This document shows, one piece after another, positions 1 to 64,000 of a DNA stretch of 64,000 bases. The notes beneath the pieces were generated by a model. That model did no database searches, was not told the DNA's origin, and worked only from the letters and a program-made list of their open reading frames with translations. Within the stretch, counting starts at the first letter, position 1, and the number at the start of each line of letters is the position of its first letter. The stretch comes from Zoroaster sp. YZ-2022 (taxonomy: Eukaryota; Echinodermata; Asteroidea; Forcipulatida; Zoroasteridae): the NCBI GenBank assembly GCA_029582265.1, contig CM055823.1:21053365-21117364 (forward strand), in the 5' to 3' direction. A program made the position numbers and the translations under genes.

Positions 1-67
1 CTGAGGGAGCAGTACACCAACTTGGCCAGCTCGGGCGAGAATGCCAGCAATGTGAAGAACCGACAAG
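1..67 (-). CDS. Secreted-protein gene, exon 12 (partial): cysteine domain B
   Basis: Acceptor TCTACTTACAG, entered in phase 1 from exon 11; it runs off the window. It reads TCRFFTLLAFSPELAKLVYC and SL, matching the opening of exon 7 (CPLL..., LAKSVYC) at the same intron position and phase. This shows the SAP-plus-cysteine module is repeated. On the other strand the same bases are an open frame ending in a GTAAGT donor, but that frame has no support from neighbours. Confidence 0.65.
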
Positions 68-308
68 CTGTAAGTAGACAAAACATCAATCAATAATTCC
101 AAAATCAATAGCTCTCAGTCAAATTCCTTACTGACCAATCAGATTTGTTAAACCGTGTAACACGGTCGTTTAAAACGGCGGTGATTGTTCCGTGAGTGAA
201 GAAACGTGCATAATACAACGCCATTATCTTCAACGAATAAACCACAAGGGACACTGACTTAGGTACATGTACATACATTTGTTTGGATTGGAATGAACAA
301 AGCAAAAT

Positions 309-385
309 CAACTAGAGCAGGATTTGAACCTCTGTCCTCCAGGTTGACGCGCCCGTGCTCTACCAACTACATGTAAGCCATGTTG
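309..385 (-). repeat. tRNA-derived SINE head
   Basis: On the minus strand TGGTAGAGCACG (box A-like) is followed about 30 bases later by GGTTCAAATCC (box B). No acceptor stem pairs, so this is a tRNA-like SINE promoter and not a functional tRNA gene. Confidence 0.5.
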
Positions 386-727
386 GTGGTTTCCCTATTT
401 TGTCAATATCTGATTATTTGTCAGGTTGATAAGCATGTATCTTATTTTATATACGCACATGTAGATTTTGTCTGAGTTTTCTAGAAGGTGTGGAATATTC
501 CATCAGCAGTTACTGTTGCACACTGTTTACTTTAAAAGTGATATCATATAGTTATTTCTCTTAAGGTTAATTAGAAAGCTAACAAAATTTCACTTACGAA
601 ACATTTTCTCTGGACACATAAATGGAGTGAATGATAATGTACTAGTTGGCTTTGTGTAATACACAACTGTTGAGATTTTGTGTGTCCCAAATACATTGAA
701 TTACTGTGGTTACTTTTCAGCAAAATT

Positions 728-880
728 TACATAAATAATAATAATAAATTGTTATAGAGCGCCTTACATCAATGACAATCTCAAAGCGCTTTACAGGGTA
801 AAACATAAAAATACATGAAAAGAGAAATAGTACAAATACATATTTTTATACATATTTTAACAGCTAAAGAAGAAGGTAAT
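728..880 (+). repeat. LINE 3' tail
   Basis: A run of AATAATAATA followed by TTATAGAGCGCC...CTCAAAGCGCTTTACAG is the inverted 3' end of a CR1/L2-type LINE, with trinucleotide tail on the left. No coding part remains. Confidence 0.5.
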
Positions 881-1158
881 GGAAAGACAATGGCTGGACA
901 AGCTTTAAAAAATGCACACAGCACAACAACAGTGAATGGAATTAAAAGGAAATGTTAAAAAGATGTGTTTTGGTTGATTTCTTGAAATATTAATGAATAA
1001 AAAAATAAAATCAAGATGTTGAAAATAAAATTGATGTAAAAGCTCTAATGCAGGATGAAGACCTCGAGGGTGTGTCCATGGGTGAAAACAGACCCTTGTC
1101 ATTGGATCAGTTTATTATCACCAGTGGCCATGCCCCAGCATGTCTTTATCATGTGTTA

Positions 1159-1775
1159 AGCCCCAGTCACACTGGAGGATACGACAACTTACAACAGGTT
1201 ACGATCGTCTGCGACTGGAAATTACAAGGAATCGTAGAAAAGTCCTGCGACAAGTCCCGGGTGGTTGCGGGTGGTCTTGGGTAGTCGCAAGACCGACTCG
1301 GTCTTGGGAGGTTTTCGATCATGTTCAAAAACCTGGCTGCGACCAAACTGTCGTAGCTGGTCGTAGCTGGTCGTAGGTAGGTCTTCAATAGTCGTGCGAT
1401 GGTCGTGCTACAAGTGTTGCGTGGTCTTACGTAGTCGTGGTTCATCGTGGGACTATCCAGTCGTCCAACAGTCGCACGACTATTCGCACGACTTGTCGTG
1501 CGAATGCACGACTAGTCACACGACTATGCGTGACAAGTCGTGCGACTGATCCTTGACAATCGTAGGTAGTCTTGGGTGATCGTACGACAAGTCCCTCAAG
1601 GTCTTACGACCAGTCGTGCTATCAGTTGGCTACAAGTCGCAGAGCAGTCGGGGACAGGTCTTATTGTGTGACTGCTAGGCCGACATCGCAGAAAAAACCT
1701 ACGACCGGGCCAAGACCGCCCTAGGTCGCACGACTGAGATGGTCGTAGGCAATCGCAGCTCCAATGTGACTGGGG
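1159..1775. mobile_element. Harbinger-like MITE with TTA target duplication
   Basis: Ends are GCCCCAGTCACACTGGAG on the left and CTCCAATGTGACTGGGGC on the right. The interior is packed with GTCGTGCGACTAGTC-type palindromic words. TTA flanks both sides, and the empty site is present in the window: 2088-2110 reads TGTCTTTATCATGTGTTACAGACC without the insert. A 3-bp TTA duplication points to PIF/Harbinger. Confidence 0.65.
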
Positions 1776-1842
1776 CATTACAGACCCTGCGACTAACTTT
1801 GATTATTATTATTATTCCCCCTCTGATTATTTTCCTACTTAC

Positions 1843-1984
1843 TTCTCTCGTCTTCAGACAGCGTCAATTCACGCTCCACTCTAGATCCTGTGGTCACGAG
1901 ACCCTTCTCCTCAAGAGCGCCAATAAGCCGTGAGTCACTCAAACTGGTTGGTTTTGGACACGGTTCTTTATCGTCTAAAAATTC
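1843..1984 (-). CDS. Secreted-protein gene, exon 11, copy b (exact duplicate)
   Basis: All 142 bases, acceptor and donor match the copy at 2164-2305. The duplicated unit of about 321 bases also covers intron on both sides. Either copy could serve, but not both. The near-identity of the flanking intron says the duplication is recent, or is an assembly artefact from unmerged haplotypes. Confidence 0.75.
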
Positions 1985-2163
1985 CTGAAGGAAAACACAC
2001 AATAACAAATCGTTTAAATATAATTTAAAAAAAAAATATTTTGATGTACCGTCACATATAATTTGGCCTCTTGGGCCACGAATTGTGTCTTTATCATGTG
2101 TTACAGACCCTGCGACTAACTGATTATTATTATTATTCCCCCTCTGATTATTTTCCTACTTAC

Positions 2164-2305
2164 TTCTCTCGTCTTCAGACAGCGTCAATTCACGCTCCAC
2201 TCTAGATCCTGTGGTCACGAGACCCTTCTCCTCAAGAGCGCCAATAAGCCGTGAGTCACTCAAACTGGTTGGTTTTGGACACGGTTCTTTATCGTCTAAA
2301 AATTC
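2164..2305 (-). CDS. Secreted-protein gene, exon 11, copy a: second SAP-like motif
   Basis: Acceptor TTTTCCTTCAG and donor GAGAA/GTAAGT, 142 bases, phase 0 in and phase 1 out. It encodes EFLDDKEPCPKPTSL, then SDSRLIGALEEKGLVTTGSR, which fits the SAP spacing, then an acidic end. An identical exon lies 321 bases downstream in the transcript. Because 142 is not a multiple of three, splicing both copies together would break the frame, so only one can be used at a time. Confidence 0.8.
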
Positions 2306-2424
2306 CTGAAGGAAAACACACAATAACAAATCGTTTAAATATAATTTAAAAAAAAAAAATTTTGATGTACTGTCACATGTAATTTGGCCTCTTGGGCCAC
2401 GAATTGTGATTTTAATAAATAAAT

Positions 2425-3045
2425 CTTTAAAAAAATACGAAAAATTAACATCAGGAAGGTTTGTGGTATAACAACACAATGTGTACAACTCATTAGACAA
2501 TTGACATGGTGCTAGCCGCAAATCTTCCTAAACCAGAAATTTGTAAGGGAGGGGCAGTGACCAATTCTTAGAAAACAAAAGTAACACCCGCAAACATTTT
2601 TGCCAGTAAAATATTTGTATTGAGTTCACAGAACAGCTAGTAAAAAATAACGTCAATTTTTAGGTGGGGCAGCATTTTTGTTCAAAAAAGACGAAAAAAA
2701 TCCCCCAAAGCAAATGGACTCAAGGGGGTGCATTGGGGTGGAGACTTCCTCCTTCACCTCACCCTTTGGCTACAAGCCTGGTTATACACAACCATGCACC
2801 ACGTGCAAATCCAATTGTTTTAATAATATCCATATGTGCAGGCGTGAAGTTTTACGCTGGCACGCATGTTTTTTTTTCAAATTTTCCCAGTTATCTTGAT
2901 AAAAAGCTGTGATGTTCATTTCATACTTAGGTCTAACCCGTCATGGCCATTGTATTTGTTTTCACTGTTGATGGCAAAGAGAAGGTTATTCTTTTGTGGA
3001 GTGGGATGGGATGAATGGGAAAGGAAGGTCTTATAAGAATCTTTA
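2425..3045. other. Intron 10 of the secreted-protein gene
   Basis: No repeat ends or exons recognised between exon 11 copy a and exon 10. AT-rich with short A- and T-runs. Confidence 0.5.
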
Positions 3046-3046
3046 C

Positions 3047-3174
3047 TTTTGCGATGCCAAGTTGTTCCAGGACATAGTCCAAAGCCAGCTCTGCACCAGT
3101 CTCCAGTAGCTCCTCCCCCTTCTCTTTGATCAATCTCTTCAGGTTGGCTCGGCTGAAATACTCCTTGATGTCAA
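3047..3174 (-). CDS. Secreted-protein gene, exon 10: helical linker
   Basis: Acceptor CCTTCTTAG and donor GCAAAA/GTAAAG, 128 bases. The two leading bases complete an Ile codon with exon 9, giving ...WPD-IDIKEYFSRANLKRLI, then KEKGEELLETGAEL and ALDYVLEQLGIAK, ending in phase 0. This is a strongly helical, charged linker between the first cysteine domain and the next SAP-like motif. The intron above it (about 5 kb) holds the RAG1-like element. Confidence 0.8.
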
Positions 3175-3369
3175 CTAAGAAGGGAAACACGAAGAGTAGT
3201 TTTATGAAATTAATCCCATCCTCATATTGTTTTCGTTTGTCTGTTTATCTCTTTAACGATATACATGTAGGCACACAAATACAGAACATACAATTTTTTA
3301 CTGATAATAAAATAAACATACAAGAGATTAAAATAACATTTAATGGCAACTATTAAAGAGAGTAACATT

Positions 3370-3425
3370 TTGTCGTGCGGTCTTTACTGCAGGTTAACAA
3401 CCGGTTTTGGGGGTGGTCACAGGCA
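3370..3425. repeat. Fragment of fold-back element
   Basis: GGTCTTTACTGCAGGTTAACAACCGGTTTT matches the arms of the elements at 16946-17106 and 26407-26900. It preserves the TTAA at which a piggyBac-like MITE has inserted in the 26.4-kb copy. Confidence 0.5.
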
Positions 3426-3446
3426 TTAAATAGAAAATTAAATAAT

Positions 3447-3770
3447 GAAACCACGGATTCCTCAAAAGTGCCGAGAGCGCTGTTGCTCAGAATCCTGAAG
3501 AAACCTGTGAATAGAAGACGATGAAGGGATCTTCAGTTTTAGATGTGGGATGAAAACCACAGAAAATTAAATAAAACCACGGATTCCTCAAAACTGTTGC
3601 TCAGAATCCTGAAGAAACCTGTGAACAGAAGACGATGAAGGGATCTTCAGTTTTAGATGTGGGATGAAAACCACAGAAAATTAAATAATGAAACCACGGA
3701 TTCCTCAAAAGTGCCGAGAGCGCGGTTGCTCATAACCCTGAAGAAACCTGTGAATAGAACACGGCTGTTC
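3447..3770. repeat. Tandem SINE-body repeat, ~120 bp x2.5
   Basis: GAAACCACGGATTCCTCAAAA...GAAACCTGTGAATAGAAG...GATGAAGGGATCTTCAG recurs at about 3447, 3573 and 3690. The GATGAAGGG...ACCACAGAAAA body also occurs at 7978-8030 next to a tRNA-like head, so it is SINE-derived. Confidence 0.6.
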
Positions 3771-4538
3771 CGCGCGCGCGTATATGCTGTGCGTAAATAA
3801 AGTTCAGTCACACAACACGTAATGCATTATTCATGTTTTGGAATGACGTAACGTAGCCAACATGGCGCTGCCCATGGAGCATAATTTTGACGAACGTGAA
3901 ACACTGAAATCGCGTGGAATATCTTTCTTCAGATATAATAGACATTTTATTTTTTGATATTTTGGGGGAAAACAATAAAAGCTGTAACAGATAATGAGTC
4001 CAAAATCGCCATATGAATGAAATAAAGGGAAAGAAACTAAATTTGTTTGGACTTAATTCACGGGACGGGACAAAACAAACAAGAATGAAAAATACCATGG
4101 AGGTACCTCCATGAATCTACAGAGCGGGAAAATCTGTCGTTGTAAAATATTAAAGTTCTTGAAAAAAAAGGAATTCATAATATTTTAATTCAGTTCTGTT
4201 TCTATATTAAAAAACTATTGTTTCTGTAGGACATTTGGTTATAGTACATGTACATTTTAGCCTCGTTAAAACATGATATAAAATGTGTTGTGAGACTCAA
4301 GCCGGAATTAACGATCAACGTATCAAGGCATCATAGGTATTTGATCAGTGCACAAGTATACCAGCGACCGCTTTGGAAACAAGCGGGCAATATAAACATT
4401 ATAATGAATTAACTGCTGTACATGTACGTAGGCGACAAAAAGTACACTGTTACACAAATATTTCAACACCTTTATCACAATAATAGGTTTTATTGTAAAA
4501 TTATAGTCAAATACATTTAAAAAAAATGACAGTTCACA

Positions 4539-4603
4539 ATGAGTTTTAAGTTTCATCAAGAAGGGTTATCAAAAGTTTGCAGGATTTGTTCTTGTCGTAT
4601 AAA
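4539..4603 (+). pseudogene. RAG1-like: start and first zinc knuckle
   Basis: ATG at 4539 opens MSFKFHQEGLSKVCRICSCR, matching the SLCRICGV region of vertebrate RAG1 in spacing. It then meets TAA, or equally a canonical donor AA/GTAAGT at 4604. The following homologous segment lies directly downstream in another frame, so a frameshift near 4600 is as likely as an intron. Confidence 0.65.
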
Positions 4604-4607
4604 GTAA

Positions 4608-4882
4608 GTCTTCAAGGGACAAGAGCCACAGTCAAAGAAACAAGTGAGTACAGCAAAGAAATATTCAATATCTTCGGAATAAGTACTTGGCAAGACACTG
4701 CAGAACAGCATCCGTCAAAAGTATGTGAAAAATGTGCCAGAAAACTGAGACACTCTAGGGATGGTACAAGAGACTACTCTGAGAAAACTTTGAGAAATAC
4801 TCAACACATTCATCAGGACAACTGTCCTAAACATACAAGGACTGGCAACTGTTTTGTCTGTAATCTTGTTACTCAACAATAA
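4608..4882 (+). pseudogene. RAG1-like: HPxxxCxxC and HTxxxxCxxC zinc ligands
   Basis: Reads FNIFGISTWQDTAEQHPSKV, CEKCARKLR, then KHTRTGNCFVCN, ending in a stop. This parallels the RAG1 order 'V..IHPT.FCHNC' followed by 'HTP.CDIC'. The two Cys pairs and their neighbouring His residues are the expected zinc ligands. The stop at 4880-4882 is followed within 15 bases by the next homologous frame. Confidence 0.7.
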
Positions 4883-4894
4883 AAGGGAGGATCA

Positions 4895-5330
4895 TTGACT
4901 CACTCCAAACAGAAATGTGGTAGGCCTAAACAAGCTGATACTAAACTCTTCATCCTCCCATTTTCATACGATCAAGCTAACATTTTTGAGCATCTGGAGC
5001 AAGGAGCAGCAGAGATTGTAGAGGTTCCGAACACCTTTTATATTATAGGGCACAAGTGGGAGGAGTCTCCATTTACCTGTGGAATTTGCTTGTGCATACT
5101 TGGTACACCCTCAGTGCAGACACTGTGTCATCAGCACAACTACTGTGCAAAATGTTTAACATCATGTTTCAAATATGCTAAATCATCAACCATGTTGTCC
5201 AATCTGTGTACAACCGGCAAATTATAGTGAAATAACACTTAGCCCAAGAATACTTAGAGTACAACTAGAGAATGTTCATGTGGTGTGTACAAAGTGTAAA
5301 AGCATTGGACGGATTTCAAAACTCATACAC
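4895..5330 (+). pseudogene. RAG1-like: RING finger and following zinc segment, frameshifted
   Basis: The first frame reads THSKQKCGRPKQAD, later FTCGICLCILG, LCHQHNYCAKCLTSC. The frame then moves by one near 5180 and continues NHQPCCPICVQPANYSEITL, SPRILRVQLENVHVVCTKCK. Together these give a C3HC4 RING pattern plus the 'L..L...V.C..C' segment that follows the RING in RAG1. In RAG1 this region acts as a ubiquitin ligase and dimerisation module; here it is broken. Confidence 0.7.
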
Positions 5331-5407
5331 ACACAGCTAATAAATGTCCATCATCTGATCCCACACATCATCCTGATGAACATAAATTACACGTAAAGCA
5401 TGACAGC

Positions 5408-5568
5408 TTGAATCCGTCAATGCTGCCAGACTGCTAAAAGAATTAGCAAACAGTCATAAAGTAGGGAACCCTTTACCCCATGATATTGAAGAGGCTACAG
5501 ACAAGTGGGTCTGGTTGAAACTACAAAATGCAAAGACAGGAACAGCAAAAATAAAAACAGCTGGACGG
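5408..5568 (+). pseudogene. RAG1-like element: linker exon
   Basis: Open frame LESVNAARLLKELANSHKVG, NPLPHDIEEATDKWVWLKLQ, NAKTGTAKIKTAGR, then donor CGG/GTAATT in phase 0. No RAG1 match is evident. The phase fits the exon at 5950. A 13-bp microsatellite occupies the intron. Confidence 0.5.
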
Positions 5569-5667
5569 GTAATTAAGTTAAATACATATAAATAAATTTG
5601 AATAAACAGTCTTGCGCCAACTCAACACAATCTTCAACTTGAAGCTTTAAATAATTAAAATAAAAAA

Positions 5668-5793
5668 ATGCAATACAACAAAGGTATACAACAAAGGTAT
5701 ACAACAAAGGTATACAACAAAGGTATACAACAAAGGTATACAACAAAGGTATACAACAAAGGTATACAACAAAGGTATACAACAAAGGTATAC
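5668..5793. repeat. 13-bp microsatellite, ~9 units
   Basis: ACAACAAAGGTAT repeated almost perfectly. It lies in an intron of the RAG1-like element. Confidence 0.9.
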
Positions 5794-5949
5794 AACTGTA
5801 CATTGTACACATTGTATATTTACATTCATATTTACAATCTTTATCATCCAAAATAATCAAACATTCAAATTTCCCATTGAATGCATGTATGGCACATATA
5901 AACCTTTGATAATGAAAATGAATCTACATCGTTAAAAAAAATTAAACAG

Positions 5950-6174
5950 GTTGATTGTCAAATTAAAACAACAAATAATTATGTGATTAAACTGCTCAAA
6001 TTTCATTTCAATGATTTTAACTTGAGCCAAAATGAACTTGATCAGCTGGAGCTCCAATATGCATCTGGACCAGTTACCAGTTCCATTGATAAAGTGCTGT
6101 ACAAGTTCAAAGTTCAGCGGCAGGCCTATCATGGCAAAGCATTTGTGGGCAATCATGTTCACAAATGTTGCAAG
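5950..6174 (+). pseudogene. Transposase-like exon, HGKAFVGNHVHKC motif
   Basis: Acceptor ATTAAACAG and donor TGCAAG/GTAATT, 75 codons, phase 0 both sides. It encodes VDCQIKTTNN, a helical stretch, then KVLYKFKVQRQAYHGKAFVG and NHVHKCCK. The 'YHG..FVGNHVHK' string occurs in uncharacterised transposase-like proteins of cnidarians and molluscs as I recall; it is not part of the RAG1 core. Confidence 0.55.
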
Positions 6175-6274
6175 GTAATTTTTTTTTTTTTTCAAATAAA
6201 AGCCCTGTGGCAAATTATCATGTGACTGATGACACTATTAGGTGAACCATGCAATTTATTTTTTAAATTTCAAC

Positions 6275-6500
6275 CTGAAGTCATTGAAGCTTTAACAGCC
6301 ATCCCAAGACAAAAAGTCAAAGAACATGTGACTGACGACATCCTATTGGTGCACAAGATCGACTACTTCGATTCGCCAGGCTGCATCAACTGGAAGCAAC
6401 TTCAAGGATATTTTCTTGAAGTTTGCTGATGTACACCATGGTATTAACCATGGTATTAACCATTCCAAACCCCTCACAGCAGACGACATCCATCGCATAG
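6275..6500 (+). pseudogene. Transposase-like exon, frameshifted
   Basis: Reads PEVIEALTAIPRQKVKEHVT and DDILLVHKIDYFDSPGCINW, then shifts frame near 6402 to KDIFLKFADVHHGINHGINH and SKPLTADDIHRI. Donor ATAG/GTACAG in phase 1 fits the next exon. GINHGINH comes from a 12-bp tandem duplication. The acceptor is unclear. Confidence 0.5.
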
Positions 6501-6616
6501 GTACAGTACATAGTTTTGTTCAGTGGTATGCATCATCCGTTTTCCCTTTATGATCACAGGGAAATTTGTTGATGTGATGATTTAACCTTTTTGTTTTTCG
6601 TTTATCTCATTTCCAG

Positions 6617-6873
6617 ATGTCTGTATTCAGGAATTTTTGCGAACATACCGCAGAATGTTTCCTGATCAAAATGTGACCCCGAAACTCCACATCCTCGAAG
6701 ATCATGCAGTGCAACAGCTGGCAAAGTTTAAGGTTGGATTTGGGCTCCTGAATCAGCAAGGCGGAGAACTCATCCACACTGAATTCAATCGTACAGGTCG
6801 GGTAGTTCACGGCATGCGTAATGACCTGCAGAAGCTCATGAAATCTGAGCCAATGTCATCAAGCCTTGGATGA
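6617..6873 (+). pseudogene. Transposase-like terminal exon
   Basis: Acceptor CTCATTTCCAG. The two leading bases complete an Asp codon, then VCIQEFLRTYRRMFPDQNVT, PKLHILEDHAVQQLAKFKVG and FGLLNQQGGELIHTEFNR, ending at TGA 6871-6873. 'PK.HILEDH' and 'G..GEQGGE.IH..FN' are shared by a widespread group of transposase-like proteins. Intact over its full length. Confidence 0.6.
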
Positions 6874-7110
6874 AACATTAAAGTTAATTTTAGATTATTT
6901 AATTACAAGGCACCTATTCATGGAATCATAATATTAAGAGTTGGACAGAACTGAACAAAATTGGGGGGGGGGGGGCGTGTAAGGAGAATCATAATTAGGA
7001 CTGGGAATTCTGATCAAGTACATGTAGGCCTAGTTGTCTTGTTACAAATAACATACTCATGATAAAACTGCAATTGTTAACAAATACAAATAAGATGAAT
7101 TTCACAGCCA

Positions 7111-7194
7111 TTAACCCTAACTCCCTAGACAACAGTTGGAGGATTTTGAAGGATTTTTATTGTTCACTAACAATGCTTAGGGAGTTAGGGTTAA
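7111..7194. mobile_element. Short piggyBac-like MITE (TTAA)
   Basis: TTAA-CCCTAACTCCCTAG at the left and AGGGAGTTAGGG-TTAA at the right, 84 bp. TTAA target duplications and CCC-type ends are piggyBac hallmarks. Related copies lie at 26430-26841 and 28424-28790. Confidence 0.65.
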
Positions 7195-7710
7195 TAAACT
7201 GAGATGTCACCACATCTTTGAATAGGTCAACACCCAAGTGATCTCATAGCCAAGTTATCAGTGTTAAAATATGACTTTTTATGAGGAAAACTACTGATAC
7301 GAAAAAAAAATTATTGGACATTGAAAGAATAAGTTTCTAAAAAAGAGACTTGCAGCTAGCAGAATGCTGCTTATTAACAACAAATGAAACAGCACCATGG
7401 AATTAAAACAATAATAATTCAGTAAATAAATAATGGAAGGAAATGAACTTAACGAACGTAAACATGCTCATGCGTACTACATGAGTAAACCTGTACACGT
7501 AACAAGTTACATGCACATAACGTTGTATGTATACATGCATGTACCGTACATGACCATACATACACGTGTATAAAGACAGCTTACGCGTGCAAAAATAAAG
7601 TTTAGAAATGGTAAATAAATTCATTGATTTATATGCTTTAAAAAAATGTCCTACACTTACCTTGTAGTTTCTAGTGAAGTTTGTCAAAGTTGCAGATGAT
7701 TACTGAAGTA

Positions 7711-7884
7711 TAGACCTTATGCGTTGACGTCATCACGCCGCCATCTTAGAGGTAAAACGATGATGAAACAATGGAAAACGCACATCTATACACGCGCGGC
7801 ACACAGATTGGGCCAATGAGCAACCTTCTTTTGACCTCTAGCCGAGGGCGCCCTACTCAAATGACGTCATGTGCATAAGGTCTA
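7711..7884. mobile_element. MITE with TAGACCTTATGC ends
   Basis: TAGACCTTATGCGTTGACGTCAT at the left mirrors ATGACGTCATGTGCATAAGGTCTA at the right. An internal GAGGGCGCCCT segment recurs at 13720-13760 in a second, diverged copy beginning TAGACCTTAATATGC at 13686. Confidence 0.6.
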
Positions 7885-7949
7885 TTGGACCCTTGGACGT
7901 CTAGGAATAAACAATGACGTAATGCAAACTTGGCAACAGAGGGCGCACT

Positions 7950-8157
7950 TTTTTTGCGGGCGGAACAGCCGTGTGAAGACGATGAAGGGATGTTCAGTTT
8001 TAGATGTGGGATGAAAACCACAGAAAAGTATTCTAGGGAAAAACCCACGTAATGAGGTAAGGACTGAAAACCCAATCCACATGTCACCTCAGGTCTGCGT
8101 GGGATTTGAACCCAGGTCCACAGACATGAAAGTCAAGGAATGTACCACTAAGCCAAC
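7950..8157 (-). repeat. tRNA-derived SINE
   Basis: The minus strand starts GGTTGGCTTAGTGGTACATT (box A-like) with GGTTCAAATCCCAC (box B) 45 bases on, and runs into the GATGAAGGGATGTTCAG body shared with 3447-3770. Confidence 0.6.
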
Positions 8158-8213
8158 CTAATCCCTAATGGTATCTAAAAGATCTATACTTCTGAAGTTT
8201 GTGTCCAACTTAC

Positions 8214-8344
8214 TGTCGGGCCAAGTGAAGGTCCCGTCTGGATTGCAAATGGGTAACGTGATGGCAGAATCACTCAGTACATTAATGAACTGTAGGCAGT
8301 CTGAATCTCCATTCTTTGGGCAGAAGCCGACTGACACATACTGA
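8214..8344 (-). CDS. Secreted-protein gene, exon 9: end of cysteine domain A
   Basis: Acceptor CCCGTTTTAG and donor GACA/GTAAGT, 131 bases. It encodes SQYVSVGFCPKNGDSDCLQF, then INVLSDSAITLPICNPDG and TFTWPD, contributing three cysteines. It joins exon 8 in phase 2 and exon 10 in phase 1. The first ~85 bases of this exon together with its acceptor are repeated in tandem just upstream (8345-8528 and 9573-9765), but only this copy keeps a donor site. Confidence 0.8.
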
Positions 8345-8528
8345 CTAAAACGGGATGGCAGAATCACTCAGTACATTAATGAACTGTAGGCAGTCTAAAT
8401 CTCCATTCTTTGGGCAGAAGCCGACTGACACATACTGACTAAAACGTGATGGCAGAATCACTCAGTACATTAATGAACTGTAGGCAGTCTGAATCTCCAT
8501 TCTTTGGGCAGAAGCCGACTGACACATA
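8345..8528. repeat. 94-bp tandem copies of the exon 9 acceptor half
   Basis: Two further copies of exon 9's first ~85 bases with TTTTAG acceptor. GATGGCAGAATCACTCAG occurs at 8260, 8354 and 8448, exactly 94 apart. None has a donor. Reading through a copy in frame ends at the TAG of the next acceptor. Confidence 0.85.
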
Positions 8529-8547
8529 GTATGTGTCAGTCGGCTTC
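8511..8547. repeat. Perfect 18-bp hairpin at the transposon border
   Basis: GAAGCCGACTGACACATA, one G, then its exact reverse complement. The right arm is an inverted copy of adjacent exon-repeat sequence and ends at the transposon's first base. Confidence 0.85.
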
Positions 8548-9567
8548 AGGCATGAGAATGGGTTGTGTTAGAAAAAACTGGAAAATAGCGATTCACTATT
8601 AATGACCCAATCAAGCCGTAGGCTTGGCCCGAGCCGAAGGCGAGGCATGCCGGGGGTTTCAGGGAGCCGGGGCCCCCTGGCGGGGGTTGAAGGGGTCAGT
8701 GCCCCCTTTAGAAAATTTTGACAATTTAGGTACTGAAAAGTACCTAAAGAATTTGTCCTTCTTATCTTCACTAGATTTACATGTTCCGCTGTGGTAACAT
8801 GAGCTTTTAGTGCACTTTTCCCGCGATTTCCATAGTTGATCAGTTTATTGCAAAGCGTGCTCATCGACTTCCCTGGTATATCTACCTTTCTGGCGAACTC
8901 GCCGAGATTGCACTTTACTTTATCGGCAATACCACTTTTACCAGGCAGTTTAATTTCCACATCTTCCTCTAATAACCAAGACCACTTCCATTTTTCTTTG
9001 ACACCTTTATCCGACTCCCGTACGAATTGTTCTTCATTTCTATCCAAAATTCTCGGCATTTTGAAGTCGGATGCCTCCGATATTTCACGATAATTTTACT
9101 ATAACTTTTTTTCTTTCACGTACACAAAGGCCAAAGCGTTAACACGATGGCCGCTCAATCAACAACAGCATTTCCTAACGCTCATTATAGGGGATCGTTC
9201 ATTGGACAATTTTTATGACGTTATGGAATACTTGATACCTAACGCGATCGTTGATTCGTTTAGTAAACTTCATCTCTGTAACAGCACTTCATCGCTCTGC
9301 GTACGTCGTGTAAATAGGATCGGAGAAACGGGTTTATAAAACAGCTGGGAGCGTCTAAAAACAGAGCTACGAAGCCGACTTTAAAAGTGCCGATCTCGGG
9401 GCATTTCAGCAATGATATTTCCACAATTTCCCTAAAAAAAAAAATCACCCTAGACCACCTGATCTACCCCCCAAATTTTAAACCGGATTCACATTGAACT
9501 CGGAGAGGACATATTTTGGCCTCCAAAAAGCGGGAAACCGCGGAACGGCGGGAAATTCTCATGCCTG
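8547..9567 (-). mobile_element. DNA transposon, hAT-like, 1021 bp, inserted in the exon 9 repeat
   Basis: Ends CAGGCATGAGAAT and ATTCTCATGCCTG are 13-bp perfect inverted repeats. On the minus strand, 8568-9059 is open for 163 codons. Part of it reads MSTLCNKLINYGNRGKSALK and AHVTTAEHV, resembling a BED/C2H2-like zinc knuckle of transposases, with a low-quality tail after it. No catalytic domain is present, so this is a non-autonomous or deleted copy. A clean target duplication is not visible. Confidence 0.6.
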
Positions 9568-9572
9568 GACAT

Positions 9573-9765
9573 ACTGACTAAAACGTGATGGCAGAATCAC
9601 TCAGTACATTAATGAACTGTAGGCAGTCTGAATCTCCATTCTTTGGGCAGAAGCCGACTGACACATACTGACTAAAACGGGATGGCAGAATCACTCTACA
9701 GTACATTAATGAACTGTAGGCAGTCTGAATCTCCATTCTTTGGGCAGAAGCCGACTGACACATAC
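9573..9765. repeat. More 94-bp copies of the exon 9 acceptor half
   Basis: Two copies (GATGGCAGAATCACTC at 9587 and 9681) continue the array at 8345-8528 beyond the inserted transposon. The second carries a 4-base insertion. Confidence 0.85.
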
Positions 9766-9830
9766 TGACTAATAGTTGGCTTCTGGTCTTCTCAATGCCA
9801 TACCTGAAATGGAAGTCCACAGAATTGGTT

Positions 9831-10047
9831 AAAGGGACAATATCGTCACAATCAACAGGGCATGGAATCAGAGTGTCAGTTTTAGATAAACTCAATGACT
9901 GAAAATAATGCCCACAAAGGTCGTATTACCGTTGCTGCTGCATAAATGAGCCAGTAATTTTCAGTCAATGTGTTCATCTTAAACTAGGATACTAATTCCG
10001 TGCCCTGTTGAAAGTCTGCTCTGATTGTGACGATAGTGTCCCTTTAT
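9831..10047. mobile_element. MITE with ~85-bp arms, AAAGGGACAATATCG ends
   Basis: The left arm AAAGGGACAATATCGTCACAATC...GACTGAAAAT is mirrored by ATTTTCAGTC...GATTGTGACGATAGTGTCCCTTT. Its arm is the progenitor of the 119-bp satellite at 20270-21430. Confidence 0.7.
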
Positions 10048-10225
10048 AAGTAACTTCATTCTACTAAATTATTAAAGTGAACCCAGTTTACCCTGGTGTT
10101 TCTAGTTCACAAGCAAGCACCTTAGTTTCAGAAAATGAATTGGTTTTTCAGCAATGTATATATAATATTAATAATAGCCAAACTAGAGAGAATGATTGAA
10201 ATAGACAATTTCACAAATTCTCTAC

Positions 10226-10292
10226 CTGAGGTGAAGTTCCATGTCGTCAACAAAAGGGATGTCAAAGGGCACTGGCACATCCCATTCTTTGC
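10226..10292 (-). CDS. Secreted-protein gene, exon 8 (67 bases)
   Basis: A small exon with acceptor TTCCTCCCCAG and donor CTCAG/GTAGAG. With one base from exon 7 and one from exon 9 it encodes GKEWDVPVPFDIPFVDDMEL and HLS. Both phases match the neighbours exactly, which is the main support. Confidence 0.75.
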
Positions 10293-10534
10293 CTGGGGAG
10301 GAACAAAACAAAAGCTTCAATTTCAATTAAATGGTTACCTCTTTGCCCTAACTGCAAAAACTTCTGACAAAGCCAACTTGAGCGTATTATAGAACTTGTT
10401 CAACAAAGACACATGCTCAGAGAGCTTATTGGACTTGATGGTGGTATACACATATTTATATATGCGCTTATTCCTCTCATGAGAAAATAAGGAAAACACA
10501 TTCAGATTTGCTTGTATGCATTAAATTTTTTACA

Positions 10535-10592
10535 AATTTGCAAAATTTCTACATTAAAATGTAGAAATTTTGCAAATTTGCAAAAAATGACA
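10535..10592. repeat. Near-perfect hairpin, ~25-bp arms
   Basis: CAAATTTGCAAAATTTCTACAT and its exact reverse complement are separated by four bases. AT-rich; may be a short fold-back insertion. It lies in intron 8. Confidence 0.7.
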
Positions 10593-11006
10593 GCATGTCA
10601 GATGGAATAATTTCTCAGAATGTTTGGTACCATCACTAACTTCACATCGAGTTTTTAGATTACAATTCAGTAATTTTTTTTACCGGGTAATTACAAAATA
10701 ATTGTTATTCGCACTGTGCATGAGCCGTTGAGCGCACATGTTGTTAGACCATTGTGGGCGAAAGGGCAGCAATAGTGCGTCGCGTTTGGCATATTTTGCA
10801 GTTGATGTGCTTATGTGCGGAATAACTCCAGCGATCACTGGCTGGCAGAAGTACACACACGTTTAGTACCGTAACATACGTGCATAAAGTGTACGCACAA
10901 CGCTCACACAATGCCAAAGTGGCTATCAAGACACTGGATGCAAATTCACCGCTAGAGGGCTACGATGTGCACTGAGCGAATACCACCACCCCTTCGTATG
11001 ACTCAC

Positions 11007-11216
11007 CCCATTCCGCATCCAGGATCTGAACTGTGTAGTTCCATGAGTTGACACCAAGTATAAACTGAAATTCACAGGGGTCAAAGCGCATGAACGCCTT
11101 GAAGGCCAACGACACCATGAAGAGTTTGACGTTCATACAGCACTCTATGCCGAGACAGCTCTCATCAATCTTACAGTAGACGCTCTTTGCCAGGGAGACT
11201 TGTAACAAAGGACAGC
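11007..11216 (-). CDS. Secreted-protein gene, exon 7: cysteine-rich domain A
   Basis: Acceptor ATTTTTAG and donor TGGG/GTGAGT, 210 bases, phase 1 in and 1 out. It opens with RCPLLQVSLAKSVYCKIDES and continues CLGIECCMNVKL, a hydrophobic stretch, then FDPCEFQFILG and WNYTVQILDAEW. The paired cysteines and alternating hydrophobic residues suggest a disulphide-bonded beta-rich extracellular domain. Its opening CPLL...LAKSVYC is mirrored by the exon at the left edge of the window (LAKLVYC), so this is a repeated module. Confidence 0.8.
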
Positions 11217-11247
11217 CTAAAAATTGCCGTACAATATGTTATTTTAA

Positions 11248-11605
11248 CACTATGAATAACTTTACCCTGAAAATTACCTGAAAATCTGTTTTACCATGAA
11301 ATAAACAGTTCATGGCAATTTCACGATAAAATTAACACCACGAAAATGCCATGAAATACTCTTGGGACTCGATCCTTCGCCGTGAAAACTCTGTGAAAAT
11401 GCCATAAACTTCTTGTGGCAGTATTGGGGCAGCTCATTAATTCTTGAGAGAGCAGTGAATTTGCTGTGAAATCACTGTGAACATTATTGCCAATTTCTGA
11501 GAGGAAGAGACAGTCACTGTGAAATTGCTGTGAAATTACACTGAACTTTTATTTCACGGCAAAACAGATTTTCAGGGAATTTTCAGGGTAAAGTCGTTCA
11601 TAGTG
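11248..11605. mobile_element. CACTATG MITE, copy 1, 3-bp TSD
   Basis: Starts CACTATGAATAACTTTACCCTG and ends with the complement CAGGGTAAAGTCGTTCATAGTG. Interior arms (TTCACGGCAATTT words) fold back along most of the length. TAA flanks both sides. Copies 2 and 3 are at 22296-22644 and 27497-27842. Ends and TSD length fit CACTA/EnSpm derivatives. Confidence 0.65.
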
Positions 11606-11639
11606 TAAAGCCAGTAAAAACTTTGGTAAAAAGTTTGTA

Positions 11640-11960
11640 AATGTATCCATACTTTATAACATACTTCTAACATAATTTATCTGATATCTTGTGGTATTCA
11701 GTATATCGTGAGACAAGAAGATTCATCAGACAAGCAATCAGAGTTGACAAACATGTATTTAACAGAGGTGTGATTTTACAAAAGTAAATAGTAAATGTAT
11801 CCATACTTTATAACATACTTCTAACATAATTTTTCTGATATCTTGCAGGATATGTGGTATTTAGTATATCGTGAGAGTGAGACAAGTAGATTCATCAGAC
11901 AAGCAATCAGAGTTGACAAACATGTATTTTACAGAGGTGTGATTTTACAAAAGTAAAAGA
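11640..11960. repeat. Direct duplication, ~150 bp
   Basis: AAATGTATCCATACTTTATAACATACTTCTAACATAATTT...GTTGACAAACATGTATTT...GGTGTGATTTTACAAAAGTAAA occurs twice in a row (from about 11640 and 11793) with small differences. Confidence 0.75.
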
Positions 11961-12207
11961 TCCTGAAAAGGATCTACCTTTGATCTCGCCTTGTAATGTA
12001 AAAACCCCACCTAGTAGTAGTACAAAGCCCCCCTGAACCTCCTGGATGTTTTTGGGAGGATTTACAGATTCTCCACATCCCCACAAACAAGAAACTAGAG
12101 GTTTGGACACAATACAGGCTACTTCTTTCTTTCAAGAAAATTTTGAGGCAAAGGGAGATTTGTAAAAAATCTTGAAATCAGGAAAAATCCTGAGAAATCA
12201 CAGACCT

Positions 12208-12403
12208 GATATCAGATAACGTGGATATACGAAGGAGGAATGAAACTAGCCTAAAGATCTGACGTCACGCTTTGAGCTAGAGGCGTGTGAATTACACCAG
12301 ATCCTGATATCAGATAACGTGGATATACGAAGGAGGAATGAAACTAGCCTAAAGATCTGACGTCACGCTTTAAGCTAGAGGCACGTGAATTACGCCAGAT
12401 CCT
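12208..12403. repeat. 98-bp tandem duplication
   Basis: GATATCAGATAACGTGGATATACGAAGG starts at 12208 and 12306. The units differ at a few bases. A hairpin CCTGTCTATATCC/GGATATAGACAGG lies further on at 12549-12580. Confidence 0.8.
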
Positions 12404-12807
12404 GGCCGTGCAGCCGCAATATTTTTCCCGATGCTGAACTTTGACCTTGGTTGGTAGCTAACACGCACAAACCTCGAAGTGTGATGTCAGATCTTCAGCA
12501 CAACGCGTTAACGTATCCAATAAAATCCTTTGAGTGGTACGTCTGGAGCCTGTCTATATCCTTGATAGGATATAGACAGGGGACCAGTCTAGAATGAAAT
12601 CAACAAGACCAATAACTGACGCTTGACACTTTTCAAAAGACAGCTCAAAATCTTTTTCAATAATTCCCAGACATTATCGGATGAGGGCGCATCACTACAA
12701 ATCTTCACGGCAATGATAGTATTATATTCAGCATATTTTTGCTTTTGATGGGTGTAAACACAATAATTTGTTTTGTAGCATAATGACAAAATCTCTCAAA
12801 CACTTAC

Positions 12808-12917
12808 GATCCTCAGGCTGTTTGTATCGCTGAAGTAGCACCTTCCTGTCTCCTTGAGAACTCAGGCCTCTCTGTTGGAGTTCAATCCTTAAGACAAGGC
12901 TTGTCACTCACCAGTTT
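12808..12917 (-). CDS. Secreted-protein gene, exon 6: SAP-like motif, one-base frameshift
   Basis: Acceptor CTGTAACAG and donor GATC/GTAAGT. The reading frame into exon 7 encodes IELQQRGLSSQGDRKVLLQRY, a close match to the SAP pattern L..EL..RGL...G.K..L..R. Opened in phase 0 from exon 5, the exon reads KLVSDKPCLKD and then meets a stop. It is 110 bases long where 109 would restore the frame. A single extra base, most simply one G in CTTAAGGATTG, explains the shift. SAP motifs are usually nucleic-acid binding in nuclear proteins; in a secreted protein the helix-turn-helix is more likely structural. That last point is inference. Confidence 0.7.
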
Positions 12918-13200
12918 CTGTTACAGAAAGGGAATTTCTATCTGAGCGAGTTTGCAAAAGTTGCATGATAGTAAATCTGTGGGAAAAACTTTTCAGCAAT
13001 ACCTCACAAATGAAAGTGAAAGTGAGTTTGAAAAAGGTCTTCACCGTTACATTTCGCAAGTTGTTTTTAAAAGGTACATAATAATTCAGGGATACAGTTC
13101 CATCGTGGAAATAACAAGTACAAGTAGAAACACTTCTGGTGGAAACATTTTTGTGGTAAATGATTTTTTGTGTTCATTTTAGTGGGACCACTGAACTTAC

Positions 13201-13379
13201 AACAATTGTCCTGTCAATTTTAAGCAAGTCGTCTGCCGGTCCCTCCAGTCCGAGCTTGCGGGCAAAAGCCAGAATGGAACTAATCTTCAGGTTCCTCAGG
13301 GTAAAGTTCTTAAAGGGTGATCCGGAGCCAATTTTCGGATGCGGAAGATCCAGAGCCTCCTTAGTCTTTTCTCGATTAC
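13201..13379 (-). CDS. Secreted-protein gene, exon 5
   Basis: Acceptor TTACTACAG and donor ATTGTT/GTAAGT, 179 bases. The first two bases complete the Ser codon left by exon 4. It encodes SNREKTKEALDLPHPKIG, then a helical region with FTLRNLKISSILAFARKLG and DDLLKIDRTIV, ending in phase 0. A predicted helical pair ahead of the SAP motif in the next exon. Confidence 0.75.
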
Positions 13380-13400
13380 CTGTAGTAATAAAAAAATATA

Positions 13401-13668
13401 ATAATTCGTCCCTAATTTGTCATAGTGACCAATCCTGAATTAAGTTGGCATAATGACCAATGCAGTATTGGTCACTTTGCCAAATTACAAAAATAGCCAG
13501 TTAGAGCATTCGTCATTTGAATGCATGCTCTATCTCCAAAACTATAAGGAATACATGCATGTGGATTAGATACAATGGTAGGTCTCTTCCTGAATGTACT
13601 AATGGGCGGGAAAACTTAAAATTGAAAAAAGTCAGATTGGTCACTATGGCAAATTAGTGACGAATTGT
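13401..13668. mobile_element. MITE with 35-bp ends
   Basis: AATTCGTCCCTAATTTGTCATAGTGACCAATC at the left is mirrored by GATTGGTCACTATGGCAAATTAGTGACGAATT at the right. It sits just upstream of exon 5. Confidence 0.7.
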
Positions 13669-13881
13669 TATTATTATTATTATTATAGACCTTAATATGC
13701 ATTTATTATAATGTCACAAACTGAAGGGCGCCCTCGCTCAGAGGCAAAAGAAGGTTACTCATTGGTTGATGTAAGTGCGCTCCACGTATGCGTGCATTTA
13801 AGTGCATCTACCTGCAGTGCGCATACATGAACCAATGAACCCTTCTTTTACCAATTGTACAAAACAAACGGAGTCTCTTAC

Positions 13882-14103
13882 TTGGTGAGACGACCCGATT
13901 CAGAGACGATTGGCGCTTGGGTGCTCTGTTGCTAGGGTTAGGCCGGTTTGTTGTCGTCTTGGGAGGTGCTTTGCGTTTAGGACTGGTGTTCTCCTTTTGA
14001 CCTTTCTTGTTGTTGCGTCCCAGCAACGAACCTTCCTTCACGGTCTTGCCACGTCGAGTCAGAAGTTCCATGGAAACAAAATTAGGCCAGTCTTTTCAGC
14101 TTT
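13882..14103 (-). CDS. Secreted-protein gene, exon 4, frameshifted basic linker
   Basis: Acceptor TTCTCACTTTAG and donor CCAA/GTAAGA. Read in phase 0 from exon 3 it gives KAEKTGLILFPWNF and then a stop. The frame needed for exon 5 starts within the same exon and gives MELLTRRGKTVKEG followed by a Lys/Arg/Pro/Ser-rich linker. The exon is 222 bases long, whereas the flanking phases demand a length of 1 modulo 3. One base is therefore missing (or two are extra) between about 14071 and 14090. The ATG at 14071 might serve as a separate start, but a lost base is the simpler reading. Confidence 0.65.
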
Positions 14104-14339
14104 CTAAAGTGAGAAACAAAAGCGAGACTCGGCAATCAGGACTCAGATTCGGACTCTAGGTTTTAGGACTTAAATACAAGTCTTTCAATCACTTATGGTA
14201 ATGTGCCTCTCTTCAGGATTCTGTATTCTTCACTGGTAATTGATGGTGGCAATCGAGGCTTTGAGTAATCATACTTTGGCTGCACAGAGTATACAGATCA
14301 CCACCGAGAGGCAAAACCTATAGGAACCTAAGCCTTTAC

Positions 14340-14597
14340 CTGCCATACTAGCCTGTAGTCGTCACACACTTGTATCCACTGTGGGATCTCCAGTGGCCGC
14401 TTTGCCAGGTAGTTGCTGGGGTCAACGTAGCCCTCCTTGGCCGCCTGGTCGGCAGCAGATGGCTCGTCATCAAGGGCGCTGTCCAGAAGTGAAGCCAGAC
14501 GGTCTGGTTTGGTTTTCTTCATTGATAGATGGATGTAGTTGGGCGGTGTGCAGGTGGTGGCACTGCTCACTAGGCCAATCTGGGTACCAGCTATCAC
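14340..14597 (-). CDS. Secreted-protein gene, exon 3
   Basis: Acceptor TTCAAACAG and donor CAG/GTAAAG, exactly 86 codons, phase 0 at both ends. It encodes VIAGTQIGLVSSATTC, an acidic middle (LLDSALDDEPSAADQ) and the end PQWIQVCDDYRLVWQ. No named domain is recognised. Because both ends are phase 0, the next exon should open in phase 0. Confidence 0.75.
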
Positions 14598-15499
14598 CTG
14601 TTTGAATAAAGTATGTGTAACCAATATCATCATTTTGCACATGAAAGGAAACGTACAACATTGGTAATGTTGATAAAACTGCTTTTATGTTTTGTTTTTT
14701 TAAATAAATATATACATTAAAGAACCTACCTTCAGCTCCAAGTTTCAGCTCAATATGGAGTCTAAGTCATGAGAAAGTGTCTAAAAGCATTTACAATTTT
14801 TACAGCAATGTTTTGGATTCGTTTTTGTTTTTTTTTGTCATAAGAGCCCTTCATTAAAATAATTATTTAGTTTTCTAAATTTGGTTTTAAAAAGTTTTAG
14901 ACATTTGTGTGGCTTAAAATTAATGTTCAGTCGGAATTTATGAAATCATTTACGGGTAATTGGAACCGCGCGTGTCACCTCAGACCTGCACGTTGGCAGT
15001 TTTAATTTTCTATTTTTTTGCTATGAAACGATGTCCAATTGCAGCCAAAATTGCTGGATTGATTGGAATTCTGCTGTGCTGTGTTTTAAACAACTTTTTC
15101 ACTGAGGGGTTTGAACCTTTTGCCAGATTTGTGAGGCCTCTCTTAGCCACCATACTTTGTACATGGGAAATTTTGTACATGTATCACGTGTTTCACTGTG
15201 GCAAAAAAAAAATTCATATTTCAGACCAGGTAGTGAAAACAAATGCTGTGAAATGACATTTCTCAAAATAATCGTGAGACACATGGTGTTACAGTAAATA
15301 TGTATTGAAATTATTAATGGTGGGTAACGTCATGAATTAATTTTGCCACTTTTTTACTGACATTACACCAACTCTGACAACTGCTTTGAGAAATTTCATT
15401 TCAAAGTATTTGTTTTACTTTCTAAAAGGAACTTATCAATGTTCCAATGAAAGTGATATCGTTACACCCCTAAATACAACTGAGTATCTCATTTTGTAC

Positions 15500-15680
15500 C
15501 TTTACTCCTCGAGGCATCTCCAAGTCAACACCCTGGTCCTCATAGTGCCCGGCCGAGTTAGTGGGATAGAAACCCCCAGAGGCACATTCTCCGGACCCAG
15601 GTGATCGATACTTCCTTGGGAAGAACTTGTGGGCCTTTGGACCAAAGAGTTTCATGATGAGAGTTTGGGACTTCTGGTAC
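15500..15680 (-). CDS. Secreted-protein gene, exon 2
   Basis: Acceptor CTTTTCAG and donor AAG/GTACAA, 181 bases. The first base completes the Ala codon left open by exon 1, and the exon ends in phase 0. The peptide is basic and then Gly/Pro-rich (KLFGPKAHKFFPRKYRSPG, then GFYPTNSAGHYEDQG). I recognise no named domain. The downstream intron boundary agrees in phase with exon 3. Confidence 0.75.
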
Positions 15681-15737
15681 CTGAAAAGGTTATGGAAAAA
15701 TATGTATTTTAGTTTTGGTGATCGATCCTTTGCATTA

Positions 15738-16320
15738 ATAATAATAAAGATTTGTAGCGCGCACATATCCACCCTGCTGGGCGCTCAAGGCGCGGAAACA
15801 AAGAAAAAACATGAATACAAACAATATACAATGACAACATAGAAAAAAAATTGTGTACCGAGATTCATGTACAATGCAATTACAAATATACATCATCTTT
15901 GCAGAATTGTGACATAAGTTGCGTTTTAAAGCAGTGACTTGAATCTAGTTATATGTATGACAAGATTTGAGTTTAGTTGGAAGATAATTTCAAGGTTCTC
16001 GGAGCCGCAACAGAAAAAGACCTATCACCCCAGTTCCGTTTTGAAGTTGGTTCCTTCAGGAGTGACATGTTGCTGGAGCGCAAATTGTGTGATGGAGTGT
16101 AGACTTTAAGCAGTTCAGAAATATAAATTGTGAAACAGGAAGCCAGTGCAGTTCTTTCAAGATTGAAGTGATATGGCATGACTTTCTAGACAAAGTTACA
16201 ACACGAGCTGCTGTGTTTTGTATGTGCTGAAGACAGGATATTTGATATAGACAAAATGAATAAGAAAAAACAAAGAAATTATAATAATTCACATTGTGAC
16301 AGGCAAAAGCTACAGTAGTC
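15738..16320 (-). mobile_element. 5'-truncated CR1/L2-like LINE
   Basis: The minus strand carries the last coding part (SCLQHIQNTAARVVTLSRKS, CHITSILKELHWLPVSQ, then LRSSNMSLLKEPTSKRNWGD) and the same 3' end (GCGCGCTACAAATCTTTATTATTATT) as the large LINE at 51.2-55.2 kb. It is frameshifted and inserted in intron 1. Confidence 0.8.
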
Positions 16321-16377
16321 TATGTCAAAAAATCAAAACATCTTTTATTTTGAGGAGATGTCAACCGAATAGAAACG

Positions 16378-16447
16378 CGGTATATAATGTTTAGTGGGTT
16401 TCTTGTGGCAGGATGGCCTTGTCGAGGCCTTGCTGGTCACCTGTTCC
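16378..16447. repeat. 70-bp duplicated segment, copy 1
   Basis: GGTATATAATGTTTAGTGGG...GGCCTTGCTGGTCACCTGTTCC also occurs at 18110-18180. Here it is cut by the hAT-like MITE at 16448; copy 2 shows the uninterrupted sequence. Confidence 0.7.
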
Positions 16448-16600
16448 CAGCGGCGTAGCCAGGACTTTTTCAGTGGGGGGCACTGCTTTTCAGTGGGGGG
16501 GCCCAGGGGGTATGGGTTTTTCCCTTTTCTTTTTTTTCTTCTGTTTTTTGGGGCACTGAGGATTTTTCGTAGGGGGGCACCTGGGGGGGCACTGGAAATT
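16448..16600. mobile_element. hAT-like MITE fragment (CAGCGGCGTAGCC)
   Basis: Left end CAGCGGCGTAGCCAGGACTT and G-rich interior as in the complete copy at 25107-25293. The right end is missing. Confidence 0.6.
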
Positions 16601-16639
16601 TGTACATGTACATCTGTAATTTGTTCAATACTTGGATCT

Positions 16640-17106
16640 TTATAAAATATTCATAAATGCCCAAGACAGTTTAGACAATCTGATTCGACAAAATGTAATC
16701 ACGTGGGGTGTATTAACGGATGGTATAGACTGGCTTATCAAAATCAGAACAGAACGTATGTGCCAGCTGTTCACCAGCTGTTTTGTGTAACGTGCAACGT
16801 GGATTTCAACCAATCAGAGTGACGAAGACTGCCATCACGCGTCTGACTCATGTTTTTTGTGTGTCCCCAAAATGTGAATTTGCCCATTTTTATTTGCCTT
16901 TATATTTTTTTACATTTTCAGAACGAAATCGAGACAGGTATTTATGAATGGGAATAACAGTTTGACACTTGGTCTTTACTGCAGGTCAACGACCGTTTTT
17001 GTGCACTGTCACGGGCGATAAGGACCAAGCCGAAGGTGAGGTCCTTATCGCACCAAAACTGGTCGTTAACCTGTGGTAAAGACCAAGCGTCAAACTGTTA
17101 TTCCCT
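16640..17106. mobile_element. Fold-back element
   Basis: The right part (16946-17106) folds on itself: GGGAATAACAGTTTGACACTTGG...GGTCCTTATC paired around CCGAAGGTGAG. The left part (GCCCAAGACAGTTTAGACAATCTGATT...CCCCAAAATGTGAATTTGCCC) recurs inverted at 26940-27270. Confidence 0.6.
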
Positions 17107-17249
17107 TAATATTAAATGATATACTAATCCACTATATACTTTTGGTAAAACGTCTGTAAATGCATCCATACTTGTAATCAAGATATATGTAAAGAAACCA
17201 AAGTTTCAGCTTATTTCATTGTGTCTTTAACAAGAAAATACAGAAAATG

Positions 17250-17655
17250 AATTCAGATTGCCCATAGGCCTACATATATTCAGATTGCCCATAGGCCTAC
17301 ATATATTCAGAATGCCCATAGGCCTACATATATTCAGATTGCCCATAGGCCTACATATATTCAGATTGCCCATAGGGCTACATATATTCAGATTGCCCAT
17401 AGGCCTACATACATGTATATTCAGATTGCCCATAGGCCTACATATATTCAGATTGCCCATAGGCCTACATATATTCAGATTGCCCATAGGCCTACATATA
17501 TTCAGATTGCCCATAGGCCTACATATATTCAGATTGCCCATAGGCCTACATATATTCAGATTGCCCATAGGCCTACATATATTCAGATTGCCCATAGGCC
17601 TACATATATTCAGATTGCCCATAGGCCTACATATATTCAGATTGCCCATACATAT
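17250..17655. repeat. 27-bp minisatellite, ~15 units
   Basis: Unit CAGATTGCCCATAGGCCTACATATATT. Its length is a multiple of three, so it gives spurious open frames on both strands. One unit carries an extra ACATGT. Confidence 0.95.
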
Positions 17656-17839
17656 ATTCCAACAGAACATTTCTGTTTTCGGATGACAGAAATAAATTTT
17701 GGAAATCAATTCACTAATTTTATTATAAGGCTGTTCCAGGACTGAAACTGTCATTCCCCGGTTCCATTGTCGTTTCCAATTACCCATAAATGACTTTTTA
17801 AAATTTCGACTGAACATTAAAAATTGGAGACTTCTATTT

Positions 17840-17870
17840 GTGTGGCTTAAATTTTTAAGCCACACACAAG
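17840..17870. repeat. Palindrome GTGTGGCTTAAA/TTTAAGCCACAC
   Basis: A hairpin with 12-bp arms at the edge of a sequence shared, inverted, with 14870-14960. Confidence 0.6.
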
Positions 17871-18395
17871 TCTCAAATTTATTGTTAACAAAATGTGTGT
17901 GTGGAATGTGGATGCTATGAGTCGTTTTTAATATAGAGGCGGGAAATTATTACAGTACGTCCACATTTAGTGTGACTGTAACAAAACTAGAGAAATTTGT
18001 TTTCACATTGGTTATTTTATACATTCGGGAGTATTTATGTGTTTTTACAAAATCCAAAGATTTACAATTTTGGGTATCCAGTTCCCAAAATAACCATGGG
18101 GAGTGTAACGTGGTATATAATGTTTAGTGGGTTTCTTGTGGCAGGATGGCCTTGTAGAGGCCTTGCTGGTCACCTGTTCCATCTTACCACTCACTGGCTT
18201 TGTTTAAAATGAATTTTTGAATACTTTTCGTTTTTTAGGGTTTGGTTTTATATTTAATTGATGTAATCTGATTGCCAGTGTAAAATGTAATAAAATAAAT
18301 TAAAAATATAATTAAAACGCACAACCTTATTTTATTAAAATGATAGCAACAGAGAGAGAAATATTTCAAGTGACGTTTGATACTATCATACACTT

Positions 18396-19154
18396 TATAC
18401 CAAGTGAGTTTGATGTCAAACTGTGATCATTTATACCAAGTGAGTTTGATGTCAAACTGTGATCATTTACACCAAGTGAGTTTGATGTCAAACTGTGATC
18501 ATTTACACCAAGTGAGTTTGATGTCAAACTGTGATCATTTACACCAAGTGAGTTTGATGTCAAACTGTGATCATTTACACCAAGTGAGTTTGATGTCAAA
18601 CTGTGATCATTTACACCAAGTGAGTTTGATGTCAAACTGTGATCATTTACACCAAGTGAGTTTGATGTCAAACTGTGATCATTTATACCAAGTGAGTTTG
18701 ATGTCAAACTGTGATCATTTATACCAAGTGAGTTTGATGTCAAACTGTGATCATTTATACCAAGTGAGTTTGATGTCAAACTGTGATCATTTATACCAAG
18801 TGAGTTTGATGTCAAACTGTGATCATTTGTACCAAGTGAGTTTGATGTCAAACTGTGATCATTTATACCAAGTGAGTTTGATATCAAACTGTGATCATTT
18901 ATACCAAGTGAGTTTGATATCAAACTGTGATCATTTACACCAAGTGAGTTTGATGTCAAACTGTGATCATTTATACCAAGTGAGTTTGATGTCAAACTGT
19001 GATCATTTATACCAAGTGAGTTTGATGTCAAACTGTGATCATTTATACCAAGTGAGTTTGATGTCAAACTGTGATCATTTATACCAAGTGAGTTTGATGT
19101 CAAACTGTGATCATTTATACCAAGTTAGTTTGATGTCAAACTGTGATCATTTAT
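18396..19154. repeat. 36-bp minisatellite, ~21 units
   Basis: Unit ACCAAGTGAGTTTGATGTCAAACTGTGATCATTTAT with very few variants (TATA/CA, GATGTC/GATATC). Being a multiple of three it leaves long open frames on both strands that I do not regard as coding. It lies about 130 bases downstream of exon 1, in intron 1. Confidence 0.95.
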
Positions 19155-19281
19155 CGTTGTCGAGGAATATCAACGCTGGATTAAAAGTAGCATTAAGCTG
19201 TTGCCAACTATCTGGGTAAAAAAAGCAATCAATTATCATGACAATTTCTGCAAAACTGCTACTGGCAATAAGAATTCTTAC

Positions 19282-19505
19282 GCATCCTTGAGTGTTTGGT
19301 AGGCCTCCTTGATCGCCTTGATGGTGTTGAACACAAGATCGTAGATCTCAAAGAAAGGTGCCAGGAGATCTTGAATCGGTTGAATAGGGTCCATCAGCTC
19401 TCGGAAAATAGACTCGATCTCATCTTGTACCCGTCTCCTCAGCGTGTACTGATACATGTAGATAGAAGTAATGATGAGAGTGAGAACAAGAAAGAAGAGA
19501 TTCAT
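19282..19505 (-). CDS. Secreted-protein gene, exon 1 (signal peptide)
   Basis: The start ATG is at 19505-19503, with an alternative in-frame ATG at 19529. The first residues, MNLFFLVLTLIITSIYMYQ, form a good signal peptide or signal anchor, followed by an Arg-rich patch (YTLRRR) and a long amphipathic helical region rich in Ile, Leu, Glu and Phe. The exon ends at GAT GC with donor GTAAGA (phase 2), which joins exactly to the next exon. Caution: the stretch coding the hydrophobic residues is also a fine polypyrimidine tract ending in TATCAG just before TACACG. This exon could instead begin at about 19448 as an internal exon in phase 0, which is also the phase in which the upstream nuclease exon ends. 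I prefer the signal-peptide reading. Confidence 0.65.
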
Positions 19506-19704
19506 TGAACAACAGACAAGCCAGTACAATCTTCATCCCAAGGGCTTAATATCATAGAGCTACTTACTGGTAAGCAATTTTTTTTCTGCTAACTGTAGCA
19601 GAATAAATCTGCTAGACGTAAGCGTATTTCACCGGTTAACAAGATAATTTGATGAGTCGTGTAAACATTCACCATGGATTTGTATTGTTACGTACTTATG
19701 TAAC

Positions 19705-19950
19705 TCATTTGCAAGCAATAACGGCTGGCATGTTAGCATGCCCTTTTCTACGCTTAACGATAAGCTGTCCTTTGAAATGGATTTTGGCCACCCGTACTGG
19801 ACCAACAATCCAGTGACATTTTCCTCTTTTATGAAAGAGTGAACATGTAGCTTTTGTTGTAAATCCTTTCTGGTCCAGTGAATAATATATAAGTCCAGTC
19901 AAATGTTCAGAGCTAGTGGACCTGCTGTCTTGTGTTTTTTTTGTTTCTCC
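19705..19950 (-). other. Open stretch, possible degenerate end of the EEP nuclease
   Basis: The minus strand is open here and reads SSEHLTGLIYYSLDQKG, followed by a basic stretch. The beginning faintly resembles the '(F)TG.LDYI.YS.D' segment near the C-terminus of EEP nucleases, but the rest does not. No convincing splice acceptor in the right phase was found. It is listed only because the nuclease lacks its C-terminal part and this lies between it and the next gene. Confidence 0.2.
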
Positions 19951-20269
19951 AAATTAAACCCAGGCCTGGAATTTCACAGAGGCCACGGAGACCATGAATG
20001 GTCATTTTTGGAAATTTTCTTTTTCGTCAGAACATCGCTATTTTACTGGACGCAGGGAAAATAAATAAATATTTCTATAAATATTTGTAAGTAGCATGGT
20101 TTTACATTATGTACTGAAATGAATTTATGGTGGATCATAAATTCATTTGATGGGCATTTTTTTTTTTAAACCAAGCTTCTGACAAGTATTTTTTTAAATG
20201 CATCTGATTTTGAAGTATATATTTCCCAATGAAAACAAAACGATTCAGAAAATTCCTGGTAAAACATGA

Positions 20270-21432
20270 GATAGTATCGTCACGATCAGAGCAGACTATC
20301 AAACAGGGCATGGAATCAATGTCCTAGTTTAAAATGAACACAGTGACTAGAAATTACTGGTAAAACATGGGCAATACATCTGTCAAGAGACAGTATCGTC
20401 ATGATCAGAGCAGACTATCAAACAGGGCATGGAATCAGTGTCCTAGTTTAAAATGAACACAGTGACTGGAAATTACTGGTAAAACATGGGCAATACATCT
20501 GTCAAGACATAGTATCATCACGATCAGAGCAGACTATCAAACAGGGCATGGAATCAGTGTCCTAGTTTAAAATGAACACAGGGACTGGAAATTCCTGGTA
20601 AAACATGTGCAATACATCTGTCAAGAGATAGTATCGTCACGATCAGAGCAGACTATCAAACAGGGCATGGAATCGGTGTCCTAGTTTAAAATGAACACAG
20701 TGACTGGAAATTACTGGTAAAACATGGGCAATACATCTGTCAAGACATAGTATCATCACGATCAGAGCATACTATCAACAGGGCATGGAATCAGTGTCCT
20801 AGTTTAAAATGAACACAGGGACTGGAAATTCCTGGTAAAACATGTGCAATACATCTGTCAAGAGATAGTATCGTCACAATCAGAGCAGACTATCAAACAG
20901 GGCATGGAATCAGTCTCCTAGTTTAAAATGAACACAGTGACTGGAAATTACTGGTAAAACATGGGAAATACATCTGTCAAGAGACAGTATCGTCACGATC
21001 AGAGCAGACTATCAAACAGGGCATGGAATCAGTGTCCTAGTTTAAAATGAACACAGTGACTGGAAATTACTGGTAAAACATGGGCAATACATCTGTCAAG
21101 AGACAGTATCGTCACGATCAGAGCAGACTATCAAACAGGGCATGGAATCAGTGTCCTAGTTTAAAATGAACACAGTGACTGGAAATTACTGGTAAAACAT
21201 GGGCAATACATCTGTCAAGAGACAGTATCGTCATGATCAGAGCAGACTATCAAACAGGGCATGGAATCAGTGTCCTAGTTTAAAATGAACACGGGTACTG
21301 GAAATTACTGGTAAAACATGGGCAATACATCTGTCAAGAGACAGTATCGTCACGATCAGAGCAGACTATCAAACAGGGCATGGAATCAGTGTCCTAGTTT
21401 AAAATGAACACAGGGACTGGAAATTACTGGCT
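20270..21432. repeat. 119-bp satellite, ~10 units
   Basis: Unit contains GATCAGAGCAGACTATCAAA, CAGGGCATGGAATCAGTGTC, TAGTTTAAAATGAACACAGT and GACTGGAAATTACTGG. These words are the arm of the MITE at 9831-10047. A matching inverted arm (TAATCTAAAACTAGCATTCC...ATTGTCCCTTTA) closes the region at 21775-21840. Confidence 0.9.
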
Positions 21433-21447
21433 CAATGGTAATATAAT

Positions 21448-21720
21448 ATTTCATTTCATTTCATTTCATTTATTGATTTCACAGGTAGAAAAAAACAAAT
21501 AAACACAAATTTACATTAAATTATTAACAGAAATAGAAACAAAAGTAGCACCCCTGTACGTAGGATTACAAAAAAAGTAAACTAAATTACTGTTGAGTTG
21601 ATCTCATGATGCTACCACTTTAATAGGAAGTAAACAAACATTGAATCACACAGAATGATAAACAACATGGCTCAAGGCACACTCTGAGATATAAAAACAA
21701 TACTAAAATAAAAATATAAA
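21448..21720 (-). repeat. LINE 3' end, insertion between MITE arms
   Basis: TTTCATTTCATTTCATTTATTGATTTCAC is a pentanucleotide-tailed LINE 3' end in minus orientation, followed by noncoding sequence without recognisable ORF. Confidence 0.4.
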
Positions 21721-22042
21721 AACTTAATACTACACAGTTTGACCTTATCATGTGGGGTATTTTTTGTCAGTCACTGAGTTAATCTAAAACTAGCATTCCA
21801 ATTCCATGCACTGTTGATCATGATGATATTGTCCCTTTAGGCTAAAAAAAAAGTCTTCAGTTTCTGGAGGTGGTTTTAGTATCAATAATCCTGAGAAATG
21901 ATTCCATCAGAAGTGCTTTCATCTCAGAGAATAAATGGAATTGTGTCAAATTACCAACATTTTTTGCCTTGAAACTCAAAATTACATGCACACCTATTCT
22001 TAGGAAACTTTTGCAGGTGAGGAGGATTTGGAATTTCCTTAC

Positions 22043-22223
22043 CTTGTCTGAATCATTCTTGGCCGAGATTCCAAACTGGTGAAGAGTTTTCACACTCTGG
22101 TCGCTAAGGCGGCCGTCTTGTAAGAGCTGGCATGCCAGGCTCTGTATTGAAATCACCGCACAGAATCAAAGCGTTACACGCGCCACCGGATAACTCTGCA
22201 AGTGTGTTTATGGCAAAGGCGAT
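22043..22223 (-). CDS. EEP-nuclease exon: GDFN motif, one-base frameshift
   Basis: Acceptor ATTCTAG and donor GACAAG/GTAAGG, 181 bases. It opens IAFAINTLAELSGGACNALI and LCGDFNTEPG, the metal-binding Asp/Asn motif of EEP nucleases. The frame then closes; the family's next stretch, QLLQDGRLSDQSVKTLHQFG, continues one base out of frame. With phase 0 on both sides 180 bases would be right, so one base is extra, most simply in CCTGGCATGCC. This is either a real lesion or a sequencing indel. Confidence 0.7.
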
Positions 22224-22295
22224 CTAGAATGATGCAAACAAAAGTTCATGTGATATATTGTAATTTTTGTTCTTTGTAATAGACCTATCATATAT

Positions 22296-22644
22296 CACTA
22301 TGAAAAACTTTACCCTGAAAATGCCCTGAAAATCCATTTTGCTGTGAAATAATAGTTCACCATGATTTCACGGCAATTTCATGGTGTCTCTTCCTCTCAG
22401 ACATTGGCAATAATGTTCACAGTGATTTCATGGCAAATTCACGGCGATCTTCAGAATTAATGAGCTGCCCCAAAACTGCCACAAGAAGTTCGTGTCATTT
22501 TCACAGCGTTTTCACTGCGAAGAAATTCCAAGAGTATTTCATGGCGTTTTCACGGTGTTGTGTCATCATGAAATTGCTGTGAACTATTTATTTCATGGTA
22601 AAACAGATTTTCAGGACATTGTTAGGGTAAAGTTATTCAAAGTG
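22296..22644. mobile_element. CACTATG MITE, copy 2
   Basis: CACTATGAAAAACTTTACCCTG to AGGGTAAAGTTATTCAAAGTG, flanked by TAT on both sides. Upstream of the last visible nuclease exon (in intron). Confidence 0.65.
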
Positions 22645-23295
22645 TATGATTCGACCATCTTTGTCACGTACGTTCGCTGTTCACAAGTACAGTTATAGCA
22701 CTAATTATCACTGCATACACAAGTACCCGACTATTTGTTCATTCCAGCACATTGTTTTGAAAACTAGTTGATGCCGGTTTCACAAAGTCTCATTCGACTG
22801 TTCTTTCTTTATGCCCTAGTTATCAATGTATCGACACATGAGGGCGCCATTGTCATCCCCTGTATGCACTATAGGAAATGATGTGCTTATCATATGCCTT
22901 TTGTTAGGTAATGGGTTCATCTTTGCATCACCGGCATGCATGGTGATTGGAATGTGTTGGTCAATTTAGATTTCAAAATAAAATGCATCAGCAAACATAG
23001 ACTAGTCCCCTGTCTTCATCCTATCATACCATTCCAGCCATACCATTCCAAGGAATTCATTGGATACATTGTGCCAAAGATCTGCCATCATTCTTTGCCG
23101 TCACACAAACCAAGGTCAAAGTTGAATCTCCGGAAAACATGGCGGCAGGTAACTGGTGTAATTCACGAACCATTCAAAGCATGACGTCAGATCTTCAGTT
23201 TACAGCAAACAATGCTATTGAAATCAACAGAAGGGCATCTAAATGTAGTGATCACACTGTCACTATGATTTTCAAAATGACTTTCCTCAACCAAC

Positions 23296-23481
23296 CTGCA
23301 GAGTGATAACGTCCATGACGAGATCATTCTTCCAGAATGGATGTATGTTTCCCAGAGCGAGAACTTTTCCCGTTTTCTTGCAGCGCAGTTGCAGAAACAT
23401 GGTGACAGTCTCTTTAAGCGTTCTTTCCAAGATGGCTTCTGATTGGCCACTTGGTAGCGGGCATGGCCTTCTAGAAATATA
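23296..23481 (-). CDS. EEP-nuclease exon: central domain, LALGNIH motif
   Basis: Acceptor ATTTTTCAG and donor CTGCAG/GTTGGT, 62 codons, phase 0 both sides. It encodes ILERTLKETVTMFLQLRCKK and TGKVLALGNIHPFWKNDLV. LGNIH corresponds to the family's (N)THL/NIH strand bearing a catalytic His. Confidence 0.8.
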
Positions 23482-23771
23482 CTGAAAAATGTGAAAGAAT
23501 AAACATTACAACAAAACAGTAACAAATCTAATTTTGTTGGCCTCAAAGTTGGGAGGATGGTGTTCACCAGAGTTTTCAAGGAGGGATGATTTTGAGGCAC
23601 TTTTTTATGGGGCCTTATATGTTCTTTGTTTTAGACATTGTCATCCTTACAATTTATAAATGTGCCTTGAGTTATTTTCCCCTGAATTCCCCTGGATTAC
23701 TTTATTTGCTTACATGGATTCCTAAAAAGTGAAATCAAGTTTACTTTTTAAGTGTAATAGATGTCATCCCT

Positions 23772-24395
23772 GATAGATGCAGGGGAGGATCCAGGGTGGA
23801 ATGGAGGGAGGTGGAGGGGAGAGGCCGACACAGGTAAATGGGGGAGGATCCAGGGTGGAATGGAGGGAGGTGGAGGGGAGAGGCCGACACAGGTAAATGG
23901 GGGAGGATCGGGGGAGGATCCGGGGTAGAATGGAGGGAGGTGGAGGGGAGAGGCCGACACAGGTAAATGGGTGAGGATCTGAGGTGGAATGGAGGGAGGT
24001 GGCAGGGAGAGGCTGACACAGGTAAATGGGTGAGGATCTGAGGTGGAATGGAGGGAGGTGGAATGGAGGGAGGTGGAAGGGAGAGGCTGACACAGGTAAA
24101 TGGGTGAGGATCTGAGGTGGAATGGAGGGAGGTGGAGGGGAGAGGCTGACACAGGTAAATGGGGGAGGATCTAGAGTGGAATGGAGGGTGGAGGGGAGAG
24201 GCTAACTTAGGTAAATGGGGGAGGATCCCGGGTGGAATGGAGGGAGAGAGGGGAGAGGCTGACACAGGTAAATGGGGGAGGATCTAGGGTGGAATGGAGG
24301 GAGGTGGAGGGGAGAGGCTGACACAGGTAAATGGGAGAGGATCCGAGGTGGAATGGAGGGAGGTGGCAGGGAGAGGCTGACACAGGTAAATGGCT
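23772..24395. repeat. 59-bp G-rich minisatellite, ~10 units
   Basis: Unit GGTGGAATGGAGGGAGGTGG...GAGAGGCTGACACAGGTAAATGGG. Spacing between GACACAGGTAAATGG words is 59, with 11- and 15-base expansions. Strongly purine-biased strand. Confidence 0.9.
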
Positions 24396-24689
24396 TATCT
24401 TACCACAAAAATATGAGAGTTGGCACACAGTAAAGATGTATGATATATTTACATGTATTTTATTTAACAATTTATATTTCTGAAGGTTGCCCGCCACAAA
24501 GCTAAATGGCTACTCATGGTGGGGGATATTCACACTGTATACCCCTACCCCTCTCCCTCTCAAGGATAATTTTCTGTAGGCCTGCTCGTATATTTGAAAA
24601 AATACAACCATATAGTTGGAATACTCTCCCTTGTACTTGCACTTCTCTGCACTTGTATGCATGAAAAAATACTTAAATAAAATCATAAT

Positions 24690-24745
24690 TGAGACGTCTG
24701 CACTCGTAAGCAGGAGCTTGTGGGTTTGAATCCCACCCGATGGAT
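24690..24745 (+). repeat. tRNA-like SINE fragment
   Basis: GCACTCGTAAGCAGGAGCTTGTGGGTTTGAATCCCACCC contains a box B; no complete cloverleaf. Confidence 0.4.
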
Positions 24746-24939
24746 TTTGTTCACATACAATCGAAAAGCACCGAGTATACCCTGGTTCGGTGTTTTTTAT
24801 TTTTATTTAATAGATGAGGCATTCTTTTCCATGTTCCCACGTAACTCACGCTGTCGTTCTAGACAATCATTTGTTCCTAATGATATTCACATATTTAATG
24901 TTGCTGCACAGGAGGGGGAGGGGGGTTAGCTTATAGTCT

Positions 24940-25030
24940 CACCTCCAGTTGTAACCTCCAGTTCTTTTCAGAACTAATTACTACTCATTTGAGAATTTCA
25001 TATGGTGTGACCGCAATTAGTCTTTAATTT
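24940..25030. repeat. Repeat shared with 41725-41805
   Basis: GTTGTAACCTCCAGTTCTTTTCAGAACTAATTACTACTC...GTGTGACCGCAATTAGTCTT occurs at both places. At 41.7 kb it follows CTGAGGACGATCAGAGC, a context I associate with Penelope-like element ends. Confidence 0.45.
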
Positions 25031-25106
25031 TGTTTTTCTTTTGTTCTTTTGAGCATTTTTTAAATTTTATTCTTGGTCTTCTTCATTACCGTTAGCCTTT
25101 TAGTCA

Positions 25107-25293
25107 CAGCGGCGTAGCAATGACTTTTTCAGTGGGGGGACACAGGGGGCATTGGTTTCAGTGGGGGCCCTTTTCTTTTTCTTTTCTGTTTTTTGGGGCA
25201 CTATGAGGATTTTTTCGTGGGGGGGCACCTGGGGGCACACTAGAAATTTGTGGGGTGCACTTGCCCCCCAGGCCCCCCGTGGCTACGCCACTG
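25107..25293. mobile_element. hAT-like MITE, complete, 8-bp TSD
   Basis: CAGCGGCGTAGC...GGCTACGCCACTG ends flanked by TTTAGTCA and ATTAGTCA, a 7/8 match. G-rich interior (CAGTGGGGG...GGGGCACC). Other copies at 16448 and 38226-38439. Confidence 0.75.
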
Positions 25294-25370
25294 ATTAGTC
25301 AGTTTGTTGTTGTAACGGTATTTTACTGGATGGTTGATGTATTTTACGCTGTGTATTATTGTCATTGGTT

Positions 25371-25747
25371 GGGAGGAGGGCCAAAGTCGTGGTACAGCCA
25401 AGCCTTTGAGAAGCCCGGCCAGGCCTTGGCTACCTGGCCTCCTAATCCGTCTTTTATGAGTCCTAATCCTGTAACAATACAGTACCTGCCAATCAACATA
25501 ACCTGGGCTTCTGGAGGGCCTACTAGCCCAGCCAATAATAGCTGCAGTTGGGAACAAAAGGCAGCCGAGGTGTTAGTCCAGTCTGTGTTAACAATAAGAG
25601 CTATTTGACATCAGTAAAGCGTCTTAAGGGTGGGTGTCTTGTGCTCAGCTAGGGGATTATAAAAGGCCTATAGGCCTGGGCAAAGGCTGGACCTGGCCAG
25701 GCTTCTCAAAGGTTTGGCTGTACCATGACTTTGGCCCTCCTCCTTAC
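25371..25747. mobile_element. MITE with ~60-bp ends
   Basis: GGAGGAGGGCCAAAGTCGTGGTACAGCCAAGCC at the left is mirrored by GGTTTGGCTGTACCATGACTTTGGCCCTCCTCC at the right. It lies in a nuclease intron. Confidence 0.7.
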
Positions 25748-25836
25748 CTGTACTGCCAGTGGCAGTTGAATTTCTATGTTTTTAAACATGGACAATAAAT
25801 GCAATCTTATCTTATAAAAGGTGGAGGAACTCATAC

Positions 25837-26013
25837 CTCTTGAATCTGGTCTTTAAAATAAACCACTTTCTGGGTCTCAACCTCAAATCGGCTCTTTCTG
25901 TAGAATGTGGCTGAACCCTCGTCAATGCCAAGGGCTTTATTGCACTGTACACCATCGTAGCCAAGATCTGACAATGCTGGGGCTAGTGTCTCCTTGAAGT
26001 ATGTACTATTTAC
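25837..26013 (-). CDS. EEP-nuclease exon: central domain
   Basis: Acceptor CTTCCAAG and donor CAAGAG/GTATGA, 59 codons, phase 0 both sides. It encodes VNSTYFKETLAPALSDLGYD, then GVQCNKALGIDEGSATFYRK and SRFEVE. The GIDEGSATFYRKSRFE stretch is the usual 'G(C/S)ATFYR' strand of CCR4-family nucleases. Confidence 0.8.
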
Positions 26014-26406
26014 CTTGGAAGAAAGAAACAATTTTGTTTTAAAAAGTTTTTCACAAACAAAACCAAAAGACTACAGTAGTACAAGGCTGTTAAAGCCAGT
26101 ATACATGTACATTGTACACTATTGGTGAAATGTCTGTAAATCAACAGTGAAACTAGGGTAATTCTGTTTTTTGTTTTTTTCTTTTTTGGGGTGAGGGAGA
26201 TTGGGGGATGGCAGAGGAATTTAGAGGTGTCATGATTTTCAGCGGGACTCTTGATGGACCAGGGCTTGAATTTCAGAAACAATTCCATTAGACAACAAGA
26301 CTATAGTATAAACTCAAGAATTTCACTAGACCAGAAATATTTGTACAAAGGCCAGTGCCAAAATAAGAAAAAAATTGTTTTGCAGAATGTTATTGAGGGA
26401 ACAGTT

Positions 26407-27290
26407 TGTCACGCAGTCTTTACTGAAGGTTAACCCTAACTCCCTAGGCCCATTTGCTTACACATAACCTGAATCCTTCCTAACTCCCTAGGCCTATTTG
26501 CTTACACATAACCTGAATCCTCCAAAATCCTTCATTAGTAAAGCAAGCACATGACATGTATGCACACATGTGTTTCTAATCTGTGATACATGTACATGGC
26601 CAGGGACCCTCCCTACATGCATGGAACAATAAAACAGTGTCCACTGACCCAAGCACTGACCTTGCAATCACTACAACAAACATGGATGTACACGTACCAT
26701 GGAAAGGCAAGTATGCCTAATAACCTCAATCCTCCAAAATCCTTCACTTTAGCAAAGAGCATGTAGCATGTAACCTCAATCCTTCAAAATCCTTCACTTT
26801 AGCAAAGAGGATTTTGGAGCATTTGGGAAGGTTAGGGTTAATAACCGGTTTTAGGCTTGGTCACAGATGATAAGGACCATCATTGAAAAAAAAACTATGC
26901 ACAAAACAGGACATTAATCTACATGCAGTAAAGAGCAAGAATGAAACTTTTATTCCCATTCATAAATGCCCGTATCAATTTCGTTTTCAAAATGTAAAAA
27001 ATAAAATTGTAATTTTTGTTGAATAAAGCCAAATAGAAATGGGTAAATTCACATTTTGGGGACACATGAAACACTTCCAAAGTACATGAGTCAGGCGCGT
27101 GATACCAATCTTCATCACTCTGACTGGTTGAAATTGCAAAAAAAAGCTGGTGAATAGCTGGCAAATATGCGCTGCTCTCAATTTGATAAGCCATGTCTTC
27201 ATCATCCGTTAATACACGCCCACGTGATAACGTTTTGTCCAATCAGATTGTCTAAACTGTCTTGGGCATTTATGAATATATTGTATAAAT
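26407..27290. mobile_element. Fold-back element copy, interrupted at TTAA
   Basis: Shares CAGTCTTTACTGAAGGTTAA...TAACCGGTTTTAGGCTTGGTCACAG and the CCCCAAAATGTGAATTTACCC...AATCTGATTGGACAAAACG segment (inverted) with 16640-17106. A piggyBac-like MITE sits at its TTAA. Confidence 0.6.
26430..26841. mobile_element. piggyBac-like MITE, 412 bp
   Basis: TTAA-CCCTAACTCCCTAGGCCC at the left and GGTTAGGG-TTAA at the right. The TCCTCCAAAATCCTTCA words are repeated inside. The homologous fold-back element at 3377-3410 lacks the insert, giving an empty site. Confidence 0.7.
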
Positions 27291-27496
27291 ATTGGGCATC
27301 CGTGATATTTCTCAATGCTCGTTTGCTCCAGAATAGACACTTTCACAGTAAAATGCGCCATGTTTTTCACAGGGCAAAATTTAGAACAGGCGTTGCCACC
27401 TGCGACCCAGTGCTCAAACTCCACACACATTAAAGTTCAATCTTTGAGTCGCAGATGGCAATGCGTGTTCTAAATATAAACATGACGTGCATATTA

Positions 27497-27842
27497 CACT
27501 ATGAATAACTTTACCCAGAAAATGCCCTGAAAATCTGTTTTACCGTGAAATAAATAGTTCACGACAATTTCATGATGACACACCACGAAATTGCCATGAA
27601 ATACTCTTGGAATTCCTTCACCGTGAAAACGCTGTGAAAATGCCATGAACTTCTCGTGGCAGTTTTGGGGCTGCTCATTAATTCTCGAGAGCACCGTGAA
27701 TTTGCCATGAAATCACCGTGGACATTATTGCCAATATCTGAGAGGAAGAGACACTGTGAAATTGCAGTGAAATTACGGTCAACTGTTATTTCAAGGCAAA
27801 ACGGATTTTCAGGGTATTTTCAAGGTGAAGTTGTTCTTAGTG
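27497..27842. mobile_element. CACTATG MITE, copy 3
   Basis: CACTATGAATAACTTTACCC to GGTGAAGTTGTTCTTAGTG; flanks TTA and TTT. About 80% like copies 1 and 2 by eye. Confidence 0.6.
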
Positions 27843-27911
27843 TTTACCGTGATAAGGTTTATAAAGTCAAGGTCATGTTACAGATTATATATTGTGCAAA
27901 ATGGTATCTAC

Positions 27912-28099
27912 CTCCTGGAGACAGATGACATCAGCGTCTCCATGGTGATTCAGCTCCATCATAACTTGTGGATGGCATTCCTCCATGGTACGATACCCCC
28001 TCGGCAAGTAGGGATATGTCTCGGAGGTCACGTGACAGTCTGCCAAGATGTTGTACGAAACCACCACGAAGCTGTCTGCGACATCATCTCCTTGTAATG
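27912..28099 (-). CDS. EEP-nuclease exon: first catalytic motif
   Basis: Acceptor TTCATTTCCAG and donor CAGGAG/GTAGAT, 188 bases. It encodes LQGDDVADSFVVVSYNILAD, then a helix with YLPRGYRTMEECHPQVMMEL and DVICLQE. SYNILAD carries the Asn of the EEP active site and LQE(V) the metal-binding Glu. The exon opens in phase 2-to-complete, so an upstream exon ending in phase 1 must exist. I could not find it. Confidence 0.8.
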
Positions 28100-28423
28100 C
28101 TGGAAATGAATAATTTTCAGTTGTTATTTTTCCTTGGTGTCTATGGCAACAATGTAATGGAGGCAAGGGGCTCCAGGTTTGTGATCATTTCCAAAAACCT
28201 ATTTAAACAAAACTATTAAAATTACAATTCATTCTCAATCAAATTCAGCCTTACATGTAGTTGTATATTGACTGTTGACATGTAAGTGGATATGTAATAC
28301 GTGGCACATGCATCGATTCCAAAGCTGGCAAACCGTGTTGTGTATATTTTAATCTAAATTCCTTGATTTTAACATTCAAAAGCAATTCTTGAGCCAGAAA
28401 TTGACTTTGTTAATAAGATTTTC

Positions 28424-28792
28424 ACCCTAACTTCCTATATTTAGGCCCATTTGCTTATGCATAACCTGAATCCTCCAAAATCCTTCAGTAGTAAAGCAAG
28501 CACATGACATGTATGCACACATGTGTTTTTAATCTGTGATACACGTACATGGTCAGGGACCCTCCCTGCATCCATGGAACAATAAACAGTGTCCACTGAC
28601 CCAAGCACTGACCTTGCAATCACTACAACAAACATGGATGTACATGTACCATGGAAAGGCAAGTATGCCTAATAACCTAACAATCTTCCAAAATCCTTCA
28701 CTTTAGCAAAGAACATGTAGAATGTAACCTCAATCCTTCAAAATCCTTCACTTTAGCAAAGATGATTTTGGAGGATTTGGGAAGGGTTAAAG
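28424..28792. mobile_element. piggyBac-like MITE, diverged copy
   Basis: ACCCTAACTTCCTATATTTAGGCCCATTTGC...GATTTTGGAGGATTTGGGAAGGGTTAA; interior matches 26470-26830 closely. Confidence 0.6.
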
Positions 28793-28889
28793 GTAAGTCC
28801 CAAGGGTGCACCCCACTAAATAAACTCCCATAACAACCAATGCTAAATACACAATATTCAAAAACCATTAAAAATACTTAGACTTAGAG

Positions 28890-29035
28890 AGACGAGTTCT
28901 GCCGCGCAATCCATGTTCTGACCCTAAGGTCATTGCGAGTTCTGAGACGAGTTCTGCCGCGCAATCGATGTTCTGACCACAAGGTCATTGCGAGTTCTGA
29001 GACAAGTTCTTCCGCGCAATCGATGTTCTATCGAT
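28890..29035. repeat. ~57-bp tandem repeat x2.5
   Basis: GAGACGAGTTCTGCCGCGCAATCGATGTTCTGACC...AAGGTCATTGCGAGTTCT repeated with small changes. Confidence 0.75.
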
Positions 29036-31590
29036 TTTTGGGGGTGCAGAAAGCGAAAACTATCTTTAAAATCCACTTTTATGATGGTTTTCGGACTTTA
29101 TTTCCATTCTAAAAAAATCCTTTCCTTCAGAAAATAGAAGGATCCTATTATTAGGCACTTTCATGACGTCATACAATTCGTTGACCAGCCATGTAAACGC
29201 ACACACAGTGCTGACCCAAAAAGTAATGAAGTTTTACAAAAAATCATAACTAAAAAATAAAGCACAAATAATTCTGATCTTTCGAAATCGGCATCACCAA
29301 TATATATTCTCTATATATCCGAAAAATCTCTGCAAACAGATGAATACTTTTCGAGATATTCCATAAAATCCGACACAGTTGGGGCTGTGGAATCACCGCA
29401 TGTGAGAAAAATCTGCTCGGTCGACTGCGGCACGACATTTTTACTGATCGCTCAGTAATGATCGGAGGGACCCTCGGTTTTTGTCGGCAAATCCGGAAGC
29501 CCCCTTGGGACCAAGTGATGCCCTTTCGGGTTTTTCCGGATGAATGGAAGTTTATAGTAAATCTCTGTGAGTTGCCTTTGAATCAGTTAAGTCATTACGA
29601 AATGGTGCAGTTTTTAAGATTTTGTTCAAAAAAATTCTACTTGAAGTTTGCCGAGTTTGGGTGGGCAACTTATTAATAAGATTAAACACTTTCCTTTTAA
29701 AGAAATAACATTTCAGTTGTATTTGCTTTAAAACGGCAATCTATTTCGTGAAAACCTTACCATGCTTTTAAATATGAATATTAGTTTTACTTTTTGGTAA
29801 GTTTCGTAGTTTTTACTTTCAGATCTTTATGAGGGATTTAAAGATGATTGTTTATTGATTACCTAAGTTTCAGTTATTTAATTTCATGTTTTTAGGAGTT
29901 TGGTGCATAATTTTAGTGTTGTTTAAATTAAAATAAAATTATATTGTACAACCCCATTTTGTGAGGTTACCTCAAGAAAAATGACCTAATTATAGTGGAT
30001 AAATTGGATTTTTGAGGAGTTTATTTGAGCAAAAACTGTGATTTAATCTAAACAAAATAGGTCTTAATCAAAAGAGAACATTTCAAATGCAAATCAGTTG
30101 AGACTGTACATAAACTTCACAGAAGCACAAGAGTTCTCAATACCATTTTCAAGGATCCAGTCACAATTTTTAGTTTGAATAAACACTGTTTGTGTTCTAA
30201 GAAATTGTAGGTAAAGTCGAGTTACATATTGTTTATTAAAGTTATATTAATAGACGACCTTTAATTTACTCATAAAATAGTTTAAGGACTCAGTAGACCT
30301 TTATCACACTGCTGACATCTTTACCCAGTGACAGCAGTGATTGTACTAATTATAAAATTAACAGGGACCTCGCTATATTTCCTTCCAGCCTCGGTTTCGT
30401 AACATTGCATTGAATGGTAAGACAGCATAAATATGGCTGCAACATGATAAAGGTCTATAATCATAAAAATAATGAATCCTCAACAAAGTAGAACACTGAG
30501 CTACTTCATTTTGTTCATGATTGTCTCATATTGATCTTTTCTGTTTAATTGAATCTTTCAATGTCTGTACGTGAATTTAATTAACTTGTTTAATGAATGT
30601 AAGTAATTAAGACAGACCATTAATTATGCAAATTAGAATGGCATCATAAATCTTTAAAACTGAAAACAAAAATATCTTTATGAATGGTCTAGGGGTGATA
30701 CATGTATCATGATGTATGACATTACAAAATCATTTAAGTAACACTTACAACTATTTAAAAACCATTAAAAAGATGTCATATTTACCAATTTATTAATTAA
30801 TTAAAAATGCAAATTACGGTTAAAACTTTTTAAATGATAGATAGGCCTACAATGTGTTAACTAAAAAGTATGAGTGTACCGAAAATGAAAGAATTTGAAT
30901 AATTGTGGCTAATTCCTGGTGCCATTTTGTTTATAAAGAAAAACAAAAAAATTACCCTTAACATTTGGTCAAATTTTCGTGATATTTTTCATCATTCAAA
31001 CTCTTATAACAAAAACAAGTAGGTGGCCGATTTAAAAAAGAAAAAAGTTCCTGAATGCTTAAGTCATGCCCTTAAGTTTAACCGAAGTATAAGCTATAGT
31101 TTGAAGCTCTACTTGCAGCATAAACATTTGATGGAAAATGCCTAGGCCTCCATGGGCCTACTAACTATACATTGCCATTGCGCATGTATAATGACCGTGT
31201 TGGTCACTAACGTGGGACTTGACAAGATCAGACTGACAAACATGACAAAGTGACATGACTGAGGAAGACATTGTATACCACAAATGCCTGATTTTTCATA
31301 AAATAAATATCCTGGAATAATTTGAAGTAGCCTATGTCCATCATCATCCATATGTTCTCCCTTACCATGCTCACTGGGTAGATAAGATTACATTAGTTAG
31401 GGCTTTAGGCCTATTGCCTTGCCTGGCCCGGCCTTGGTACATGTATCATCATGGAGGAAAATCTATTTTTTCCTCCATGGTATCATCATTCATGATCATG
31501 GTCTAGGAGGAAAGGTTATATTATAATTAAATAATAAAAAGTGGCAATTGGATACGACATTCTACCCACCAAAACAATTGTGATTATAGC
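29036..31590. other. No gene recognised
   Basis: AT-rich sequence upstream of the nuclease gene. Open frames here are short, lack splice-site context and resemble no family. No clear repeat ends found. A first exon or promoter of the nuclease gene could lie here, but nothing in the sequence identifies one. Confidence 0.4.
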
Positions 31591-32730
31591 CCAGTGTTGT
31601 AGTCGAGACCGGATAGTTCGAGACCGAGACCGGAAGGTCCGAGACCAAGACCGAGACCGAGACCGAGACCGACCCGTCGAGACCAAGACCGAGACCATGA
31701 AGGCCCGAGACCGAGACCAAGACCGAGACCTGCATAAATAAAATTAATAACATAATAAAAGAGTCAAACAAAACTTTGTGTGATTTTGTGAACACTTTTA
31801 TTCTCATGAAAACAAGAAAAACAAGAAAAACAACAACTTTTGCCATTTCTTTGATCAGAAGTTTACATCCATCTAACAAACAAAGAAATCTTTTATCATT
31901 TGTGGCCCATTTTAACGAACACTTTCATTACATTTAAAAAACATCAGCATTCCCAACATCTCTGCCGACAGTCGTGCACGATGGGGGCGCATGATAATAC
32001 CACCCCTGCACATGGTGTCAAGAATCCAGTGATGCCCTGTTGCTTGCTGGTTTCTTTTAGACTTTTCCCTGACTGCAAGTACTCTTCATACCTTTTAAAA
32101 AGCAATAACAAATGATAACTTTAATTAAAACTTAAGGATAAGAAGATCACAAAAACTGGCACAACAAATTTGTAATCTTCACAGATGGGAGGGCAATTCA
32201 TATAGCAAGAAGCCTATCACCAAATAAACTTTATTTCACAAGGACATGTCTAAAACCACAATGAACGTGGACTGATGATTGACTTGTAAAGTTCACCCCA
32301 GGGAATCCAGCAGGGGAAAACAACATGACTTTACAAAGATTAGTTGATGACACCCCGACCCAGGAAGGGAAGGAACAAAACGTGTTGTGGTATTTATTAC
32401 TTTAAAAAAGTGGGTGACTCTTATTCATTAAATTTGAATAACAAATTCCAACAATTACAAAATAAATGTAGGCCTACTTACTTGGCTTTGTGCGCCCGGC
32501 TCAAGTGCCTGGTGAATGCCAAACTTGTTCCAGATCGTTCACTTATCCGAGTTGTTTTGGTGCAGAAATTGGACACTGCTGAATGCTTCTTATTCCCTGC
32601 CTTTGTGTCGGTGAATTCTTTGTGGTCTTTAAAACCAAACTTGATTACCGATAACGCGATGAGTTGCTTGACATATTGATTACTTCAAAACCTCGCGCAA
32701 AAAGTTTACAACTGTGTGCAGGAAGTACTG

Positions 32731-32781
<51 letters not shown>

Positions 32782-33214
32782 ACCACATGTGAATGCTTAA
32801 TAGATGTACAGCGGCGACAGCGTGCGTTCTTTCGAACAGGTAGTACATACACTTACACCTCGATCCCAAGTTTATCGAACCCTAATAAAGCCGCGTGGGG
32901 CATGAGTTGATGGTTGGATGACGATCGCACCACAGGGGGCGGGAAAGAAGTAGGCATCTACTGCACGTTTGGTAACAAAATGTGAAATCGTTTTACGTTT
33001 CAACGGAACCAAATAAAAACAACAACGAATAATCGATTATTTTCATGTGTTGCAAAGTGGTTAAAAAGGCTGGTCTCGACACGAGACCAGTCAAATCTTC
33101 GAGACCAGAGAGGTCCGAGACCAAGACCGAGACCACAGGGTATCGAGACCGAGACCAAGACCGAGACCAGGAAAAACCAGTCTCGAGACCGGTCTCGAGA
33201 CCTACAACACTAGC
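31591..33214. mobile_element. Element bounded by AGTGTTGTAG, GAGACC-rich ends
   Basis: Left end CAGTGTTGTAGTCGAGACC and right end GGTCTCGAGACCTACAACACT. Both ends (31601-31733 and 33072-33196) are arrays of CGAGACCAAGACCGAGACC. The interior holds no ORF I recognise and a (CA)n run. A related end occurs inverted near 41160-41262 (CAACACTGGCAG). Confidence 0.55.
32732..32778. repeat. (AC)n microsatellite, 47 bp
   Basis: Uninterrupted AC dinucleotides. Confidence 0.95.
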
Positions 33215-33411
33215 CATCCATAGGGGGCCTACTCACATTTTTATTTTCATAACATATTGCACCGACAATATTACACTTTGCTCGGTAGTTCGCAGATTTC
33301 ATCGGTGAATGCTTAACGTTTACTACATCATGTAACACACGTACATGTACATGTAGTTCTCGAAAACCGTCAATGCAACCATGGAGGAAGGACCGAAAAA
33401 TTATATCGTGT

Positions 33412-33697
33412 GCCGGTGTCACGGTCTCAGCTATCCGGCCGGCGTGCTCAGCTATCCGGATGACGTAGCCGGGCATGACGATCCGCACGTTCACTGCTCG
33501 TGGAGGCCGCCATGACAGTTCCAGCAAGTGTGTGTATGTATGATACACGTACATGTACGTACACTACACGACTCAGCACGGCATTAAAATGGACTACTTT
33601 CGTACGCTGTGCGCAGACATAGCATGACGTAATTTTACCATATTTGGTCATCCGGATAGCTGAGCACGCCGCGGATAGCTGAGACCGTGACACCGGC
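33412..33697. mobile_element. MITE with ~50-bp ends containing an internal repeat
   Basis: GCCGGTGTCACGGTCTCAGCTATCCG...GTGCTCAGCTATCCGGATGA is mirrored on the right. Each end contains CTCAGCTATCCG twice. Confidence 0.7.
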
Positions 33698-33789
33698 CCG
33701 TGAGGGCGCGGCGATGCCCAAGAGCAAGAGGGTAGCAAAACTTCCTCAAGTCCTTCCTTTATTAATTCATAGCTGAAAGAAGTTTACGT

Positions 33790-34940
33790 GAGTGACCAGG
33801 TGCACAGATGATCAGTATTCGATCATGCTGTATTTACAAAATAATTAACGACCAGAAAGTGTGAACAATTCCAGTTTTACATGTGTGTACGTCAGTCTAA
33901 CTTTGTGGAATAATGGTGTGTCTCGTCATGATAGGTTTTTGTTTTCTTTCGAAAAGGAAATAATTTTGATGAAAATATTTTGATGAAAACTAAAATGACT
34001 GGTTTAATTAATGGCAGGGAGAAAATTGTGAAAATTGTGTTTTACCATAATGATTTATTTGGAAAATTTTTGGAAAATGTTGGAAAAATAAGGTAACTTT
34101 TTGGGGACATTTTGGATCTGTTTTGGAGATTATTTACGAGTTTTTGGAATATTTTGGATTTAGTTTTAGAGAATTATTAACTGCACTGGTTACAAACAAA
34201 AAGACTCAAGGCTACAAGGGTCAATTAAAATTTATGACAATATCGTCACAATATCGTCACGATCAGAGCAGCGGGGTTGTGTGTATGTGGGGAAGTGGGG
34301 GGGGGGGCACCCCCAATAATTTTTCTCAGTCGGCATTTAGAGCTTCAGCAGTCGACAAATGAATTTAATGGTATTTTAGAGGTACGGTACTAGAACATAG
34401 GTAGGTCCAGAATAACATTTCAGTCGGCAAACCTAAAGCTATGGGTTTGCCGACTGCAAATAATATCTAAGCACTGAAGATTTGCCGAGTTGTTTTTAGT
34501 TTATAATACATTGTATTTTATTCATGGAAAGTGCTGCGGTTTCGGGTGGCAGTCCAAGGCGGGTGTCGCCATTTTAATTTAGTTTATTTATCTTTTCCTT
34601 ATCCCTACATAACATAAAATTTAAGATTTACTATACATTTGGAATATTAATGATGATCCTGTTTATTCCTATAATGGTTTTATTTAATTCGTAATGTTTT
34701 GTCAACTCAGTCTCTGTTATATCAGTAAAGGCGAGAGAAGATTGACATTTTCCCCGTCTTCATCTTTTATAGATTTGAGCGTAAAATACTGAGAGACCTT
34801 CAAATGCCGTTTCCTCTTCCCTTCAATGACCTACTAAAAATCGCACTTTTTCTAAGTCAAATTTATCATAAAATCCACGTCACAGGTTTAACTGGAATTG
34901 AACTTAATAATAACTTAACTGGAGCATAATACAAATCCCG
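33790..34940. other. No gene recognised
   Basis: AT-rich sequence; 34250-34275 is a fragment of the 119-bp satellite unit (ATATCGTCACGATCAGAGCAG), followed by a G-run. Nothing else is identifiable. Confidence 0.5.
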
Positions 34941-34949
34941 AGTCGATGT

Positions 34950-35275
34950 TATCTTCACCTGGCTATAAAATGGAACTCAAATATCGTTCATCTAAAAAAA
35001 GGTGTTGTCTCTATACCTACTACCGTACGAGAAATGATTTATCAACACATTCTGATTTCTTTGAATCAATTTTGATTGAAATTCAAGTTGAACATAATTT
35101 ATGAAAAAATATTATTGTTGGTTTAATTTATAAATTACCCGGCCTTAACATGACTGATTTTATAAATGATTTTTGAAACTCATCTCGTACAAATATCTAA
35201 TGAAAATAAAAATTGTTATTTACTTTGAAATTTTAATATAAACCTATTGAAGTATGAAAACCATAATTTAACCTG
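34950..35275 (+). pseudogene. LINE endonuclease fragment, decayed
   Basis: The plus strand reads, with stops and shifts, NDLSTHSDFFESILIEI, then NIIVGLIYKLPGLNMTDFIN and ENKNCYL. This matches the endonuclease region of jockey/CR1-type LINEs (VG.IYR.P....F...F...L). No reverse transcriptase nearby. Confidence 0.6.
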
Positions 35276-35518
35276 ACAATGACAAACCCACTAGAATTAC
35301 GCTCAATACAGCTACTCTACGTAGAACAGTAAAACAAAAAATCATAGGTGTAAACGTACATGTAGGCCTACGATACATTAGATACGCGTGATGTGCTATC
35401 GAGAAATGACCCCTTTACTCGATGATTTAACACTTTCTCAATGCAAATTGATAATGAGTATGATGCAAATATATAAATGTATAACTTCCGATGGATGAAT
35501 AAATAACCCGCATAAATG

Positions 35519-35816
35519 TGGCGATGTTGCGGGGTTGTAGGGTGATGTTGCGGGGTTGTAGGGTGATGTTGCGGGGTTGTAGGGCGATGTTGCGGGGTTG
35601 TAGGGTGATGTTGCGGGTTTGTAGGGCGATGTTGCGGGGTTGTAGGGTGATGTTGCGGGGTTGTAGGGTGATGTTGCGGGGTTGTAGGGTGATGTTGCGG
35701 GGTTGTAGGGTGATGTTGCGGGGTTGTAGGGTGATGTTGCGGGGTTGTAGGGTGATGTTGCGGGGTTGTAGGGTGATGTTGCGGGGTTGTAGGGTGATGT
35801 TGCGGGGTTGTAGGGT
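35519..35816. repeat. 21-bp minisatellite, ~14 units
   Basis: Unit GATGTTGCGGGGTTGTAGGGT, nearly perfect. G-clusters on one strand could form quadruplexes. Open frames in both strands are by-products of the 21-base period. Confidence 0.95.
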
Positions 35817-36709
35817 GTAAATCCCATGAGAATTAAGTCTGTGTTTTTAAAGTAAAGTGTTTTAAGTAAAGTATACTCTGTATGCATGAGGGCGCCCCTG
35901 CAAGATGTTTATAGCAAGATATCGGTGTCACTGACAGCTATTGGAGAAGTTGTTTTTTGGCTAATATTTACCAAAATAAATGGATATTTTTTGTAATTAA
36001 TTATTTCATTATACTGAATCAAGTCGAGAAGGTATATCATTCAGCAAAAATAATTATAGGCCTTAGGCTATATATAAATAAAAATAAATTAATATATTAA
36101 CATAAAACAATAAAATATTTTTACTTGGCGAAAACCAAGCATTCAGGAGCTGCGATTTATTGGAATTGATCACTGTCGGCGCTTTAAAGTCATATAGTGT
36201 CCCTTTACCAGCTTCCATATTAAGGACTCTTCTGGTCTTTGCGTTCCTTCACTGTCCAAATTTTTCCTAGCGAGGAAAGCCCTGCACTTTTAGGATAGAA
36301 ACAAGGCAGCTTCCCAAGCATTTCAAGGCAGCTTCCCGAACATTACCGGATCACAGTTCCGGCGAAAAGCCAAATTCCTAAATAGGGCGCAGACAGCAAT
36401 CGAACCAAGACCCCGGTGGTCTGAGGGGACAGTACCAGCGCACTATCGGATCGTGCTACGAGTACGTTGGTAGCTTTTGACTGCAATTTAAATGTGTTAT
36501 AGTATTAAAGGATATCAATTGGGTTTATTGTTATTTAAAAAAAAAATGGTCCAATGTCATAACTTGTGGTCCTTGACTTCTATTTTTGACTATTTCGGAT
36601 ACTAAAAAGTAGTCCCAATTTGCTTCCAAGCATCCAATAGGGCCCTTTTCTGAAATGGATGCTTGTTAGTGTTTTTGAACTATCCCCTATAATACACTTT
36701 TAGGAAGAC

Positions 36710-38095
36710 TTAGTCTCTACGACGAAAATTTCTGACATTGATCAGGGCCGACGTACTTAATAAACGAATACAGGATCGGTAATTTATACTTCTGTGGCAC
36801 TATATTAACGTGGCTTCCGTAGTGCCTTGACAGACAAAGAGGTCACGTTATCGTAGCTAGGGGGACAATTTTCAGTCACTTGCCACTCTGTACATGCGCC
36901 CTGCCTGGCTCTAGTCAGGGTTCTTTTGGGCACATGATTGTTTGGAGGAGATTTTTGTTCAGCAGTAACAGAAACCCTTAGCATCCTAACTAGATTTAAG
37001 TCGCTGCTTAAAACTTATCTTATGTCACAATTCTTCAAAGATGATGTATAAATTATTTGTAATTGTATTGTACATGTATCTTGGTACATAATTTTTTTCT
37101 ATGGGTGAGTGATATTGTTTGTATTCATGATTGTTCTTTGTTTCCGCGCCTTGACCGCCCAGCAGGGTGGATATGTGCGTGCTACAAATCTTTATTAGGT
37201 GTTCGGGTATGTGCCCGAAACACCTATTGTTATTGTTCGTTTGTTTTTTCTTCTCCATCTTCTTCTTCTCCCCATCGATTGTCTACAAAAAAAACACATA
37301 CTTGCAAACTTTACATGAACTTCAAACTTGGCATGTACTTAGAACTTAACGCGTAGATGAAATATGAGTTTGTGACGTCATGATGAGGTCATCAGATATC
37401 GAATTACGATAAATCAAAGTTTAATATTAAAACAAATCATATCTCAACAACCACAAGAGGTAAATTCACAGTTTTTGCACCATTGTATAGATTGTTAATT
37501 GTCAAAAAATATTTACACAAAGGTGACCCCAAATTGACCTTTACTTCCTGGCCAAACCGGAAGTCAAAGTTTAATATTTAAAAAAAATCATATCTCAACA
37601 ACCACAAGAGGTAAATGCACAATTTTTGTACCATTGTACAGATCGTTAATTGTCAAAAAATATTTACAAAAAGATGACCCCAATTTGACCTTACTTCCTG
37701 TCCAAACCGTAAGTCAAAGTTTAATATTTAAAAAAATCATATCTCAACAACCACAAGAGGTAAATTGACATCACGCAGACTTTCTGCCGTTGATCAGAGC
37801 CAACATACTTAAATTTGGTAAAATCACACTAATGGATTCACAAACTAATAAAGCATTGATACTTTCTACTTGTGTGTGGCACTGTAACTGTCTTTCGTAT
37901 ATACAGAGTGACTTGACTGACCTTGACAAAGAGGCCACATGCTATAGTGGCCAAGTTTCAATCACTTGCCACTCTGTACATGCGCCCAGGACACTTCTAT
38001 GCATTTGAACCCACTCTTGACTCTAGCTAGGTTGTTTTAGGAACATGATTGTTTGGAAGGGATTTTTGTTCAACAGTAAAAGAGAAACCATAGCC
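36710..38095. repeat. Diverged direct duplication flanking a LINE tail and a CTTCCGG element
   Basis: GACATTGATCAGGGCCGACGTACTTAA...TTGCCACTCTGTACATGCGCCC...ACATGATTGTTTGGAGGAGATTTTTGTTCAGCAGTAA (36710-36975) recurs at 37775-38090. Between them are the LINE piece and three copies of AAAAATCATATCTCAACAACCACAAGAGGTAAAT (37434, 37586, 37733). Confidence 0.65.
36980..37195 (+). mobile_element. LINE 3' end, plus strand
   Basis: TAGATTTAAGTCGCTGCTTAAAACTTATCTTATGTCACAATTC codes the last residues (RFKSLLKTYLMSQFFKDDV) of the same family as the 51-kb LINE and ends with its 3' UTR GCGTGCTACAAATCTTTATTA. Confidence 0.75.
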
Positions 38096-38225
38096 TCTAG
38101 CCAGTGGGGGCACGTTCCTGCAGGCGCCCGAGGCCGTAGTAAAACAAACATTGGAACTACTAGGGAAAGCATTGGAAAGTCTTTAATGAATTTCATTTCA
38201 AAATGCGCAATATAATCAAGACTGC

Positions 38226-38439
38226 AACAGCTGCGTAGACACGAGGGGGGTGGCCTACGGGGCACGATCCCCCCACAAATTTCCAGTGCCCCCCAGGTGC
38301 TCCCCACGAAAAGTCCTCATAGTGCCCCCCAAAAAAAACAGAAAAGAAAGAGAAAAGGAAAAAAAAACATACCCCTGGCCCCCCACTGAAATCCAATGCC
38401 CCCGTGCCCCCCACTGAAAATGTCCTGGCTACGCCGCTG
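38226..38439. mobile_element. hAT-like MITE, inverted copy
   Basis: Ends CAGCTGCGTAGAC (degenerate) and TGGCTACGCCGCTG; C-rich interior is the complement of 25107-25293. Confidence 0.6.
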
Positions 38440-38819
38440 GACCGCAAACAACTTCTTTGCTAAATGTCTTTTAGAAAGAAAGAATGTTGTAGAATGTTTT
38501 ATTTAATTGTTTGCATTAATTGTATTTATTGATGAATAAGTTTTTGTGCAGACGAAAAACAAAACCTTCAATGCATTTATGATTACTAATAATGCAGAAT
38601 ATGTTAACAAACCTTATAAAATGATATCGCATAAAACGAAAGTTACATGTCCTTATGTGTACGACATTAAAAAGCTACATTATCCACAACTATTTGAACA
38701 TAATATGGTAGCAAATTATTTTTCTAGGTTTTGTAAAATATAAATTAGATTCAGTAGCCTTGTTTGGAAAATAAAGTAACATTTGTACAAGACTTTTGAA
38801 ATTTGCACCGACCGAACTT

Positions 38820-38925
38820 TCAAAGTACTATCACTCATAATAATAATAATGTACACTTAGTAAAGTGCCAGTATACGCCAAGCATGACGCTTATGGCACA
38901 TAAATACAATATAAACTAGAATTTG
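38820..38925. repeat. LINE 3' tail, another family
   Basis: TAATAATAATAATGTACACTTAGTAAAGTGCCAGTATACGCCAAGCATGACGCTTATGGCAC has a trinucleotide tail plus a conserved 3' stem; no ORF. Confidence 0.45.
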
Positions 38926-39867
38926 GTATGTTTTAAATAAAAACACTAGGTGTTCGAGTTAACTTCCGGTTCAATCAAGTGAGCAGTTGATGACGTCATA
39001 ATCATATTTGTAAGTAAAGGTCATATCGGGTCAGTTGAATGTCATATATCTGATACATGAATACTTCCTCATGATCATGAACAATAACGTTAGTAACTAC
39101 TTTAGATCAGGATCATGTATAATTAAAATTACATAATAATGTGCTATGCTGAACACATTAACGTTATACTTCACACAAAAGTAACACACTGGATGTATAA
39201 GTTTTGAGGCTTTGCATGGTGGAATATCGATATCGTTTCGGTTTGCGGTAACACCATGTGTTTATCTCAACTAACGTGAAGCTGAGGTACAGGTTCTGAA
39301 AAGAACCGTATCGCACAACTATCTCAACCTTCGTTAATGTGAGAAAGGTTCCGAGGGAGAACCAATTTCGGGCAACTCGTTTTTCTCTACTGTCGCTAAG
39401 TGAGAAATATGGTTCAGGGAGAACCATGGGGACTTCACGGGTTAATATGGTTCAGGGAGAACCATGGGGACTTCACGGATGTATGTTATCATCACACTAA
39501 ATTTCATGAAATTCTGTTCGATAATTTCTGAGATAAGAACATTTTCCCTTATAAATACTGCCACTAGGGGCGCAACGATTTGTGATGACGTCATCAAACA
39601 TATTTTTTTAAAGATAAGATGTGACTAGTCACTTTATTCACAGAAGTCATACTCAAATTCCCTATCACATTGGCTGCAGACTATATAATAGTACTGCAGA
39701 ATGCTCGTTCTGTTGAACTTCCAGTTTGAACCGGAAAAAAGTCAACATTGGGTCATGTCTGTGTACGAAATGTCATATAATTCGAGGTCTCTACGATGAT
39801 GCAAAAATTGTTAATTTATCTGGTGTGGTTCATGAGATAATTTTTAAAATTATTAAACTTCTATTTA

Positions 39868-39990
39868 AAGATTTTTAGCGCGCACATATCCACCCTGCTG
39901 GGCGCTCAAGGCGCGGAAACAAAGAAAAAACCTGAATTACAAACAATATACAATGACAGCATAGGGAAAAAAAACAGAAAAAAAACATGA
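39868..39990 (-). mobile_element. LINE 3' UTR fragment
   Basis: AAGATTTTTAGCGCGCACATATCCACCCTGCTGGGCGC...ACAATATACAATGACAGCATAGG equals the 3' UTR of the 51-kb LINE in the same orientation. Confidence 0.8.
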
Positions 39991-40475
39991 TGTAATTCGA
40001 TATATGATGACGTCATTATGACATTAAATATATTCACCTTCATGTCAACGTAAACGTATTTGTGAGGTTATAAGTTAGTTTGAACGTTGCAAATATGGTT
40101 TGCTCTCCAGAAACGTTTCAGGACAACACTCGCATCCGTGGTGCCGCGTGCGACACAAGAGACTTGACAAGAGACTATTTACAGCTGCATGTCCACGTAA
40201 AGTTCATTTTGGCGTGTGACTCGAATTAAGACTACTGCCTCGTGCTCTATGTGTGCACAAAATGATAGGCCTATGTGTGGGAAATGACCTGTACAAATAC
40301 ATGTACAGTGCTTCAGAACATTTCCTCACTTAAACTTCCGGTTTCGACCGGAAGAAGGGGTCAGATTAGGGTCATGTCTGTGAACGAAATGTGACTGACT
40401 TCACGATCTTTAAGATGATGCAAAGATTGTGAAAATATCTTCTGTGGTTCACGAGATATGAATTTTTGAAATATA

Positions 40476-40703
40476 CATAACAGCAAAAGAAACGTCACCC
40501 CCTAAATTTTGATAACTCTGAGAACGTGTTTAGCTTATGCGTCCTCAGACGTCATGCATGACGAATTTTGAGGTCAACCAAATTTGCCACATTGTGTTCG
40601 TGTTACACTCCATACTCATAATATTCTTCATTAAACAAATTATATTAATTATAAAATGAAAATAATAAATATTTTTACGGGTGACGTTTCTTTTGCTGTT
40701 ATG
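40476..40703. mobile_element. Mariner-like MITE, TA target duplication
   Basis: TA-CATAACAGCAAAAGAAACGTCACCC at the left and GGGTGACGTTTCTTTTGCTGTTATG-TA at the right, 25-bp perfect ends. Confidence 0.8.
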
Positions 40704-41439
40704 TATAGGCCTATAATACAACTACATGTTAAGGTGTAAGTATGTGTTAAGTTTTAAGGTGCTGTGAACTTTGCAACTATCCTTTTTTGTTGGATAAGTC
40801 TAACAACATAAGGAGAAGAAAAAACAATCCAGAGTTGTTCGCGCTATAGCTCGAACACTTCAAAACGAAAAGCGCCGTAGCTGAACACCTAAGAAAAAAC
40901 ACCTAAAAAAAAAATTTAAAAAAAAAATAAAAATAAAAAAATAAAATAACAAGAAGCTCGAACACCTAATAACAAGAGGTTAAACAGAGAAACGAATGGG
41001 TTTTGAAGGATGATTTGAATGATGGCAGGGATTGTTGGCGAAATTGAAAAGGAAGATTGTTCCATTTGAAAGTCTATAATGCCATGAATTTCAGAATGTG
41101 CGCCTAGGGATTACCCTGTCAATGAGTGGAAAACTCATCATTTTATAATCTCAGAAAATCGTCTAGAGGTTTCGGTCTCGGTCTTGAACACAAAGGTCTC
41201 CCCATCCCCTCGACCAACGAGATCACAGTCTCGGACTTTGTTTGTATGGACTTCAACACTGGCAGCAATGCCCTCTGAGGATGCGCAGTGGCGCCTTCCG
41301 TGTCACGAACTCAGGATCTGGAAAAATCGGGGAACAATACAGTTCCACTAATTACTGTGACGTCAGCCTGTTACAGCAATGCTTTGATTGGGCACAGCAC
41401 TCAACATATCAACGTTGATTGTTAATTCCATGCCATTAT

Positions 41440-41830
41440 AACCATTATTATATCAGAGGTTCGCACGGACAGCTAACTAGATCTGAATTACATGCGGAAT
41501 ACTAACTAAACCGGAATAGGTTAAACGTCTTACATCCTACCACCGAGGTCCGGTTATTCGAACGAGCGTCGATCAGACGTTCTAAACTGAAGAACCTTGA
41601 TTTCCTAAAACGATCTGAGACTCTATTCTCATCCCGCCGGCCATCCAGCTCCAAGAAGCAGCAACATTTCACAGAGTCTGGAATTCTCCTGAGGACGATC
41701 AGAGCATACCTATCGAAACGTTGTAACCTCCAGTTCTTTTCAGAACTAATTACTACTCAATAGAGAATTTCACATGGTGTCACCGCAATTAGTCTTACTT
41801 ATCTTACCTCTTGGTGATTCTTGAAGCAGA
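41440..41830. repeat. Possible Penelope-like element 3' region
   Basis: TCTGGAATTCTCCTGAGGACGATCAGAGC...TATCGAAACGTTG followed by the repeat shared with 24940-25030. No intact ORF; the call rests on resemblance only. Confidence 0.3.
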
Positions 41831-42059
41831 CTTTCGACAGTTTCAAGGTAAGTGGGCAATAATTATTATTAAATAGGTTTTTTGGCCAAATTCGCCAATC
41901 GAGCGGTCACATTCGTTTGCGTGCCTTCGTATTAAAATAATTTTGCTAATCCGGTTGCTACCAGGGTTTGAATTCAATTTCGTCACGGTATTCAATTTCG
42001 GTACGGAACGTTTTGTGGTGCACATCCGTAATTCTATTTCGCCAGATTGGCTTGAATGA

Positions 42060-42860
42060 GGATATGCACAGTTTTATTTTCAATTTAGTTTACATGCAAT
42101 CAATTTCACACAATGGCGACATTGAATACTGTTGGTGACCCAACGAATGAAGCTGACATTGAATACTGTTGGTGACACAACGAATGAAGCTGAAACTTTC
42201 ACAAACAGGAATCTCTTGATTTTGTTTCAATATTTATATTGGTGAATTACTCAATATAAATGCAAACGGTGCACATCAGTTTTTACAGTGTAAAACTTCT
42301 GAGTTTTGTTTCTTCTTCATCTTTTTTTTCTCGAATTATGAGTGTTTGAAATGATTGTGTTAAAAAAGAACGTGCAAACAGAAATGCTTTATGATCTCAA
42401 TTTAGAGAAAATTGTAAAACAAAATTATTCACCCCCCAAATTACCACTAATCTAGAGTATACTTGCTGTGATGAAAACGTAATTCTACTTGTCATGATGA
42501 AACTTTAGGTCACAGGTTATATGCCAGATATAACCTAGATACGTACACTTATCCAACTTGTTTTTATCTTCTGAATATTTCAACAGGAAACTTCCGCAAA
42601 GCAAACTGTTTTCTATATATGGTTTGTGGTTCCCATTTAGTTTTAAAACTAACAAATATACCCAGGCCAATATTTCGACATTAAAATCATTGTTGGAAAA
42701 AGTACTTATAATAAATGAGATCTTCTCCCCAAAATAATAGGGCAACATTATTATGAATACATTTATAATATAATAAACATTGTCATAAGTACAAGTACTT
42801 TTCCATGAGTACGAGTGTGAGTACGAATGCCGATTCAAAAATAAAAACTGACTGAAATCA
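42060..42860. other. No gene recognised
   Basis: AT-rich. A 47-bp direct duplication (TTGAATACTGTTGGTGACCCAACGAATGAAGCTGA) lies at 42123-42190. The open minus-strand frame at 42485-42871 has no family resemblance or splice context. Confidence 0.5.
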
Positions 42861-42864
42861 CGGA

Positions 42865-43125
42865 TATGCACTGTAAAAATGGTGTTTAGAATTTAAACAC
42901 ATTTCTAAACACGTAGCTTGTACTCACTTTTTCACATGTTTAGCCTAAAACATGTATAGATCGTGCTTTTCTGTGATGTGTGTTTGAAAGCTAAAAACCA
43001 TATGAACAGGTGTCAAAAACCTAAACACGTTTAGCTTTGTGACATGTACAGAGGATGGCTGTTTAGCATTTAAACTCATTCATATATGCGTTTATTTTGC
43101 GTGTGTTTAATTTGTTTACAGTGAG
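42865..43125. mobile_element. MITE with CACTGTAAA ends
   Basis: CACTGTAAAAATGGTGTTTAG at the left and GTGTTTAATTTGTTTACAGTG at the right; interior repeats of TTTAAACAC and ACATGTTTAG words. Confidence 0.5.
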
Positions 43126-43203
43126 GGTGTCATTGGAAATCGTGCATTATTACAATAATCTTGTGAAGGAAGACACAGAGCATCACATGTAACCTTAACT
43201 TAA

Positions 43204-44833
43204 CTATGGAGGTCGAAAAGTTTTTCTGCTTTTCAGATTTCTAAATAATGAAAAAGCAGATTGAACGTTGTTGGCTAGTGCATTTTTTTACTTTTCTGGT
43301 TTTCTTCCACCTAAAAAGTATTAAATATTTTGGTAACATCCATTTTTCTACTTTCTGCTTTTCAGTTTCACGAAAAGCAGATTTGACTTTTTCACCTACA
43401 CTGGCGGTCAAAAAGTAGACATCTGCTTTTCTGGCTTCCTACAACCCGAAAAGTAGATCGAACGTTTTGAACAAATCAATTTTTGTGCTTTTCTACTATC
43501 CGAAAAGCAGATTAGACGTTTTGTCACACAGTGGCCTAAAAGTGGACATCTGTTTTTTCTGGTTTCCCACAACACGAAAAGTAGATCGAACGTTTTGGGC
43601 AAATCCATTTTTCTGCTTTCCTGCTTCCCGAAAAGCGGATCGAACAGTGGCCTAAAATGGACAAGTCTGCTTTGCACTTGAAGAAAAGCAGATTTAATAA
43701 TTTGATAAATCTACTCCCCTATCCACAAAATAATGGACTAATCCTACCGTCACAATACATGTCCTACGTAGGCGCCAGATAGTCGCGTTCCGTTCAAACA
43801 AGTGCAGGGAGGAATAATAATGTCACAGCGCGCTTCCGTTTCATCTGTGGTGCCCGGCCCCTATTTTTCAGCGACGGTTATCGCGTGGATTGTATTGGTG
43901 CATTGGTAGGACTTGACCATTATTTTGTGGATTTATCAAATCATCATCTGCTTTTCTTCAAGCTCAAAGCAGACTTGTACACTTTTAGGCCACTGTTGAG
44001 AAAACGTTCGATCCACATTTCGGGAAGCAGAAAAGCAGAAAAATGGATTTGTCGAAAACGTTCAATCTGCTTTTCGGAATGTAGGAAACCAGAAAAGCAG
44101 ATGTCCACTTTTGACCGCCAGTGCAGGTGAAAAAGTAAAATCTGCTTTTCTTGAAACTGAAAAGCAGAAAAGTAGAAAAATGGATGTTACCAAAATGTTC
44201 AATTTACTTTTTAGGTGGAAGAAAAGCAGAAAAATAGAAAAGTGCACTAGCCAACAACGTTCAATCTGCTTTTTCATTATTTAGAAAGCTGAAAAGCAGA
44301 TGTCCACTTTCGACCTCCATAGCATCGGTAGGATTCGTCCATTATTTTGTCGATAAGGGAGTAGATTTATCAAATCATCATCTGCTTTTCTTCAAGAACA
44401 AAGCAGACTTATCCACTTTTAGGCCACTGTTGAGAAAACGTTCGATCCGCTTTTCGGGAAGCAGGAAAGCAGAAAAATGGATTTGTCCAAAACGTTCGTT
44501 CTACATTTCGGGTTGTGGGAAACCAGAAAAGCAGATGTCCACTTTTAGGCCACTGTGTGACAAAACGTCTAATCTGGTTTTCGGCTAGTGGAAAAGTAGA
44601 TAAATTGATTTGTCGAAAACGTTCGATCTTCTTTTCGGGTTGTAGGAAACCACAAAGCAGATGTCCACTTTTTGACCGCCAGTGTAGGTGAAAAAGTAAA
44701 ATCTGCTTTTCGTGAAACTGAAAAGCAGAAAAGTAGAAAAATGGATGTTACCAAAATGTTCAATCTACTTTTCAATCTGCTTTTTCATTATTTAGAAAGC
44801 TGAAAAGCAGATGTCCACATTTCGACCTCCATA
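43204..44833. mobile_element. Large fold-back element made of CTGCTTTTC modules
   Basis: The arm at 43204-43740 begins CTATGGAGGTCGAAAAG; its complement ends at 44322 (CTTTCGACCTCCATAG). A third arm (44331-44833) repeats the second in the same orientation. Each arm is a series of ~100-base paragraphs of the type AAAAGCAGATGTCCACTTTT...AACGTTCGATC. No transposase. Confidence 0.7.
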
Positions 44834-45537
44834 CTTCATATTTAACTCATCGTCAATAATGTTTACTATACACACATTTACGTGTATTGACATGTAAATG
44901 TTGAATGATCTTATGAGCGGGAGTCCCAGATCGCCTCTTTTGTGTCGTTAGTGTTCGCCGGTGCCTCGGGGTCCCAGGGTCCGGACTTACTTTTTCAGAA
45001 ATTGTTTTGCCATACGAATTATGCCTAATGAACTCGGCATATGACTTGGTCACTATTTTATTTAATGAGGTGCAACCATGACCATACAGACATTTCTCTA
45101 TGATTTGACTGAATCTCGCCACAGTTACGTAATTGTTCTTCTGTATTATTTGTTATTCTACATCTGAATACCACACCGCAGGGTTTTAAATTAAGTCATA
45201 ATTTTGACTTAAAGGTCCTGTGAAATAGGTTTTTTTCATTGTATACAATAAAGTATGCCTACTGGAACATATATTTGTCATTTGTTAATTTTTCCCCTCA
45301 CGTTTATACCATAAAAATATTAATTTTTAAATTTAGGGGGTGCGCTTCGACGCGCCCATACCCCCTTATTAACATAACATTCGTGACGTACACTGAGGCG
45401 ATTCCCGATCCGCGATCCGCGATCCACAGCACTTGCCCAAGTATGCGTCGTATACAGCGCACCACTGCATGCAGAGTGTTGCTAGAGAAAAGATTCCTCA
45501 AGTTTTCTGTCAGGTTTGAAGCTTATTATTTTCGATA

Positions 45538-45684
45538 ATGCTATCAAGGTGTATCGCTGCAGGTTGCAGCAACACCACCAAAGACGGTGTTAGTCTACAC
45601 CGATTTCCGTCTGATCCAAAATACAGACGTATTTGGACGACTAAAGTGAAGCTGACTAAAGTGAAGCTGACCGGAGCGAAGTAA
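45538..45684 (+). CDS. THAP-domain first exon (partial)
   Basis: ATG at 45538 opens MLSRCIAAGCSNTTKDGVSL and HRFPSDPKYRRIWTTKV. This is the start of a THAP zinc finger: C-x4-C, then HRFP, then the invariant Trp. A canonical donor AA/GTAAGA follows GCG at 45680; read through, the frame ends at TAA 45682-45684. A 15-bp tandem duplication makes TKVKLTKVKL in frame. The second Cys-x2-His pair would be in a later exon I did not find. THAP domains bind DNA and occur in host genes and P-element-like transposases. Confidence 0.65.
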   Translation: MLSRCIAAGCSNTTKDGVSLHRFPSDPKYRRIWTTKVKLTKVKLTGAK

Positions 45685-45689
45685 GAAGG

Positions 45690-46740
45690 CTGGGAAGGCT
45701 CCAATGAAGAAGAGAGGTGCTTTTTTTAAAGCGAGAAAGACTCAGGGTAAGTGGCCATTCAATAATACTCCCATGCATAACCCAGTCCACTTCCGTGCAA
45801 AACGACATGTTCACACCATGCTCACCGTTTCAGTGTTCACGGCATGAAAACATGCCGTGATTTTCCGCATTAATAAAAAACATCGTGTCTGATTTTATAT
45901 CCTGGCAAGACAAACATAAAAACATTAAACCTTTCTCATTATGCCTGCGCTTGTTTTGAGTTTTTTAAATGATCAGAACTTTGACTCAACTGTTTCTGTT
46001 ATTTCATAAAATAACACCGTAATGTTAGCATTGCCTTCGGTGTGTTTTCTGACCGCATGATGGGGGCTTGCGCTGCGTTTCACGGTACATAGAAATTCTC
46101 TGCCTTTGTGTACGTCACGAACGTTTCGTTAAAACTTCGGGGGTAAATTTTTGATTATTAGATAAATAATTAATAATCCACTCGAAACAAAAAAAAACAT
46201 TTAAAATTGTTTTTAATTCATACCAATCAATATAACAGCACCAAGAAATAAAGTTTGGTAAATACACTCTTCACATGACCTTTAACATAATGTCATAATA
46301 ATGACTTAATACTCATCATTAAGACTTAGCGTAATTCATAATTGTGATGTAGCAAAGTCATAATGTTCCTATAAACTATGTCCCTTTAAACGCTTCGGTG
46401 TATGTCTGCGTACTGCGACTGTCAATCCGTCCTTACTCTATGGGCAAACTAACTTATAAATATGAGATATAATTATGAGATATTAACTCATAATTATGAC
46501 TTAAGCTTAGTAAAATTTTCACTATAATAGGCATTTCTTTGTCTGTTGGTATTACTGTATAAATTGTACTGTATAAATGTCAACTGTGCTTTATACTGAT
46601 AATCTGTAATCTACTCTTAATCTATTGTACACAGTTATAGATTAAGTTGCTCGCAACATGGAAATAGATGTGTGACATTGTCACTACAACACAACAAATT
46701 GCCCGCGAAAATAAAATGTACATGTACACTGATCTACATG
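45690..46740. other. No gene recognised; scattered diverged satellite pieces
   Basis: Contains outlying copies of the palindromic satellite and its 75-bp block (46270-46520: GTCCCTTTAAACGCTTCGGTGTATG...GGGCAAACTAACTTATAAATATGAG), clearly more diverged than the main array. Confidence 0.6.
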
Positions 46741-46741
46741 T

Positions 46742-47165
46742 GCACTGAAAAGCAGAAAAGTAGAAAAATGGATGTTACCAAAATTTTCAATGTACATTTT
46801 AGGTGGAAGAAAAGCAGAAAAATAGAAAAGTGCACTAGCCAACAACGTTCAATCTGCTTTTTCATTATTTAGAAATCTGAAAAGCAGATGTCCACTTTTC
46901 GACCTCCACAGCGGCCTAAACGTGTTTTACTGGTTACCCACAACCCGAAAAATAGAACGAACGTTTTGGACAAATCCATTTTTCTGCTTCCCTGCTTCCC
47001 GAAAAGCGGATTTAACGTTTTCTCAACAGTGGCCTAAATGTGGACAAGTCTGCTTTGTTCTTGAAGACAAGCAGATGATGATTTGATAAATCTACTCGAT
47101 TTTCGACAAAATAATGGACGAATCCTACCATTGCTACTGTTGAGAAAACGTTCGATCTAACATTC
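46742..47165. mobile_element. CTGCTTTTC fold-back element, partial copy
   Basis: Begins ACTGAAAAGCAGAAAAGTAG; contains TTTTCGACCTCCACAG, then the opposite arm CCCGAAAAGCGGATTTAACG. Borders the satellite array. Confidence 0.65.
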
Positions 47166-50100
47166 GTGCAGCTCAAGTCAACTAAATTCCAATAGTTTTT
47201 ATTCCAAAGTGAAATAAACAGCATGTAAATTCCCAAACCTGTGTTTAACTGAGAATAAATGATTCTGTCAAAATACATTCATTGTGACAAAATCACTTAT
47301 TGGAGTCATAATTATGACTTAAGCTGCAGAGTAAAATTGTTCACTATTTTCCTTTAACGCTTCCGTGTGTATCTCCGTAATGCAACTATCAAACCGTCGT
47401 TGTTCTATAGGCAAACTAAGTTATTATTATGACTTACCGGGTACGCTTAGTCATAATTATGAGATATTAAGTCATAATTATGACTTATTTAATTCATAAT
47501 TATGACTTTGCTTAAGTCGTAAGTATGACTTACGCTAAGTCATAATAATGACTTAGCTTAAGTCATAATTTATGACTTATTTAAGCCATAATTATGACTT
47601 AGTTTAAGTCATAATTATGACTTACTTAAGTCATAATTATGACTTAGCGTAACTCATAATAATAACTTAGTTTGCCTATAGAACAACGACAGTTTGACAG
47701 TTGTATTACGGAGATACACACGGAATCGTTAAAGAGAAATAGTGAAAAAAAAATCTCAGCTGAAGTCATAATTATGATTTAAATAAGTCATAATTATGAC
47801 TCAAGCTAAGTCATAATTATGACTCAAGCTAAGTCATAATTATGACTTAGCTTAAGTCATTATGACTTATTTAAATCATAATTATGACTTCAGCTGAGAA
47901 TTTTTTTATTTCCCTTCAACTCATCCGTGTGTATCTCCGTAATGCATGTGTCAAACCGTCGTTGTTCTATAGTCAAACTAAGTCATTATGACTTAACATA
48001 TATGACATAATTTTGAGATATTAAGTCATAATTATGACTTATTTAAGACATAATTATGACTTAGCTTAAGTCATAATTATGACTTAAGCTGAGAATTTTT
48101 TCACTATTTCCCTTTAACGATTCCGTGATGCCACTGTCAAACCGTCGTTGTTCTTTAGGCAAACTAAGTTATTATTACTAAGTTATTACTATGAATTATT
48201 TAATTCATAATTATGACTTAGGCTAAGTCATAATTATGACTTATTGAAGTCATAATTATGCCTTAGCTTAAGTCATAATAATGAATTATTAAAGTCATAA
48301 TTATGACTTATTTAAGTCATAATTATGACTTAGCTTGAAGTCATAATTATGACTTAGCTTGAATCATAATTACGACTTAACTTAAGTCATAATTATGACT
48401 TATTTAAATCATAATTATGACTTCAGCTGAGAATTTTTTTTATTTCCCTTCAACTCATCCGTGTGTATCTCCGTAATGCATGTGTCAAACCGTCGTTGTT
48501 CTATAGTCAAACTAAGTCATAATTATGACTTATTTAAGTCATAATTATGACTTAACATATATGACATAATTATGAGTCATAATTATGACTTATTTAAAAG
48601 ACATAATTATGACATAAGCTGAGATTTTTTTTCACTATTTCCCTTTAACGATTCCGTGTGTATCTCCGTAATGCAACTGTCAAACCGTCGTTGTTCTTTA
48701 GGCAAACTAAGTTATTATTACTAAGTTATTACTATGACTTATTTAATTCAGAATTATGACTTAGCGTAAGTCTGATTTTTTCACTCTTTCCATTTAACGA
48801 TTCCGTGTGTATCTCCGTAATGCAACTGTCAAACCGTCGTTGTTCAATAGGCAAACTAAGTTATTGACTTAAGCTAAGTCATAATAATGACTTATTGAAG
48901 TCATAATTATGACTTATTGAAGTCATAATTATGACTTAAGCTACGTCATAATTATGACTTCAGCTGAGAATTTTTTATTTCCCTTTAACGCTTCCGTGTG
49001 TTTCTCCGCAATGCATGTGTCAAATTATTATGACTTACGCTAAGCTAAAATTTAAATTATTACTTATTGAATTCATAATTATGAATTAGCTTAAGTCATA
49101 ATTATGACTTATTGAAGTCATAATTATGACTTATTGAAGTCATAATTATGACTTATTGAAGTCATAATTATGACTTATTTAAGTCATAATTACGACTTAA
49201 CTTAAGTCATAATTATGACTTATTTAAGTCATAATTATGACTTAAGCTGATAATATTTTTCACTATTTCCCTTTAACGATTCCGTGTGTATCTCCGTAAT
49301 GCAACTGTCAAACCGTCGTTGTTCTACAGGCAAACATATATTATTATGACTTACGCTAAGTCATAATCATGAAATATAAAGTCATAATTATGACTGAGCT
49401 CAAGTCATAATTATGACTTCAGCTGAGAATTGTTTTATTTCCCTTCAACTCATCCGTGTGTATCTCCGTAATGCATGTGTCAAACCGTCGTTGTTCTATA
49501 GTCAAACTAAGTCATAATTATGACTTAACATATATGACATAATTATGAGATATTAAGTCATAATTATGACTTATTTAAGACATAATTATTACTTAAGCTG
49601 AATTTTTTTTCCACTATTTCCCTTTAACGATTCCGTGTGTATCTCCGTAATGCAACTGTCAAACCGTCGTTGTTCTTTAGGCAAACTAAGTTATTATTAC
49701 TAAGTTATTACTATGACTTATTTAATTCATAATTATGACTTAGCTTCAGTCATAATTATGACTTAGCTTCAGTCATAATTATGACTTAGCTTCAGTCATA
49801 ATTATGACTTACTAAAGTCATAATTATGAATTCAGCTGAGAATTTTTTTTTTCCATTAACTCTTCCGTGTGTATCTCCGCAATTATCACTTAGCTTAAGT
49901 CATAATTATGACTTCAGATTATAATTTTGTTTACTATCTCCCTTTAACGATTCCGTGTGTATCTCCGTAATGCAACTGTCAAACCGTCGTTGTTCTACAG
50001 GCAAACTAAGTTATTATTATGACTCCCTTTTCGACAAAATAATGGACGAATCCTACCATTGCTACTGTTGAGAAAACGTTCGATCCGCTTTTCGGGAAGC

Positions 50101-50928
50101 AGGAAAGCAGAAAAACGGATTTGTCCAAAACGTTCGTTCTAACATTCGTGCAGCTCAAGTCAACTAAATTCCAATAGTTTTTATTCCAAAGTGAAATAAA
50201 CAGCATGTAAATTCCCAAACCTGTGTTTAACTGAGAATAAATGATTCTGTCAAAATACATTCATTGTGACAAAATCACTTATTGGAGTCATAATTATGAC
50301 TTAAGCTGCAGAGTAAAATTGTTCACTATTTTCCTTTAACGCTTCCGTGTGTATCTCCGTAATGCAACTATCAAACCGTCGTTGTTCTATAGGCAAACTA
50401 AGTTATTATTATGACTTACCGGGTACGCTTAGTCATAATTATGAGATATTAAGTCATAATTGACTTATTTAATTCATAATTATGACTTTGCTTAAGTCGT
50501 AAGTATGACTTACGCTAAGTCATAATTATGACTTAGCTTGAGTCATAATAATGACTTATTGAAGTCATAATTATGACTTATTTAAGTCATAATTATGACT
50601 TAAGCTACGTCATAATTATGACTTCAGCTGAGAATTTTTTATTTTCCTTCAACGCATCCGTGTGTATCTCCGTAATGCATGTGTCAAACCGTCGTTGTTC
50701 TATAGGCAAACTAAGTTATTGTTATGACTTATGCTAAGCCATGATGATGAGATATTATGTTAAAATTATGGCTTAGTTCAAGTCATAATTATGACTTAGC
50801 TTAAGTCATAAAAATTACTTATTGAAGTCATAATTATGACTTAGCTGAAGTCATAAAAATGACTTATTGAAGTCATAATTATGACTTAGTTTCAGTCATA
50901 ATTATGACTTATTGAAGTCATGATTATT
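47160..50928. repeat. Palindromic AT-rich satellite, main array
   Basis: Built of AAGTCATAATTATGACTT (a perfect 18-bp palindrome) joined by TA, TTGA, TTTA or GCT linkers. It is punctuated by a block TTTCCCTTTAACGATTCCGTGTGTATCTCCGTAATGC...CAAACCGTCGTTGTTCTATAGGCAAACTAAG. The block usually points one way but is inverted at 47660-47755. Segments 47166-47500 and 50150-50500 are near-identical, showing a higher-order duplication. Confidence 0.9.
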
Positions 50929-51025
50929 TTATTTATTTTATTTATTTTATTTTAGTCATCTTTAATGAGGGTAAACTCCGATCAGTGCACAGCACTGCTT
51001 TCCATGGAGGCCCTCAGTACAAATA
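50929..51025. repeat. LINE or SINE tail inserted in the satellite
   Basis: TTTATTTTATTTATTTTATTTTAGTCATCTTTAATGAGGGTAAACTCC...GGAGGCCCTCAGTAC: pentanucleotide tail plus a conserved short 3' stem. Confidence 0.5.
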
Positions 51026-51398
51026 TAATTATAACTTCAGCAAGTCATAATTATGACTTAGCTTAAGTCATAATTATGAGATATTAAGTCAAAATTATGA
51101 CTTATTTAAGTCATAATTATGACTTTGCTTAATTATAACTTAGCGTAAGTCATAATTATGACTTATTGAAGTCATAATTATGACTTAGCTTAAGTCATAA
51201 TTATGACTTATTTAAGCCATAATTATGACTTAACATATAATAATAATAATAATAAAGATTTATAGCGCGCACATATCCACCCTGCTGGGCGCTCAAGGCG
51301 CGGAAACAAAGAAAAAACATGAATACAAACAATATACAATGATAGCATAGGGGAATTTTTTTAAATTATGTACCGAGATACATGTACCTACAATGCAA

Positions 51399-52515
51399 TT
51401 ACAAATATACATCATCTTTGAAGAGTTGTGACATAAGATGAGTTTTAAGCATCGACTTAAATCTGGTTATACTATGACAAGATTTGAGTTTAGTTGGAAG
51501 ATGATTCCAGAGTCTCGGAGCTGCGACAGAAAACGACCTATCACCCCAGTTCCGTTTTGAAGTTGGTTCCTTTAGGAGTGACATGTTGCTGGAGCGCAAA
51601 TTGCGTGACGGAGTGTAGACTTTAAGCAGTTCAGAAATATAAATTGGAGCAATGTTATTGAAAGATTTGTGAACAATTAGCATAAGTTTAAAAACAATTC
51701 TCTGTGAAACAGGAAGCCAGTGCAGTTCTTTCAAGATTGGCGTGATATGGCATGACTTTCTGGACAAAGTCACAACACGAGCTGCTGTGTTTTGTATGTG
51801 CTGAAGACGAGATATTTGATTCTGCGGGAGACCGTAAAGGAGAGCATTCCCGTTATCGAGCCTTGATGTGACAAACGCATGTATAATTTGTTCAGCAGCA
51901 CTTTTATTCAAGTATTTCCTAATTCGGCTTATATTTCTGATATGAAATGATGATATGCGAACAATGTTGGAGATATGTGGTTTTAAAGTCATTGTCGAGT
52001 CAAATATAACACCCAAATTACGTGCATGTAATGAGGGGTTATCTGCGAGTCACCAATTGTAATAAATGGAAGAGAAACTTTAGACAATTGCTGACGTGAT
52101 CCAAATAGAACAAATTCTGTTTTTCATCGTTCAATTTCAGGAAATTTTGTCTCATCCAACTTCGAATCTCTTGAATACATTTCTCCAGTGTTTTAATGCA
52201 GGAATCAGCAGGTTCTTGAGAAGATTTAAAAGTAATGTAAAGCTGCGTGTCATCAGCGTAAACATGGTAATTTAAATTATACTTCAAAATGATATCACGA
52301 ACTGGAAAGGTATAAACAGTAAACCACTGTGGGCCGAGCACAGAGCCTTGGGGTACAGAATAGTCAAGAATAACAGGCTCGGAGATAGCGTTACCAATAC
52401 AAACATGCTGAGGCCTATTTAAAAGGTAGGACTTACACCAATCCAGGGGCTGTGTCATGTATTCCAAGATGATATTGAAGGCGGGAGAGAAGGATTTTAT
52501 GATCGACCGTGTCAA
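51399..52515 (-). pseudogene. LINE reverse transcriptase catalytic part and C-terminus
   Basis: 52039-52515 carries VPQGSVLGPQWF and the catalytic YHVYADDTQLYI. 51399-52016 carries the C-terminal region NISRIRKYLNKSAAEQIIHA, FVTSRLDNGNALLYGLP and RSFSVAAPRLWNHLP. A frameshift separates the two near 52030. Confidence 0.85.
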
Positions 52516-54464
52516 AAGCGGCGCTTAAGTCTAACAAAACTAATGCAGTGATTTTCCCCTCATCCATGGCAGATAAAATGTCATTGTTGACGCGAAGAAG
52601 AGCAGTTTCCGTTCCATGAAATGGTTTGTAGGCTGACTGAAATGTGTCCGACAGGTTATTAGCACGAACATGGTCTGAGATCCGTGATGAAACAACTCGC
52701 TCGATTGTTTTTCCAAGGTACTTTAAATTCGCTACTGGTCGGTAATTTTTGAAAACTTCCTTGTCCAAATTGGGTTTCTTTAGGAGTGGTTTAACATGAG
52801 CAACCTTCTGGCTATTAGGGAAACAACCGGAAGAAAGAGATCTGTTTACAATAATTGTGATATACTTAGCAAACACATCAATATTTTGTTTTATTAGCGA
52901 AGTTGGCACTGGATCAAGTTCACATGATTTTGATGGCGATTTCATGATGATTTTCTTAATCTCAGTAACACTAGTAGGCTCAAACATGGACAGTCTACAT
53001 TGTGGATCCTTGCGTGTTGGTGTTTGTGATAGAATGGGAAAAGAACGACGGATATTCTCAATTTTTGTGACAAAAAAGTTTGAAAAAGCATTTGCGAGGT
53101 CCTGGTCGGAGTGTGTAGATGGAAGCACTGGAGCTTTGGGTTTATGAAGCAGCTTTTCAACAATGTTAAAGAGTTTTTTCTGATCACCAGAGCTATCTTT
53201 CACAAGAGATGAGTAGTGAGTTATTTTTGCCTGGTTAATCATGTTCTTCACAATATCACGTTGGTTACAGTATTCTTGCCGACGTACTCCAAGTTTCCCA
53301 TTGTCACGCCATCTTCGCTCAAGTTGACGGCGGATTTTCCTTGCAGCACGGATATCATCATTGAACCAGGGGGATTCAGATTGTAGTTTAACAGTTCGAG
53401 TTTTTTGCGGAGCATGATCATCCAAGATGTTACGGATAGTAGATTCAAATAGACTGACACAAGAATCCAGCTCACCATCTTCAAGGTTTACATTTTCCAG
53501 TTGAGATTCAACATCATGACATAAATCTTTAATATTTACTTTTTTCCAGTGGCGAGTAGCTACAGAAATGGTAGGTATGGGAGGTTTTTTAAGGTTCAAA
53601 TTTACCATGATTGCATAATGATCAGATAATCCAGGATGAATAGTTATATTCGTGATAAGAGGTGAAGTATTTTCACGCGTTATCATGAGGTCAAGACAGT
53701 GACCATACCGATGAGTGGGTGCTGTGATGTGCTGTATAAGTCCATGAGCAGAGAGCAGATCTTTAAACTGATTTGCATAATTGTTTGAAATTATGTCCAT
53801 ATGAATGTTAAAATCGCCGGTTAAAATAATGTCAGATGGGTGTAAGAGATAATCGACAATTAATTTTTCAAATTCCTGCAGAAAACTGGAGAAGTTTACA
53901 TGTTTACCATCAACATCCCTTTCTGGTCGATAAATATTAACAAGGCGAACAGATCTAGAGTTGCACGTTACCTCAGCATGCAGAGATTCAAATGTTAGGT
54001 AGTCAATGTTAACACTTTTCATGCTGACAGATAAACTGGACCTAAAGAGTAGTGCAACCCCTCCACCGGTCTTTATTGGTCTGGGGATATGATGGAGAAG
54101 AGTAGCCAGCAGGAGTACACTCACGGGGTAGCAAATCATCATCAGGTTTAAACCATGTCTCGGTTATGGCAACAAGATCCAAATTGTTTTGAAGTACAAA
54201 GTCAACAAATTCATCCGATTTGTTACATATGGATTGAGTATTCAAGACACAGAGCTGAAGTTTAGACTCATCGTGAACATTTGGAGTTGAAGTTATGCCA
54301 ATGTCGCTTGTTGATGTGGTTGAGTTCACCGCTGGGGGTTGGTAAGGCTGGGGGTTGGTAAGGCTGGAGTGCAAGTTGTGTAAGTCTGTCCATTCTACGG
54401 CGACCAGCTTTTTTACCTCTATGTGTGCGGCGGTATGTTTGGGGTTGATTAGCAAGTATTCCAA
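52433..54464 (-). pseudogene. LINE endonuclease and start of reverse transcriptase
   Basis: Two overlapping frames (54042-54464 and 52433-54142). Endonuclease signatures: LNTQSICNKSDEF, AITETWF, VNIYRP, IILTGDFNIHMD and GLSDHYAI. RT begins FPNSQKVAHVKPLLKKPN, NYRPVANL, FQSAYKPFHGTETALL and ALVLLDLSAAFDTVDH. The frame shifts near 54080 and again near 52450. Confidence 0.85.
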
Positions 54465-54849
54465 GACAGTTCAATTGACTCAATGATGAATAAGATAAAG
54501 CTACATCAGTACATGGAGCATTGCGAAGATTGAGTAGTTCATTGCGGCTGTAGGAAATTTTATGGAGCTGAGTGGCGTTTGTGGGTGTGTTGATCAGTGT
54601 TTCAGGTCCAGGGTTTGGGTTTATGTCACCAGAAATTAAGAGTTCCAGGTGAAAGGAGGCAGATGAATTATCATAGTATGATATAGGACGTCTCAAGAAT
54701 TTAAGATGGCGGATTTTAGTTGAACAATCTGTAGGTTGCATCTTGTAGCCATCTACTGATGAGTTATTGAGACACAATGGTCTGGATAGCAGGAGTAGAA
54801 TAAACAGGATGTAGATCTCCATTGTCTGATCACAAAGTTGTTGATCCAA
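54268..54849 (-). pseudogene. LINE N-terminal region with 2A-like motif
   Basis: Begins MDQQLCDQTM, then a hydrophobic segment EIYILFILLLLSRPLCL (residues 11-27) like a signal sequence. LLISGDINPNPGP (residues 70-82) resembles 2A 'skipping' peptides (consensus D[V/I]ExNPGP) known from non-LTR elements of sea urchin and others. The Glu is Asn here. A basic RGKKAGRRRMDR follows. The frame is lost near 54350, where GGGTTGGTAAGGCT is duplicated. Confidence 0.65.
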
Positions 54850-55165
54850 ACAAAAGGCTTGTGGTCAAGCTACAGGTTATAATCTCTAGCTACAGGTTAT
54901 AATCTAAATCAGAGTTGACTGCACAAATTAAATGAAGATCCAAAATGTGTATACACTCAACAGTAAAAAATGTCTGCACAGACAGACAAAAAAACAACAG
55001 TTTTTCACTTATTATAAGAAAACAAATACTCACATAAAACGTCCAGTAGATTCCAGGTGTAATAAGAAATCCACTAGTATAAAAATGAAGACAAACTTGT
55101 AGCTACAAAACACTTACTTAGCACAAAAAACTGGAGAGCTGTTATGAGTGGCTGCTTGTAAGGCG

Positions 55166-57195
55166 CTCAGTCATAAGTCATAAGTCATAATTATGAGATA
55201 TTAAGTCATAATTATGACTTCAGCTGAGAATTTCTTTTCACTATTTCTCTTTAACGATTCCGTGTGTATCTCCGTAATACAACTGTCAAACTGTCGTTGT
55301 TCTATAGGCAAACTAAGTTATTATTATGAGTTACGCTAAGTCATAATTATGACTAAGCTTAAGTCATAATGACTTAGCTTAAGTCATAATTATGACTTAT
55401 TTAAATCATAATTATGACTTCAGCTGAGAATTTTTTATTTCCCTTCAACGCATCCGTGTGTATCTCCGTAATGCATGTGTCAAACCGTCGTTGTTCTATA
55501 GTCAAACTAAGTCATTATGACTTAACATATATGACATAATTTTGAGATATTAAGTCATAATTATGACTTATTTAAGACATAATTATGACTTAGCTTAAGT
55601 CATAATTATGACTTAAGCTGAGAATTTTTTCACTATTTCTCTTTAACGATTCCGTGATGCAACTGTCAAACCGTCGTTGTTCTTTAGGCAAACTAAGTTA
55701 TTATTACTAAGTTATTACTATGAATTATTTAATTCATAATTATGACTTAGCCTAAGTCATAATTATGACTTATTTAAGTCATAATTATGACTTAGCTTGA
55801 AGTCATAATTATGACTTAGCTTGAGTCATAATTATGACTTACCTTAATTCATAATTATGACTTATTTAAATCATAATTATGACTTCAGCTGAGAATTTTT
55901 TTATTTCCCTTCAACTCATCTGTGTGTATCTCCGTAATGCATGTGTCAAACCGTCGTTGTTCTATAGTCAAACTAAGTCATAATTATGACTTATTTAAGT
56001 CATAATTATGACTTAACATATATGACATAATTATGAGATATTAAGTCATAATTATGACTTATTTAAAAGACATAATTATGACTTAAGCTGAGAATTTTTT
56101 TCACTATTTCCCTTTAACGATTCCGTGTGTATCTCCGTAATGCAACTGTCAAACCGTCGTTGTTCTTTAGGCAAACTAAGTTATTATTACTAAGTTATTA
56201 CTATGACTTATTTAATTCAGAATTATGACTTAGCGTAAGTCATAATTATGACTTAGCTGAAGTCATAATTATGACTTATTGAAGTCATAATTATGACTTA
56301 TTGAAGTCATAATTATGACTTATTTAAGTGACTTAGCTTAAGTCATAATTATGAGATATTAACTCATAATTATGACTCAGCTTAAGTCATAATTATGACT
56401 TATTTAAGTCATAATTATGACTTAATCTGAAAATTATTTGGGAAATATTTCCCTTTAACGATTCCGTGTGTATCTCCGTAATGCAACTGTCAAACCGTCG
56501 TTGTTCTACAGGCAAACAGATATTATTATGACTTACGCTAAGTCATAATTACGAAATATAAAGTCATAATTATGACTTCAGCTGAGAATTTTTATTTCCC
56601 TTCAACTCATCCGTGTGTATCTCCGTAATGCATGTGTCAAACCGTCGTTGTTCTATAGTCAAACTAAGTCATAATTATGACTTAACATATATGACATAAT
56701 TATGAGATATTAAGTCATAATTATGACTTATTTAAGACATAATTATGACTTAAGTCATAATTATGACTTATTTAAGACATAATTATGACTTAAGCTGATT
56801 TTTTTTTCACTATTTCCCTTTAACGATTCCGTGTGTATCTCCGTAATGCAACTGTCAAACCGTCGTTGTTCTTTAGGCAAACTAAGTTATGACTTAGCTT
56901 AAGTCATAATAATGACTTATCGAAGTCATAATTATGACTTAGCTTCAGTCATAATTATGACTTAGCTTCAGTCATAATTATGACTTACTAAAGTCATAAT
57001 TATGAATTCAGCTGAGAATTTTTTATTTTCCATTAACTCTTCCGTGTGTATCTCCGCAATTATCACTTAGCTTAAGTCATAATTATGACTTCAGATTATA
57101 ATTTTTTTTTACTATCTCCCTTTAACGATTCCGTGTGTATCTCCGTAATGCAACTGTCAAACCGTCGTTGTTATACAGGCAAACTAAGTTATTAT
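55166..57195. repeat. Palindromic AT-rich satellite, second array
   Basis: Same palindrome and 75-bp block as 47.2-50.9 kb; many paragraphs correspond one-to-one with those at 47.7-49.9 kb. The part at 56960-57190 matches 49795-50025 almost exactly. Confidence 0.9.
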
Positions 57196-57196
57196 T

Positions 57197-57553
57197 ATGA
57201 CATACGCCAAAGTTGGACAAAATAATGAAGAAACTGAGAGCATCATGGGGAAACACGGCTTAGGTGCGAGGAATGACAATGGTGAAAGGTTGGTTGACTT
57301 CTGCTCTTTCAATAACCTTGTAGTAACTGGAACCATCTTCCCACACAGAACAATACACAAACAAACATGGACCTCTCCCGGTGGATACATAAGGAACCAG
57401 ATTGATCATATACTTGTGAGCAGACAACACAGATCATCAGTTCAAGATACCAGAGCTATGAGGGGTGCTGACATATACAGTGACCATCAACTTGTCCGCA
57501 CAAAGTTGAAAATAAAAATACGCAAGAAGAAATACGCAAGAAGAAGCAAGTAG
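57197..57553 (+). pseudogene. RTE-like LINE: endonuclease C-terminal half
   Basis: Reads GLGARNDNGERLVDFCSFNN, KQTWTSPGGYIRNQIDHILV and GADIYSDHQLV. NQIDHIL and SDH are the closing endonuclease motifs. The N-terminal half is absent, consistent with 5' truncation at insertion. Confidence 0.8.
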
Positions 57554-57655
57554 GACAGAGCAGAAAGAAGTTTGATGTTATTAAACTCCAACGGCATGAC
57601 ATAAGATCAAAGTTTACAGTTGAAATAAGAAACAGATTTGAAGTGCTAGTAGATC

Positions 57656-59227
57656 ATGCTGATGACAGTAGTGTTGAGCATAAAATGGCAGAATTTTGAG
57701 AATGCTTACAGAGAGACGGCAAAGAATACCCTTGGGTACAAGAAAAAAGGTCAGAAACCCTGGATTACTAAAGAGTCATGGGAGTTAGTAGAGGAAAGAA
57801 GGAAACTGAAGAGCAACATTGAACAGACAAAGTCAACCAGAATAAAGCAAAACCTTAAAAGTGAATATCAAAGAAAGGACAAAGAAGTTAAGAAAAGTAT
57901 GAGAAGAGATAAGAGGCAGTGGGTAGATGACCTGACATCTCAAGCAGAAAGAGCAGCAGGAAATGGCAGAATGAAAGAGTTATATGAGATAACAAGAGCT
58001 CTAACCAACGAGAAAGGCAAAGCAAGTAATGTTGTAAAAGATATAGATGGGAACCTTCTAACAGAAGAGTCACAAAGAAAGAGAAGATGGAAAGAGCATT
58101 TTGAAGATATACTCAACAGACCAATGCCAATTAACCCAATAACAGATGACGAATTGAGTGTTGATGAAACTATCAATGACATTAGTATTGAATACATTTC
58201 AAAACCAGAAATTACAACAGCCATAAAGAAGCTCCGAAATGGTAAAGCAGCTGGTAAGGATGAAATTACAGCAGAGCTGTTAAAGACAGACATACATACG
58301 ACAGTGGAATGGTTACATGAACTATTCATGACAATTTGGGACCAAGAAGAAGTACCAAAAATGCGGAAACAAGGTCTTATCGTAAAGCTGCCCAAGAAAG
58401 GTGACTTAACAGAATGCGGCAATTGGCGGGGCATAACACTTTTATCTGTTCCATGTAAAGTTTTCAGCAGAGTGCTGATAGACCGAATCAGAGATGGTAT
58501 CAACAACAAATTAAGGAATGAACAGGCTGGATTTAGACAAGGAAGAAGTACAGTGGAAGAAATTTTTATCCTAAGAAATATAATAGAGCAAGTTGTTGAG
58601 TGGCAGTCAACGTTATATATTACATTTGTTGACTTTGAAAAAGCCTTCGACTCGGTACATAGAGAGAGTCTATGGAAAATCATGGCTTGTTATGGTATTC
58701 CAACAAAGATTCTTAGATTGATCAAGTCCCTATATGAAGATAATGAATGTGCTGTGTTAGATGAAGGTGAACAATCAGAATGGTTTAAAGTAAAGACGGG
58801 AGTTAAACAAGGAGACGTAATGTCAGGCTTCATCTTCCTGATTGTGGTGGACTGGATAATGAAGAAAGCAGTCGATGGGAATAGAACGGGTTTAAGATGG
58901 AAATTTACTTCAAAGCTGGAAGACCTCGATTTTGCGGATGACATCGCTCTCCTGTCATCAAGCATTCACCACATGCAACATAAAGTAACTAGGGTGCAGG
59001 ACGTCGCAGCCAGAACCGGTCTGAAAATAAACACTAAGAAAACGGAGGTGCTAAGGATCAACAACAATTCCAACAACAGAATCACACTAGGAGCTCAACA
59101 ATTAACTGATGTTGATAGATTTACATACCTAGGGGCCAGCGTCAGCAATAAAGGTGGTGGAGCAGAAGACATACAATATAGGATTTGCAAAGCAAGAGCT
59201 GCATTTATAAAACTAAAACAAGTCTAA
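57656..59227 (+). pseudogene. RTE-like LINE: reverse transcriptase
   Basis: A 523-codon frame with GNWRGITLLSVPCKVFSRVL, NEQAGFRQGRSTVEEIFILR, FVDFEKAFDSVHRESLW, KTGVKQGDVMSGF and the catalytic DLDFADDIALLSSS. The intact RT core and WRGITLLS are typical of RTE-type elements. It ends early by frameshift at about 59223. Confidence 0.85.
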
Positions 59228-59663
59228 ACTTAGACTATACAAAACCTTAGTTGTACCTGTTCTGATATACGGCTGTGAGACATGGAAAATCAATGAAAGT
59301 GACAACAATAAGCTTGACGTTTTCCAATACAAGTGTCTCAGATGGATACTGAAAATCAGATGGCCATATGTCATCTCTAACACAGACTTGCTCTATGAAA
59401 CAGAAATGAAACAAATAAGTGAGGTGGTGAAGTTCAGAAGGTGGAGTTGGATTGGGCATGTGCTCAGAATGGATGACAGTAGTCACTGCATGACAGCGCT
59501 TTCTTGGGCACCCGAAGGAAGGAGGAGGGTTGGACGACCCAAAACAACCTGGAGACGCACAGTGGAGAAAGAAAGGAGTGAACTGGGTTGGAGAACATGG
59601 AATGAAGCAAAGCAGGTAGCCAGAGACAGAAAATGCTGGAGGGAGATTCTTGCAGCCTCATAG
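59223..59663 (+). pseudogene. RTE-like LINE: C-terminal domain
   Basis: Continues LYKTLVVPVLIYGCETWKIN, FQYKCLRWILKIRWP, then RRWSWIGHVLRMDDSSHCMT and GRPKTTWRRTVEKERSELGW, the conserved tail of this LINE group, ending at TAG 59661-59663. Confidence 0.8.
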
Positions 59664-59726
59664 AACAGCGGGTCCAGAGAGGCTAGGTGAAGGTGAGGTG
59701 ACGCTAAGTCATAATTATGGCGGACG

Positions 59727-60540
59727 ATGTCTAAGCTTGAAGACCTAGATTTTGCAGACGATATCGCACTCTTATCTTCCAGTCACTCCCAAATGCAAAG
59801 GAAAACAAACAGTATGTCTAGGATCGCAAGCAGAATTGGACTTAAAGTCAACAGAAAGAAGACGAAGATCATGAGAATGAATAAGAAGAGGGATGCTGTT
59901 AAGCTAGAGGAAAATGAAATAGATGATGTGGAGGAATTTACATACTTGGGTGCAATTGTAAGCAAAGAAGGAGGTGGAGGGAGAGACATGAATTGCAGAA
60001 TAAACAAGGCAAGAGTTGCTTTTACAAAATTGAACAAGATATGGAGATCCAAACAGTATGGAAGAAAAACCAAAATCAAGCTTTATAAAACATTGGTGAG
60101 ACCTGTGCTTCTCTATGGTTGCGAAACATGGAAAATGAACAAAAGCGACGAAAATAAACTAGACTCCTTTCAATACCAGTGCTTGAAAAAAGCATTACAA
60201 ATATTCTGGCCAAATATCATTTCGATAGATGAACTCAACGACCACACCCAAACCACAAGGATAAGCTATGAAGTAAAAAGAACAAGATGGAATTCGATTA
60301 GCCATGTTTTAAGGAAACCAAATGATCATCATTGTATGACTGCCCTGACATGGCAACTAGAGGGAAAAAGGAAGGTTGGTAGACCGAAAACAACGTGGAG
60401 GAGGACAGTGGAAAAAGAAAGAAAGCAAGGCGGGTGGAGGACTTGGAACGAGGCAAGGGGAAGAGCGCAGGACAGAGAAAAGTGGAAACAGAGCGTGGCG
60501 GCCATATGTGCCATGAGGCACGAAGAGGATAGTTGAGTTG
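59727..60540 (+). mobile_element. RTE-like LINE, copy 2, shorter truncation, uninterrupted frame
   Basis: Separated from copy 1 by about 25 bases containing one satellite unit. An open frame of 269 codons starts at the RT catalytic segment (KLEDLDFADDIALLSSSHSQ) and runs to HEEDS and TGA. It is from the same family but clearly a different source copy (NRKKTKIMRMNKKRD against NTKKTEVLRINNNSN). Confidence 0.85.
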
Positions 60541-61022
60541 AGTATGTCATAATTATGACTTATTTGATTCATAATTATGACTTATTTAATTCAAAATAAT
60601 GACTTATTTAATTCATAATTATTACTTATTTAATTCATAATTATGAATTAGCTTAAGTCATAATTATGACTTATTGAAGTCATAATTACGACTTAACTTA
60701 AGTCATAATTATTGAAGTCATAGTTATGACTTATTGAAGTCATAATTATGACTTAGTTAAGTAATAATTATGACTTATTTAAGTCATAATTATAACTTAG
60801 CTGAAGTCATAATTATAACTTAGCTGAAGTCATAATTATGACTTATTTAAGTCATAATTATGACTTAAGCTGAGCATTTTTTTCACTATTTCCCTTTAAC
60901 GATTCCGTGTGTATCTCCGTAATGCAACTGTCAAACCGTCGTTGTTCTATAGGCAAACTAAGTTATTATTATGACTTACGCTAAGTCATAATTATGAAAT
61001 ATAAAGTCATAATTATGATTGA
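60541..61022. repeat. Palindromic AT-rich satellite, third array
   Basis: Same unit; includes one full 75-bp block at 60885-60962. The array ends at 61022. Confidence 0.9.
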
Positions 61023-61025
61023 GCT

Positions 61026-64000
61026 CAAAATGTGGTTACAGTCTAATTGTTGCTAAGGGACTTCATCCATTCATTTGTAAAGTTGCCCTTTTGAGAGCGA
61101 CAAAATGTGCATAAATGTACCAATGCACAAAATGCCATGCCATTCTTCCATGTGATAACCAACTGAAAACACCCAATTTGTATTGCAGATGTCTACAAAC
61201 ATAGAAGCTAAATTAATATGAGAATTTAATCTTCCTAACCTATCGTAGTCTTTCTTTTTTATTTAGATTAAACCCTTCATAACCTTATCAGGTTTTAAAT
61301 GAATCTTCCAATAGAATGCTAGAAGTCAGAATTCATTTTATGTAAATAATACCAACGTGTGGAAATTGTCCATATGTTTCTCAGCAAAGTCCAAAAGTGA
61401 ATTTCTCAAAGTGGTCAATTGACGCAAAATGTTTATTCCCATAATATGCATAAGTCTTTACCTTAAAATGGGTTGTAAATCAAAATTCATTTGCAGTTCT
61501 TATTTAATAAAATAATAGAATCTCAGACAGAATGATGTATTTCTCCTTATATGTTTGACAGCGTCATAAACATAGCTCACAGGGTAGGCGTCAGCTATTC
61601 TATCTCCATTGGGAGATTCTTAATTGAAACCCTATTCTCCCAATGAGGATAGCAATTGTTACAATCATGAAACCCTTGGGTGACAAGGATACCTATATTC
61701 TGCTGCATTATAATGTATCCTCGTCATTAATGTGTTAACTAGTGGCTCTTCTAAGACTCAGTTACAAAAACGCTGGGCACTACAAGGGAGGAGGAGGGAG
61801 AATTGGAATGACCATAATGTTTGGAATCAAAGATACTAGAAATCAAACAGGATTTGAATGAATAGCACCAGAGGCGGAAGTGGTGGGGATAAGGGGGACA
61901 CTTGCCCTCCCTCACTTTAGAAAAGGTCCTGAACCCTACCCCACTTTTGAATCAAATATTCACATGTAGCATTGAGTATTTTTGTTTGCAACCCAGGAGG
62001 TAATGATTCTCTAAAACTAAATCAAACAATTCTTGAAAACTGGCTATTTGTTTGTATATGTTCCAAAATGTTATAAAGCATGTGAATTATTTTCGCGCCA
62101 TCACAAATATTTCCGAAGATATTTGTGATCATTTTCTGGACTCAATAACATTTCACTTTATAAACGGGCCCCAGGGCCTACGCCGTGAGCTCGCTTCACT
62201 TGTTTGGATCGCCACTTCTTAACAAAAATCCATTGTGTGCAGGCAGCCTATTAAGCCGGGCCAGGATCTCTGTGTGATCATGCCTAGCGCTGGCCATGCT
62301 CAATGATATCTGTCTAGTAATCAGCCAGCCGTCGTGTGCATACGTATGTATTGAATGCCTATGCGTGGATCGCTGCAAAATAGTACAGCTTTGTCGAGAT
62401 AGAGCTGCTTCAAAAATGTTTATGGAAAAAGTTATTTAAATAAAAGTGTATAATTCACCCGTGAAAACCATATAAATATAGTTAAATCAAATTATTACTA
62501 TTTTTTTTTATCTGTTTTCATATCACTATTATTTAAATAAGAATAAAGTAGGCTTATATCCATGCGCGCACCACACGCACAGCACACGTAATTTGGTGGT
62601 TGCAGCGGCAGCGGGTCTGTGATATATTTCACCAAATCGTTATAGCCTATAATAATTCGGTATATTTTCATGATTAAAAGTTTTATTGTAATAGCTTTTT
62701 GTCAAAAAATGGTATTTCAACAGGTTCTTATGCTTATTTTCTTCTTAAAACTCTCAGCCAGCTAGTAAGTAATTAAGTCCACGGAAGATTCCACTTGAAA
62801 TGATTTATCATCAGATTAAAACAGTTTTAGGAGGCCACAGACATCGTAGAGACTTCAAGTAAATTTACATAAAGAGTGCGCTTTCGATCCGAGCATCATT
62901 ACACAGTGTACAAAAATCCCGATTGCCACAGCCGCCCAGCCACAATAATATTATCATAGAGTAGTGTCGAAGCTGGTACATTCATGTGCCGAACGTCAAT
63001 AATAAATCTTCTTCAAAGGACAATTTTGAAGGTCATGCAATGTAAAGTTTATGCTTTATAATATCCAATACAAATATGTATGGATTGTTGGCATCCCATT
63101 TTGAGAAATTTTAACAAATGAACCCTCAAAAGTGCAGTTTTATTTTCTGTCAGGTGCAGTGGCCATGGACAAGTTTGGAAATCACAGCCATTCCATTGTG
63201 ACTCGCGTGACGATCCCACTTATTTTTGAACTTTGTCCGGCTCTACTCCCAGATATTACACCTTGCTTTCAGTGAACACAGTTTTTTACAAACTATAAGG
63301 AGGGGTCTATAATTATTGGGGAAAAACTTGGGGAAAAAACTTGCCTGACTAAATTACATCAAATAAGAAAATGTGACTTGCATGACGGCCAATTTTTTTT
63401 TAACTCTTACATTTTGGAATGCAATCAGTCATAAGTGGCCAATTAATAGTGACAGCTTTAAATTCTGGATCACTTTATATGATGAAAGTACAATAGACGC
63501 ACTAAATTGACACCACTGAAATTCTAAAAAAGATTATTCAAGTTTAAAAATATATATTGATGGCAGCGTGACTCGCGTGACAAACAATGTGACTCGCGTG
63601 ACAAGTGGAAAACATTTACAGCAGGATGTTGCATAATAAAAACATTATGTTCAATACACCATAGGACATACTATATGACACTAGGAGAAAAAAATAAACT
63701 TTTTGTGACTCGCGTGACAGTAAAAAAGGGTAGTTTGGTATATTTGTGCAAATGGGAAGAGTCAAAAGAGAAACAGTAATTTTGTTTATGCTCACTTATG
63801 GTCCTTCACTGTGTACGCATGGTTTGTAAATCTTTGGAAGCACTTTTTTTGTTTTATGAAGTACCATTGCGGTGTAATAGTATAATTATGTGTGAATTCT
63901 GAATTGTATGAATTTCTTAATTTTTTACGCACATCAATTGCCATTTTTCCCAAGGCTGCCGCGAGAAACATGGAAAGTATTATTTTATAAATTCTTTGTA
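61026..64000. other. No gene recognised; GTGACTCGCGTGAC motifs
   Basis: AT-rich sequence with no ORF of interest. A hairpin CTATCTCCATTGGGAG/CTCCCAATGAGGATAG lies at 61598-61652. The 14-mer GTGACTCGCGTGAC occurs at about 63199, 63568, 63590 and 63704, all in the same orientation. Confidence 0.5.

Follow-up and report, generated by a model that had tools for sequence, protein, structure and literature searches.

A broken Chapaev-type transposon copy in starfish DNA, with a protein head related to the N terminus of RAG1

What kind of element carries a RAG1-like N-terminal region at this locus, and what might it say about the origin of RAG1, the enzyme responsible for cutting antibody genes? How the RAG1 N terminus arose is disputed. 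One view, set out in passages of PMC4411706, derives it from a common Chapaev-Transib ancestor, with later losses; a second, in passages of PMC8355894, invokes recombination of a Transib with a separate N-RAG element. In the window (the whole 64,000-nucleotide stretch of Zoroaster DNA that was analyzed), the locus bears on this question because both the head and the catalytic body of the encoded protein resemble those of RAG1. The initial annotation had read positions 4539 to 6873 as a dead element of the N-RAG-TP type, with a RAG1 N-terminal region but not the RAG1 core. We conclude instead, with a probability of about 0.94, that the locus is a copy of a cut-and-paste DNA transposon of the Chapaev superfamily, most similar to starfish elements, and that this copy has been inactivated and has lost internal sequence.

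The limits given in the initial annotation were too narrow. The terminal inverted repeats (TIRs), a 4-bp target-site duplication (TSD), and an empty site define the unit as a 4,214-bp DNA transposon copy of the Chapaev type, broken and shortened, at window positions 3760 to 7973 (Table 1); the reading of the stretch as a transposon is borne out. The element is bounded by CACGGCTG...CAGCCGTG, its end sequences are CACGGCTGTTCCGC and GCGGAACAGCCGTG, and the ends read CACGG...CCGTG, that is, CA...TG termini, with 17 of 18 positions of the inverted repeat matching. The window has two exact occurrences of the outer 14-mer of the TIR, oriented oppositely to each other, against a mean of 0.00 for 100 shuffles; the inverted-repeat pair I7 counts one flanking base pair besides the TIRs at 3760 to 3777 and 7956 to 7973. 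However, exact inverted 14-mers are plentiful in this repeat-rich window (18,375 pairs that are 1 to 10 kb apart, 14 of them with a GC content of ≥60%), and 1.19 chance occurrences of the TIR pattern are expected when up to three mismatches are allowed. An exact inverted 14-mer by itself is weak evidence here; it is the target duplication together with the empty site that supports the ends. The host site is a local repeat, uninterrupted copies of which adjoin the element (3480 to 3574 and 3594 to 3688). When 0 to 6 bp were taken out at the join of the flanks and the product was matched to the neighboring repeat copies, the match was gap free only with 4 bp removed (95.5% over 110 bp and 94.3% over 88 bp). 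The left copy of the duplication reads AGAA and the right copy TGAA, a mismatch at one of four positions. Chapaev target duplications are 4 bp long; a literature search on this value and the inverted repeats of Chapaev returned no paper.

The window contains one copy of the element, beside its empty-site repeats, and the gene within it is spliced, as would also be the case for a decayed host gene domesticated from a Chapaev transposon rather than a mobile copy. Such a gene is extremely unlikely here: the unit has element ends, a target duplication, and an empty site in a local repeat, and its relatives form clusters with many members (20 in the cluster of the starfish protein P0001, some of which may be isoforms).

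Table 1. Features of the Chapaev-type element in the window
Feature	Position	Strand	Evidence
Left TSD, AGAA	3756..3759	.	Joined flanks match a neighboring repeat copy without gaps only after 4-bp removal
Entire element (4214 bp), a Chapaev-type copy of a DNA transposon	3760..7973	+	TIR at each end, TSD, empty site matching without gaps
Left TIR, CACGGCTGTTCCGCGCGC, 17/18 match to right TIR	3760..3777	+	Inverted-repeat pair I7; exact outer 14-mer
RAG1-N/Chapa zinc region, frameshift near 4604, right border approximate	4539..4873	+	Motifs, P0018 tblastn; homology to pre-RING RAG1 via relatives
Exon 1, whole N half, ends GR|GTAATT (splice donor)	4539..5568	+	P0018 tblastn, splice borders; P0002/P0005 read on as GRV
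RING and following zinc segment, frameshift near 5180-5195, borders approximate	5060..5327	+	Pfam search, P0018 tblastn, profiles of relatives
Stretch between halves, with 13-bp tandem array (5673-5796)	5569..6045	+	No match to P0018 348-805
C-terminal-part exon (LELQYASGPV...HVHKCCK), AG|...|GT borders	6046..6174	+	P0018 tblastn, splice borders
Next exon (VIEALTA...DIHRI), frameshift near 6350-6370, left border uncertain	6281..6500	+	P0018 tblastn, splice borders
Last exon, zinc histidines H(4)H (PKLHILEDH) and catalytic-E region (QGGELIH)	6617..6873	+	81% identity to P0018 924-998; alignment to RAG1 E962 region
Right TIR	7956..7973	-	Inverted-repeat pair I7; exact outer 14-mer
Right TSD, TGAA, 3/4 identical to AGAA	7974..7977	.	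Same empty-site comparison of flanks

The surroundings of the element are rich in other repeats. A nested inverted-repeat element, ATAGACCTTATGC...GCATAAGGTCTAT, lies in the transposon near its right end (window positions 7709 to 7886), and part of it recurs at 13725 to 13765 (88% over 42 bp); related 94- to 97-bp tandem repeats are found just outside the transposon, at 8255 to 8528 and 9569 to 9772. Farther away is a non-LTR retrotransposon (54268 to 54864, minus strand, with 52433 to 54163 and 51399 to 52049) that has an endonuclease and RVT_1 within 52436 to 54163 and an upstream open reading frame containing LELLISGDINPNPGP, which we take to resemble a 2A ribosome-skipping motif. Arrays of a palindromic unit (AAGTCATAATTATGACTTA) occur at 47445 to 49971, 50427 to 51232, 55181 to 57015, and 60546 to 60867, between and beside two retrotransposon stretches (51399 to 54864, minus strand, and 57653 to 60536, plus strand); these arrays are possibly a preferred insertion target. 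Searches of the window with Rfam at gathering scores and with a tRNA scan returned nothing.

The N-half motifs quoted in the initial annotation (CRIC, HPSKVCEKC, HTRTGNCFVC, the RING CGIC...CPICV, and then a C..C segment) were found at 4539 to 5330 in that order, broken by frameshifts and one TAA (4880 to 4882). The read-through query matched 17 proteins at an E value of ≤10 among 3,317 candidates; the best was P0001 (989 aa, Asterias amurensis), in which both halves are present, and a second protein search yielded P0018 (1,025 aa, also A. amurensis). A third search, in which scoring was confined to the 7,999 candidates with the most words in common, returned neither protein, and the number of relatives is therefore a lower bound. 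As to the suggested new host lineage, the nearest proteins are from starfish and were already present in databases, one of them named "V(D)J recombination-activating protein 1-like" (Patiria miniata). In a tblastn comparison, P0018 aligned in order to 4533 to 6878, through residues 1 to 52, 24 to 224, 220 to 263, 294 to 347, 806 to 878, 885 to 939, 924 to 998, and 1007 to 1023, with adjacent matches overlapping at frameshifts and two matches extending into introns. Identity was 70% for residues 24 to 224, 70% for 220 to 263, 78% for 294 to 347, and 81% for 924 to 998, and 52 to 57% for the other matches; the value for residues 1 to 52, at 4533 to 4676, is 52% over the whole stretch, which crosses a frameshift. 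Because the P0018 pieces 24 to 224, 220 to 263, and 294 to 347 fall in order on 4601 to 5568 at 70 to 78% identity, the quoted motifs are not due to chance. Six full-length relatives share 128 invariant residues; 63 lie in the mapped window pieces, and 57 of these were scored as identical. One of the six exceptions, C220, is an alignment artifact, the cysteine being present in another frame.

The architecture of P0018 and P0001 is the same as that of the window element and collinear with it; however, both are full-length gene models, whereas the window copy is frameshifted and lacks P0018 residues 348 to 805. These residues, which include both catalytic D residues and the C(2)C motif, had no match anywhere in the window by tblastn. 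The reading of the locus as a dead copy thus stands, and the window copy is unable to produce a working transposase. A perfect 13-bp tandem array of 9.5 copies occupies part of the region that lacks the central portion of the transposase gene. The splice borders mostly fit (a donor at 5568, AG/GT around 6046 to 6174, GT after 6500, and AG before 6617); the left border of the exon at about 6281 is uncertain.

Could the RAG1-like head nevertheless be an element of its own, and the second group of exons part of some other feature? Gene models that contain only the N half do exist in the databases (P0002 and P0005), and the N-RAG-TP of Aplysia, which has a RAG1-N-like sequence in a mobile element in common with the window element, is described in passages of PMC8355894 as N terminal only. 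By that description it differs from the window element, in which C-terminal transposase exons lie within the same ends. Furthermore, at least nine relatives (P0001, P0010, P0018, P0020, P0022, P0023, P0024, P0025, and P0026) carry both halves in a single protein. The initial annotation had named, as a result that would refute it, other copies in which the two halves are never found together; the outcome was the opposite. The proposal that the two halves form one gene is upheld, and the N-only reading is refuted. P0002 and P0005 read on as GRV where exon 1 ends and stop shortly after the donor, and we infer that such models may represent a first exon extended into the intron that follows it. 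An N-only element at this locus is accordingly very unlikely.

Homology of the N half to RAG1 reached significance only when relatives were brought in. Taken by themselves, the window pieces matched neither PF12560 (RAG1_imp_bd) nor RAG1 in Pfam and PDB searches: Pfam returned weak rows only (zf-AD, E value of 0.018; DUF2826, 0.025; RING models, 0.08 to 0.5; and a few others), and the PDB search returned nothing for the first piece and seven RING or TRAF proteins (E values of 0.06 to 0.46) for the RING piece. In contrast, profiles of 5, 6, and 16 relatives matched mouse RAG1 at residues 101 to 392 (E value of 2.2e-15), 101 to 381 (3.9e-26), and 101 to 380 (1.5e-31), respectively. Full-length RAG1 was top among all PDB sequences in the three profile searches, with RING proteins such as TRAF6 weaker, and the pre-RING part alone matched a 137-residue RAG1 fragment (21wb) at 1.2e-7, 6.1e-14, and 1.2e-15 with the same three profiles. 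PF12560 was detected at an E value of ≤0.01 in 6 of the 16 relatives, P0018 and P0001 not among them; in another search, of seven relatives, it appeared at ≤1 in P0010 only. The relatives' profiles therefore support the homology to the RAG1 N terminus claimed for 4539 to 5330, which the bare pieces fail to reveal.

The C-terminal exons are predicted by structure modeling, in which the low-confidence N half was left out of use, to be the catalytic-E and zinc-histidine end of a transposase with a RAG1-core fold. The earlier statement that they are not the RAG1 core is thus contradicted at the level of predicted fold but holds for detectable sequence: the RAG1 core was unreported by sequence profile at E values of up to 1000, core stretches compared with RAG1 in another profile search gave nonsignificant i-E values of 21 and 930, and the identity of the RAG1 and Chapaev cores is 14% in the structural alignment. 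The window element is set apart from vertebrate RAG1 by this lack of significant similarity in the core, as well as by its CACGG ends with a 4-bp duplication. The RAG1-N homology and the predicted core fold would also suit a decayed RAG1L/RAG2L (TransibSU/ProtoRAG) transposon. However, the identity of the core pieces to DUF1280 proteins reaches 81%, no RAG1 core is detected by sequence, the duplication is 4 bp rather than the 5 bp given for TransibSU in passages of PMC4411706, and a RING is present, whereas echinoderm RAG1L is described without one in passages of PMC7204232; this reading is almost certainly wrong.

The features of the family instead point to Chapaev. Passages of PMC4411706, the only paper found in a literature search for "Chapa domain," describe Chapaev transposons with a Chapa domain that is the counterpart of the RAG1 N part and with a RING in two subgroups; those of PMC12730594 give the Chapaev clade mostly CA..TG ends, duplications of 2 to 5 bp, and C(2)C and H(3-4)H motifs that also occur in RAG1. 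P0018, the closest relative, has a DUF1280-type DDE transposase (E value of 2e-22), with C626/C629 and H948/H953 between the second D and the E, invariant in all six aligned proteins. Of this set, just the H(4)H and the E region survive in the window copy, and because its DUF1280 segment is deleted, its membership rests on the flanking exons and the ends. Matched by description, the RAG1-N-like zinc region followed by a RING corresponds to the Chapa-plus-RING subgroup of Kapitonov and Koonin (2015; PMC4411706), in whose account Chapa, RING, and a Chapaev-type transposase likewise share one protein; that group came from lancelet and sea anemone genomes, whereas the window copy is starfish type, dead, and deleted in the middle. 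Since the family has these published features and the copy retains its termini, its head, and the H(4)H/E region, the element is an unexceptional, dead member of a type already described.

A full Chapaev element of this type would encode one spliced protein of approximately 1,000 residues, comprising, in order, a zinc head that resembles the RAG1 N part (Chapa), a RING accompanied by another zinc segment, and a DDE transposase with a RAG1-core fold (DUF1280). The full transposase would bind its own TIRs, would probably cut by means of a D, D, E triad (D537, D607, and E974 of P0018), and would insert through 4-bp staggered cuts; the head and RING may serve in dimerization or regulation, as in RAG1.

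The initial annotation also held that the RAG1 N terminus has a history separate from that of the core. Both halves were compared with one RAG1 sequence (mouse) and with a sponge-like group (P0020, P0022, P0023, and P0024, plus P0025 for the N half; P0022 and P0024 are presumably from Sycon), leaving out P0010 and P0026, in which one half is incomplete, and partial models except P0002/P0005 (N half) and P0019/P0021 (core). Starfish and sponge-like proteins are 20 to 24% identical in the N half and 29 to 35% identical in the core; RAG1 is 22 to 25% identical to these Chapaevs in the N half. A profile of five sponge-like N halves scored the RAG1 N half at 84 bits and the starfish N halves at 75 to 88 bits, whereas RAG1 came last with profiles of four (32 versus 45 to 71 bits) and two (24 versus 35 to 57 bits) starfish N halves. 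With the sponge-like profile, RAG1 fell below the starfish proteins in the pre-RING part (45 versus 54 to 66 bits) and above them in the RING part (38 versus 22 to 29 bits); with the starfish profile, it was lowest in the former (26 versus 28 to 49 bits) and second of six in the latter (19 versus 8 to 21 bits). The sponge-like and starfish core profiles found each other's proteins at 301 to 431 bits, and neither reported RAG1. Five shuffled RAG1 halves were reported by none of the profiles.

The ratio of the mean RAG1-to-Chapaev to the mean starfish-to-sponge-like maximum-likelihood distance (P0018 and P0001 against P0020, P0022, P0023, and P0024) was 0.90 for the N half (bootstrap range, 0.86 to 1.04; 247 columns) and 1.99 for the core (1.86 to 2.34; 470 columns). 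Under three models, with and without columns that are mostly C/H, it was 0.89 to 0.98 for the N half and 1.82 to 1.99 for the core in all six runs each. Simulated N halves with a true ratio of 1.99 gave estimates of 1.53 to 2.59, and those with a true ratio of 0.90 gave 0.77 to 1.04, each in 20 of 20 cases; saturation under the same model therefore does not explain the value of 0.90. These unrooted comparisons concern one RAG1 sequence and few, deeply diverged Chapaevs at 2 to 5 substitutions per site; the core sequence alignment is hard to trust at such identity, and the simulation contained no alignment error. Furthermore, faster evolution of the RAG core, for example, after RAG2 joined, would mimic capture. 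Overall, the distance and profile tests strengthen, but do not prove, the idea that the N half of RAG1 has a history apart from that of the core. We offer only tentatively, as possible yet doubtful, the reading that RAG1 acquired its N half (zinc head and RING) by capture from a Chapaev-type transposon, long after the split of the RAG/Transib and Chapaev cores, as opposed to inheriting this half with the core, with later loss in Transib.

Since this starfish-type Chapaev family has both halves, the two views of the origin of the RAG1 N terminus give different, countable predictions, and the different distances of the N half and the core to RAG1 make the question directly testable once further RAG1L and Chapaev sequences are added. 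The gene structure suggests that "N-RAG1" annotations in invertebrates may reflect a whole N half that is a single first exon of a Chapaev gene. If the capture did take place, elements of the type found in this window would be living relatives of the donor.
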